A DNA stretch of 40,947 nucleotides from the NCBI GenBank assembly GCA_947383215.1, contig CANDCP010000026.1, positions 1-40,947 of the forward strand, in the 5' to 3' direction. This document shows, in pieces, positions 1-40,947 of this stretch. The notes under the pieces were generated by a model, which was not told where the DNA came from, did not search any database, and saw only the letters and a list, made by a program, of their open reading frames with translations. The DNA is from an uncultured Roseburia sp. GTDB taxonomy: Bacteria; Bacillota; Clostridia; Lachnospirales; Lachnospiraceae. A program made the translations under genes and the position numbers. Each line of letters begins with the position of its first letter. Positions within the stretch are counted from its first letter, which is position 1.

Positions 1-41
1 TCATAGATATTAAATTGTTTTATGTTTATAAACATGACTGT

Positions 42-70
42 ATTATAATCAAGATTTCCGCCACCGTCAA
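42..70 (-). promoter_or_regulatory. Sigma-A promoter firing out of the left edge
   Basis: On the minus strand TTGACG (70-65) and TATAAT (47-42) are separated by exactly 17 nt. This is a near-consensus housekeeping promoter. It would drive a gene beyond the left edge of the window, so its target cannot be seen. It lies beyond the glyA terminator, so it starts a separate transcript. Confidence 0.65.
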
Positions 71-133
71 TAGCGTAAGTTGCCAATTTTTACAAAGAAA
101 ACAACATTTATTTGTGCAATTTGTCAGGACAAC

Positions 134-171
134 AAAAAAACCGGGATTTCAGTGCATCTCTGAAATCCCGG
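134..171 (-). terminator. Rho-independent terminator of glyA
   Basis: A perfect 12-bp stem (CCGGGATTTCAG pairing with CTGAAATCCCGG, 141-171) with a 7-nt loop is followed on the minus strand by seven T residues (140-134). It lies about 25 nt past the glyA stop codon. Confidence 0.92.
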
Positions 172-196
172 CTCACTTCGTGCTTATATATCATAC

Positions 197-1435
197 TTAT
201 TTTAACGGATACTTTTCGGTCAGCTCGGCAACAATCGCCCTCGCCTTCTCCGACGCGGCCTCGCCCTCTTTAATCATCATAGCGATTGCATCCGCAATCT
301 TGTCCATATCTGCCGTATTCATCCCGCGCGACGTCACGGCCGCCGTTCCGAGACGGATACCGCTTGTCACGAACGGAGATTTCGGATCGTTCGGTATCGT
401 ATTCTTGTTAGAAGTAATATGAACGGAATCGAGCAGCTTCTCTACCGCCTTGCCTGTCAGATCATAATTCGTAAGATCTACGAGCATCAGATGGTTGTCC
501 GTTCCGCCCGAAACAATCCGGATGTCTCTCGCTAACAGCCCTTTGCACAGTGCCTGCGCATTGTCAATCACGCCCTGCTGGTATACCTTAAATTCCGGCA
601 TCAGCGCCTCCTTGAAACAAACGGCCTTGGCTGCGATTACATGCATCAGCGGTCCTCCCTGAGTTCCCGGGAAAATCGCCTTGTTAAAGTTGTATTTCTC
701 CGCCGCCTCTTTATTGCACAGAATCATACCGCCTCTCGGCCCGCGGAGCGTCTTATGCGTCGTCGTCGTCACCACATCTGCATACGGAATCGGGCTTGGA
801 TGAAGCCCCGCCGCCACAAGACCCGCAATATGAGCCATGTCCACCATAAGCACCGCGCCGCATTTATCCGCAATTTCGCGGAAACGCTTAAAATCAATGG
901 TTCTCGCATACGCGCTCGCCCCGGCGATAATCATCTTCGGCTTGCAGTCCATGGCAATGCGCTCTACCTCGTCGTAATCAATAAATCCCTCGTCATTTAC
1001 GCCGTAAGGAACAATGTGAAAATATGTCCCCGAAAAATTAACCGGGCTTCCGTGCGTTAAATGTCCGCCGTGATCCAGATTCATTCCCATTACGGTGTCT
1101 CCCGGCTTTAAAACTGCAAACTGCACGGCCATATTTGCCTGTGCTCCGGAATGCGGCTGAACGTTCGCATAATCACAGCCAAACAATTCTTTCGCCCGCT
1201 CGATTGCAAGCGTCTCTACCACATCCACACAGTCGCATCCGCCGTAATACCTTTTTCCCGGATACCCTTCCGCATATTTGTTGGTCATCACGCTTCCCAT
1301 CGCGGACATAACCGCCGGGCTTACCCAGTTCTCCGACGCAATCAGCTCGATATGGCTGTTCTGACGGTCAAATTCAGCGGCAATCGCCTCCGCCACCTCG
1401 TTGTCCACTGCTTTGATGTCTTCCATCGTATACAT
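197..1435 (-). CDS. glyA: Serine hydroxymethyltransferase
   Basis: This PLP enzyme interconverts serine and glycine with tetrahydrofolate and supplies cytosolic one-carbon units. The 412-residue length is normal for bacterial GlyA. The N-terminal part has the family's [14 protein letters not shown] and [15 protein letters not shown] segments. The PLP-binding lysine lies in [14 protein letters not shown] at about residue 228. The C-terminal part keeps [14 protein letters not shown]. An AAGGAG ribosome binding site precedes the ATG. The gene has its own promoter and a strong terminator, so it is probably monocistronic. Nothing is missing from the active site as far as can be read. Confidence 0.97.
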
Positions 1436-1470
1436 ATGTGTATTCTCCTTTTCGCATAATTCTTTTTATG

Positions 1471-1499
1471 ATTATACCCAATCCCATAAGAGATTTCAA
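1471..1499 (-). promoter_or_regulatory. glyA promoter
   Basis: TTGAAA (1499-1494), a 17-nt spacer and TATAAT (1476-1471) on the minus strand. It begins only 3 nt past the stop codon of the DUF1294 gene and gives a leader of roughly 30 nt. Confidence 0.75.
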
Positions 1500-1502
1500 C
1501 TG

Positions 1503-1799
1503 TTATTGATACATCGACGGCAACACCTTTCCGAGAAAAAATGTTCCTATAATTATCTGAAGCGCCAGGATTAACGGCATTCCGACCACGAAATACCAGT
1601 GTTTTGTCTTGTGGTGAAACAGATACATCCCCGCCCAGGTTCCGACGCTGCCCCCGATTAAGCTGATGCCGAAAAGCGCCCGCTCCGGTATCCGCCACGC
1701 ATGACGGATCGCCTTTTCCTTGTCAGCTCCCATAGCCAAAAGTCCCGCCAGATTTACAAATGCCAGATACACAATCAAAAATAGCTCCAATTCCTTCAT
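1503..1799 (-). CDS. DUF1294 family small membrane protein
   Basis: A 98-residue hydrophobic protein with about three membrane segments. The sequence ADKEKAIRHAWRIPERALF followed by a Gly-rich GGSVGTWAGMYLFHHKTKH segment is the signature of the DUF1294 family, whose members often carry this conserved D-K-x-x-A core. Function is unknown. I chose the ATG at 1799 because GAGG lies 8 nt upstream; the ATG at 1811 would place that ribosome binding site inside the gene. It sits between secDF and glyA but is separated from secDF by a terminator-like hairpin. Confidence 0.8.
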   Translation of the reverse strand: MKELELFLIVYLAFVNLAGLLAMGADKEKAIRHAWRIPERALFGISLIGGSVGTWAGMYLFHHKTKHWYFVVGMPLILALQIIIGTFFLGKVLPSMYQ

Positions 1800-1817
1800 T
1801 TTCAACCTCATATCAAA

Positions 1818-1875
1818 ACGGGGGAGCTTTTGCCCCGCAGATGATTTCTCACCCGCTTTGCAAGAGCCCCCTCTT
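1818..1875 (-). terminator. Possible terminator downstream of secDF
   Basis: On the minus strand a G-rich arm (GGGGGCTCTTGC) and a matching arm (GCAAAAGCTCCCCC) can pair with a small bulge and are followed by GTTTTGAT. The loop is large and the T-tract is short, so this may be weak or partial. Confidence 0.4.
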
Positions 1876-1885
1876 TGTTCTTTTA

Positions 1886-4081
1886 TTAAATTTTCGCTTT
1901 TTTCTTCTTACCTGACGCCGCTTTCTGGTTTACGGCTTCTTTTTTCACAAATCGCGTCTTAAACTCGAACCAAATCGCCGTAGCGACGCAGATCGAAGAA
2001 TACGTACCGCTGATTACGCCAACCATCAACGGCAGCGAGAACTCTTTAATCGAAGCTACGCCCAGAATATAGAGGAGCAGCACCATAACAAAGGTCGTCA
2101 GCGATGTATTCAAACTTCTCGAAATCGTCTGGCTGATGCTTCGGTTTGAGACCTCCGCCAGCTCTTCCTTATCAGCAATCTTTCTCGTTCCGATATTCTC
2201 ACGGATTCTGTCAAAAATAACGATCGTATCATTGATCGAATATCCGATAATCGTCAGCATACACGCGATAAAGGTACTGCCGACCGAAAGCCTTACCAGC
2301 GAATAGCAGGTAAGCACAACCAGCACATCGTGAACCAAGGCAATAATCGCGGCGGTCGCAAAACGGATATCGCTGAAACGGAACCAAATGTAGATCAGCA
2401 TTAAGATTGTCGCAATCACAACGGCCCAGATCGCGTCGCTCGTCATCTCTCCGCTGATTGTGGCGCTGATATTCTGCGCGGTAATCGTCGCTTCATCTAC
2501 GTTAAACTTCTCAACCAGCGCGGCATTTAACTCGTCGCGCTCATCCAGATCAAGGCTTCTCGTCTTAATTACAATCTGCGTGCTTCCCTCTACTTTCTGG
2601 AACTGGATGTTTGCGTCCCCGGTCACCTCCGAGACTACGGCTTCCACATCGGAATCCAGCTCCGCCAACGTATAATCCTTCCCGAAATCCGCAGTCGTCG
2701 ACGTACCGCCCATAAATTCAAGGCTGTAATTCATCGCGCCCTTGCCGCCCGCCTTGTTTACTCCCATACCGACAAAGCCCGCGACAATCACGACAACCGA
2801 AGCCAAGAAGAACAGATGTCTCTTCCCGATAAAATCAATTGTCTTTCTCTCCTTCTGCGCCCCGTAGAATTTCGCATCCTTAAAACCGACCGCATAGAGG
2901 CCGTTTAAAATCAGCCTTGTCACAACAAGCGCCGTAAACATAGAAAGGATAATACCGATTGCCAGCGTATAGGCAAATCCTTTTACGGTACCGGAGCCCT
3001 TAATTCCAAGAACCGCAGCCGCAATCAATGTCGTAATATTTCCGTCGATAATCGCCGAGAGCGCTTTTTGAAATCCTGTCTTTATCGCCGTCGCCACAGT
3101 CTTGCCAGAGGCGATCTCCTCTCGGATACGCGCAAAGATAATGACATTGGCGTCCACCGCCATACCGATGGAAAGGATAATTCCCGCGATACCCGGCAGC
3201 GTCAGCGTTATCTCAAACAGATAGAGAACCGCGACAACCAGCGTTGTGTAAATTGCGAGCGCGATCGCCGCCGCCACGCCTGCAATCCAATAATAGGCGA
3301 TCATAAATACCGCGATCAGGGCAAGTCCGATCGCCGCCGCCTTGAGCGCGGAAGAAATCGCGTCCGTACCAAGCTGCGCCGCTACCACATTGGACTGGAG
3401 CTCTTCTAACTCCAGAGAAAGAGAACCGATTCGAATAGAAGAAGCCAGATTCTCCGCCTCCTCGAAGGAGCTCATACCCGAAATCTGCGCCGTACCGCCC
3501 GTGATCGCCTCCTGAACCTCCGGATTGCTGATCGTCTCGTCGTCATATACGATCGGGCATCGCTTCCCGACATTCGCGGACGTTACTTCCGCAAACTTTT
3601 CCGCGCCCTCATCCGTCAGCGTCAGCTCCACGACATACTGCTTATTCTGCATTTTATCGTTTACTGCCGCCGGCTGCGCGTTCGCCACATCCTGGCCGGT
3701 CATGTACACGTTGCCGTCAGGGTCCTTAAACTCGAGTGAGCCCGGCTTGCCGAGGTCCGCAAGAATCTGATTCGCATCCTTTACGCCCGGAATCTCAACC
3801 GTAATTCTGTCGCTTCCCTCCTGGTACACGGCCGCCTCCGTGCTGTAACCCTCCACACGCTTTTGCAGCTTGTAAACCGTATCCTTAATCTGCTCCGAGG
3901 TCGGATTTTCGGATACTACCTGATAAGTGATACTCACACCGCCCGCCAAATCAAGTCCCAGCTTGATATTCTTATCTTCCCCGACTCCGGTAGAAGAGAG
4001 AATGACTGACGCGCAGTATGACAATCCCGCCAGCGCCAAAGCTACCGCCGCCAGAATTGCAATGCCTTTACTTTTCTTCAT
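1886..4081 (-). CDS. secDF: Protein translocase SecDF (fused SecD-SecF)
   Basis: An RND-family membrane subunit that uses the proton gradient to help the Sec translocon move proteins across the membrane. At 731 residues it carries both halves in one chain. The SecD half has an N-terminal membrane segment, the KLGLDLAGGVSITYQV motif, a periplasmic-type P1 domain, and membrane helices from about residue 240. The SecF half starts near residue 412 with FIGKRHLFF and contains YSLEFMGGTS and the DTIVIFDRIRENI motif. Fusion is common in Firmicutes such as Bacillus subtilis. The start has an AGGAG site. It begins 21 nt after scfB, so it is probably co-transcribed with scfA and scfB. No yajC gene is visible nearby. 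Confidence 0.96.
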   Translation of the reverse strand: MKKSKGIAILAAVALALAGLSYCASVILSSTGVGEDKNIKLGLDLAGGVSITYQVVSENPTSEQIKDTVYKLQKRVEGYSTEAAVYQEGSDRITVEIPGVKDANQILADLGKPGSLEFKDPDGNVYMTGQDVANAQPAAVNDKMQNKQYVVELTLTDEGAEKFAEVTSANVGKRCPIVYDDETISNPEVQEAITGGTAQISGMSSFEEAENLASSIRIGSLSLELEELQSNVVAAQLGTDAISSALKAAAIGLALIAVFMIAYYWIAGVAAAIALAIYTTLVVAVLYLFEITLTLPGIAGIILSIGMAVDANVIIFARIREEIASGKTVATAIKTGFQKALSAIIDGNITTLIAAAVLGIKGSGTVKGFAYTLAIGIILSMFTALVVTRLILNGLYAVGFKDAKFYGAQKERKTIDFIGKRHLFFLASVVVIVAGFVGMGVNKAGGKGAMNYSLEFMGGTSTTADFGKDYTLAELDSDVEAVVSEVTGDANIQFQKVEGSTQIVIKTRSLDLDERDELNAALVEKFNVDEATITAQNISATISGEMTSDAIWAVVIATILMLIYIWFRFSDIRFATAAIIALVHDVLVVLTCYSLVRLSVGSTFIACMLTIIGYSINDTIVIFDRIRENIGTRKIADKEELAEVSNRSISQTISRSLNTSLTTFVMVLLLYILGVASIKEFSLPLMVGVISGTYSSICVATAIWFEFKTRFVKKEAVNQKAASGKKKKAKI

Positions 4082-4102
4082 TGTTTTTCCACTCCTGTTT
4101 TC

Positions 4103-5497
4103 TTAGTTGTTCTCCGCCAAAGCGGCTTTTATCATAATCGCGCATTCCACACGTTTTTTTTGCAGCGCACAGCCGATATCGTACGCATTATGGATATCGC
4201 CGTGAAAATTATAGGAATTTGCCGCGCAGCCGCCGCTGCAGTAAAATTTCGCAAAGCACTCTCTGCATTTTTCCTTCGCGTAGACGTTGCAGCCTTTAAA
4301 CTCATCGCTGATATCCGTTCGCACAACGCCGTCGAACACATTGCCCATCAGAAACTTCTCGTTTCCGACAAACTGATGACACGGATATAAATCTCCCGCA
4401 GGCGTCACCGCAAGATACTCCGTTCCGGAGCCGCAGCCTGACAAACGTTTTGCCACACAGGGTCCGCCCTCTAAGTCTATCATAAAATGAAAGAAATTAA
4501 AATCCTGATCGGTTCCGTGCCGTTTTACCATTTCCGCGGCAAGCGCGTCGTATTCCGCAAACAGCTGTTCCAAATCCGTCTCCCTGATCGCGTAATCGTC
4601 CGTCTCCCTCGCCACGACCGGCTCCACCGATATCTGTTTAAACCCAAGCTTTGCAAGATGCAGAACATCCTTTGAGAAGTCGAGATTGTGATGTGTAAAC
4701 GTCCCCCTCACATAGTAATTGTTCTGATTTCTGCTGTCCGCAAATTTCTGAAATTTCGGAACGACCGTATCGTAACTGCCCTGACCGCCCTTCGCCGGGC
4801 GCATATAGTCGTGAATCTCCCGCCGTCCGTCGATGCTTAAAACCACATTTCCCATTTCCCGATTGGCAAATTCCATGATTTCATCATTCAACAGCACGCC
4901 GTTTGTCGTCAATGTAAAACGAAACTTCTTATCATGAATTTTCTCCTGCTCTCTTCCGTAAGCAACCAGATCTTTCACCACCTGAAAATTCATGGTCGGC
5001 TCCCCGCCAAAAAAGTCCACCTCCAGGTTCTTACGGCTGCCGGAATTGGCAATCAAAAAATCAAGCGCAGCCTTCCCGACCTCAAACGACATCAGCTCTC
5101 TCTTGCCGTGATATTCGCCCTCGTCCGCAAAGCAGTAACGGCACTTCAGATTGCAGTCGTGCGCAATATGAAGGCAAAGCGCCTTCACCACCGTAGGACG
5201 CCGTTTAAAATCGCCGATATAGTCTTCGTATACGTCCTGTGTAAATAATTCCTGCCGCTGCCTCAGCTGCTCGATTTCATCCAGCGCCTCGCAGATATAT
5301 GCCTCGTCCACTTTCCCGCCAAACGCATCGGGCGGACATTCCTTATACTTGTCCTTTAGTTTTTTAACAATCGTATCGCGGTCCGATTCCTCATACATGG
5401 CAATCGCGTCATAGGTCACATCGTCGACGACATGGATCGCACCGCTGTTTACATCCAGGACAATATTATAGCCGTTATTTTTATATTGATGAACCAC
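4103..5497 (-). CDS. scfB: SCIFF radical-SAM maturase (thioether-forming)
   Basis: A radical-SAM/SPASM enzyme that installs a Cys-to-Thr thioether in the SCIFF peptide. The 464-residue protein starts with the family's MVHQYKNNGYNIVLDVNSG segment, which belongs to the N-terminal recognition region. The radical-SAM cluster motif CxxxCxxC is at residues 115, 119 and 122. The C-terminal SPASM region has the Cys-rich sequence CRECFAKFYCSGGC. Translation starts at a GTG with GAGGA about 10 nt upstream. The substrate gene scfA is directly upstream on the same strand, 127 nt away with a hairpin between them, and secDF follows 21 nt downstream. The pairing of maturase and peptide is the established arrangement in Clostridia. 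Confidence 0.96.
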   Translation of the reverse strand: MVHQYKNNGYNIVLDVNSGAIHVVDDVTYDAIAMYEESDRDTIVKKLKDKYKECPPDAFGGKVDEAYICEALDEIEQLRQRQELFTQDVYEDYIGDFKRRPTVVKALCLHIAHDCNLKCRYCFADEGEYHGKRELMSFEVGKAALDFLIANSGSRKNLEVDFFGGEPTMNFQVVKDLVAYGREQEKIHDKKFRFTLTTNGVLLNDEIMEFANREMGNVVLSIDGRREIHDYMRPAKGGQGSYDTVVPKFQKFADSRNQNNYYVRGTFTHHNLDFSKDVLHLAKLGFKQISVEPVVARETDDYAIRETDLEQLFAEYDALAAEMVKRHGTDQDFNFFHFMIDLEGGPCVAKRLSGCGSGTEYLAVTPAGDLYPCHQFVGNEKFLMGNVFDGVVRTDISDEFKGCNVYAKEKCRECFAKFYCSGGCAANSYNFHGDIHNAYDIGCALQKKRVECAIMIKAALAENN

Positions 5498-5555
5498 TAC
5501 AATATTTCCTCACTTTCTAAATTGTCTTGCCGTTGTCTGAAAAGAACGAACAAAT

Positions 5556-5579
5556 GACCGCACGCCTTCGCGAACGGTC
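5556..5579 (-). other. Hairpin between scfA and scfB (possible attenuator)
   Basis: On the minus strand GACCG pairs with CGGTC, with a further CGC/GCG pairing possible inside the loop, and ATTTG follows. The T-tract is poor. It could lower transcription of scfB and secDF relative to the abundant precursor peptide, or stabilise the scfA message. This is inference from position only. Confidence 0.3.
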
Positions 5580-5624
5580 GCCTGATTCACTCTCATTTTA
5601 AATTTAAGCGGTCTTTCCGTATCA

Positions 5625-5768
5625 TTATCTGGCGTTCTCACAGGTCTGATTGCCCACCGTACAGGAAGTCTTGCACGCCGACTGACAGGAAGTCTGGCAT
5701 TCGCCGCATCCGCCCTTTTTTACCGTATTCTGTAATTTTTTTGTATTTAATGTCTTAATGTGCTTCAT
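5625..5768 (-). CDS. scfA: SCIFF ribosomal peptide precursor (six Cys in 45 residues)
   Basis: A 47-residue precursor peptide starting MKHIKTLNTKKLQ, with six cysteines at residues 21, 24, 28, 32, 36 and 43. This matches the SCIFF family, substrate of the adjacent ScfB. Cys32 and Thr37 occupy the positions known to be joined by a thioether in the Clostridium thermocellum homologue. An excellent AAAGGAGAA site precedes the ATG at 5768; a longer upstream reading has no such support. It has its own extended -10 promoter. The mature peptide's biological role is not established; the sequence lacks a signal peptide. Confidence 0.96.
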   Translation of the reverse strand: MKHIKTLNTKKLQNTVKKGGCGECQTSCQSACKTSCTVGNQTCENAR

Positions 5769-5800
5769 GTTCGTTTCTCCTTTCAAAAATACCTTCGTAC

Positions 5801-5809
5801 AGTATAACA
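5801..5809 (-). promoter_or_regulatory. Extended -10 promoter of scfA
   Basis: TGTTATACT on the minus strand is an extended -10 element (TGn followed by TATACT). Transcription would start near 5795, about 27 nt before the scfA ATG. No good -35 is seen at 17 nt, as is typical for extended -10 promoters. Confidence 0.5.
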
Positions 5810-5845
5810 CATTGTTTCCTCGAAGAAAAGTCTTTTTTTCGCAAA

Positions 5846-6229
5846 TTAGCTCACCATTCCGCCCGCGGTTCCGGATGCCACACACAGCACAAGCGTCGTG
5901 GCAAAATGAACTACGTCCTGGGAAAGCCCTTTATGCATCGCAAAAGATACGCCTATCAGAATCAGAAAATAGAGCGCGCCCGTTACGGCTCCCCACATAA
6001 ATTTCCTGACCTTCAATATTTTCCCTGCAAGAAAACCGCCGATAAACCCAATCAGAACGTAGATTACAATCACGGCAATATTGACCGCCGATTCGCTCAG
6101 CTCGAATTTGTACAAAAGCGCCGCCAGAATCACCAGAAAGATTCCGGTCAGAATGTACATGACCAGCAGCACCTTTAACACAGAGGATACCGGCGTTCTC
6201 ACGGTTCTCTTCTCATGATTTCTCTCCAT
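5846..6229 (-). CDS. TIGR04086-type membrane protein
   Basis: A small integral membrane protein with four predicted membrane segments (VLKVLLVMYILTGIFLVIL, AVNIAVIVIYVLIGFIGGFLAG, FMWGAVTGALYFLILIGVSF and ALVLCVASG-like C-terminal helix) and the conserved GGFLAGK sequence between helices. It resembles the TIGR04086 family, whose genes are often seen close to scfA/scfB. Function is unknown. The start at 6229 is chosen for the AAAGGGTGA upstream; an ATG at 6250 is possible but its GGAG is only 2 nt away. It lies directly upstream of scfA, on the same strand. Confidence 0.72.
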   Translation of the reverse strand: MERNHEKRTVRTPVSSVLKVLLVMYILTGIFLVILAALLYKFELSESAVNIAVIVIYVLIGFIGGFLAGKILKVRKFMWGAVTGALYFLILIGVSFAMHKGLSQDVVHFATTLVLCVASGTAGGMVS

Positions 6230-6269
6230 CGCCACATTCACCCTTTCCATCACTCCGAATATCGTACAT

Positions 6270-6297
6270 TCTATATACTATTTCTTATGCGTGGCAA
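6270..6297 (-). promoter_or_regulatory. Probable promoter of the TIGR04086-type gene
   Basis: TTGCCA (6297-6292), a 16-nt spacer and TATAGA (6275-6270) on the minus strand, just past the end of the GNAT gene. Confidence 0.4.
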
Positions 6298-6304
6298 AAT
6301 GGTT

Positions 6305-7255
6305 TTATGACGTTTTTATATAGCGCCCGTACAACTTACCACCCTCCGCAACGCTTTCCAGATAAGTAAATCCCAATTTTTTCACAAGCGCAACGGACGG
6401 CTTATTTTCTTTCTGTATCAGACAGTTTACCCTGGCGAACCCCAGCGTTTCTTTTGCATACTTCAACACGCCCTCGCAGACCTCCCTGGCATACCCCTGA
6501 CGCTGATACGGCGCGGCTATGGCGTATCCCATTTCCAGCTCATACTCCCCGTCCAGCAGACGGTTTTCCAGGCCCGCTCTTCCGATCAGCTTATCCGTCC
6601 CCTTCTCCTTTACCAGCCACATGCCGTATCCGTAAAACCCGTACATGTTTGCAATATATGCCCTCTGGTAATCCTCTTCCTTTTTTCTCTCATAAAGCGG
6701 CTCGATATAGTCCGTCATTCCCTTATATGCGTACAGCTCAAACAAATCATCCAGATCCTCTAACGTAATCTCCCGCAGATAACAGCGTCTTGTCTCTAAG
6801 ATCTTCCACGGTATTCCCCGCTTTCTCTGCCAGATATGGAGCATATAAACAAAATCAACCTCCTCAAATCCCAGAATCACCGACGGATATCCTGTGATTT
6901 TTCCCTCCGCATCCGGATTCTCATAGACGGCCACGGCAAGATCCAGCGCGTCGGCCGCTCCTATCATCGCAGGACCCGACGCAATCGCCATGCACTCTGA
7001 CTTTCCTATCCCAAACTCCTCCCATACCGCCTCCATCAGGCGGCACAGAACGGGCGCGTCCGGTTCGACTGACGCCCCGCTCTCCCCCGCACTGCGCATC
7101 AGCTCCTCCAAATCCACATACAAAACTCCGTGCAGACGCATTTCCTCAAGCAGACGTTTTATCCCTTTCACATATTGTCGTCCCCGCCGCAGATCGCCGC
7201 CCCAAAAAAACAGGCAGCGCAGCCTTATTTTTTCTTTTCTATTTCCTTCTCTCAT
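6305..7255 (-). CDS. GNAT acetyltransferase with HAD-like N-terminal remnant
   Basis: Residues about 156-316 form a RimJ/RimL-like GNAT domain: CYLREITLEDLDDLFELY at its start, the acetyl-CoA loop YQRQGYAREV, and IQKENKPSVALVKKLGF near the end. Residues 1-145 do not belong to GNAT. The segment IASGPAMIGAADALDLAVAV resembles the C-terminal motif of HAD phosphatases, but the catalytic aspartates of that family are not visible, so this part is probably inactive or regulatory. The ATG at 7255 has no Shine-Dalgarno site; the predicted transcription start is only about 2 nt upstream, so the message may be leaderless. The acetyl acceptor cannot be told from sequence. Confidence 0.85.
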   Translation of the reverse strand: MREGNRKEKIRLRCLFFWGGDLRRGRQYVKGIKRLLEEMRLHGVLYVDLEELMRSAGESGASVEPDAPVLCRLMEAVWEEFGIGKSECMAIASGPAMIGAADALDLAVAVYENPDAEGKITGYPSVILGFEEVDFVYMLHIWQRKRGIPWKILETRRCYLREITLEDLDDLFELYAYKGMTDYIEPLYERKKEEDYQRAYIANMYGFYGYGMWLVKEKGTDKLIGRAGLENRLLDGEYELEMGYAIAAPYQRQGYAREVCEGVLKYAKETLGFARVNCLIQKENKPSVALVKKLGFTYLESVAEGGKLYGRYIKTS

Positions 7256-7263
7256 ACCCTAAA

Positions 7264-7315
7264 TATATAGCACAACTATATTCTAATTGCAACCTGAGGA
7301 TAAATCGATTATAAT
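7264..7315. promoter_or_regulatory. Divergent promoters sharing one palindromic -35
   Basis: TTGCAA at 7287-7292 is its own reverse complement. On the plus strand it is followed after 17 nt by TATAAT (7310-7315) for the cyclophilin gene. On the minus strand it is followed after 17 nt by TATATA (7269-7264), preceded by TGC as an extended -10, for the GNAT gene. Only one polymerase could use the shared -35 at a time, so the two genes should compete. Confidence 0.6.
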
Positions 7316-7386
7316 GATGCAAAGACAGCTTAACGGCGCCAATTCGGACCCGTTTGGCGAAAAAACAGAAACGCGAGGAAACGATT

Positions 7387-7908
7387 ATGACTCAAAATCC
7401 AATTGTAACTTTTGAAATGGAAAACGGCGATATTATGAAAGCCGAGCTCTATCCCGAAATCGCTCCAAATACCGTCAACAATTTTATTTCCCTGATTCAG
7501 CAAAAATTTTATGACGGATTAATTTTTCACCGTGTAATCAAAGGCTTTATGATTCAGGGAGGCGACCCGGAGGGCTCCGGAATGGGCGGTCCCGGCTACG
7601 GGATCAAAGGCGAATTCGCCCAAAACGGTTTTCCAAACGATTTAAAGCACAGCGCCGGCGTCTTATCTATGGCGCGCTCTATGGCGCCGGACTCCGCGGG
7701 TTCCCAGTTCTTTATCATGCATAAGGACGCCCCTCACTTAGACGGTTCCTACGCGGCGTTCGGGAAAGTGACTGAGGGAATGGACATTGTCGACAAAATC
7801 GCCGAAACAAACACCGACTACTCCGACCGTCCGATGGAAGAACAGAAAATGAAATCCGTCACGGTTGAGACGTTCGGCGTGGAATACCCTGAACCGGAAA
7901 AGCGCTAA
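7387..7908 (+). CDS. Cyclophilin-type peptidyl-prolyl isomerase
   Basis: A 173-residue cytoplasmic cyclophilin that catalyses cis-trans isomerisation of Xaa-Pro bonds during folding. It has the family's FHRVIKGFMIQGGDP segment with the catalytic Arg, the GSQFFI motif, and HLDGSYAAFGKV. No signal peptide. The start at 7387 is an ATG with GAGGA 9 nt upstream; a TTG 33 nt earlier lacks such a site. One of only three protein genes on the plus strand in this window, it has its own promoter and a hairpin after its stop codon. Confidence 0.93.
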   Translation: MTQNPIVTFEMENGDIMKAELYPEIAPNTVNNFISLIQQKFYDGLIFHRVIKGFMIQGGDPEGSGMGGPGYGIKGEFAQNGFPNDLKHSAGVLSMARSMAPDSAGSQFFIMHKDAPHLDGSYAAFGKVTEGMDIVDKIAETNTDYSDRPMEEQKMKSVTVETFGVEYPEPEKR

Positions 7909-7916
7909 ATATTTCT

Positions 7917-7952
7917 CATGCGGCAGCTCAAAAACTCCTGAACTGCCGCATG
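7917..7952. terminator. Hairpin between cyclophilin and mrp
   Basis: A 10-bp perfect stem (CATGCGGCAG pairing with CTGCCGCATG) separates the convergent ends of the cyclophilin (plus) and mrp (minus) genes. AT-rich sequence follows on both sides but the T-tracts are short. It probably serves both transcripts. Confidence 0.6.
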
Positions 7953-7985
7953 AAATTTAACACAGAATAAACGCTTCTCCCGATA

Positions 7986-8834
7986 TCAGATTTTTTTCAA
8001 CGTTTCGGCCGCATCCGTCAAATACGGATTCTCCATCTCATAAAAACGCTCTTCGTCTACCGCCCTGGCAAACGCCGGATCCAAAGGGATTTTGGCAAGC
8101 ACATCCGCTCCAAGCTCACCTGCCGTCTTATCAATATGGCTTTCCCCAAATAATTTTATTTCCTTTTTGCAGTCCGGGCACCTCAGATAACTGTAATTCT
8201 CCACTATCCCGATCACCGGAATATTCATCATCCGCGCCATATTATACGCCTTTTTTACAATCAGCCGCACCAGCTCCTGCGGAGAGGTCACAATCACAAC
8301 CCCGTCGACCGGCAGCGACTGAAATACGGTAAGCGGCACGTCGCCCGTTCCCGGCGGCATGTCCACAAACAGATAGTCGAGCTCTCCCCAGACAACATCT
8401 GTCCAGAATTGCTTAACTGCGCCCGCAATCACGGGCCCTCTCCAGATTACCGGAGCCTCCTCGTCGTCCATCAGAAGATTAATCGACATGATCTTTGTTC
8501 CGTCTTTTGCCACGGACGGAATCATTCCCTGCTCACTGCCAAACGCTTCCTCATGAATTCCGTACATCTTCGGAATGGACGGCCCCGTAATGTCGGCGTC
8601 GAGAATCCCCACCTGATATCCCGCCTTCCTCATCGCGCAGGCAAGCGACGCAGTGACAAAGGACTTGCCGACGCCGCCCTTCCCGCTGACTACGCCGACC
8701 ACCTTTTTTACAGATGAATATGCATTTAATTTTTCCTTGAAATCCTGCGGCTTACCCGCCCCCGCGCATCCCTCGCAGCTTGTTTTATCACAGGTTGACG
8801 CCCCTGCACACGTACTCTTATCCGGCACTTTCAT
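7986..8834 (-). CDS. mrp: Mrp/NBP35-family P-loop ATPase (Fe-S carrier)
   Basis: A cytosolic ATPase of the ApbC/Mrp/NBP35 group that carries and transfers iron-sulfur clusters. The deviant Walker A is GVVSGKGGVGKSF, Walker B is LDYLFVDMPPGTGD, and a C-terminal CPDC pair is likely to bind the bridging cluster. Four extra cysteines near the N-terminus (9, 15, 20, 23) resemble the N-terminal cluster of NBP35 proteins. The ATG at 8834 has AGGAGG only 2 nt away, so the GTG at 8828 is an alternative start. It lies about 75 nt after the GH3 gene with no obvious terminator between, so it may be co-transcribed. Confidence 0.92.
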   Translation of the reverse strand: MKVPDKSTCAGASTCDKTSCEGCAGAGKPQDFKEKLNAYSSVKKVVGVVSGKGGVGKSFVTASLACAMRKAGYQVGILDADITGPSIPKMYGIHEEAFGSEQGMIPSVAKDGTKIMSINLLMDDEEAPVIWRGPVIAGAVKQFWTDVVWGELDYLFVDMPPGTGDVPLTVFQSLPVDGVVIVTSPQELVRLIVKKAYNMARMMNIPVIGIVENYSYLRCPDCKKEIKLFGESHIDKTAGELGADVLAKIPLDPAFARAVDEERFYEMENPYLTDAAETLKKI

Positions 8835-8910
8835 TTCCTCCTGTCTCAAAAGTTAAAATCTGTTGCGGTATCTCCCGATATATTTTTTGCGTTTCCCGGC
8901 GTCAGTCGAC

Positions 8911-11730
8911 TCAGCCAAGATCCTCCACACGCTTTCTCATGATTTCGTCGAGCTTCTCGCGCCCCATAATTTTTTCAAAATGGCAATCGCTGATTTCCAT
9001 ACCGCTCTGCCCGAAATAGAGCTTCAGGAAGGTAGAGGCGCTGATGATCGGATTCAACTCAAAGGTCTCCACTCTCCACTCTTTATCCGCTCCGCTGAGC
9101 GTGACGGTCCGAATCAGCTGGCGCTCCTGGAATACGGAGAGCGAAACCTGCGCGGTATCCGGCGCGGACGGAACGCGGCATGTCACTTTCAGATGATACA
9201 CGCCGATCTCCTCCGGCACAACCATAAACAGGCTCGTCTGTCCCTTTCCGGTATTGATAAGCGCGGTATCGACAGTCATGACGCCGTTTTCACCTTTCAC
9301 CGTATGCATATCCGCCCGGTTCTCCGCCTCACTGCCCGCAAGGCTCTCGAGTTCCTCATCCAGCTTTGTCTTTTTACCCTGTAAAAACAGGAACGACGGC
9401 GTGCGCATCAGCACCTTGCAGATATTCTGCGCCGAACGCTGGTACTCCGCCCGCGTCGTGCGTCCGGTCTGCATTCCCTCCATGGAATTGTCCCCCACGG
9501 AATTTGTCTCGGCGTCCGGCATCACCATATATAAATCATTCTGGCTGCGCACCATAGCGGCCGTATTTGCCACGAAGCCGTCCTCTCCCTCGTCGTTTCC
9601 CTTCGCCCACCAATCGGTCATAACCGCGCCGTCATAGTTCCACTCGCCGCGAAGCACGGTCGTCAACAAATCATAGTTGCTGGCCGCATGGAAACCGTTA
9701 ATCAGTCCGTAACTCGTCATAATCAAATATGGATTCGTCTCTTTTACCGCAATCTCATATCCGCGCAGATAAATCTCCCGCAGCGCCCTCTCGGAAACAA
9801 CGCTCTCGGCCTCGGTCCGCCGGTACTCCTGATTGTTGCAGGCAAAGTGCTTGATCGTCCCTGTGACGCCGTATTTGTGCATTCCGCGAAGCTGCGCCGC
9901 CGCAATCTTTCCCGTCACAAACGGATCTTCTGAAAAATATTCGAAATTCCTGCCGTTTAGCGGATTCCTGTGAATATTCATCCCCGGTCCCAGCAGCGTG
10001 TCGACATGGTTCTTGCGAAGCTCCATGCCCTCGTACTCATAAAGCTCCTCTAAGAGCTCCTCGTTGAACGTACAGGCCAAAAGCGTTCCGTTAGGCATGG
10101 CAAACGCAATTGTTCCGCAGTCCATTCGGATTCCGCTCGGGCCGTCCGCGCAACACGCCGTCGGAATTCCAAAGGAGGTCAGCGCCTTTGTCACGCCGCC
10201 AAACGCCCCCGCCGTCCCCGGCGTTACCTTGTACGAACACATTCCCTCTCCCCGGACGATAGCGGCAAGGTCCTCGTCCGCAAACTGTCCGATAAACTCG
10301 CGCATCGTAACCTTTCCCTCAGCCACATCCAAAAGCTTATATCCCTGATCGCCGGTATACGAGATTTCATTCGGCATATCGTTCTCTCTGCGCTCCATCG
10401 GAGAAACGCTTCTCTTTGGAACCGCCTCATAGCCGATACTGTACACGCCTTCCGCCGCGGTTTCCGGCTTCATACGTCTGAAATCCTCCACCGGCGCCAT
10501 AACTTCCTGAAGACGCTCGACGACCTTTTGCTCTCTGATCTCGTACGTCTCGATTTCCCGGGCCTTTCGCACATCGCCGCCAAGATAGAACCTGTACACG
10601 CCTTCCTCCAACACATAACAGCTCTTATTACCTGTCGCGCCGCTGTCGTCGTAAGAGGCCAGCTGATACTTTGTACAGACAATCCGCAGAGTCTCGCTCT
10701 CGCCCGGCGAAAGCGTCTTCGTCTTTCCAAATCCGCAGAGAACGCGGGCCGGCTTGCCGAGTTTTCCCTGCGGCGCCGACGCAAATAAAAGAACCGCGTC
10801 TTTTCCGGCAGCCTCCCCCGTATTTTTCACCGCGACATGAAAGATCAAAGCGTCCGCGGTTTCTTCCATCTTAAGCGCTTCCCTCTCAAATTTTGTGTAG
10901 GAAAGCCCGAAACCGAACGGAAACATTACCCTGTCTTTCGCAAATGTCTCAAAGTAACGGTAGCCCACATAAATATCCTCAACATAATAGTTCCGTCTTT
11001 TATCCCCGTGATTGGCCGTAGACGGATAATCTTTGATGTCGTACGCAATCGTATCGGTCAGTCTTCCCGACGGAGAGACGGTTCCCTTAAGCACGTCCAA
11101 AACGCCGCTTCCGCCTTCCTGTCCCCCCTGCCATACATACAGCACTGCGGACGGCTCTACCTCGTCCATCCATTTCATATCAATAATATTTCCGACATTC
11201 AAAATCACAACCGTGCGCGAAAATGCGCCGCACACCTTTCTCAGCATATCGAGCTCCAGAGCCGTCAAAAGATAACTTCCCTCCTCGGCCTTATTGTCCT
11301 TATCCTCCCCCGCCGTTCTGCCGAGAATCACCACCGCCGCATCAGACTCTTTTGCGGCCTGTTCGACCAGCTCATCTGAAAGCTTCATTTCCTCCTGGAA
11401 CCAAGGCTCCATCGCCCAGCCCTCCCCCTCGTCAAACGGGTGCTCCTTCTCCCACTCCTCATAAGCGCTTCTGACTTTCTCATTCAGGATAAGGCTTCCG
11501 TCCTGCTTTAACGCTTCGTAAATTCCCGTCACATACGCAGTGTTCACAAGTCCGCCGGAACCCGTCCCGCTCTTAAAATAATTCAGCTGAGTACGTCCGA
11601 ACAATGCAATTTTAGACGCCTCCTTAAGCGGCAGGACCTGATTTTCATTTTTTAAAAGAACGATTCCCTCCGCCACGGCCTCTCTCGCCAGCCTGGCATA
11701 CTCCTTTACATCAAATTTCCTGTCTCCCAT
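8911..11730 (-). CDS. Glycoside hydrolase family 3, inverted domain order
   Basis: Probable beta-glucosidase or related exo-glycosidase, 939 residues, no signal peptide, so cytoplasmic. Domain order is reversed relative to most GH3. Residues about 10-275 are the C-terminal GH3 domain (AVAEGIVLLKNENQVLPL, VMFPFGFGLSYTKFE). Residues 300-400 are a fibronectin-III-like domain. Residues 470-740 are the (beta/alpha)8 domain (GMNIHRNPLNGRNFEYFSED, GTIKHFACNNQE). The nucleophile Asp706 lies in AVMTDWWAKG. Residues 780-939 form an extra beta-rich tail, perhaps sugar-binding. This inverted order is known from ruminal beta-glucosidases such as Butyrivibrio BglA. A GGAGGAG site precedes the ATG. A GH17-like gene lies upstream on the same strand. 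Confidence 0.93.
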   Translation of the reverse strand: MGDRKFDVKEYARLAREAVAEGIVLLKNENQVLPLKEASKIALFGRTQLNYFKSGTGSGGLVNTAYVTGIYEALKQDGSLILNEKVRSAYEEWEKEHPFDEGEGWAMEPWFQEEMKLSDELVEQAAKESDAAVVILGRTAGEDKDNKAEEGSYLLTALELDMLRKVCGAFSRTVVILNVGNIIDMKWMDEVEPSAVLYVWQGGQEGGSGVLDVLKGTVSPSGRLTDTIAYDIKDYPSTANHGDKRRNYYVEDIYVGYRYFETFAKDRVMFPFGFGLSYTKFEREALKMEETADALIFHVAVKNTGEAAGKDAVLLFASAPQGKLGKPARVLCGFGKTKTLSPGESETLRIVCTKYQLASYDDSGATGNKSCYVLEEGVYRFYLGGDVRKAREIETYEIREQKVVERLQEVMAPVEDFRRMKPETAAEGVYSIGYEAVPKRSVSPMERRENDMPNEISYTGDQGYKLLDVAEGKVTMREFIGQFADEDLAAIVRGEGMCSYKVTPGTAGAFGGVTKALTSFGIPTACCADGPSGIRMDCGTIAFAMPNGTLLACTFNEELLEELYEYEGMELRKNHVDTLLGPGMNIHRNPLNGRNFEYFSEDPFVTGKIAAAQLRGMHKYGVTGTIKHFACNNQEYRRTEAESVVSERALREIYLRGYEIAVKETNPYLIMTSYGLINGFHAASNYDLLTTVLRGEWNYDGAVMTDWWAKGNDEGEDGFVANTAAMVRSQNDLYMVMPDAETNSVGDNSMEGMQTGRTTRAEYQRSAQNICKVLMRTPSFLFLQGKKTKLDEELESLAGSEAENRADMHTVKGENGVMTVDTALINTGKGQTSLFMVVPEEIGVYHLKVTCRVPSAPDTAQVSLSVFQERQLIRTVTLSGADKEWRVETFELNPIISASTFLKLYFGQSGMEISDCHFEKIMGREKLDEIMRKRVEDLG

Positions 11731-11773
11731 TTTGTCTCCTCCATATCTGATATTTTCGCAATATAAACGGCCG

Positions 11774-11802
11774 TCTCAGTTTGTTAAAACTGTCCGGATG
11801 CC
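11774..11802 (-). promoter_or_regulatory. Possible promoter of the GH3 gene
   Basis: On the minus strand a TTAACA element followed after 16 nt by TATATT lies about 25 to 55 nt before the GH3 start codon. The match is moderate and positions are approximate to a few bases. Confidence 0.3.
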
Positions 11803-11929
11803 AAATTCTATTTTTATTTTACCACCCCATCATGTAAATTAATATCAAAACCTTACAAATTGTATCATATTTTTATCCCGGGAAACCTCTGCCCTTTAAC
11901 GCCCCGCACAACAACGCGCTTCCTGAGAC

Positions 11930-11967
11930 AGAAAAAGAACAGGCAAACATCTGACATGCCGCCTGCT
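11930..11967 (-). terminator. Terminator of the GH17-like gene
   Basis: On the minus strand AGCAGGC (11967-11961) pairs with GCCTGTT (11944-11938, one G-U pair) and is followed by CTTTTTCTG. It lies 15 nt past the stop codon of the GH17-like gene and separates it from the GH3 gene. Confidence 0.6.
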
Positions 11968-11981
11968 CAAAACCATCCCGC

Positions 11982-12920
11982 TTACCATTTTTTCTTTCTG
12001 TCTTCCCTGTATAACCCGAAATTACACTCAGAAGAATTCGGCTTTGGACCTTTCCACAATTCGTCAAATGCCTCAAAAATAAACGCTATGATCTTCTCCT
12101 GTTCCAGCCACGCTTCTACCTCTTCTACATACCGCCTCTCATTTTCAACGGAGGCGCGCATCGGCGTTCCCGGCTCCGGAATCACTTCTCTCATTTCCTC
12201 CCCGACCAGAGAATAATAGTTCGGCGTCGTATTATCGGAACTCCAGCCAAGCTCGGTAAACACAACCTGCTTATCCGGAAACATCGCTTTTATGTCCGCA
12301 TAATGCTTCTTATTGACTTCTACCGCGTCCGCGACATCATCTCCATAGTGGTATGGATAGCTGTGAACGCTGATAAAATCTACTTCCTTCGCCAGTTCCT
12401 TTATATGCGGCCATTCAAAATAGCCCTCGCAAAACGTGACCGGTTTATTCAGCGCAGCCTTTAAACGCTTCGCATGCGCAATCAGGCGCTCCTGTGAAAC
12501 CATGTGCGCACCCCAGAAAGGCGTATTTTCATTCCCAACCGAAACCGCAATCACCTCATCCGGAAATTCCTTCACCAGAGCAATTAACTTCTCTACCTCC
12601 GCATCATTCCTCTTCGCGTTCTGCCGCAATTCCTCTTCCGAATAATTCTGCTTCTCAAACGGACACCGCTCGTTATTCGATTCCGGATCCGAATCAATCC
12701 CAATCAAACACTTTATCGGCATCTTTTTATCCCGGATTACCTCTAAAACCCTCCTCGCATGCAGGTTCGGATCGTACATGCGAAGATAGCGGTAACCGTC
12801 CGCGGCAAGAAGCTCCAGATCCTCCGCAATCTGCTCTGTTGTGGGAACATCCCCCTTAGGATTTTGCCCTTTTCTGTAACCGGAATAGCAAATCGCCTTC
12901 CCATACTGTAAAATGTCCAT
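11982..12920 (-). CDS. GH17-like glycoside hydrolase
   Basis: A 312-residue (beta/alpha)8 protein resembling glycoside hydrolase family 17 (beta-1,3-glucanase clan). The acid/base Glu is in IAVSVGNENTPFWG and the nucleophile Glu in VVFTELGWSSDN; FIFEAFDELWKG near the end lies in the conserved C-terminal strand. There is no signal peptide, so it would act inside the cell, probably on short imported glucans. The ATG at 12920 has a GGGGGT-type site. It lies 57 nt after asnS with no clear terminator, and the GH3 enzyme follows it. No dedicated sugar importer is adjacent. Exact substrate is not determined. Confidence 0.8.
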   Translation of the reverse strand: MDILQYGKAICYSGYRKGQNPKGDVPTTEQIAEDLELLAADGYRYLRMYDPNLHARRVLEVIRDKKMPIKCLIGIDSDPESNNERCPFEKQNYSEEELRQNAKRNDAEVEKLIALVKEFPDEVIAVSVGNENTPFWGAHMVSQERLIAHAKRLKAALNKPVTFCEGYFEWPHIKELAKEVDFISVHSYPYHYGDDVADAVEVNKKHYADIKAMFPDKQVVFTELGWSSDNTTPNYYSLVGEEMREVIPEPGTPMRASVENERRYVEEVEAWLEQEKIIAFIFEAFDELWKGPKPNSSECNFGLYREDRKKKW

Positions 12921-12977
12921 ACCTTACCCCCTCTTTCTTAGCCGGGCGGCGCCTATTTAAACCCGCTCCGCTATATT

Positions 12978-14369
12978 TTATAACTCGCAGTTGTTCACCG
13001 TTCTCGGGAACGGAACCACGTCGCGAATATTCGCCATACCTGTCAAATACATCACGCAGCGCTCAAATCCCAGGCCAAACCCGGCGTGTCTCGCAGAACC
13101 GTATTTGCGCAGATCGAGGTAAAACGCATAATCCTCCTCGCTTAACCCAAGCTCTCTGATGCGCTCTAACAGCTTATCATAGTCGTCCTCTCTCTGGCTT
13201 CCTCCGATGATTTCCCCGATTCCGGGCACAAGGCAATCCACCGCCGCAACCGTTTTCCCGTCCTCATTCAGCTTCATATAAAAAGCTTTAATCTCCTTCG
13301 GGTAATCCGTCACAAACACCGGCCGCTTGAATACCTCCTCTGTCAGATACCGCTCGTGCTCCGTCTGAAGATCGCAGCCCCAGGACACCTTGTAATCAAA
13401 TTTGTCATTGTTTTTCGCCAATATCTCGATCGCCTCTGTGTAAGTCACCCTCGCAAACTCCGAGTGAAGCACATTGTTTAACCGCTCCAGCAGCCCTTTG
13501 TCCACAAAGCTGTTGAAAAACTGCATCTCCTCCGGCGCATGCTCCAGCACATATGCAATTATATATTTCAGCATACTCTCCGCCAGCATCATATCGTCCG
13601 AAAGATCCGCGAACGCAATCTCCGGCTCTATCATCCAAAACTCCGCCGCATGTCTTGTGGTGTTGGAATTTTCGGCGCGAAACGTCGGTCCAAACGTATA
13701 AATATTTTTAAACGCCATCGCGTACGTCTCGCCGTTGAGCTGGCCGCTTACCGTAAGATTCGTCGGTTTTCCAAAGAAATCTTCGGAAAAATCGATCGTC
13801 CCGTCCTGGTTTAACGGCGGATTTTTCAGGTCAAGCGTCGTAACCTGAAACATTTCCCCGGCGCCCTCGCAGTCGCTTCCCGTAATCAGCGGCGTATGCA
13901 CATACACAAAATCGCGCTCCTGGAAAAAACGGTGAATCGCATAGGCGATCAGCGAGCGCACGCGAAATACCGCTTCAAACGTGTTCGTTCTCGCCCTCAA
14001 GTGAGAAATCGTCCTCAAATATTCAAAGCTGTGGCGCTTTTTTTGCAGCGGATAGTCCGGCGCGCTCGCCCCCTCGACGATCACCTCCGAAGCCTGAATC
14101 TCAAACGGCTGCTTCGCCTGCGGCGTCGCTTCAAGCCTTCCCTTTACAAGAACCGCCGCCCCCACGTTAATTTTCGCCAGCTCGGCAAAATTTGGAAGCC
14201 CGTCCGCATAAACTACCTGCAGCGGCTCAAAAAACGTTCCGTCATTGACCACGATAAAGCCAAAGTTTTTTGAAGCGCGGTTGCTCCTTACCCAACCGCC
14301 GATTGAAATTTCTGTGCCGATATATTCCTCCCGGTTGCGGAATATATCCCGAATGTTTACAAGTTCCAT
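12978..14369 (-). CDS. asnS: Asparaginyl-tRNA synthetase
   Basis: Class IIb synthetase that charges tRNA-Asn. At 463 residues it has the N-terminal OB-fold anticodon-binding domain ([22 protein letters not shown]), motif 2 ([22 protein letters not shown], split here across the family's FRAE core) and motif 3 ([15 protein letters not shown]). An AGGGGG site lies 9 nt before the ATG. Only 41 nt separate it from the upstream foldase gene, which leaves no room for a T-box leader, so expression probably depends on the upstream promoter or an internal one. Confidence 0.96.
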
Positions 14370-14410
14370 CTTTATAATCCCCCTGTGATCTATATCCTTT
14401 CAGCCTGATT

Positions 14411-15628
14411 CTATGACTCCGTAGCGCCGACAGCCTCGGTATTGCCCTCGGTATTCTCCTCAACCGTTACCTTCGCCCCGTCTACTATGGACTGAAGCGC
14501 AAGGTTGCATCTGTATATTTTTCTCAAATGCGCTTCCCCCTCGTCCGCGGTGCCCGCATAAGTCAGATAAAGTTCCTCGTTCTTTTCATAACCGTTGTTG
14601 GCCACGAGATTATTCACATAAATCTCAAAATCCTCTTCCTCGTACGTAATATCCTCCTCGTCGGCAATCGCCTCTAAAATCAGCTGAATCTTCGTATCCT
14701 GTTCTACCTCGGATTTAATCTGGGATACAAACTCATCATACGTCGTTCCCATTTTCTGCTCCACATAATCCTCTAACTTAGAACCGTCCTGGCAATAATA
14801 CGTCTCATACTGTTTCAGCGTCTCCGAAAGCTTTGCGTCGAGAAGCCCGTCCGGAATCTCCTCGATGCTGCAATTCTCCAAAAGCTGCGAAATTACCGAA
14901 GAGCGGATCGCCGAATTCCTGCTCGAAGCAGAAGCGCTTTCCAGATATTCTCTGATATCCTTTATCATATCCTTCGCCGTCGTATAGCTCATCCCTGTCT
15001 TTCCGGAAAGATACGAAACATACTCGTCCGACAAATTATCGTAGGAGACGTCCTGTTTTTCCACAATCTTATTCACCTTTACATGGAATACGACGGCTGC
15101 CCCCGCAAGATCCGGACTATTTTGATAATCTTCCGGAAACGTCAGATTCAAATCTTTTTCTTCTCCCACTTTCATTCCGACGATACCGTCCTCAAAACCG
15201 TCGATAAAACCTGCTTTGCCGATCTCCAATACGGAGCCCTCGGCTGTGCCTCCGTCGAATTTCTCGCCGTCTTTCGTCCCCGAATAATCAATATCCGCAA
15301 AATCGCCCTTTTCCACGGTCGTCTTGTCCAGCTCTTTATAGTATGGATAATTTACGATCACATTATTATTGACATAATCAGCTACGGTCTTATCATCCAC
15401 CTCATAATCCTGATCCAAAGTCACCTCAAGCCCCTCATAATTCCCGAGAGTCACATAATCCTTCGCATCGTACGCAAGCGACGCGCTCGATTTCGAAATT
15501 TCCGTGCCGCCTGAAACCTCCGTGCCTTCCTGAATACTCTCCCCGTTCTCCTTCTTATCTTTCCCGCATCCTGTAACCGAAACTGCAAGAACCGCGCACA
15601 ACAGCAGCGTTACTATTTTTTTCTTCAT
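14411..15628 (-). CDS. Trigger-factor-like FKBP foldase lipoprotein
   Basis: A 405-residue secreted lipoprotein with an N-terminal signal ending in the lipobox VSVTGCG (lipidated Cys at about 21). Residues about 104-190 are an FKBP-type prolyl isomerase domain of the trigger-factor subtype: GDFADIDYSG, LEIGKAGFIDGFEDGIVGMK and LTFPEDY. The following helical region resembles the trigger-factor C-terminal arms (SIEEIPDGLLDAKL). The ribosome-binding N-domain is absent, replaced by the lipoprotein signal. It probably helps exported proteins fold at the outer face of the membrane, in the manner of PrsA; that role is inference. An AAGGG site precedes the ATG. Confidence 0.88.
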   Translation of the reverse strand: MKKKIVTLLLCAVLAVSVTGCGKDKKENGESIQEGTEVSGGTEISKSSASLAYDAKDYVTLGNYEGLEVTLDQDYEVDDKTVADYVNNNVIVNYPYYKELDKTTVEKGDFADIDYSGTKDGEKFDGGTAEGSVLEIGKAGFIDGFEDGIVGMKVGEEKDLNLTFPEDYQNSPDLAGAAVVFHVKVNKIVEKQDVSYDNLSDEYVSYLSGKTGMSYTTAKDMIKDIREYLESASASSRNSAIRSSVISQLLENCSIEEIPDGLLDAKLSETLKQYETYYCQDGSKLEDYVEQKMGTTYDEFVSQIKSEVEQDTKIQLILEAIADEEDITYEEEDFEIYVNNLVANNGYEKNEELYLTYAGTADEGEAHLRKIYRCNLALQSIVDGAKVTVEENTEGNTEAVGATES

Positions 15629-15750
15629 GTTTTTTCCCTTCTATCAAATAAATAATATTCATGGTTTTCTTATCCCATATTTTATTAAGATATCACATAA
15701 TGAGCGAAATGAAAAGTTTTTCCGCAAAAATAACACAAAGATTTCATATA

Positions 15751-15779
15751 TTGATTTTTTATACAAGTAATGTTACAAT
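15751..15779 (+). promoter_or_regulatory. Promoter of the 15813 gene
   Basis: TTGATT (15751-15756), a 17-nt spacer and TACAAT (15774-15779), preceded by TGT as an extended -10. It lies about 35 nt before the GTG start. Confidence 0.7.
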
Positions 15780-15812
15780 AAAATGTAAGTTTTACCGAAG
15801 GAGGAGCATACC

Positions 15813-16265
15813 GTGCCAACATTTGTAAAAGTATTGCTGATTATAACTGTAATCCTGGTCATTGCCATGGTCGTCCTTTATTTTCTGGGGAAAAAAGCGC
15901 AGAAAAAAAAGGATGAGCAGGATGCGCAGATCGCCGCGTCCGCGCAGACCATCCCGATGCTAATCATTGATAAAAAGAAAATGAAACTAAAAGACGCCGG
16001 TCTCCCGGCGCAGATCCTCGCACAGACGCCCAAACTGCTTCGGCGCTCCAAGCTTCCGATCGTCAAGGCAAAGGTCGGCCCTAAGATTACGACCCTGATC
16101 TGCGACGCCTCCGTCTTTGATTCGATTCCGGTCAAAAAAGAAGTGAAGGCCGTCGTCAGCGGTCTCTATATCACCGCCATCAAGGGCGTGCGCGGCGGGA
16201 TCGAAACTCCGCCAAAGAAAAAGGGCTTTATGGCCAGATTACGAGACAAAGCGAATGCAAAATAA
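15813..16265 (+). CDS. Unknown membrane-anchored basic protein
   Basis: I do not recognise a named family. The 150-residue protein has one N-terminal membrane segment (VKVLLIITVILVIAMVVLYFLG) followed directly by a Lys-rich stretch, so the rest is expected in the cytoplasm. A compact middle part (residues about 45-130, with PMLIIDKKKMKLKDAGLP and ICDASVFDSIPVKKEV) has alternating strand-like segments. The C-terminus is very basic. Translation starts at a GTG with AAGGAGGAG upstream. It is monocistronic: an extended -10 promoter before it and a strong terminator after it. The arrangement is superficially like YajC (one helix, small beta domain), but the motifs do not match. Confidence 0.8.
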   Translation: MPTFVKVLLIITVILVIAMVVLYFLGKKAQKKKDEQDAQIAASAQTIPMLIIDKKKMKLKDAGLPAQILAQTPKLLRRSKLPIVKAKVGPKITTLICDASVFDSIPVKKEVKAVVSGLYITAIKGVRGGIETPPKKKGFMARLRDKANAK

Positions 16266-16273
16266 CGTCAGTC

Positions 16274-16310
16274 ACAGGGCGCCTTCCGCAAGGAAGACGC
16301 CCTGTATTTC
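16274..16310 (+). terminator. Terminator of the 15813 gene
   Basis: A long stem (ACAGGGCG.CTTCC pairing with GGAAG.CGCCCTGT, loop GCAA, 16274-16305) followed by ATTTC, 8 nt after the stop codon. Confidence 0.85.
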
Positions 16311-16370
16311 TGTTATAAAAAACAACGGATATCGACGGAGAGATTCTCATCAAGATTCTTCTGTCTTCAT

Positions 16371-16817
16371 TCAGGATAACCGAAAATCCCCGGCTTCTTT
16401 CGAGCGGATATTCATTCGGATCTGACAGTCGGCCAAATGCTCATAATTCACATCCAGCGCATAATCTACGGCCACGTCGATCTGATTTTCCTCTTCCGTT
16501 ATCTCAATCTTTTTTGCGTCGATGCCGACCAAAATACTGCCGAACGGCGTATGGTAATACGTCAGATTTTTTTTGTTTTTTTCAAACAACATATGTACGT
16601 TCGAAACGCCCTTTTTCGTAATATCCAACAGATCTTCATGAAGCTTTATGCGGTTCTTAGTCGTCCCCGCGAACCCTTCCATCACTTCGTCAAATATCAC
16701 ATAATGTCTGCCGTTTTTCTTGTAATAATCGCCGGCCGTAATAATTTCCACCGGCTCGTTCGCTCCATCCTCCGAAAACTGCAGTCCGCTGATGGAAACA
16801 ATTACCTCTTTTGTCAT
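16371..16817 (-). CDS. DUF1934 family protein (YwiB-like)
   Basis: A 148-residue protein of the DUF1934 family, which forms a small lipocalin-like beta barrel; Bacillus subtilis YwiB is a homologue. Recognisable segments are VIVSISGLQ at the N-terminus, YVIFDEVMEG, TKNRIKL, TYYHTPFGSILVGIDA and the C-terminal VDYALDVNYEHLADCQIRMNI. No signal peptide or membrane helix. Function is unknown. A GAGGAAAAAGA site precedes the ATG. It has its own promoter and lies downstream of spoIIR on the same strand. Confidence 0.85.
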   Translation of the reverse strand: MTKEVIVSISGLQFSEDGANEPVEIITAGDYYKKNGRHYVIFDEVMEGFAGTTKNRIKLHEDLLDITKKGVSNVHMLFEKNKKNLTYYHTPFGSILVGIDAKKIEITEEENQIDVAVDYALDVNYEHLADCQIRMNIRSKEAGDFRLS

Positions 16818-16878
16818 TCTTTTTCCTCTTATCCTTTCCTAGCCGGAATTTTGCAGGCTTTTCACACTTATGTTTTTC

Positions 16879-16907
16879 ATTGTATCACGACGCTTTTAAA
16901 AACTCAA
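16879..16907 (-). promoter_or_regulatory. Promoter of the DUF1934 gene
   Basis: TTGAGT (16907-16902), 17-nt spacer, TACAAT (16884-16879) preceded by TGA, all on the minus strand. The -35 is 5 nt past the spoIIR stop codon, so DUF1934 can be expressed outside sporulation. Confidence 0.65.
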
Positions 16908-16911
16908 ACAC

Positions 16912-17538
16912 TTACTCAAAATACTTATTCAAAAATGTGAGAAATTTAAATCTGATTTTATAGTTTTTGTTTTCCATCAATGACCGATACTCCTCCGGCT
17001 CTAAGGCGCGCTCTAAAGATTCCTTCGCGCCGTCCTCAATCTCCTCATAACCGCTTCCCGCAAAGCACATGTTCGGATACATGACGCACCACCAGTTGTG
17101 TCCCGTCCCGCTCCCGATCACAAGCTCCAGCGCCTCATATCTGCCCGCCGGAAACGTATACATGCCGTATGTTTTATCGGGAAAATCCACCTTCGCAAGA
17201 TACGCCTCCACCGGATAATCGTATCCCTCCTGTTCTATCACCCGCTCTGCGGCACAGACAATCCCCCTCATATTGTCGTTTACCACTCGTTTGCATGCCT
17301 CAAGATCCGTAACGTCCCGCAGCTTTTCCGAGAGCAAAACGCCGACCGCGTCCCTTACTTTCAGCTTTAAATTCTGGTCCTCACCGGCGTCGCTGTTCGC
17401 GCGGACATGAAAACGCAGCACCTTTCCCGCAATTTCCTGTTGACGCTCCTGAGCCTTTATGTAGTCCGCCGTCCCCACCATTGCCACCGCAGTAAATATA
17501 AGCAAAAAAATGCCTGCCGTTATTTTTATCCGTCTCAT
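16912..17538 (-). CDS. spoIIR: Stage II sporulation protein R
   Basis: A forespore-made signalling protein that crosses into the intermembrane space and triggers SpoIIGA to process pro-sigma-E in the mother cell. The 208-residue protein has an N-terminal membrane/signal segment (IKITAGIFLLIFTAVAMVG), the family motif VLRFHVRANSDAGEDQNLKLKVRDAV, here at about residues 42-67, and GTGHNWWCVMYPNMCF near residue 170. The ATG at 17538 has GGAGGG 8 nt upstream; a TTG 6 nt earlier is too close to that site. In known sporulators the gene is under sigma-F; I could not find a convincing sigma-F promoter in the 54 nt upstream. Confidence 0.95.
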   Translation of the reverse strand: MRRIKITAGIFLLIFTAVAMVGTADYIKAQERQQEIAGKVLRFHVRANSDAGEDQNLKLKVRDAVGVLLSEKLRDVTDLEACKRVVNDNMRGIVCAAERVIEQEGYDYPVEAYLAKVDFPDKTYGMYTFPAGRYEALELVIGSGTGHNWWCVMYPNMCFAGSGYEEIEDGAKESLERALEPEEYRSLMENKNYKIRFKFLTFLNKYFE

Positions 17539-17592
17539 CGTCAATACCCTCCGTTCATTTCATAGAAGGATTATGAACCGATTCCCACGAAC

Positions 17593-18600
17593 TTATTCAC
17601 TGCGCGCTTGATTTTCTTTCAAAAATCTTTTGATTGTCCCGTAATATGTATCCGGCTGCTTATCCTGCGACTGCGCATGGCCCGCGCCCTCTACGATAAG
17701 CAGCTCCTTTTTGCACGCCGCCGCCGCATACAGCTCCTTCGACATCCGAACCGAAATCATAGCGTCGGCGTCCCCGTGAATAAAAAGCGTCGGCGTCCGG
17801 CTCCTTTCCACCGCCCGAACCGCCGAAGCGTCTCTCAAATCATATCCGCCGCGGAGCTTGAGAACAAGTCGCGCCGAGTCGACAAGCGGAAACGCCGGAA
17901 GCGAGAACCATTCCTTCACCTTCTCGCCAAACATCGAATACGCATCCGTATAGGAACAGTCGGAAACCGCCGCGAAAACATTTGGCGGCAGACTTTCTTC
18001 CCCCGTCATCATCAGCGCGGCCGCAGCGCCCATCGACTGTCCGTGAAGAACAATCTCGGCTCTCGAATCCTTGGACAAAATATAATCGATCCAGAGCATA
18101 CAGTCATAATGATCCGTCCACCCCATACCGATAAAATCGCCATCGCTCTCTCCCTGACAGCGCAAGTCCGGCGCAATAATATGGTACCCTTCCCCATAAT
18201 ACCAATACGCAAACGGATACATTTCTTCTTTCCATCCCGTATAGCCGTGGAGCAAAAGCGCCCATTTATGACTTTCCTCTTGCGGAAAAAATTCCTGCGC
18301 AACCAGCGTAAATCCATCCTCGGTTTTCGCCGAAATTTTCCTGCATCGCCCTTCTTTTTCACACGTTTTGACCCATTCTCCCGTCTCATTTAACGTAAGC
18401 TGCCGGTTGACCTTAATATCCGACGTCTGTACCTGCGCCGCATAACTTTCCTCGGTAATCCGCTCAAACGAAGAAAGCTTTTCCATGAAAGAAGGAACCA
18501 GAGCCGCGCTCACGAGAAAATTCACCAAAACAAAATACAATACGCCAAACGCCCCCAAACCTGCCGCCGCCAGAATCATCCTCTTCTTTTTCCTGCTCAT
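17593..18600 (-). CDS. Membrane-anchored alpha/beta hydrolase
   Basis: A 335-residue serine hydrolase with an N-terminal membrane segment (ILAAAGLGAFGVLYFVLVNF). The fold's oxyanion motif is LLHGYTGWKEE, the nucleophile Ser lies in LHGQSMGAAAAL, the acid in FIHGDADAMI and the His in EGAGHAQSQ. The PDLRCQGESDG segment is typical of the YqkD/BAAT-like exported hydrolases. The substrate is unknown. I place the start at 18600 because AAGGA lies 8 nt upstream; the ATG at 18609 would overlap that site. It lies between spoIIR and the germination operon, but nothing in the sequence proves a sporulation role. Confidence 0.88.
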   Translation of the reverse strand: MSRKKKRMILAAAGLGAFGVLYFVLVNFLVSAALVPSFMEKLSSFERITEESYAAQVQTSDIKVNRQLTLNETGEWVKTCEKEGRCRKISAKTEDGFTLVAQEFFPQEESHKWALLLHGYTGWKEEMYPFAYWYYGEGYHIIAPDLRCQGESDGDFIGMGWTDHYDCMLWIDYILSKDSRAEIVLHGQSMGAAAALMMTGEESLPPNVFAAVSDCSYTDAYSMFGEKVKEWFSLPAFPLVDSARLVLKLRGGYDLRDASAVRAVERSRTPTLFIHGDADAMISVRMSKELYAAAACKKELLIVEGAGHAQSQDKQPDTYYGTIKRFLKENQARSE

Positions 18601-18699
18601 CACTGCCATCCTTCGTAAAATAATTTTGACCTGTCCCCTTAAATTGTATCATCCTTTTTGCTGAAAATCATCTGGAAAAATTTTGGCACAGACGGAAAT

Positions 18700-18719
18700 C
18701 GCCGGCTCCATAGCCGGGC
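18700..18719 (-). terminator. Possible terminator of the germination operon
   Basis: A 6-bp GC-rich stem (CCGGCT pairing with AGCCGG, 18702-18717) with a 4-nt loop lies 9 nt past the stop codon of the GerAC-type gene. The following sequence is not T-rich, so termination efficiency is doubtful. Confidence 0.4.
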
Positions 18720-18726
18720 GTCTCCC

Positions 18727-19806
18727 TCACTCCTGCACCGGCGTAATTTCAAAACGGATCCTTATCTCAAGATTGTTTTTATACGCCGCCTGATTTTCCC
18801 CGTATGCCTGATAAAGGCTGCGGTTGTAGCCGCCAAGACGGTAATAACTGTTCGTGATATCCACTTTCTTTTCTTCCATCAGCTTTGCGGCGTCGCGCAT
18901 CGCCCTCTCCGTGAGATATTCCTCGGTGCGCGCCTTTAAATCCGCCTGCTCCTCCTCGTCGGCGATACTCTCATTTAAAAGCCTCGCCTCGCCGGAAACC
19001 GCAACCTCAATTTTTGGCGCGTCCCCGTTTGCCGTATACGCATATTGATTTTTCAGATTGCTCAATATCAACGCCTCGCCGGAATCCAGTTCAAACTCAT
19101 ACCGGCTAAGCTTCCCCTCGAGCAGCATCGCAAGCAGATACAGACTGGTATTTACGCTGCCGGGACTCTGAAAAGACGACAGGATATAATAGCTTCCAAT
19201 CACAGGTTTCTCTTCCTTAACCTTAATCACCGGGATAAAAAGATTTTCCATCTGATTCTCATATTCATTTAAGAGACTTCCCAGAGTAACAACCGCCACA
19301 TTCTTCACCTCTTTCGAGCCCCCCGCAATCTCTTCCAGGTATGTTCCCACGGCCATGTTAAGCTTTCCCTCCAAGTCCGTTATATCGGAGGCTTTGTCCT
19401 CACACGTAAACAGCAGCGTATTTCTTGCAGGCGCGTCCTGTTTTTTTACATAATCCAAAAATTCTCCCAGCGCCTCTTTGTCGTCCAAAATCTCTTTACT
19501 CAAAATAAGCGCTTTTACGTGATTGTAATCCATAGACTTCGGCCCGCCCTCGTCGCTGTCCAAAAACGCGCCCCGCAGGCTTTTGTCCTCCCCCTGCATT
19601 GGAGGACTTCCGGAATCCTTCGCCTTCTCGTCCGCCACCTGGGAAAGATCCGGAAAGCCCATTGAAAGGCGGTATCCCTCCCGGCTTTTATCCACCGCGA
19701 TTGCCAACGGAAAATTACGCTCCTCAAGCTCCGCGCTGCTGCACCCGATTACGCCCCAAAAAAGCGGAAACAGAAAAAACGGCGCTAAAAACTTCTTTAT
19801 TTTCAT
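18727..19806 (-). CDS. Ger(x)C-family germination lipoprotein (GerAC type)
   Basis: The lipoprotein subunit of a GerA-type nutrient germinant receptor in the spore inner membrane. The 359-residue protein begins MKIKKFLAPFFLFPLFWGVIG and has its lipobox at IGCSS. The family's ELEERNFPLAIAVDK opening and the C-terminal helix-rich domain (YLTERAMRDAAKLMEEKKVD, RIRFEITPV) are present. An AAGGGGGG site and a 4-nt ATGA overlap with the upstream permease gene support the start at 19806; the reading frame is open further upstream but that part overlaps the permease. It is the third gene of the operon. Confidence 0.93.
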   Translation of the reverse strand: MKIKKFLAPFFLFPLFWGVIGCSSAELEERNFPLAIAVDKSREGYRLSMGFPDLSQVADEKAKDSGSPPMQGEDKSLRGAFLDSDEGGPKSMDYNHVKALILSKEILDDKEALGEFLDYVKKQDAPARNTLLFTCEDKASDITDLEGKLNMAVGTYLEEIAGGSKEVKNVAVVTLGSLLNEYENQMENLFIPVIKVKEEKPVIGSYYILSSFQSPGSVNTSLYLLAMLLEGKLSRYEFELDSGEALILSNLKNQYAYTANGDAPKIEVAVSGEARLLNESIADEEEQADLKARTEEYLTERAMRDAAKLMEEKKVDITNSYYRLGGYNRSLYQAYGENQAAYKNNLEIRIRFEITPVQE

Positions 19807-20906
19807 GACAAATCCCCCCCTTTCGCCCGGACCTGCTTTTTGCCGAAACACAGTAAAAGGATTGGCACAGCCAACAAAAATACCAGGCCGGCACAGATAA
19901 GATATTTCCTGCAAAACATAAGCGCCGCTTCGGAGCGGTAAAAAAGCGCCGCCGCCGCAAACGTCAAAATTACCGTGACAAGGACATACCGTTTCTCTCC
20001 TTTTTGATGAAACAGGCTTTTTAACACTTCCGTTCCATAAAACATTCCGCTGTTAATTAAAGCGTACATTGTAAAAAACCAAATTGCCACCATAAACGCA
20101 TCCTGTCTCTCAAAAAAACCTCCCGGCAGCTTAATCATGCTCATCAACGTAATGATCGGGTACTCCATATTCGAGAGCGCATTCGTGGCAAACATGCCAA
20201 GCGTAATCAAATACACGGCGGCGTTGAGCAATGCGGAAACAAAGAGCGCGGATTTTGCGGCGCGAACGGCTCCCCCCTTTTTCTTCTCAAAGGGCGCCAA
20301 AAAATGACATACGTAAATGACGCTGTAAAATACAAATACCAGCAGCGTCCCCTTAAGCACACCGGCGACGCCCGATGTAAAGACGGGCGTCCAATAGTCC
20401 GCGTTTACGTCCCTTGCGGCAAGCAGAAGCATTAAGAGCAGAGGCGCCATTAAAAACCAAAACAAAATTTCGTAAATTCTGGCTCTTCCCTCAATCCCGC
20501 CCATAATTCCGTAGCCTCCGAGCGCAAGAATGCAGAGGCAGATCAGCCAGTAGGATTCATCCTTTAACAGCGACGTTTTGATCAGACAGCTCAGCACATA
20601 CAGCACATATCCCGCAAGGACAATGCTTAAAATAAAATAAATACAAAGCGCCGCCGAAGAAATTACGGTTCCAAAGCTCTCCCTCATATACGCGGAATAC
20701 TCTTTTTTCGACCTTTTCGACACCCGGTCGATCAGCGTCAAAAACAGATACGCCGGAATCAATGCAAGAAAAATGCAAAAAATTCCGTCTCTGCCCGCCG
20801 TCTTCGCCAGAAGCGGCGGCAGCAGCAGGGTGCTCACACCCGTAATATCGTAGATAAAAAGCCTGTGCACCTGCCGCTTTGAAATTTTTCGGTTATCAGA
20901 AAACAT
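19803..20906 (-). CDS. GerAB-type germination permease
   Basis: The integral membrane subunit of the germinant receptor, of the spore-germination branch of the amino acid-polyamine transporter superfamily. The 367-residue protein has about ten hydrophobic segments, beginning with KISKRQVHRLFIYDITGVSTLLLPPL and ending in a hydrophobic tail near AGLVFLLAVPILLLCFG. In the family this subunit binds the germinant and is implicated in ion release. The ATG has AAGGAG upstream. It starts 2 nt after the GerAA-type gene and overlaps the GerAC-type gene by 4 nt, so translation of the three is probably coupled. The germinant cannot be deduced. Confidence 0.93.
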   Translation of the reverse strand: MFSDNRKISKRQVHRLFIYDITGVSTLLLPPLLAKTAGRDGIFCIFLALIPAYLFLTLIDRVSKRSKKEYSAYMRESFGTVISSAALCIYFILSIVLAGYVLYVLSCLIKTSLLKDESYWLICLCILALGGYGIMGGIEGRARIYEILFWFLMAPLLLMLLLAARDVNADYWTPVFTSGVAGVLKGTLLVFVFYSVIYVCHFLAPFEKKKGGAVRAAKSALFVSALLNAAVYLITLGMFATNALSNMEYPIITLMSMIKLPGGFFERQDAFMVAIWFFTMYALINSGMFYGTEVLKSLFHQKGEKRYVLVTVILTFAAAALFYRSEAALMFCRKYLICAGLVFLLAVPILLLCFGKKQVRAKGGDLS

Positions 20907-20908
20907 GG

Positions 20909-22441
20909 CTACTCCTTTCGTCTCAAGCGTACCCGGTTGTTCCTTTTTGCAAATACCGGTCTTCTCTTTAGCAGAAAGGTCGGAAGCCGAAACAGAGAAT
21001 CGCGCTCATCCTCATAATTGGTAAGATCGGCGCCCACAAACGGCATCAGATACGGAATTCCAAAGCTTGTCAGATGCGACAGATGGATTAACAGCAACAA
21101 CATCGACAACAGAAATCCAAAGAAGCCAAGCCATGCGCAAAGGCCGATAAAAACAAACTTTAACAGTCGAAACGCGGTGGCAAACTCCTCATTCGGAATC
21201 GCAAACGAGCAGAGCGCGGTAAACGCCACGACAATCACGACAATCGGGCTGACCAGGTTTGCCTCCACCGCCGCCTGCCCGATAATCAGACCGCCGACGA
21301 TACCGATCGTATTTCCCATCGCTCCCGGCAGTCTCACGCCCGCCTCGCGCAAAAGCTCAAACGACAATTCCATCAAAATAATTTCCACTACGCCCGGAAA
21401 CGGCACGCCCTGTCTCGCCGCCGCGAAGGAAAGCAGAAGATTCGTCGGCAGAATCTGCGTGTGGAAATTGCAGACGGCCAGATACAAACCGGGCAGCGCC
21501 ATCGCAAAGAACGAGGCGATAAACCTCAGCATCCTTCCGAACGAGGCAATTTCCCAACGATTGTAATAATCGTCGCTTGTCTGTATAAAGGAATTATAAT
21601 CGGTCGGCAGAATCAGCGCCACCGGCGAGTTGTCCGACAATAACACGATGCGTCCCTCTAAAATCGACATGGCCGCCCGATCGGGCCTCTGCGTCGTCTG
21701 AAACTGCGGAAACGGGGAATACCACTTTGATTCCGCCAGCTGCTCGATAATTCCGCTGTCTAAAACCCCGTCGATCTCATAGCCTTCAAGCCTTCTCTCT
21801 ATCTCTTCCAGAACATTCGGATAAATCAAATCCTCAATATATACGAGATCGACGTTCGTCTTCGAGCGGACGCCCGATTTTATCTCCTTTACCTTTACCT
21901 GCGGGGAACGCACCCTTTTTCGTATTAACGCCGTGTTCGTTTTTATGGAATCGGTAAATCCTTCGTTCGACCCGCGAATTACTTTCTCGGAGCTTGTCTC
22001 CGAGATACTCATCTGCGGATACCCTTTATCCGGTATCTTGAGCGCCGCCGCAAACCCGTCCACAAAAAGGATCATGTCGCCGGTCAGCATTCCGTCCGCC
22101 GCATCCTCCATATACGCAAACGGCGTCACATCGGAGAGGCCCAGCGCATTTTCTTTTAATTTCCGGTAAACCTCTTCTTTTGAGCAGGCGCATAAGCTGT
22201 TCAAAAGATTTCCGATCAGGGATTTTTCAAAAATAACGCTGCCGCCGGTCACTTCCACATAAGCGACCATACACCCCACATTTTGTTCTTTTCCAATCTT
22301 CATCTCGCGCATCTTAATATCCGCGCAATCCGAAAATATCTGCTTATAAACGCGGATATCTTCCGACAATCTGCCGGATACCGGAATTTTCCCCGCATTT
22401 TCATCCGTTTTTGGCTGCTCGCCTTCCATTCTCTCTTTCAT
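20909..22441 (-). CDS. GerAA-type germinant receptor subunit
   Basis: First subunit of the germinant receptor, 510 residues. The soluble N-terminal half includes LSEDIRVYKQIFSDCADIKMRE and VVIRGSNEGFTDSI-type sequence (here KVIRGSNEGFTDSIKTNTAL), a hallmark of the family. The C-terminal half has several membrane helices around FIASFFAMALPGLYLAV, then RQGVPFPGVVEIILMELSFEL and GNTIGIVGGLIIGQAAVEA. In Bacillus this subunit assembles into an oligomeric channel. A GAGGA site lies 8 nt before the ATG. It heads the three-gene operon, behind a candidate forespore promoter. Confidence 0.95.
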   Translation of the reverse strand: MKERMEGEQPKTDENAGKIPVSGRLSEDIRVYKQIFSDCADIKMREMKIGKEQNVGCMVAYVEVTGGSVIFEKSLIGNLLNSLCACSKEEVYRKLKENALGLSDVTPFAYMEDAADGMLTGDMILFVDGFAAALKIPDKGYPQMSISETSSEKVIRGSNEGFTDSIKTNTALIRKRVRSPQVKVKEIKSGVRSKTNVDLVYIEDLIYPNVLEEIERRLEGYEIDGVLDSGIIEQLAESKWYSPFPQFQTTQRPDRAAMSILEGRIVLLSDNSPVALILPTDYNSFIQTSDDYYNRWEIASFGRMLRFIASFFAMALPGLYLAVCNFHTQILPTNLLLSFAAARQGVPFPGVVEIILMELSFELLREAGVRLPGAMGNTIGIVGGLIIGQAAVEANLVSPIVVIVVAFTALCSFAIPNEEFATAFRLLKFVFIGLCAWLGFFGFLLSMLLLLIHLSHLTSFGIPYLMPFVGADLTNYEDERDSLFRLPTFLLKRRPVFAKRNNRVRLRRKE

Positions 22442-22462
22442 TACATGTCCTCACAAACTAAA

Positions 22463-22501
22463 AATAGGAAAAGGCAGCGTCTTCATCTGCCTTTTCCTAT
22501 T
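22463..22501. terminator. Strong bidirectional hairpin terminator after gntR
   Basis: A 15-bp perfect stem (AATAGGAAAAGGCAG pairing with its complement, loop of 9 nt) followed on the minus strand by TTTTTAG. It closes the ispE-gntR transcript before the germination operon. Confidence 0.88.
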
Positions 22502-22526
22502 ATTTCCTTCCTGCCTTCAATTATGC
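22498..22526 (-). promoter_or_regulatory. Candidate sigma-F/sigma-G promoter of the germination operon
   Basis: GCATA (22526-22522) and AATAATA (22504-22498) are separated by 17 nt on the minus strand. The Bacillus sigma-G consensus is GHATR, about 18 nt, then CATnHTA; only the first base of the -10 differs here. The -10 overlaps the first arm of the gntR terminator, so the transcript would start inside that arm and would not form the hairpin. Confidence 0.4.
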
Positions 22527-22543
22527 ATCGGCTGTCGTTCTTT

Positions 22544-23224
22544 TCATCGCGATTCCTGTCCGCGGATCCGGCTCTTAACCGCCGCGGCCTGATTTAAAAC
22601 GTGCTTCTTCATCAACCCCGCCGCAAGGGATTTATCCCGCGCGCGGATCCCCTCCGTAATCGCCTGGTGCTCGCGCACCAGCTCCGGATACTTGCTGTCG
22701 TCCTTTAAATATTCCACCCGGTAACGATACATCTGCTCCCTTAAGTTGCTAAGCATTGCCATCAACCTTGCGTTTCCTGTCGCCTGATAAATCGCGTCGT
22801 GAAAATCCACATCCGCCTGCGCAATTTTCTTTAAATCCTTCGACAGAATCCGATTCTCAAACTCTCTTCTCGCGCGCTGAAGCTGCGCAAGCTGCTCCTC
22901 CGTAATCGCGTCGCACGCAAGCTCCACCGCCAGCTCGTCAAGCGTCGCCCGGATCACGAGCACATCCTCCATATCCTTTTCCGTCATCTTCGCCACTTCC
23001 GCGCCCTTTCTCGGCACGGTAACCGCAAGCCCCTCCTGCTCCAGCATACGGATCGCCTCCCGGATCGGCGTCCTGCTGACGCCCAGCTTTGCGGCAAGCT
23101 GCAGCTCCATCAAACGCTCTCCCGGTTTTAACTCTCCCTTTAAGATCGCTTCCCGCAAGGTATTAAATACCACGTCGCGCAGCGGAAGGTATTCGTTCAT
23201 ATTAAGCCGAAGCTTATCGGTCAT
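22544..23224 (-). CDS. GntR/FCD-family transcriptional regulator
   Basis: A 226-residue regulator of the FadR subgroup. Residues about 10-75 form the GntR winged helix (LREAILKGELKPGERLMELQ, then LGVSRTPIREAIRMLEQEGL). Residues 85-220 form the all-helical FCD ligand domain with DVDFHDAIYQATGN, whose Asp and His are the usual metal ligands. The effector is unknown. An AGAGGTGG site precedes the ATG. It starts 16 nt after ispE, so both probably share a promoter; a strong terminator follows. Its target genes are not evident from the neighbourhood. Confidence 0.92.
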   Translation of the reverse strand: MTDKLRLNMNEYLPLRDVVFNTLREAILKGELKPGERLMELQLAAKLGVSRTPIREAIRMLEQEGLAVTVPRKGAEVAKMTEKDMEDVLVIRATLDELAVELACDAITEEQLAQLQRARREFENRILSKDLKKIAQADVDFHDAIYQATGNARLMAMLSNLREQMYRYRVEYLKDDSKYPELVREHQAITEGIRARDKSLAAGLMKKHVLNQAAAVKSRIRGQESR

Positions 23225-23240
23225 ATCTCGCCACCTCTTC

Positions 23241-24116
23241 TCACTTTCTGCGGTTATTATAAATATCCGTCACATAAATCTGCTTCGCGATTCCCTGCTC
23301 TCTCAATTTCTCGGCCGCCAAAACCGCGTCCGCCTCCCTCTCAAACAAACCGAACACCGTAGGTCCGCTTCCGCTCATCATCGCATTCAGCGCGCCGTTA
23401 TCCCTCATACATCCCTTTATCTGTTCAATCTCAGGATGCAAAGGAATCGTCACCGTCTCCAGAATATTCCCCATATGCGACGCAATCCGCCGCAAATCCT
23501 TTTCCTTTATATCCTGAATCAGCCGATTCATATCGGGATGCGCCGACGCGTCGTCCAATTTCAGATGCTCATAGACATATTTCGTGGAAACGCCGATCTG
23601 GGGCTTGGCAATCAGTACCGGACATTTCACCATCGGCGGCAGCGCCGTAAGCTTCTCTCCGATCCCCTCGGCCAGCGCCGTCCCCCGCATAAGACAGTAG
23701 GGAACGTCCGCGCCAAGCTTCACGCCGCGCTCCATCAGCTCTTTTTTCGTAAGGCCAAGCTCAAACATCTCGTTCATCCCATACAACACGGCCGCGGCGT
23801 CCGTGCTTCCGCCGGCCATCCCCGCCGCCACGGGGATATATTTGTGAAGCCGTATATCGATTCCCTCTTTTATGTCAAATTCATCCCGCAGCAAAACCGC
23901 CGCGCGGTAGGCCAGATTACTTTTGTCGACCGGCAAAAATGACAAATTCGTCTTAAGCGTAATTTGATCCTCACGTAGCTTTTTCAGATGGAGACGGTCA
24001 AACAAATGAATCGTCTGCATAATCATACAAACCTCGTGATATCCGTCTTCCCTGCGCGAAATGACATCCAGTCCCAGATTTATTTTGGCAAGCGCCTTTA
24101 CCGAAATCTCATCCAT
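23241..24116 (-). CDS. ispE: 4-diphosphocytidyl-2-C-methyl-D-erythritol kinase
   Basis: GHMP-family kinase of the MEP pathway; it phosphorylates CDP-methylerythritol on the way to isopentenyl diphosphate. The 291-residue protein opens with VKALAKINLGLDVISRREDGYHEV, has the ATP loop PVAAGMAGGSTDAAA and a C-terminal MMSGSGPTVFGLF motif. I place the start at the ATG 24116, with AGGAG 11 nt upstream; a GTG 12 nt earlier would abut that site. A good sigma-A promoter lies upstream and gntR follows 16 nt downstream. Confidence 0.96.
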   Translation of the reverse strand: MDEISVKALAKINLGLDVISRREDGYHEVCMIMQTIHLFDRLHLKKLREDQITLKTNLSFLPVDKSNLAYRAAVLLRDEFDIKEGIDIRLHKYIPVAAGMAGGSTDAAAVLYGMNEMFELGLTKKELMERGVKLGADVPYCLMRGTALAEGIGEKLTALPPMVKCPVLIAKPQIGVSTKYVYEHLKLDDASAHPDMNRLIQDIKEKDLRRIASHMGNILETVTIPLHPEIEQIKGCMRDNGALNAMMSGSGPTVFGLFEREADAVLAAEKLREQGIAKQIYVTDIYNNRRK

Positions 24117-24145
24117 CTTCCCCAACACTCCTGTATTTTGTATAC

Positions 24146-24175
24146 ATTATACATCTCTTTTTTTCAAAAAGTCAA
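24146..24175 (-). promoter_or_regulatory. ispE promoter
   Basis: TTGACT (24175-24170), 18-nt spacer and TATAAT (24151-24146) on the minus strand, about 30 nt upstream of the start codon. Confidence 0.75.
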
Positions 24176-24185
24176 TTCATTCCTG

Positions 24186-24213
24186 TAAAGTTTTTGCCAC
24201 ATTTTTCCGATAT
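24186..24213 (+). promoter_or_regulatory. Sigma-D (sigma-28) type promoter
   Basis: TAAA (24186-24189), 16-nt spacer, then TCCGATAT (24206-24213). The flagellar sigma-D/FliA consensus is TAAA, 14-16 nt, GCCGATAA. No sigma-A promoter of similar quality is present for the gene at 24279. Confidence 0.6.
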
Positions 24214-24278
24214 ATAAAATAAAGCCGGACATGGACAGCCGGTCAATCTATATCACATTGCCAAGGAGGGTTTCGATT

Positions 24279-24911
24279 ATGGCTATTAATTCAATTAACA
24301 GTTACCCATCAACAACGAGCGCTGTTTCCAGTTCTTCCGCTTCACAGACAAAAGAGAGCGAAACCAGCAAAAATACATCTACCGCTGCGGATTCTACGGG
24401 CGTTGTCTATGAAAAGGGTTCGGCCGATGCTTCCACTCAAAAAACAGAGAATAAGAAGACAAATTCCGCACTGGTTGCCAAGTTGAAAGCTGACAGTGAA
24501 AACCGTGTCGCACAGCTGCGCGATATCGTCACCAAGATGATGACAAAGCAGGGGGCAACGATCGGTACTGCCGATGACATGTGGAGATTTCTGGCAGGAG
24601 GCAACTTCACCGTTTCAGCCGCTGCAAAAGCACAGGCGCAGGCTGACATTGCAGACGACGGGTACTGGGGCGTAGAAAAGACTTCCGACCGTATCGTGGA
24701 CTTTGCGAAAGCTCTTTCCGGCGACGATCCAGAGCAGGCTGACAAGATGCTGGAAGCCGTAAAAAAAGGATTTAAGCTCGCGACAAAATCCTGGGGCCGT
24801 GAAATGCCGGACATCACCAAACGCACCTACGACGCCGTTGTGGAAAAGTTCGACAAATGGAAAAACGGAGACAAGACAGAAGAGACTGCTGCAACTGAAG
24901 ATAATAAATAA
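24279..24911 (+). CDS. Unknown protein, likely in the sigma-D (motility) regulon
   Basis: No named family recognised. The 210-residue protein begins with a Ser/Thr-rich, low-complexity stretch (residues about 5-45, SINSYPSTTSAVSSSSASQ). A helical region follows, from about residue 60 to 195, including ADSENRVAQLRDIVTKMM, WGVEKTSDRIVDFAKALSGD and KRTYDAVVEKFDKWKNGD. No signal peptide or membrane helix. The ATG at 24279 has a perfect AAGGAGG; the open frame extends 48 nt upstream without one. It is transcribed alone from a sigma-D-like promoter and ends in a strong terminator. The Ser/Thr-rich start resembles those of flagellar export substrates, but that is only suggestive. Confidence 0.85.
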   Translation: MAINSINSYPSTTSAVSSSSASQTKESETSKNTSTAADSTGVVYEKGSADASTQKTENKKTNSALVAKLKADSENRVAQLRDIVTKMMTKQGATIGTADDMWRFLAGGNFTVSAAAKAQAQADIADDGYWGVEKTSDRIVDFAKALSGDDPEQADKMLEAVKKGFKLATKSWGREMPDITKRTYDAVVEKFDKWKNGDKTEETAATEDNK

Positions 24912-24943
24912 TCTTATTCCTATCCGGAATTACCTACCAAAAA

Positions 24944-24976
24944 ACAGGGAAAAGCAAAACGCTTTTCCCTGTTTTT
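24944..24976. terminator. Bidirectional terminator
   Basis: A 12-bp perfect stem (ACAGGGAAAAGC pairing with GCTTTTCCCTGT, 24944-24972) with T-runs on both sides: TTTTTAT on the plus strand and TTTTTTGG on the minus strand. It serves the convergent 24279 gene and the MBL-fold gene. Confidence 0.93.
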
Positions 24977-25790
24977 ATATACAGATACAATCCCCGACCG
25001 AAACTCTGTAACACCGCTTTTGCAGAAGCCGTTCCAGATACACGCAGGCCTTCTGCCCAGTACAGTGCAACGGATAAAACAGATCGATATCCTGACGCTT
25101 CAGCTCTTCCCCCACATACGCTATGTAGTCCTCCGACGCATGCATCAGATGCATCCCGGCCACAAACGCGTGAATATGTTCCCCCTCAAAATATTTATGT
25201 ATATGGGCAATACAGTTTAAAACGCCCGGATGGCAGCATCCCGCAAGGACGACCAGGCCGGCGGGCTGGCGAAGAATCAGCATCTGCTCGTCCTCCATGA
25301 GATCTGAGCGGTAAAATCCTTCATGCTCAACGAAAAACTCTCCCGGCTTCCCGTCGGCGCCATCCCTTCCGATATTCCCCAGAAGATAGATATCCGGATA
25401 TAGCATTGTCAAATCCTCGGTCACAAAGACGAGATTCTTCGGCGGACGCTCCCTCCATGGAACGCTGATATCCCGGTAAAGCGTTTTCCCCATACCTTTT
25501 GCGCATTTATGCGAAAGCGCCTCGCCCCGCAGATACACCGGCATCTTCATCTTTCCGAACAGATACTCCAATCCGCCGCAGTGGTCATAATGTCCGTGGC
25601 TTAATATGACAGCCTCGGCCTCGGCCGGATCTTTCTCCATCCTCCCGGCGTTCTTTAAAAATACATCCGTCTGCCCGGTATCAAACAGTAACGCGCGGGC
25701 CGGCGTTTCCACAAGCACGGACAACCCGTGCTCGCCCAGAAATCCGCGTCTGTAAACCGTATTCTCACTTAAAATACTTAACCGTATCAT
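24975..25790 (-). CDS. MBL-fold metallo-hydrolase (COG1237 type)
   Basis: A 271-residue metallo-beta-lactamase-fold hydrolase. The dinuclear-metal motif is ILSHGHYDHCGGLEYL, with further ligands likely in GCCHPGVLN (about residue 185) and the late LHCTG His. The opening IRLSILSENTVYRRGFLGEHGLSVLVE and FDTGQTDVFLKNA match the group annotated as dihydropterin-type phosphate synthase-like (COG1237), whose reaction in bacteria is not established. A GAGGA site lies 11 nt before the ATG. It begins 18 nt after the alarmone synthetase gene and is probably co-transcribed with it. Confidence 0.88.
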   Translation of the reverse strand: MIRLSILSENTVYRRGFLGEHGLSVLVETPARALLFDTGQTDVFLKNAGRMEKDPAEAEAVILSHGHYDHCGGLEYLFGKMKMPVYLRGEALSHKCAKGMGKTLYRDISVPWRERPPKNLVFVTEDLTMLYPDIYLLGNIGRDGADGKPGEFFVEHEGFYRSDLMEDEQMLILRQPAGLVVLAGCCHPGVLNCIAHIHKYFEGEHIHAFVAGMHLMHASEDYIAYVGEELKRQDIDLFYPLHCTGQKACVYLERLLQKRCYRVSVGDCICI

Positions 25791-25808
25791 ATTGTATATT
25801 TTCCTCTT

Positions 25809-26495
25809 TTACGTTGTCGCCCCCACCGACGGCATCTGCTTCCACACATCGTGCCGCTGGGCAGCCCTGGCCTCTAAAATCGCCTCGTTCAGCGATAACA
25901 TTTTTGCATCCAGCATAGATACAATCTCCGCGCAGTCCCGCAAATCCCTGCTGATATAATCCGGCGCATTCCCCTCAAATTTGTAATAAATCTTATGCTC
26001 TAAGCTCGCCCAGAAATCCATGGCTATGGTCCGAATCTGGATCTCCACCTTCGTATCTACCACGCGGTCTGACAGGAAAATCGGTACGGTCACCAACATG
26101 TGATAACTCTTGTATCCGCTTGCCTTCGGATTTTTGATATAATCTTTCACCGATACGACTGTCAGATCATTCTGCTTGCCTATCATCTCTGCCATACGAT
26201 AAATATCGGACGTAAAAGAGCACACAATACGGATACCGGCGATATCATTGATATAATTTACCATGTGATCAATCGTGCTCTCGTACCCGTAGCGCTTTAA
26301 CTTTTTTACAATGCTTTCCGGCGACTTTATTCTGGACTTTATGTATTCAATTGGATTGTATTGATGCACATGCTGAAATTCATCATTGAGAATCTCAAGC
26401 TTTGTCCCGACTTCCTTTAACGCCGAGTTATACAAAAATATGATAGTATTCCAACTGTCAATCCCTTCCCCATTTACTTGTCCCGCCAACTCCAT
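25809..26495 (-). CDS. Small alarmone synthetase (RelQ/YjbM type)
   Basis: A single-domain (p)ppGpp synthetase, 228 residues, with no HD hydrolase and no TGS/ACT regulatory domains. It transfers pyrophosphate from ATP to GDP or GTP. Motifs seen: IKSPESIVKKLKRYG, DIAGIRIVCSF (residues about 85-95), GYKSYHMLVTVP and VEIQIRTIAMDFWASLEHK. The catalytic Asp and Glu positions of the family are intact as read. A GGAGGA site precedes the ATG. A weak extended -10 (TGGTATACT) lies about 110 nt upstream. Co-transcription with the MBL-fold gene is likely. Confidence 0.92.
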   Translation of the reverse strand: MELAGQVNGEGIDSWNTIIFLYNSALKEVGTKLEILNDEFQHVHQYNPIEYIKSRIKSPESIVKKLKRYGYESTIDHMVNYINDIAGIRIVCSFTSDIYRMAEMIGKQNDLTVVSVKDYIKNPKASGYKSYHMLVTVPIFLSDRVVDTKVEIQIRTIAMDFWASLEHKIYYKFEGNAPDYISRDLRDCAEIVSMLDAKMLSLNEAILEARAAQRHDVWKQMPSVGATT

Positions 26496-26694
26496 ATGTC
26501 ATTCCTCCAAATGTCTGCAATTCCACAACTTTTACTAAAATCCCGCAAAACGGTTCCTATTATTATATGCCGAAAAAAGGCACAGTATTACTTTTATCTT
26601 GAGTATACCACACTTTTTGACATTTTTGTTGTTTTTCGTCAACATTTTAAAGAATATTTAATAAAATTGCACAAGTTTAGAGAAATGTTTCCTT

Positions 26695-27756
26695 CTATAA
26701 ATCAAGTTTCAAATCGTTTTCACGAATCCATCCGATTTTTCGGAAAAACAGGCCGAACAGCCACGTCAACGCTGCCGGGAGCACAAAGCAGACAAGCGCC
26801 ATGCCGATCCAGTCAAACGCCGTAACCGCGGATTTAACGCCCGCCGCCACATCCTGTATCCATCCCGTATAGACGCCGATCTGCCCGACAAACCCGCAGG
26901 TCCCCATCCCTGAAGCCACGGCCGCGCCGTTCATCTCAAGGCCAAAAATACAGGTGGCAACCGGTCCGACCACGGCCGAAGAGAGGATTGCCGGCAGCCA
27001 GATCCTCGGATTTTTCACAATATTCCCCATCTGAAGCATAGAGGTCCCAATCCCCTGCGCAAAGAGGCCGCCCCAACGGTTTTCCCGAAAGCTTAACACT
27101 GCGAATCCGACCATCTGCGCACAACAGCCTGCCAGGGCCGCTCCCCCCGCAAGACCGGTCAGATTCAACGCCGCGCAGATCGCCGCGCTGCTGATCGGAA
27201 GCGTCAGAGCGATTCCCACGAGAACCGAGACTACGATCCCCATAAAAAACGGCTGTAATTCCGTCGCCCACATGATCGCCCCTCCGACGGCGCCGGCCGC
27301 TTTTCCGATTGCCGGAGCCCACCAGATACTGAGGCCTGCGCCGACAAATACCGTGACAAACGGCGTAACGATAATATCAATCTTCGTCTCCTTCGACACA
27401 AGCTTGCCAAATTCCGCCGCGAAAATCGCCACCACGAGCACCGCCAACGGTCCTCCCGCTCTTCCCAGCTTATTTGCCGCGACACCCGCCGCCGCCAGCG
27501 AAAACAAAACAAGCGGCGGACACTGCAGGGCAAACCCGATTGAAATTGCCATTGCCGCCCCCGTAGCATCTTTCGCAAAAGTACCGATGGACACGAGCAG
27601 CTCCACCCCCGCCTGCTCTCCGATGGTCGAAATGATCGTTCCGATCAGCAGAGACGCAAAAAGCCCCTGGGCCATCGCGCCCAGGGCGTCAATTCCGTAC
27701 CTCTTTGCCGAAATCTCTATGTTCTTGCGCTTTAAATACGCTTTTACTTTTTCCAT
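26695..27756 (-). CDS. Orphan EIIC-type membrane transporter (PTS_EIIC_2)
   Basis: A 353-residue protein with about ten membrane segments, of the PTS_EIIC_2 family. It opens MEKVKAYLKRKNIEISAKRYG and has long Gly/Ala-rich helices such as AAICAALNLTGLAGGAALAG. No EIIA or EIIB partner is fused or nearby, so phosphoryl-coupled transport is uncertain. The start at 27756 has AAGGAGGG; an upstream open frame has no such site. It begins 10 nt after the stop codon of the NiaR-like regulator and is the last gene of that cluster, which makes it a candidate target of the regulator. The substrate is unknown. Confidence 0.85.
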   Translation of the reverse strand: MEKVKAYLKRKNIEISAKRYGIDALGAMAQGLFASLLIGTIISTIGEQAGVELLVSIGTFAKDATGAAMAISIGFALQCPPLVLFSLAAAGVAANKLGRAGGPLAVLVVAIFAAEFGKLVSKETKIDIIVTPFVTVFVGAGLSIWWAPAIGKAAGAVGGAIMWATELQPFFMGIVVSVLVGIALTLPISSAAICAALNLTGLAGGAALAGCCAQMVGFAVLSFRENRWGGLFAQGIGTSMLQMGNIVKNPRIWLPAILSSAVVGPVATCIFGLEMNGAAVASGMGTCGFVGQIGVYTGWIQDVAAGVKSAVTAFDWIGMALVCFVLPAALTWLFGLFFRKIGWIRENDLKLDL

Positions 27757-27766
27757 TTTTCCCTCC

Positions 27767-28291
27767 TTAAGGCCGCCGCGCCTCCCCAAACGCCGCATTT
27801 ATCCTTTTCTCTATTCGATCCAGCTCCTCTTCGGTATCCGCCTCTATGGTATGGAAATGGCGTCCTCCGGTCAGTGTCATCAAAGACTGCGAGCCGCTGG
27901 ATTTGATCTTCTCTATAAACTCATCCACATCCAGCCTGTTCTTTAAAATTAAGTCTCCTGTCAGCTGCCCGTATACGTCATGCTCCACGACCACATCCAG
28001 CACCCTGCCGCCGCAGTCCACAATTGTATAAAGCTCCTCCCGCATCTCCTCGTCCGTGTGGCATACGGCGATTGTGCGCCGCGCCCTCTCTCTTCCCACA
28101 TACGGATCATAAAGGATGTATCCCTTATTCGTGCTTAAAATATTTTTGTCCAGCGCCCGAAGCAAAGCAATATCCTGCACAATCACCTGCCTGCTGACAC
28201 CCATCAGCCTTGCAAGCTCAGAGCCGGATACCGGCGTCTGCCGGCTCTTTAACAGCTCTATAATTTTATTCCTTCTGCGCGCTCCCTCCAT
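27767..28291 (-). CDS. niaR: NiaR-like 3H-domain transcriptional repressor
   Basis: A 174-residue regulator. Residues about 5-60 form an HTH_11 winged helix (RRNKIIELLKSRQTPVSGSE, ARLMGVSRQVIVQDIALLRA). The rest is a 3H domain, named for three conserved histidines that can be seen here: VVEHDVYGQL and the pair in TGGRHFHTIEAD, plus CHTDEEM. The characterised family member TM1602/NiaR represses niacin uptake and NAD genes when niacin is present. The ATG at 28291 has AGGAGG 6 nt upstream; the earlier TTG in frame is unlikely. It lies 10 nt downstream of a small unknown gene and 10 nt upstream of the orphan EIIC gene. Confidence 0.85.
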   Translation of the reverse strand: MEGARRRNKIIELLKSRQTPVSGSELARLMGVSRQVIVQDIALLRALDKNILSTNKGYILYDPYVGRERARRTIAVCHTDEEMREELYTIVDCGGRVLDVVVEHDVYGQLTGDLILKNRLDVDEFIEKIKSSGSQSLMTLTGGRHFHTIEADTEEELDRIEKRINAAFGEARRP

Positions 28292-28301
28292 GCCGGCCCT
28301 C

Positions 28302-28568
28302 CTAATCCTCTTCAATCACATGGATTTCCAGAAAATCAAAATCGATTTCATCCACAAAACTGTCCTGATAGAATCTTGTCTTCGCATGGCGCTTAAATTC
28401 TTCAATTGTATGATCCAGCCAAATCGGCTTGCTTAAGTCAAACTCATAACAGACTTTTTCAAGCGCCCCGAATATCTTATGCGTTCTGGTATCGGCTCCC
28501 GCGTCCTCTATTGTAATATCGCGAAGCAGCCGGTTATCTTTAAATTCTTTTGCCCACAATCGAAACAT
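28302..28568 (-). CDS. Small conserved-looking unknown protein
   Basis: An 88-residue acidic protein beginning MFRLWAKEFKDNRLLRDITI. It has no membrane helix, signal or metal motif. Sequence alternates helix-like stretches (HKIFGALEKVCYEFDLSKPI, HTIEEFKRHAKTRFYQD) and ends in DFDFLEIHVIEED. I do not recognise the family. The start at 28568 has AAGGTAAGG upstream. It starts 7 nt after the RNA methyltransferase and ends 10 nt before the NiaR-like gene, so the tight packing and good ribosome binding site support it as a real gene. Confidence 0.75.
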   Translation of the reverse strand: MFRLWAKEFKDNRLLRDITIEDAGADTRTHKIFGALEKVCYEFDLSKPIWLDHTIEEFKRHAKTRFYQDSFVDEIDFDFLEIHVIEED

Positions 28569-28575
28569 ATTTGCC

Positions 28576-29346
28576 TTACCTTCTCTGTCTGTTTGCCTCA
28601 TACATCAATAACGTAGCGGCAATCGCCGCATTCAGGGATTCTACCTTTCCCTCCATCGGAATACGAATATAGGCGTCCGCAAGCTTTGCCGTCTCCCGGC
28701 TTAATCCGCTTCCTTCATTTCCGATCAAAAAACCGCAGGGCAACGTATAATCGGGCGCATCATAGCTCATGCTTCCTCTTAAATGCGCCGCGTAAAGGGC
28801 AACCTTTCTCTCCTTTATTTCCGAAATCGTCCCCGCAAAATCCTCCGCGACAAAAAAAGGTACCCGGTAGATACTGCCCATCGTAGCGCGGACGGTCTTG
28901 GGATTATACACATCCACCGTCGCCCGGTTCATAATAATTCCGGTCACGCCCGCGCCCTCTCCTGTCCGAAACATCGTTCCCAAGTTTCCCGGATCCTGGA
29001 TGCTCTCAAGAATCAGAAGATGCACCGTCTTTTTCAGCAGATCTTCTATTCGATACGTTCTCTGACGCGCCAGGCATAAAATACCCTGCGGCGTTTTTGT
29101 GTCCGACGCCTGCGCAAATACCGCGTCCGATAACACTTCACAGGAAATGCCGGACAGCGCCTTCACATTTTCCGGCTCCGACAAAAAACGCTCCGACACA
29201 TAGACCTTCTCCCGCATTTCAGGCGGAAGCTCCTCAAACATCTTTTTTCCTTCCACCACAAAAAGCCCTTGTTCTTTTCGGGCTTTTGCTTTTTTGCTTA
29301 GATTTATTAAATTTTTAACCTGTGGATTACTGCTGCTGGTAATCAT
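28576..29346 (-). CDS. TrmH/SpoU-family RNA methyltransferase
   Basis: A 256-residue SPOUT enzyme that would 2'-O-methylate rRNA or tRNA with SAM. The N-terminal part is the substrate-binding domain (NPQVKNLINLSKKAKARKEQ, FVVEGKKMFEE). The three SpoU motifs are LESIQDPGNLGTMFRTGEGAG, MGSIYRVPFF and LIGNEGSGLSRET continuing to IPMEGKVESLNAAIAATLL. The knot is complete. The start at 29346 lies 2 nt after the pfkA stop codon (TGATTATG) with no separate ribosome binding site, so translation is probably coupled to pfkA. Target nucleotide is not known. Confidence 0.92.
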   Translation of the reverse strand: MITSSSNPQVKNLINLSKKAKARKEQGLFVVEGKKMFEELPPEMREKVYVSERFLSEPENVKALSGISCEVLSDAVFAQASDTKTPQGILCLARQRTYRIEDLLKKTVHLLILESIQDPGNLGTMFRTGEGAGVTGIIMNRATVDVYNPKTVRATMGSIYRVPFFVAEDFAGTISEIKERKVALYAAHLRGSMSYDAPDYTLPCGFLIGNEGSGLSRETAKLADAYIRIPMEGKVESLNAAIAATLLMYEANRQRR

Positions 29347-29348
29347 AA

Positions 29349-30323
29349 TCAGCGCGACAGGCTCTTGCAAATCTGGAACTGATATTCCGGAATTGACTTT
29401 TCCATCGCGAGCGCCTCGTCAATATCATAATCCACAAAATCTCCGTCCTTATATGCAACAAGACGGTTCGATTTCCCCTCGCACAACAAGTCGACGGCAA
29501 GACATCCCATTGTGGACGCATAGACGCGGTCTTTGCAGGTCGGACTTCCGCCGCGCTGCATATGGCCTAAGATCGTCGCCCTTGTCTCCACGCCCGTCGC
29601 GGCCTCAATCCGCTTCGCCATGCTCGTGGAATGACCGATTCCCTCGGCGTTGATAATAATATGATGCTGTTTTCCGCGTTTCCTGTTCTCGATAATATTG
29701 TTCACCAGCTTCTGCTCGTCAAAATCATATTTCTCCGGCAGCAAAATGTCCTCGGCGCCGTTTGCAATCCCGCACCAAAGCGCAATAAAACCGGCGCCGC
29801 GCCCCATCACCTCAATAATACTGCACCGCTCATGAGAGGTAGAGGTATCGCGCACCTTATCAATCGCTTCCATCGCCGTATTGACGGCCGTGTCAAAACC
29901 AATCGTGTAGTCCGTACAGGAAATATCAAGATCAATCGTTCCAGGCACGCCAATCGTGTTGATTCCAAGCGCAGCCAGCTTTTGCGCGCCTTTAAAGGAG
30001 CCGTCTCCCCCGATGACGATCACCCCGTCGATTCCATGCTTTCTGCAAATCTCCGCGCCCTTCGCCTGACCCTCCGGGGTCACAAACTCCAGACACCGCG
30101 CCGTCTGTAAAATCGTACCGCCGCGCTGTATAATATCCGATACGTCCTTTGCCTCCATATCGCTGATTTCTTCCTGAAGCAGACCTGCATACCCTCTTTT
30201 TATGCCTTTTACCTTTTTCCCCTTTGCAATCGCCTCACGTACAACCGCACGAATCGCCGCGTTCATACCTGGCGCGTCTCCACCGCTGGTGAGGACGCCG
30301 ATTGTATTGATCTCTTTTGCCAT
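29349..30323 (-). CDS. pfkA: ATP-dependent 6-phosphofructokinase
   Basis: Glycolytic enzyme that phosphorylates fructose 6-phosphate. The 324-residue length and the GGDGS motif (about residue 103) indicate the ATP-using rather than pyrophosphate-using type. GVLTSGGDAPGMNAAIR forms the nucleotide loop and EVMGRGAGFIALW the sugar-phosphate region. The catalytic motif usually TIDND reads TIDLD here (about residues 126-130): both Asp are kept and the Asn is replaced by Leu. An AGGAGG site precedes the ATG. It is first in an operon with the SpoU enzyme, a small protein, the NiaR-like regulator and the EIIC gene. A cre-like site lies in its leader. Confidence 0.96.
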   Translation of the reverse strand: MAKEINTIGVLTSGGDAPGMNAAIRAVVREAIAKGKKVKGIKRGYAGLLQEEISDMEAKDVSDIIQRGGTILQTARCLEFVTPEGQAKGAEICRKHGIDGVIVIGGDGSFKGAQKLAALGINTIGVPGTIDLDISCTDYTIGFDTAVNTAMEAIDKVRDTSTSHERCSIIEVMGRGAGFIALWCGIANGAEDILLPEKYDFDEQKLVNNIIENRKRGKQHHIIINAEGIGHSTSMAKRIEAATGVETRATILGHMQRGGSPTCKDRVYASTMGCLAVDLLCEGKSNRLVAYKDGDFVDYDIDEALAMEKSIPEYQFQICKSLSR

Positions 30324-30340
30324 GCTTGCTACCTCCTATA

Positions 30341-30353
30341 TGTAAGCGCTTCA
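30341..30353 (-). promoter_or_regulatory. cre-like site in the pfkA leader
   Basis: TGTAAGCGCTTCA resembles the catabolite-responsive element (TGWAANCGNTNWCA) with one base missing from the right half. It lies between the pfkA promoter and its ribosome binding site, a position where CcpA binding would block transcription. Confidence 0.3.
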
Positions 30354-30378
30354 TCTTATACTTTATCTAATCTATCCT

Positions 30379-30407
30379 ATTTTAATCCCAAATCCTTTAT
30401 TTTGCAA
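30379..30407 (-). promoter_or_regulatory. pfkA promoter inside the end of dnaE
   Basis: TTGCAA (30407-30402), 17-nt spacer and TAAAAT (30384-30379) on the minus strand. The -35 lies within the last codons of dnaE, so pfkA can be made independently. Confidence 0.6.
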
Positions 30408-33400
30408 TCCTTTCCAATGACTTTTCTACAAGTTTTACATTATTTTTGCCAACAAAACCATACATTTCCTCTAACAGCGCGCCGTTCACACCGACGCTTC
30501 TATTCGCCGGCAGACGTTTCATCTGTTTCGTGTCCGATAAATAGATGACGACGCTGTCGCCCCCGTCATAATTTTTCATCCGGTCAAACAATTCCGCCTC
30601 CTTATCCGCATAGGCCTGCATCGTCTCAAACTGCAGCCAAAGCTCGCGCTTTGTCTCGTCAAACGAATATATTTTTTCACAGATAATTTTTCCGTTGCGC
30701 TCCTCCTCGACGCTCGCCCTGCCCAAAACAAAAATCTTAGCGTCGGTCTCAAGCTTTGCATGGTAACGCTCGTAATCGCGCGGAAATACGATAACCTCCA
30801 CCGTTCCGACGAGATCCTCTAACGTAAGAAACGCCATCGTCTGATTATTTTTTGTATATTTTATCGTTTTTTCGGTGATCATACCGCCCAGCATGACCCT
30901 CTCATTGTCGCCGACCTTTACCGCGCCCGTCTCTTCATCCAGTACGAAATCGTTCGTGTTGCGCGTCGCATTTTTTTTGAGCTTCTCCACATATTCTTCC
31001 AAAGGATGCCCTCTGATATACACGCCGAGAACCTCTTTTTCAAATCCTAACAGCTCTTCTCTGTCGTATTCCTCTATATCGGGAAGCCGGATCTCAAAAT
31101 CCTTTTTCTCCTCCTCGCCGGCGATATCAAACAGCGTCATCTGTCCGGCCATGGAATGCTTCTTCTCCTGATTTACCGCGTCGAGCAACGACCCGTAAAT
31201 CATCATTTTCTGTCTGCGGTTCCCCTCGAACCCGTCAAGCGCCCCGGCCTTGATGAAATTCTCAATTGTGCGCTTGTTTACTTCCCGGCCCGCCATACGC
31301 GTGATAAAATCATTCAGCGTGCGAAACTCTCCTCTCTCTTCCCGCTCCGCAATAATCGCCTCGATCACCGGACGGCCAACGCTTTTAATCGCGGACAGGC
31401 CGTACCGGATCGCATTCCCCGACACGGAAAAACCGCTCTCGCCCTCATTGATATCGGGCGGAAGCAGCTCGATCTCCATCTGTCTGCACGTATAAATATA
31501 TTCCGAAACTTTGCCGGTATTGTCAATCACCGACGTCATCAGCGCCGCCATAAATTCAATCGGGTAATAATATTTTAAGTACGCCGTCTGATACGACACC
31601 ACCGCGTACGCGGCCGCATGCGATTTGTTAAAGGCATATTTGGCGAAGTCTACCATGGAATCGTAAATCCCGTTCGCCACGCGCTCATCAATTCCGTTTT
31701 GAATGCAGCCCTTAATGTTCTGCTCCTCGTTTCCGTAAACAAAATTTTTGCGCTCGGCGTCGATCACATATTGCTTCTTCTTGCTCATTGCGCGCCTGAT
31801 ATTGTCCGCCTGTCCCATGGTATAGCCCGCCAGATTCTGCACAATCTGCATCACCTGCTCCTGATATACGATACAGCCGTAGGTCGGTTCGAGAATCGGT
31901 TCCAATTCCTTACAATCATAGCTGATATTTCCCGAATCATTTTTTCCTCTGATATACTTTGGAATAAAGTCCATCGGACCCGGGCGATAAAGTGAAATTC
32001 CCGCTATCACGTCCTCTAAGCTTCCCGGCTTTAACTCCTTCATAAAGTTTTTCATGCCGGCGCTCTCAAGCTGAAACACGCCGTCCGTCCGGCCCGTTCC
32101 AAGCGAATCCAAAACGTCTTTATCCCCGTAATCGATCTGCTCGATATCTAAGGATATTTTTCGGTTTTTTTCCACCATTCTGACTGCGTTTTGAATGACG
32201 GTCAATGTCCTAAGACCCAGAAAATCCATTTTTAACAATCCCAGCTCTTCAATCGTCGTCATCGGAAACTGGGTCGTAATCGTTCCGTCCGAGGCTCTCG
32301 AAAGAGGCACGTACTCATCCATCGGGCGCTGGCTGATTACGACGCCCGCCGCGTGCATGGAAGTATGTCTCGGAAGACCCTCCAAACGCTTCGACATATC
32401 GATTAGGCTTTTGACCGTCTCATCCCTCTCGTACAAAGCCCGCAGCTCGGGATTCATCTTCAGCGCCTTCTCTATCGTAATTCCAAGTTCATTCGGAATA
32501 CTCTTGGCAATGTTGTCCACAAAAGCGTACGATAAGTCCATCACGCGCCCCACATCGCGAATGACCCCTCTCGCCGCAAGCGTACCAAAGGTTACAATCT
32601 GCGTCACACAGTCTTTGCCGTACTTTTCCACTACATAGTCGATCACTTCCTGACGCCTTTCGAAGCAGAAATCCACGTCAATATCCGGCATGGAAACACG
32701 CTCGGGGTTTAAAAAACGCTCAAAAATCAAACCGTATTTGATCGGATCTATATTCGTAATCCCCGTCGTATACGATACCAGGCTGCCGGCCGCGCTTCCC
32801 CTTCCCGGCCCGACCATGATGCCCTGCTCCCTCGCAAACCGGATAAAATCCCATACAATCAAAAAATAATCGACGTATCCCATATTGCGGATCACCGCAA
32901 GCTCCTCCGTAAGTTTGGGGGCAAGCCCATCCGCCCCGTCCCCATAGCGCTCTTTTAATCCGTCAAAGCAAAGTTTATTTAAATACGTCCAGGAATCATA
33001 GCCCTCGGGCACTTCAAAATGCGGCACCTTCGTATTGCCAAACTCAATCTCCACCAGACAGCGGTTCGCTATCTTCTGGGTATTTTCAAGCGCCTGCAGC
33101 GCATACGGAAACAGCGCCCTCATCTCCTCTTCGGATTTCACATAATATTGTCCGCCCTCGTAGCGCATCCGATCCTCGTCAGAGAGTTTCTTGCCTGTCT
33201 GCATACAGAGAAGTATATCGTGCGGCTCCGCGTCCGCGGCATACGTATAATGAATATCATTTGTAGCCACCAGCTCAATTCCCGTATCCCGGCTCAGGCG
33301 CAAAAGCTGCTGATTTACGGTTTTCTGCTGCGCCAGTCCGTGATCCTGAAGCTCCAGAAAGAAATTTCCTTTTCCGAAGCACTCTTCATACCTTAAGGCA

Positions 33401-33873
33401 ACGCCCTTCGCCTCCTCATACATTCCTCTTGCAAGATAACGCTGAACCTCCCCCGCAAGGCAGGCGCTTAGCGCGATAATCCCCTCATGGTACTCCGTCA
33501 GCACTTCCATATCCACGCGCGGTTTGTAATAGTATCCCTCCACAAACCCCTTGGATACGATTTTCATAAGATTCCCATAGCCTGTATTGTTCTGCGCAAG
33601 AAGCACAAGATGGTAATAGCGGTCGTCGCCGTGGCTGCTCTCTCTGTCAAAACGCGAACCCGGCGCCACATAGACCTCGCAGCCAATCACCGGATTAATC
33701 CCCGCGGCTTTCGCCTCCTTATAAAATTCTATGACTCCGAACATGACTCCGTGGTCCGTAATCGCCGCCGCATTCATGCCAAGCTCCTTCACGCGGGCGA
33801 CATATTCCTTTATTTTATTGGAGCCGTCCAAAAGGCTGTATTCCGTATGCGTATGTAAATGCACAAAAGCCAT
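30397..33873 (-). CDS. dnaE: DNA polymerase III alpha subunit
   Basis: Replicative C-family polymerase of the DnaE type, 1158 residues. The N-terminal PHP domain opens FVHLHTHTEYSLLDGS and keeps ITDHGVMFGV. The catalytic Asp pair is in MPDIDVDFCFERRQEV (about residues 397-403). The nucleotide-binding palm sequence GPGRGSAAGSLVSY precedes it. A helix-hairpin-helix region follows near 830-880 and an OB fold near 985-1060 (VMLGGMITEKTIKYTKNNQ). No proofreading exonuclease domain is inserted, so it is not PolC. Low-GC Firmicutes usually have PolC too, elsewhere in the genome. A GAGAGGC site precedes the ATG. Confidence 0.96.
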   Translation of the reverse strand: MAFVHLHTHTEYSLLDGSNKIKEYVARVKELGMNAAAITDHGVMFGVIEFYKEAKAAGINPVIGCEVYVAPGSRFDRESSHGDDRYYHLVLLAQNNTGYGNLMKIVSKGFVEGYYYKPRVDMEVLTEYHEGIIALSACLAGEVQRYLARGMYEEAKGVALRYEECFGKGNFFLELQDHGLAQQKTVNQQLLRLSRDTGIELVATNDIHYTYAADAEPHDILLCMQTGKKLSDEDRMRYEGGQYYVKSEEEMRALFPYALQALENTQKIANRCLVEIEFGNTKVPHFEVPEGYDSWTYLNKLCFDGLKERYGDGADGLAPKLTEELAVIRNMGYVDYFLIVWDFIRFAREQGIMVGPGRGSAAGSLVSYTTGITNIDPIKYGLIFERFLNPERVSMPDIDVDFCFERRQEVIDYVVEKYGKDCVTQIVTFGTLAARGVIRDVGRVMDLSYAFVDNIAKSIPNELGITIEKALKMNPELRALYERDETVKSLIDMSKRLEGLPRHTSMHAAGVVISQRPMDEYVPLSRASDGTITTQFPMTTIEELGLLKMDFLGLRTLTVIQNAVRMVEKNRKISLDIEQIDYGDKDVLDSLGTGRTDGVFQLESAGMKNFMKELKPGSLEDVIAGISLYRPGPMDFIPKYIRGKNDSGNISYDCKELEPILEPTYGCIVYQEQVMQIVQNLAGYTMGQADNIRRAMSKKKQYVIDAERKNFVYGNEEQNIKGCIQNGIDERVANGIYDSMVDFAKYAFNKSHAAAYAVVSYQTAYLKYYYPIEFMAALMTSVIDNTGKVSEYIYTCRQMEIELLPPDINEGESGFSVSGNAIRYGLSAIKSVGRPVIEAIIAEREERGEFRTLNDFITRMAGREVNKRTIENFIKAGALDGFEGNRRQKMMIYGSLLDAVNQEKKHSMAGQMTLFDIAGEEEKKDFEIRLPDIEEYDREELLGFEKEVLGVYIRGHPLEEYVEKLKKNATRNTNDFVLDEETGAVKVGDNERVMLGGMITEKTIKYTKNNQTMAFLTLEDLVGTVEVIVFPRDYERYHAKLETDAKIFVLGRASVEEERNGKIICEKIYSFDETKRELWLQFETMQAYADKEAELFDRMKNYDGGDSVVIYLSDTKQMKRLPANRSVGVNGALLEEMYGFVGKNNVKLVEKSLERIAK

Positions 33874-33934
33874 CTTTTTTGCCTCTCTCTATCTCTTTCT
33901 GTCGAAATTCCTTCAAGCCGCTCTGCCGCATATC

Positions 33935-34876
33935 TTACAGCAGCTCGTCATAAATCATCCCTTTTATATCCTCTTCGGTCAAAAGCTCCTCCTGAAGAAT
34001 CTGTTCCACACGATCCTGAAGCTTCTCGCCCTTTAGAACATTTTCGAGCCTCTCGGATTTTAGATCGTCCGAAATTTCTTCTTTCCCCGAATCCTTCTCT
34101 TCCTCCTTCTCAGCCTTCTCTTCGGCTTCCTCCCGAATCTCATCCATCTTTTCTTCCTGCGTCTCAACGGCATCCTGCATCATCATTCCGAGAATCTCGC
34201 GGTTGGCATTTTTTAGAAGCGTGTCCGCGTCCTTCTCTGCGTCTACCATCTCATGGTGTTTCAGACGCTCCTTATCCACCGCGCGGATCGTCTGCTGTTC
34301 CATATACCATTCTTTTTTTGCATTCTTGATGTTCTCTTCGAAATGCGCTTTCTGATTTTCGTAGTCCAAAACGCGCGACTGATACTCGGTCAGACCGTTT
34401 TTGTTGATTTCGCTCAAACGGTCTATCTCCTCTTTCGTCAACGGCTCCGTCGTCTTTCCTTTGGCCATATCCCGCATTTTTATCATAAGCTCTAAATCCT
34501 GCTGCTCTTCACTGTCGTCCGAAATTCTGTACGTCTCTTTTAACTCTTCCTGACTCTTACTTAGCTCCCGGATCTGAGACTGATTTTCCGCAATCTCCCC
34601 GTCCAGCTTTTGCATATGGTCCGCGCGCCGTTTCTGGTCATTATCCAGCTTCAAGTCGCCTTTAAACGCGTCTCCGACGATCTTTAACGCATCCTTTTTG
34701 GCCTTTTCCCTTCTCGCAGCGATCTCGTCCTGATTCAGGCTCAAAAAGCCTCCGAAAAAATTGCCGGTCGCCTGATTCTTCTTCGCCCCGCGCTCCGCGG
34801 TCTGATTCTGCATAGCTTCGCCAAACGGCTGCTTTGCCGTCGAATTCAGATTGTAATTTATATTGATTGTCGCCAT
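33935..34876 (-). CDS. Unknown acidic coiled-coil protein
   Basis: A 313-residue protein of no family I recognise. After an Asn-rich, probably unstructured start (ATININYNLNSTAKQPF) and FFGGFLSLNQDEIAARREKA, residues about 60-310 are nearly continuous charged helix. The region EEAEEKAEKEEEKDSGKEE is extremely acidic. Heptad-like spacing in the middle suggests coiled coil. No signal peptide or membrane segment. AGGGGG lies before the ATG. It ends 61 nt before dnaE on the same strand with no terminator between, so it may be co-transcribed with dnaE; no functional link is implied. Confidence 0.85.
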   Translation of the reverse strand: MATININYNLNSTAKQPFGEAMQNQTAERGAKKNQATGNFFGGFLSLNQDEIAARREKAKKDALKIVGDAFKGDLKLDNDQKRRADHMQKLDGEIAENQSQIRELSKSQEELKETYRISDDSEEQQDLELMIKMRDMAKGKTTEPLTKEEIDRLSEINKNGLTEYQSRVLDYENQKAHFEENIKNAKKEWYMEQQTIRAVDKERLKHHEMVDAEKDADTLLKNANREILGMMMQDAVETQEEKMDEIREEAEEKAEKEEEKDSGKEEISDDLKSERLENVLKGEKLQDRVEQILQEELLTEEDIKGMIYDELL

Positions 34877-35290
34877 AATCGTGTCCCCCTGTCAAAAAAT
34901 TTATACTGTTTCCCTGATTCACGGATTCGGACGCAAAAATCATTTGGACAAAACCGACGACCTTTTGACTTCCGAATCATTTACAATAAAAGCCTATATA
35001 ATATTATCGACATAAACAGGGCAAAAATCAACCAAAAAAACAGGGTGAAAGAAAAATATCTCTCACCCTGCGGCGCAGCGCGGCCGTTAAGCGAACTTAT
35101 GGAAACGCTTATTTTACCCTGCCCTTCTCCGCGCTTACGGTTCACCGCCTGATTAAACTCAACGAACCGCAACTGCCAATACCCTGCAAAATAATTCTTC
35201 ATCGCCTGCGCGTAAGCGCTCGGCAAAAATCTCCTTGCACGATCCGGCCTCATATAAAAGGCGGAAAAGCCATATGCCCTGTTTGCCGCC
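34877..35290. other. 414-bp intergenic region with two terminators
   Basis: No gene with good support. It contains two minus-strand terminators (35257-35292 and 35034-35070) about 190 nt apart, so a short transcript could end at the second. An open frame at 34981-35253 (minus, 90 codons, hydrophobic C-terminus) runs straight through the second terminator; its best internal start has only a weak ribosome binding site. I see no known RNA family. Confidence 0.5.
35034..35070 (-). terminator. Strong intrinsic terminator
   Basis: CAGGGTGA pairs with TCACCCTG (35041-35070) and is followed on the minus strand by seven T residues (35040-35034). It is a second terminator beyond the one after the ABC transporter operon. 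Confidence 0.85.
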
Positions 35291-35292
35291 TT
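35250..35292 (-). terminator. Terminator of the amino-acid ABC operon
   Basis: AAGGCGG with adjoining AAA pairs with TTTCCGCCTT around the loop, beginning at the stop codon of the ATPase gene, and is followed by TTATATG on the minus strand. Confidence 0.6.
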
Positions 35293-36034
35293 ACAGTACC
35301 TTGGAAAGAAAATCGCATAGCCTTGGATTTTTCGGATTCGCGAAAAACTCCTCCGGCGTATTTTCTTCCTGTATCTGTCCGTCGTTGATAAACATCACGC
35401 GGCTTGCAACCTCTCTCGCAAATCCCATCTCGTGCGTCACCACCGCCATGGTCATGCCGTCCGCCGCCAGCTCTTTCATCAACTCCAAAACCTCTCCGAC
35501 CATCTCCGGATCGAGCGCCGAGGTCGGTTCGTCAAACAGCATCACGTCGGGATTCATGGCTAACGCCCTCGCAATCGCGATTCGCTGCTTTTGTCCGCCC
35601 GAGAGCATTGCAGGATAAGTGTCCGCTTTTTCCAAAAGCCCGACGCGCTCTAATAGTTCGTCGGCTCTCTGCGACGCCTGTTCTTTACTCATAAGCCCGG
35701 TCTGTACCGGCGAGAGCATAATATTTCCTTTTACCGTGTGATTGGGAAAGAGATTAAACTGTTGAAATACCATCCCGATTTTCTGACGCATTTTATTGAT
35801 ATCGACCGACTTATCGGTGATATCCGTCCCCTCGAACAAAATTACGCCGCCGCTCGGCTCCTCCAGCAAATTCAGGGAACGCAAAAATGTAGACTTGCCG
35901 CAGCCGGACGGCCCGATAATCGCGACAACCTCCCCCTGACAGATCTCCGTTGAAATCCCGTCCAACACATTGTGGTCTCCAAACGATTTGCGCAAATCTT
36001 TTACCTGAATCAAAATCTGTCCCTTACCGCTCAT
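35291..36034 (-). CDS. Polar amino-acid ABC transporter ATPase
   Basis: The cytoplasmic ATPase of a GlnQ/HisP-type uptake system, 247 residues. Walker A is [16 protein letters not shown], the Q-loop is [12 protein letters not shown], the signature is [15 protein letters not shown], Walker B is [15 protein letters not shown] and the switch His is in [13 protein letters not shown]. All catalytic elements are intact. The start overlaps the permease gene by 11 nt and has GAGGACGA upstream. The substrate is determined by the binding protein and cannot be read from this subunit. Confidence 0.95.
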
Positions 36035-36710
36035 TCGTCCTCAACCTCTCTTCCAATTTATGTACGCCCGCGGTCAGAAGCATCACGAGCAGCAGATAAA
36101 TGACCGCCACGCCGATAAGCGGCATAAACGGCTCATACGTCCCGCTTCGGATGATATCGCCCCCGCGCGTCAAATCCATTATTCCGATGTATCCGCTGAC
36201 CGACGTCTCCTTCAGCAGCGTAATAAACTCATTTGCCAGCGCAGGAAGCACGTTTTTAAATGCCTGGGGCATGATGATAAGCTTCATGGTCTGTCCGTAG
36301 TTAAGCCCAAGGCTTCTGCCCGCCTCAAACTGCCCTTCATCCACGGACATAATACCGGAACGGACGATCTCGGCCACATATGCCGCCGAGTTCAGACCGA
36401 ACGCAATCGCCGCCACCACAATTTTATTGCTCAGGGTTGTCAATATAATATAGTACATGATCATAAGCTGAATTACCGTCGGCGTCCCCCGGATGACGGT
36501 CAGATAAACGCGGCAGACGGCGTTTAAAACCGTAAGCCCGCCGTGCTTATCGTGCGTAGAGCGCACCATGGCAATCAAAAATCCCAGGATAATCCCGATG
36601 ATTACCGCCAATAGCGTAATCAATAAGGTATTGCCGAACCCTTTGAGCAAATACATATAGCGGTCATCTTCTATAAAATTCTGTTGGAATTTGTTTATCA
36701 AAGTATCCAA
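36024..36710 (-). CDS. Polar amino-acid ABC transporter permease
   Basis: A 228-residue membrane subunit of the His/Glu/Gln/Arg permease family with about five helices. The opening [24 protein letters not shown] and the cytoplasmic loop [25 protein letters not shown], which contacts the ATPase, are typical. It probably forms a homodimer because only one permease gene is present. The start is a TTG at 36710, with GGAGGT about 6 nt upstream. It lies 41 nt after the binding protein gene and overlaps the ATPase gene. Confidence 0.93.
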
Positions 36711-36751
36711 AACGTACCTCCGTCACTGACATCCGCCAGATTTCTCCGTGC

Positions 36752-37591
36752 CTATTTCTTTCTTACAATCATCACCTGACGCGCTGTCGCATACGTATCC
36801 GTAAAGTTGATATTTTCTAATCTGTCCTCTGTCACGGTCATTCCCGCAGCGCCAAAATCGGCCTTGCCGGACTGTACCGCCGCGATAATCGCGTCAAACT
36901 CCATATCCTCTATTTTCAGTTCGTATCCCAGCTTATCACAGATCGCTTTTGCAAATTCCACGTCGATTCCCGCAAATTCACCGCCCTTATAAAACTCATA
37001 CGGCTCAAACGCCGCGTTCGTCGCCATAGTCAGCGTTCCGTTCGACCGGTCGGCGTCCGCCGGGGATTCATACGGGCAGGTTCCCTTCGTATCGTCGCCG
37101 ATATAATTTTTCACAATCTGATCGTAAACGCCTTCCGCCTTCAACTCCGCAATCGCCTGATTAAACTGCTCCGTCAAATCCGTATTCTCTTTTGCAATGC
37201 AGATTGCGTACTCCTCGTCCGCAAACGCCTCGTCAAGAATCATAAGATCGTCATTTTTCTCGACAAACGCTTTGGCCGGCTGCTCGTCGATAATCACGAC
37301 GTCCGCTTTGCCCTGCTTTAACGCCTGAACCGCGTCCGCGCCCTTGTTGTAGCGCTCTACGGTCGTCTCTTTCGTCTTGCCGTTATCCTCGGTTGACGCC
37401 GCTTCATTGTAATTGTCCGCCTCGTCCGTCGCATAGATGTCGCCGGTCGTCCCAAGCTGCACCGCAATCGTCTTTCCCTGTAAATCATCCGCGGAAAAAA
37501 CGGTATTTGTCGGCGCCGACGAGCCGCATCCTGCCGCTGAAAGCATTGTAAGTGACAGCGCAAGTGTTAAAAACTTTTTCATACTTTTCAT
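36752..37591 (-). CDS. ABC substrate-binding lipoprotein, apparently circularly permuted
   Basis: A 279-residue lipoprotein (signal MKSMKKFLTLALSLTML, lipobox SAAGC with Cys22) of the SBP_bac_3 family, with its halves in reverse order. Residues about 36-166 are what is normally the second half (DLQGKTIAVQLGTTGD, ADAVQALKQGKADVVIID, ELKAEGVYDQIVKNYIGDD). A Cys-containing linker (167-184) follows. Residues 185-279 are what is normally the first half (GTLTMATNAAFEPYEFY, GIDVEFAKAICDKLGYELK, AVQSGKADFGAAGMTVTEDR), ending VMIVRKK, exactly where DLKGK usually begins. The start has AAGGAGG; the ATG at 37621 does not. The three genes form one operon. The ligand is probably a polar amino acid. Confidence 0.92.
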   Translation of the reverse strand: MKSMKKFLTLALSLTMLSAAGCGSSAPTNTVFSADDLQGKTIAVQLGTTGDIYATDEADNYNEAASTEDNGKTKETTVERYNKGADAVQALKQGKADVVIIDEQPAKAFVEKNDDLMILDEAFADEEYAICIAKENTDLTEQFNQAIAELKAEGVYDQIVKNYIGDDTKGTCPYESPADADRSNGTLTMATNAAFEPYEFYKGGEFAGIDVEFAKAICDKLGYELKIEDMEFDAIIAAVQSGKADFGAAGMTVTEDRLENINFTDTYATARQVMIVRKK

Positions 37592-37611
37592 GATTCCATC
37601 CTCCTTGGTTC

Positions 37612-37627
37612 GGTTAATCATTTAACC
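37612..37627. promoter_or_regulatory. Palindromic operator candidate
   Basis: GGTTAA-TCAT-TTAACC is a perfect 6-4-6 inverted repeat between the promoter and the ribosome binding site of the transporter operon, covering about +12 to +27. Another GGTTAAA half-site lies just upstream of the -35, near 37680. A repressor bound here would block transcription. The regulator is unknown. Confidence 0.45.
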
Positions 37628-37645
37628 ATTGACAATAATGGAGAA

Positions 37646-37674
37646 ATTATATCACAATTTCGTACAAATCACAA
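37646..37674 (-). promoter_or_regulatory. Promoter of the amino-acid ABC operon
   Basis: TTGTGA (37674-37669), 17-nt spacer and TATAAT (37651-37646) preceded by TGA as an extended -10, on the minus strand. Confidence 0.7.
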
Positions 37675-37705
37675 GCTTTGGTTAAATTTGAGCTTTCACC
37701 ATTTT

Positions 37706-39838
37706 TTACAGGTCATAAAAATCAATTGCAAAAAGCGCTTCCCCCGCTTTTATTTTCCCCTCTCTCAACAGCCTTATCTTTTGATTTGCCCCAACTTCCG
37801 TGCACAACACAGGAGAAGCCAGCGACGGCGCGTGTTCTTTCAAATAATTGATATCCAGCTGTATCATCGGTTCTCCCTTCTTTACCTTCTGCCCGTTTTC
37901 CACAAACACCGCAAATCCTTTTCCTTCCAGTTTTACCGTGTCAATTCCGATATGAATCAAAAGGTCAATACCTGTGTCCGTCCGAAAGCCGACCGCATGC
38001 TTTGTGTCGAATACAAAACAGACCTCCCCGTCCTCCGGCGCCTCTATAACCGCAGCTTCCGGCGTGACGACCGCCCCGTCTCCCATCATCCGCGCCGCGA
38101 ACGCCTCGTCCGGCGCCGTCGACAAATCGGCCGCCATGCCGCTGATCGGACTTGAGATCGTTACCGTCTTTACAAGCTTTCCCTCCGCCTGCGCATCCGG
38201 CGTATCCGCTTTAACCGCGCCGATATCCGATGCGGTGTATTCTTCGTCTTTTGCCGTCTCCAGATAGGCCTCAAGATTTGATTTTATTACCGTAACGCGC
38301 GGACCGTAAATAACCTGAACGCCGTTTCCCTTGCGCACTACCCCGGAAGCCCCGGTCGCCTTTAACCGGCCGTCGCTTACCAGCTCCGACTTTCTTACCG
38401 TACAGCGCAGCCTCGTCGCGCAGCAGTCCACGTCTGATATATTCTTCTTGCCTCCAAGCCCTTCGCAGATCGCCCTCGAAAGCGCATCCTCGCCGCCTTC
38501 TGCCTGCGAGGCGCCTTTCTTTGCTTCAACGTCGCTTCTCCTGTATAACTTCACCTCGCTGTTATCGTCTCTTCCGGGCGTCTTTAAATCCAGCTTACGA
38601 ATTAAAAACGCAAAGAGAAAATAATATACGACAAAGTATCCGATTCCCACAAACACAATCCAGATCCAGTTTGTCTTTGCATTTCCCTGAAGAATGCCGA
38701 ACAAAAACATGTCGATAAGACCGCCGGAAAAGGTCATTCCGACGCCCACTTCAAAGACATGCATCAGCATATAGGCCAGCCCGGCAAACACACAGTGAAT
38801 CCCATACAGTAACGGTGCGACGAACAAAAACGTAAACTCGATCGGCTCTGTGATCCCTGTGATCATAGACGTCAACGCCGCCGACAAAAGCAATCCTCCG
38901 ACCGCCTTTTTCTTCTCGGGCTTCGCGGTCTTATACATGGCAAGCGCCGCTCCCGGAAGGCCAAAAATCATAAGCGGAAACTTTCCCGACATGAATCTTG
39001 TCGCGGATACCGCAAACCGCTCTACCGTTGGATCGGAAAGCTGCGCAAAAAAGATGTTCTGCGCCCCTTCAATTGTCTGTCCCGCAACTTCCAGGGTTCC
39101 GCCGACAGCAGTCTGCCAGAACGGAAGATAAAAGACATGATGCAGACCAAACGGAATCAAAAGGCGCTCCATCAATCCATATACCCAGGTTCCCACATAG
39201 CCGGAATTTAACACCACGTCGCCGACTACATAGATTCCGTTTTGTATGACCGGCCAGATATAATACATTAAAATTCCTACGCCCGTATACACAAGGGCGC
39301 ATACAATCGGAACAAACCTTGTGCCTCCAAAAAAAGACAACACCTGCGGCAGCTCGATTTTATAATACCTGTTATGCAGCGCAGCGACGCCAAGTCCCAC
39401 CAAAATTCCGCCAAATACGCCCATCTGCAGCGAGGTGATTCCGACAACCGAGGCTGTCGCCCCCTCCAGCATATTTTCGGAACCGCCGTGAATCGTAATC
39501 ATTGCCCCGATGGACGCATGCATAATAAAGAACGCAATTGCCGCGGCCAGCGCAGCCACTTCCTTTTCTCTCTTAGCCATACCGATCGCAACGCCCATCG
39601 CGAATATAATCGGCAAGTTTGCAAAAACAATATTTCCGGCCTCGTTCATAACGCGAAAGATTGCGTTAAATACCGTCCCCGGACCAAGAACCCCGTAAAG
39701 TCCATATGTCTCAAGCATCGTCTCATTTGTGAGAGAGCCCCCGACTCCCAACAACAACCCCGCAACGGGAAGAATCGCAATCGGAAGCATAAACGATCTT
39801 CCCACACGCTGTAACACACCAAAAATCTTATCTTTCAT
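37706..39838 (-). CDS. PTS transporter EIICBA, glucose/maltose family
   Basis: A 710-residue phosphotransferase permease in EIIC-EIIB-EIIA order. EIIC (about 1-415) has ten or so helices and the sugar-site motif GITEPIEFTFLFVAP. EIIB (about 445-530) has its phospho-Cys at residue 473 in DVDCCATRLRC. EIIA (about 565-710) has His614 in TKHAVGFRT and the phosphorylated His629 in LLIHIGIDTVKL. The EIIB motif DCCATRLRC is more like the alpha-glucoside/maltose branch than plain glucose (DACITRLRV). The start at 39838 has AAGGAGAGG. All three domains are complete, so no separate EIIA is needed. Confidence 0.93.
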   Translation of the reverse strand: MKDKIFGVLQRVGRSFMLPIAILPVAGLLLGVGGSLTNETMLETYGLYGVLGPGTVFNAIFRVMNEAGNIVFANLPIIFAMGVAIGMAKREKEVAALAAAIAFFIMHASIGAMITIHGGSENMLEGATASVVGITSLQMGVFGGILVGLGVAALHNRYYKIELPQVLSFFGGTRFVPIVCALVYTGVGILMYYIWPVIQNGIYVVGDVVLNSGYVGTWVYGLMERLLIPFGLHHVFYLPFWQTAVGGTLEVAGQTIEGAQNIFFAQLSDPTVERFAVSATRFMSGKFPLMIFGLPGAALAMYKTAKPEKKKAVGGLLLSAALTSMITGITEPIEFTFLFVAPLLYGIHCVFAGLAYMLMHVFEVGVGMTFSGGLIDMFLFGILQGNAKTNWIWIVFVGIGYFVVYYFLFAFLIRKLDLKTPGRDDNSEVKLYRRSDVEAKKGASQAEGGEDALSRAICEGLGGKKNISDVDCCATRLRCTVRKSELVSDGRLKATGASGVVRKGNGVQVIYGPRVTVIKSNLEAYLETAKDEEYTASDIGAVKADTPDAQAEGKLVKTVTISSPISGMAADLSTAPDEAFAARMMGDGAVVTPEAAVIEAPEDGEVCFVFDTKHAVGFRTDTGIDLLIHIGIDTVKLEGKGFAVFVENGQKVKKGEPMIQLDINYLKEHAPSLASPVLCTEVGANQKIRLLREGKIKAGEALFAIDFYDL

Positions 39839-39862
39839 GGCCTCTCCTTTTCTCCTGTTTTC

Positions 39863-39893
39863 TATGTTCCATAGGATATTAAAATCTATTATC
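39863..39893 (-). promoter_or_regulatory. Weak promoter candidate of the PTS gene
   Basis: On the minus strand TTGCTT followed after 17 nt by TAATAT lies roughly 25 to 60 nt before the ATG. The match is modest. No antiterminator-binding hairpin is seen in the short leader. Positions are approximate. Confidence 0.25.
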
Positions 39894-39944
39894 AGTATAA
39901 GCAAAAAAGTCCGTCCGCACTCATAAATACTTTAAAAATTGCGC

Positions 39945-40005
39945 AAAAACAGCGGAAACCCTTGATTTTCTAAGGATTTCCGCTATTTTAAACAAATGAG
40001 ACATC
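39945..40005 (-). repeat. Imperfect copy of tRNA-Lys 3' end plus terminator
   Basis: About 47 of 61 positions (counted by eye) match 40624-40682, including TGAGACATC, the end of tRNA-Lys. Within it AGCGGAAA pairs with TTTCCGCT (39951-39984) and GTTTTTG follows on the minus strand, so it may still terminate transcription. Similarity stops right after the tRNA end. Confidence 0.6.
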
Positions 40006-40181
40006 CCATCCATTTTGTAACCTATTGCACTTTCAGATTGCAAATGATAATAACTTTATCTTCATACAAAATGCTCCGCATATCCCACACAAAATGTTTT
40101 TGATTATAATATTTCTGTTTAGGAAAGTTAATATATTTTCTTCTATTTCTAACATAAAACCAAAAACATTTATTAATACAG

Positions 40182-40210
40182 TTGATTTTCAGATTCAGAA
40201 ATGTTATATT
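40182..40210 (+). promoter_or_regulatory. Promoter of the antitoxin RNA
   Basis: TTGATT (40182-40187), 17-nt spacer and TATATT (40205-40210). Start of transcription expected near 40217. No open reading frame follows before the terminator. Confidence 0.6.
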
Positions 40211-40236
40211 ATAGAAAAGGAGCAACCGCCCACAAA

Positions 40237-40256
40237 GTGGTTAGCCTCCCAGATTG
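40237..40256 (+). repeat. Long-range inverted repeat, arm 1 (toxin 3' UTR)
   Basis: The complement of 40428-40447 with a few mismatches. In the toxin message it lets the 3' end pair with the 5' leader; in the antitoxin RNA the same strand carries the anti-ribosome-binding-site sequence. Confidence 0.65.
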
Positions 40257-40264
40257 ACTATGAT

Positions 40265-40308
40265 AAGCCTACCTGAACCGCCAAGTACAAGGTAGGCTTA
40301 TTTATTTT
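40265..40308 (+). terminator. Terminator of the antitoxin RNA
   Basis: AAGCCTACCT pairs with AGGTAGGCTT (40265-40299), followed by ATTTATTTT on the plus strand. The tail overlaps the toxin stop codon on the other strand. On the minus strand there is no T-tract, so the toxin message probably reads on past it. Confidence 0.85.
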
Positions 40309-40403
40309 CGCCTGTTGTTCCTATTATCCAAATAGGCAAGCAATGCAATCAGGAAGTTACCGCCCAAAAATAGCAGGCTTAAAATATCATATGTATTTTC
40401 CAT
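40302..40403 (-). CDS. Holin-like type I toxin (33 residues)
   Basis: A very short membrane peptide: MENTYDILSLLFLGGNF, then IALLAYLDNRNNRRK. It has one transmembrane segment and a basic tail, and matches the pattern of the putative holin-like toxin group (TxpA/Hol_Tox). Such peptides insert in the membrane and stop growth when overproduced. Ribosome binding site GGGAGGTGG lies 6 nt before the ATG. In the message this site can be masked by GCCTCCC 17 nt upstream (40434-40440). An ideal promoter precedes it and an antisense RNA overlaps its 3' end. Toxicity here is inferred from the family. Confidence 0.8.
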   Translation of the reverse strand: MENTYDILSLLFLGGNFLIALLAYLDNRNNRRK

Positions 40404-40427
40404 CTGCACCACCTCCCATCTTCCGTG

Positions 40428-40447
40428 AAGTTTGGGAGGCTCACCAC
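40428..40447 (-). repeat. Long-range inverted repeat, arm 2 (toxin leader)
   Basis: Read on the minus strand this is GTGGTGAGCCTCCCAAACTT. It can pair with the 3' UTR arm (40237-40256) or, through GCCTCCC, with the toxin ribosome binding site, so the leader can exist in alternative folds. Confidence 0.6.
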
Positions 40448-40474
40448 CTTGTATCACGACTGCTCCTGTGAAAA

Positions 40475-40503
40475 ATTATAGCATACATGAAATTATCCGG
40501 CAA
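40475..40503 (-). promoter_or_regulatory. Toxin promoter
   Basis: TTGCCG (40503-40498), 17-nt spacer, TATAAT (40480-40475) preceded by TGC as an extended -10. Start of transcription near 40468 gives a leader of about 65 nt. Confidence 0.75.
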
Positions 40504-40615
40504 TCTGATTTTCCAGCCCAGCCAGACACAGGAAAGCCAATAAGCCTGCGGGCCCCTTTACCGGATGGCGCTTGCAGGGCAACCAGAAATTGTAGTCAAG
40601 TGTAATCAAAATACT

Positions 40616-40660
40616 TTTGAACACAAAACAATGGGAACCCTTGAAAATCAAGGATTCCCA
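40616..40660 (-). terminator. Terminator of the tRNA operon
   Basis: TGGGAA.CCTTGA pairs with TCAAGG.TTCCCA (40632-40660, two arms with one mismatch) and TTGTTTTGTGTT follows on the minus strand. It lies 13 nt past the end of tRNA-Lys. Confidence 0.8.
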
Positions 40661-40682
40661 CTCATTCAAACAATGAGACATC
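40624..40682 (-). repeat. tRNA-Lys 3' end plus terminator (second copy of repeat)
   Basis: The intact copy of the sequence repeated at 39945-40005, in the same orientation. The two copies bracket about 620 nt that contain the toxin-antitoxin module. Confidence 0.6.
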
Positions 40683-40746
40683 GGGGATTCGAACCCCGGA
40701 CAACTTGATTAAAAGTCAAGTGCTCTGCCAACTGAGCTAATATCCC
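40674..40746 (-). tRNA. tRNA-Lys (UUU)
   Basis: A 73-nt cloverleaf on the minus strand. Acceptor GGGATAT pairs with ATGTCTC (two G-U pairs), the D arm has AGCTCAGTTGGCAGAGC, the anticodon loop CTTTTAA is held by ACTTG/CAAGT with anticodon TTT, and the T arm is CCGGGGTTCGAATCCCCG. CCA is not encoded. Last gene of the cluster. Confidence 0.96.
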
Positions 40747-40777
40747 ATAATTTTGTCGTTCAGCTGCGCTTTGAAAA

Positions 40778-40849
40778 CTGGGCTAGCTGGATTCGAACCA
40801 GCGAATGCAGCAGTCAAAGTGCTGTGCCTTACCGCTTGGCGATAGCCCA
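40778..40849 (-). tRNA. tRNA-Gln (UUG)
   Basis: A 72-nt cloverleaf. Acceptor TGGGCTA pairs with TAGCCCA and the discriminator is G, as usual for tRNA-Gln. The anticodon stem CAGCA/TGCTG closes loop CTTTGAC with anticodon TTG. The T arm is GCTGGTTCGAATCCAGC. CCA is not encoded. Confidence 0.96.
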
Positions 40850-40894
40850 TTATTTTTACAGTAGATACTTAAAAACAGAACATACCGCATCAAA

Positions 40895-40947
40895 GGTGGA
40901 TACAGGGATTCGAACCCTGGGCCTCCAGAGCCACAATCTGGCGCGCT
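40895..40947 (-). tRNA. tRNA-His (GUG), 5' end outside the window
   Basis: Partial tRNA cut by the right edge. The anticodon stem CCAGA/TCTGG closes loop TTGTGGC with anticodon GTG. The T arm is CCAGGGTTCGAATCCCTG and the 3' end is TATCCAC with discriminator C, the tRNA-His identity element. It is the upstream member of the His-Gln-Lys cluster within this window. Confidence 0.92.

Follow-up and report, generated by a model that had tools for sequence, protein, structure and literature searches.

The permuted receptor gene and its operon

The DNA analysed here (the window) is a stretch of 40,947 nucleotides from a Roseburia sp. contig, and the gene under study encodes a permuted lipoprotein of the SBP_bac_3 family (P0001, below the window SBP). 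Its open reading frame lies on the minus strand at positions 36752–37621 and gives 289 amino acids from an ATG located in frame 30 bases upstream of a second possible start (MKSMKK at 37591), which yields 279 amino acids. The first-pass annotation had placed the gene at 36752–37591 with no strand given; these coordinates are correct for the 279-residue reading, which all residue numbers below follow.

The protein begins with a lipoprotein signal peptide (37526–37591) ending at the lipobox SAAGC, whose cysteine is residue 22 by direct reading and a lipobox scan. Segment HMMs and an alignment with GlnH delimit the next two parts: segment C1 (residues 31–113; 37253–37501), the bulk of lobe 2, whose usual place is in the middle and which here comes first, and segment C2 (residues 114–167; 37091–37252), which holds the second crossover and the C-terminal part of lobe 1 and usually comes last. 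A linker (residues ~168–183; 37043–37090), delimited from a table of linkers and the consensus of near relatives, connects the former C-terminus with the former N-terminus. Segment N (residues 184–279; 36755–37042), placed by Pfam, phmmer and segment HMMs, is usually first and here last; it comprises the N-terminal part of lobe 1, the first crossover and the first lobe-2 strand, and ends in RQVMIVRKK just before the stop codon. We refer to N-C1-C2 as the standard order, to the window's C1-C2-N as ROT1, to C2-N-C1 as ROT2, and to an order cut within C1 as ROT3.

The genes for a cognate permease of the polar amino acid type (36024–36710, BPD_transp_1, Pfam E-value 4.4e-20) and a cognate ATPase (35291–36034, sharing 11 bases with the permease gene) come after the SBP gene on the same strand, forming a three-gene operon with the parts of a polar amino acid transporter. 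The top NCBIfam equivalog models for the permease are cystine permease and GlnP, and the nearest models for the ATPase are GlnQ and TcyN, all under their cut-offs. Just upstream of the SBP gene, at 37646–37674 on the minus strand, a consensus scan alone picked out a promoter-like site, TTGTGA-17-TATAAT with a TG ahead of the second hexamer; the scan returned 5 sites in the region against a shuffled mean of 3.0. Directly upstream of the operon lies a minus-strand gene resembling a PTS permease (37706–39904, identified by eye from its reading frame), and three tRNA genes in a row, also on the minus strand, occupy 40674–40947, the last one truncated by the window's right edge. One other relative was found in the same genome; it has the standard order and is 29% identical over the N part.

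The two halves of the SBP_bac_3 domain stand in swapped order

The first-pass annotation had read the SBP_bac_3 halves as swapped and predicted two partial, reversed profile matches, and this is what Pfam gives. The SBP_bac_3 model (PF00497) matches the window SBP with a whole-protein E-value of 6.4e-35 and 120.2 bits, against a curated cut-off of 26.4, in two stretches of reversed order, the stronger of which aligns residues 187–278 with model positions 1–92 of 132. A phmmer search of PDB chains bears out the swap: Thermotoga maritima ArgBP (6svf) is matched at an E-value of 4.3e-42 in explicitly reversed order, residues 179–278 falling on chain positions 4–104 and residues 35–164 on 114–227. 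No single collinear match from N to C was found, and we have filed the protein as a permuted variant of its family.

The break itself had been put exactly at the inter-lobe crossover, and here the earlier reading needs correction. In the alignment with Escherichia coli GlnH, RQVMIVR at the C-terminal end of the window SBP corresponds to GLLVMVK, and VFSADDLQGK near its N-terminus to VKSVKDLDGK. We take GLLVMVK to be the first strand of lobe 2 in GlnBP, lying beyond the crossover, with the hinge at residues 85–89 and 181–185. Judged by this alignment, the ROT1 cut is in the lobe-2 loop after that strand, about ten residues past the first inter-lobe crossover. The Pfam model Lig_chan-Glu_bd, which represents S1 of ionotropic glutamate receptors (iGluRs), ends at the same cut (residues 228–277 on model positions 63–112 of 115), in a match of 24 bits that stays under the Pfam cut-off of 30.

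The gene is under purifying selection and keeps its ligand residues

Compared with a 95% identical copy in an independent record (L033), the window SBP shows a dN/dS of 0.037 over 279 codons at a dS of 0.75. The gene is thus functional and under strong purifying selection. By part, the ratio is 0.043 for spacer, C1 and C2 together, 0.033 for the 17-codon linker and 0.010 for N, with few sites behind the short stretches. Two further comparisons (L047 and L004) gave no overall ratio, their synonymous sites being saturated.

The ligand residues recognised in the window SBP are R257, T252, D102, F195, F232, T48, T49 and Q45. Each of the eight predominates in every one of the three orders, at 79–100% (33 standard, 78 ROT1 and 30 ROT2 units, with L119_1 labelled as ROT1 in this count). 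Their roles are presumably those of GlnBP, in which Arg and Thr hold the carboxylate, Asp the ammonium group, and aromatic residues form a clamp. Together with the low dN/dS and the conserved operon, these residues suggest that the first-pass annotation was right in proposing a functional permuted receptor.

As for the substrate, the best NCBIfam matches are the Lys/Arg/Orn receptor and GlnH models, all under cut-off. No riboswitch or T-box that might serve as a clue was found by Rfam in positions 34900–40947 at an E-value of 0.1, and no Rfam family reached its gathering score in the 8 loci scanned among the 15 public ones of the window's order. Neither NCBIfam nor Rfam fixes the ligand.

Permuted relatives are frequent in the window's family and occur beyond it

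In what follows, L-numbers denote fetched loci and G-numbers genomes; orders were classed with N, C1 and C2 segment profiles built from P0001. A scan of public genome contigs returned 22 loci, of which 15 (L033–L047) are ordered like the window SBP. Their records belong to Lachnospiraceae, Roseburia, Robinsoniella or Blautia, the closest being L033, from an uncultured Roseburia sp. The remaining seven are not permuted in the window's manner and include two Ruminococcus sp. loci of standard order (L048 and L049), 67% identical in the N half. As the same order recurs in an independent 95% identical copy and in 15 of 22 public loci, it is neither a chance product nor an assembly error, and the search for homologues proposed earlier has produced relatives of the same order in number.

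The genome figures that follow are counts made by match pattern and reading rather than a census. In the window's own family, at least 47 of 150 genomes (its own included) carry a permuted form, all 47 having been read and classified: 32 have the window's order in a match of nearly full length, among them the divergent, fused proteins of G080 and G012, and the other 15 have the second order, ROT2. The statement that almost all family members have the opposite order therefore fails in this taxonomic family. At class level, the window's order occurs in at least 25 of 391 genomes (own included, all 25 read), and three more, G199, G346 and G508, contain it within long or tandem chains; a further pattern, that of ROT2, is seen in 35 of the 391, and all 16 of those read were confirmed. 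At phylum level 33 of 299 genomes, most of which lie outside the class, were matched at an E-value of 1e-20. The nine phylum loci that were read comprise single genes of the window's order (G613, G630), a permuted tandem (G667), a contig-end piece that is probably a permuted tandem too (G577), a permuted permease fusion from the window's family (G262), a standard tandem (G819) and three cases of the fourth order, ROT3 (G629, G764, G810). Such permutations are easily missed, because a local profile match identifies the protein correctly with its halves in either order.

Rotations, fusions and tandems

All three rotations of N-C1-C2 are present, plus a fourth order cut within C1. Among 140 SBP reading frames (the fetched loci minus five duplicate loci) we counted 58 unfused ROT1, 14 permease-fused ROT1, 33 standard (one fused) and 30 ROT2; the rest are three double ROT1 tandems fused to a permease, a triple tandem (L108) and a broken frame (L071). 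A permease and an ATPase follow 57 of the 58 unfused ROT1 genes, the 58th (L119) being recognised as cut within C1, and were seen behind 28 of the 30 ROT2 frames (L055–L069, L089, L090, L093–L096, L100–L105, L111, L112 and L143), which have linkers of their own kind. Two separate families of genomes contain the ROT3 cut, which falls within C1 behind the GTTGD helix. It was assigned by sequence in L148 and L119 (L119:1-837), by segment order and tail length in L149, and in L150 by segment order plus a match to L148 at 64% over nearly the full length. A ROT3 query against 249 phylum genomes gave near full-length matches only in G629 and G764 among the matches listed, and matched G613 over residues 28–232.

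Mapped on GlnBP by alignment, the three cut points all appear to lie in lobe 2, and no lobe-1 cut was seen among the orders found in searches keyed on the query's C2–N junction. Since such a query finds lobe-1 cuts less readily, this bias is an observation within the present search.

Standard-order receptors occur in tandem in L153 and permuted ones in L070, L106, L108, L110 and L152, and adjacent copies of the SBP gene are found in L009 and L135. Some of these loci have an architecture of their own. In L070 (3106–6537) a single chain of 1143 residues reads ROT1-ROT1-permease-ATPase, half an importer in one gene, and in L108 (2203–5190) three permuted receptors in tandem are joined to one permease in 995 residues. 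The tandem receptor-permease gene of L071 (741–3077) is interrupted by a stop codon, and the permease gene of L049 (5713–6460) was read as two frames.

The order has changed repeatedly

For the receptor trees the segments were re-aligned in one common order. A quick tree of 141 units implied 10 order changes; it left out L107, L054, L108, L071 and partial frames, whose segments do not come in complete threes, and labelled L119_1 as C1-C2-N. Dropping long-branch and near-identical units, as well as L119_1, reduced the set to 112 for a more careful tree, which implied 9 changes against a shuffled mean of 46.7 (0 of 200 shuffles as low). Its 5–95% bootstrap ranges, from a bootstrap not quite settled, were 5–6 for ROT1, 4–4 for ROT2 and 9–10 for the standard order, and its starred branches alone force 2, 4 and 5, respectively. 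A partner tree was built from the permeases and ATPases, which are not permuted, using 109 pairs (three units had no partner) and a simpler model without mixture. It implied 11 changes, with ranges of 6–8, 4–5 and 9–11 for ROT1, ROT2 and standard, and starred branches forcing 3, 4 and 6.

A single clade of all ROT1 units was rejected by the AU test on both the receptor tree (p = 0.019) and the partner tree (p = 2.0e-4), and so was a single clade of all ROT2 units (p = 0.008 and 1.8e-4). For smaller groupings the trees differ. The partner tree rejects the small ROT2 groups as one clade (8 rows, p = 0.002) and likewise the main and second ROT1 groups (49 rows, p = 0.0016), whereas the receptor tree rejects neither (9 rows, p = 0.064; 50 rows, p = 0.10). 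Likeness of linkers agrees with the receptor tree, and thus the main and second ROT1 groups (the latter L031, L032, L137 and L139) may share one origin, as may the ROT2 groups of L056 and L089. We also considered whether Ruminococcus L048 (with L049) had reverted from permuted to standard order, and we do not claim this: on the careful receptor tree L048 falls inside the main permuted clade (100/94), but on the partner tree its neighbour is L017 (92/90), and excluding it from the permuted clade is not rejected by the AU test (p = 0.248). The standard-order L121 groups with the ROT2 proteins L095/L100 on both trees. One-clade tests do not tell whether an order was gained several times or gained and later lost, and operons can exchange SBP genes. 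The order has nevertheless changed repeatedly in Clostridia, while some of the 9–11 changes may be fewer events.

Structure models, linkers and anchor spacers

The mature window SBP, modelled with an alignment of 49 ROT1 sequences, reached a pLDDT of 93.0 and a pTM of 0.86, and on these scores the two lobes would close within one chain. In a Foldseek search of the PDB, its best match by E-value was GlnPQ's SBD1-SBD2 tandem, where a C half stands ahead of an N half in one chain (250 columns, rmsd 19.9). By sequential alignment, no match exceeded a query TM of 0.49 among the best 50 of 1189. Such a low value is expected, because the chain is permuted, and is no proof of the fold by itself. A ROT2 model (L089, 30 sequences) had a pLDDT of 88.5 including the signal peptide and a pTM of 0.75. 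Many of its 50 listed matches, ligand-bound binding proteins for Gln and Arg, superpose on it at 1.6–2.2 Å across about 170 columns, with a TM by target mostly of 0.62–0.71; the other listed matches, open forms among them, lay at 2.3–8.3 Å. Going by segment order, the matched columns would be N and C1.

The linker from C2 to N measures 15–27 residues in 72 single ROT1 units (20 in 36 of them, 19 in 18), the value of 27 coming from L119_1, later seen to be cut within C1, and 16–24 residues in 30 ROT2 units (17 in 21). The main ROT1 group and the window's near relatives share the motif DDTKGxxPYxSPxDxDRSNG. By eye, the linkers of the second ROT1 group (L032, L139) are partly like those of the main group, and those of far ROT1 groups (L084–L088, L091 and L098; L092 and L099) are unlike. 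Among ROT2 proteins, L056 has a linker similar to that of the L089 group; L095/L100 and the large group have different ones. The L095/L100 linker starts with EKYIPSG and ends in TTVEEGKL or TTIEEGKL. Their standard-order sister L121 has the C-terminal tail EKYIPSEG and an N-terminal spacer ...SITIEKGKL, and the linker resembles both by eye, a hint that it may be the fusion joint of a standard tail and a standard spacer.

The spacer from lipid cysteine to core has a median of 12 residues in ROT1, 10 in ROT2 and 20 in standard proteins, as plain descriptive values over related rows. The lipobox scan found no lipobox in 4 of 57 unfused ROT1 proteins (L012, L040, L045, L046). In the permuted receptor of L042 (3110–4573) the lipid cysteine is separated from the fold by a spacer of about 230 residues, made of acidic TEAVTEAAETE-like repeats, as if to distance the receptor from the membrane.

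Interpretation and alternatives

We read the window SBP as a natural and working circular permutant, the amino-acid-binding lipoprotein of an ABC importer for polar amino acids that three genes encode; the sequence and model evidence makes this reading probable (about 0.87). The chain would adopt the standard two-lobe clamshell fold, with the linker, mostly of 17–20 residues in relatives, bridging the two old ends in lobe 1, and the new ends would sit in a lobe-2 loop beside the hinge. With its ends placed there, geometry suggests that the lipid anchor, or a fused permease, holds the receptor by lobe 2 and not by lobe 1. Otherwise it would act like standard members, capturing a polar amino acid between the lobes and passing it to the permease.

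Most likely, the order arose by tandem duplication or fusion of SBP genes followed by loss of the outer pieces, and such re-cutting would have happened more than once in Clostridia, at more than one lobe-2 loop. The first-pass annotation had proposed duplication with loss of the outer halves. The tandems, the adjacent gene copies and one ROT2 linker are consistent with it, but no direct intermediate was seen in the window's lineage; likewise, a search for tandem intermediates found the standard-order tandem of L153 and several permuted ones, but no standard-order tandem in the window's own lineage.

It is plausible, at roughly even odds, that the permutation is neutral, a by-product of duplication without effect on transport, as tandems occur, the ends lie close together and lobe-2 loops tolerate cuts. 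This idea is compatible with a working permuted receptor, the sole difference being whether the order matters. On one hand, ligand residues and operon are the same across orders, SBP gene copies lie side by side in L009 and L135, and close kin such as L121 and L095/L100 differ in order on both trees. On the other hand, the cuts were found in lobe 2 and none in lobe 1, a pattern which C2–N junction searches favour, and permuted proteins have the shorter anchor spacer by the descriptive medians above. That Clostridia re-cut the receptor repeatedly because moving the tether from lobe 1 to lobe 2, near the hinge, is useful seems to us rather doubtful. If it were so, closure of a clamshell held at lobe 2 by a short spacer or a permease would pull on the transporter, much as in the iGluR channel.

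The order might alternatively work only in a domain-swapped oligomer, C1-C2 of one chain pairing with N of its neighbour as within tandem arrays. Arrays of C1-C2-N-C1-C2-N do hold a standard N-C1-C2 unit at their centre, and the top Foldseek match of the ROT1 model is a chain of two receptors. However, most permuted frames that were read are single units, the pTM of 0.86 belongs to a monomer model, and the 15–27-residue linker of the 72 single units suffices for an intramolecular join, so that we regard this as improbable. SBP_bac_3 folds have been reused as sensors and dehydratases, and models of the kinase StpK7 and the transglycosylase MltF match far under cut-off; that the protein is an SBP-derived sensor or enzyme is nonetheless very improbable, with permease and ATPase genes directly behind the SBP gene, single permuted receptors fused to the permease in 14 of 140 frames, and amino-acid ligand residues kept. 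An assembly chimera or frameshift artefact, conceivable in a draft genome of 77 contigs, is refuted by independent assemblies that show this order at 95%, 78% and about 60–70% identity and is at odds with strong purifying selection across the whole gene.

The permuted amino acid receptor stands as a natural, frequent and recurrent case, with at least three cut points in one lobe by alignment and near standard-order relatives as controls. Such matched natural pairs let one ask whether the choice of the tethered lobe matters, and how permutations arise and persist.

Comparison with known systems

The window SBP resembles GlnH, ArtJ and T. maritima ArgBP in family, ligand residues and an operon with a PAAT-type permease and an ATPase, and its lipobox is that of Gram-positive SBP_bac_3 members. 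Unlike them, it has the order C1-C2-N instead of N-C1-C2, ends in lobe 2, and a linker in place of the old ends.

Among the papers listed by full-text searches of literature outside subscription journals, the only natural permuted ABC receptor that we recognised is TpMglB-2, the others being engineered, mostly biosensors; nothing on permutation of SBP_bac_3 was found among the same papers. Amino acid receptors of the SBP_bac_3 family are, we assume, of fold type II. TpMglB-2 (Tp0684) of Treponema pallidum is reported to be a natural, permuted, lipid-tethered receptor for glucose, named "Type Ic / Cluster Bc", whose authors consider adaptation to tethering as a possible reason for its topology (PMC4990184). 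It shares with the window SBP a natural origin, lipid tether and circular permutation, but belongs to Type I/Cluster B, has its permutation in the N lobe and crosses the hinge a fourth time (PMC4990184). In contrast, the clostridial cuts lie within lobe 2 and would keep two crossings, and Pfam, NCBIfam and PDB matches all place the window SBP in SBP_bac_3 rather than in Type Ic / Cluster Bc.

Fusions of the GlnPQ type (SBD1-SBD2, PDB 6h30) also carry the receptor covalently ahead of the permease, sometimes in tandem, as in L153. Their receptors have the standard order with the permease on lobe 1, whereas in the permuted fusions (L016, L019, L024 and others) the permease follows the first lobe-2 strand.

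Finally, S1 in the ligand-binding domain of iGluRs (S1/S2; GluR0) ends where the ROT1 cut falls. The iGluR channel is inserted at the end of S1. The window SBP is not an iGluR, as it has no channel domain and is followed by a separate permease gene. The iGluR arrangement is S1-channel-S2, while that of the permuted fusions is S2-S1-membrane domain, the latter an ABC permease and not a channel. If the shift of the tether to lobe 2 is indeed useful, these S2-S1-membrane fusions would be convergent with iGluRs, whose membrane domain attaches at the same loop.
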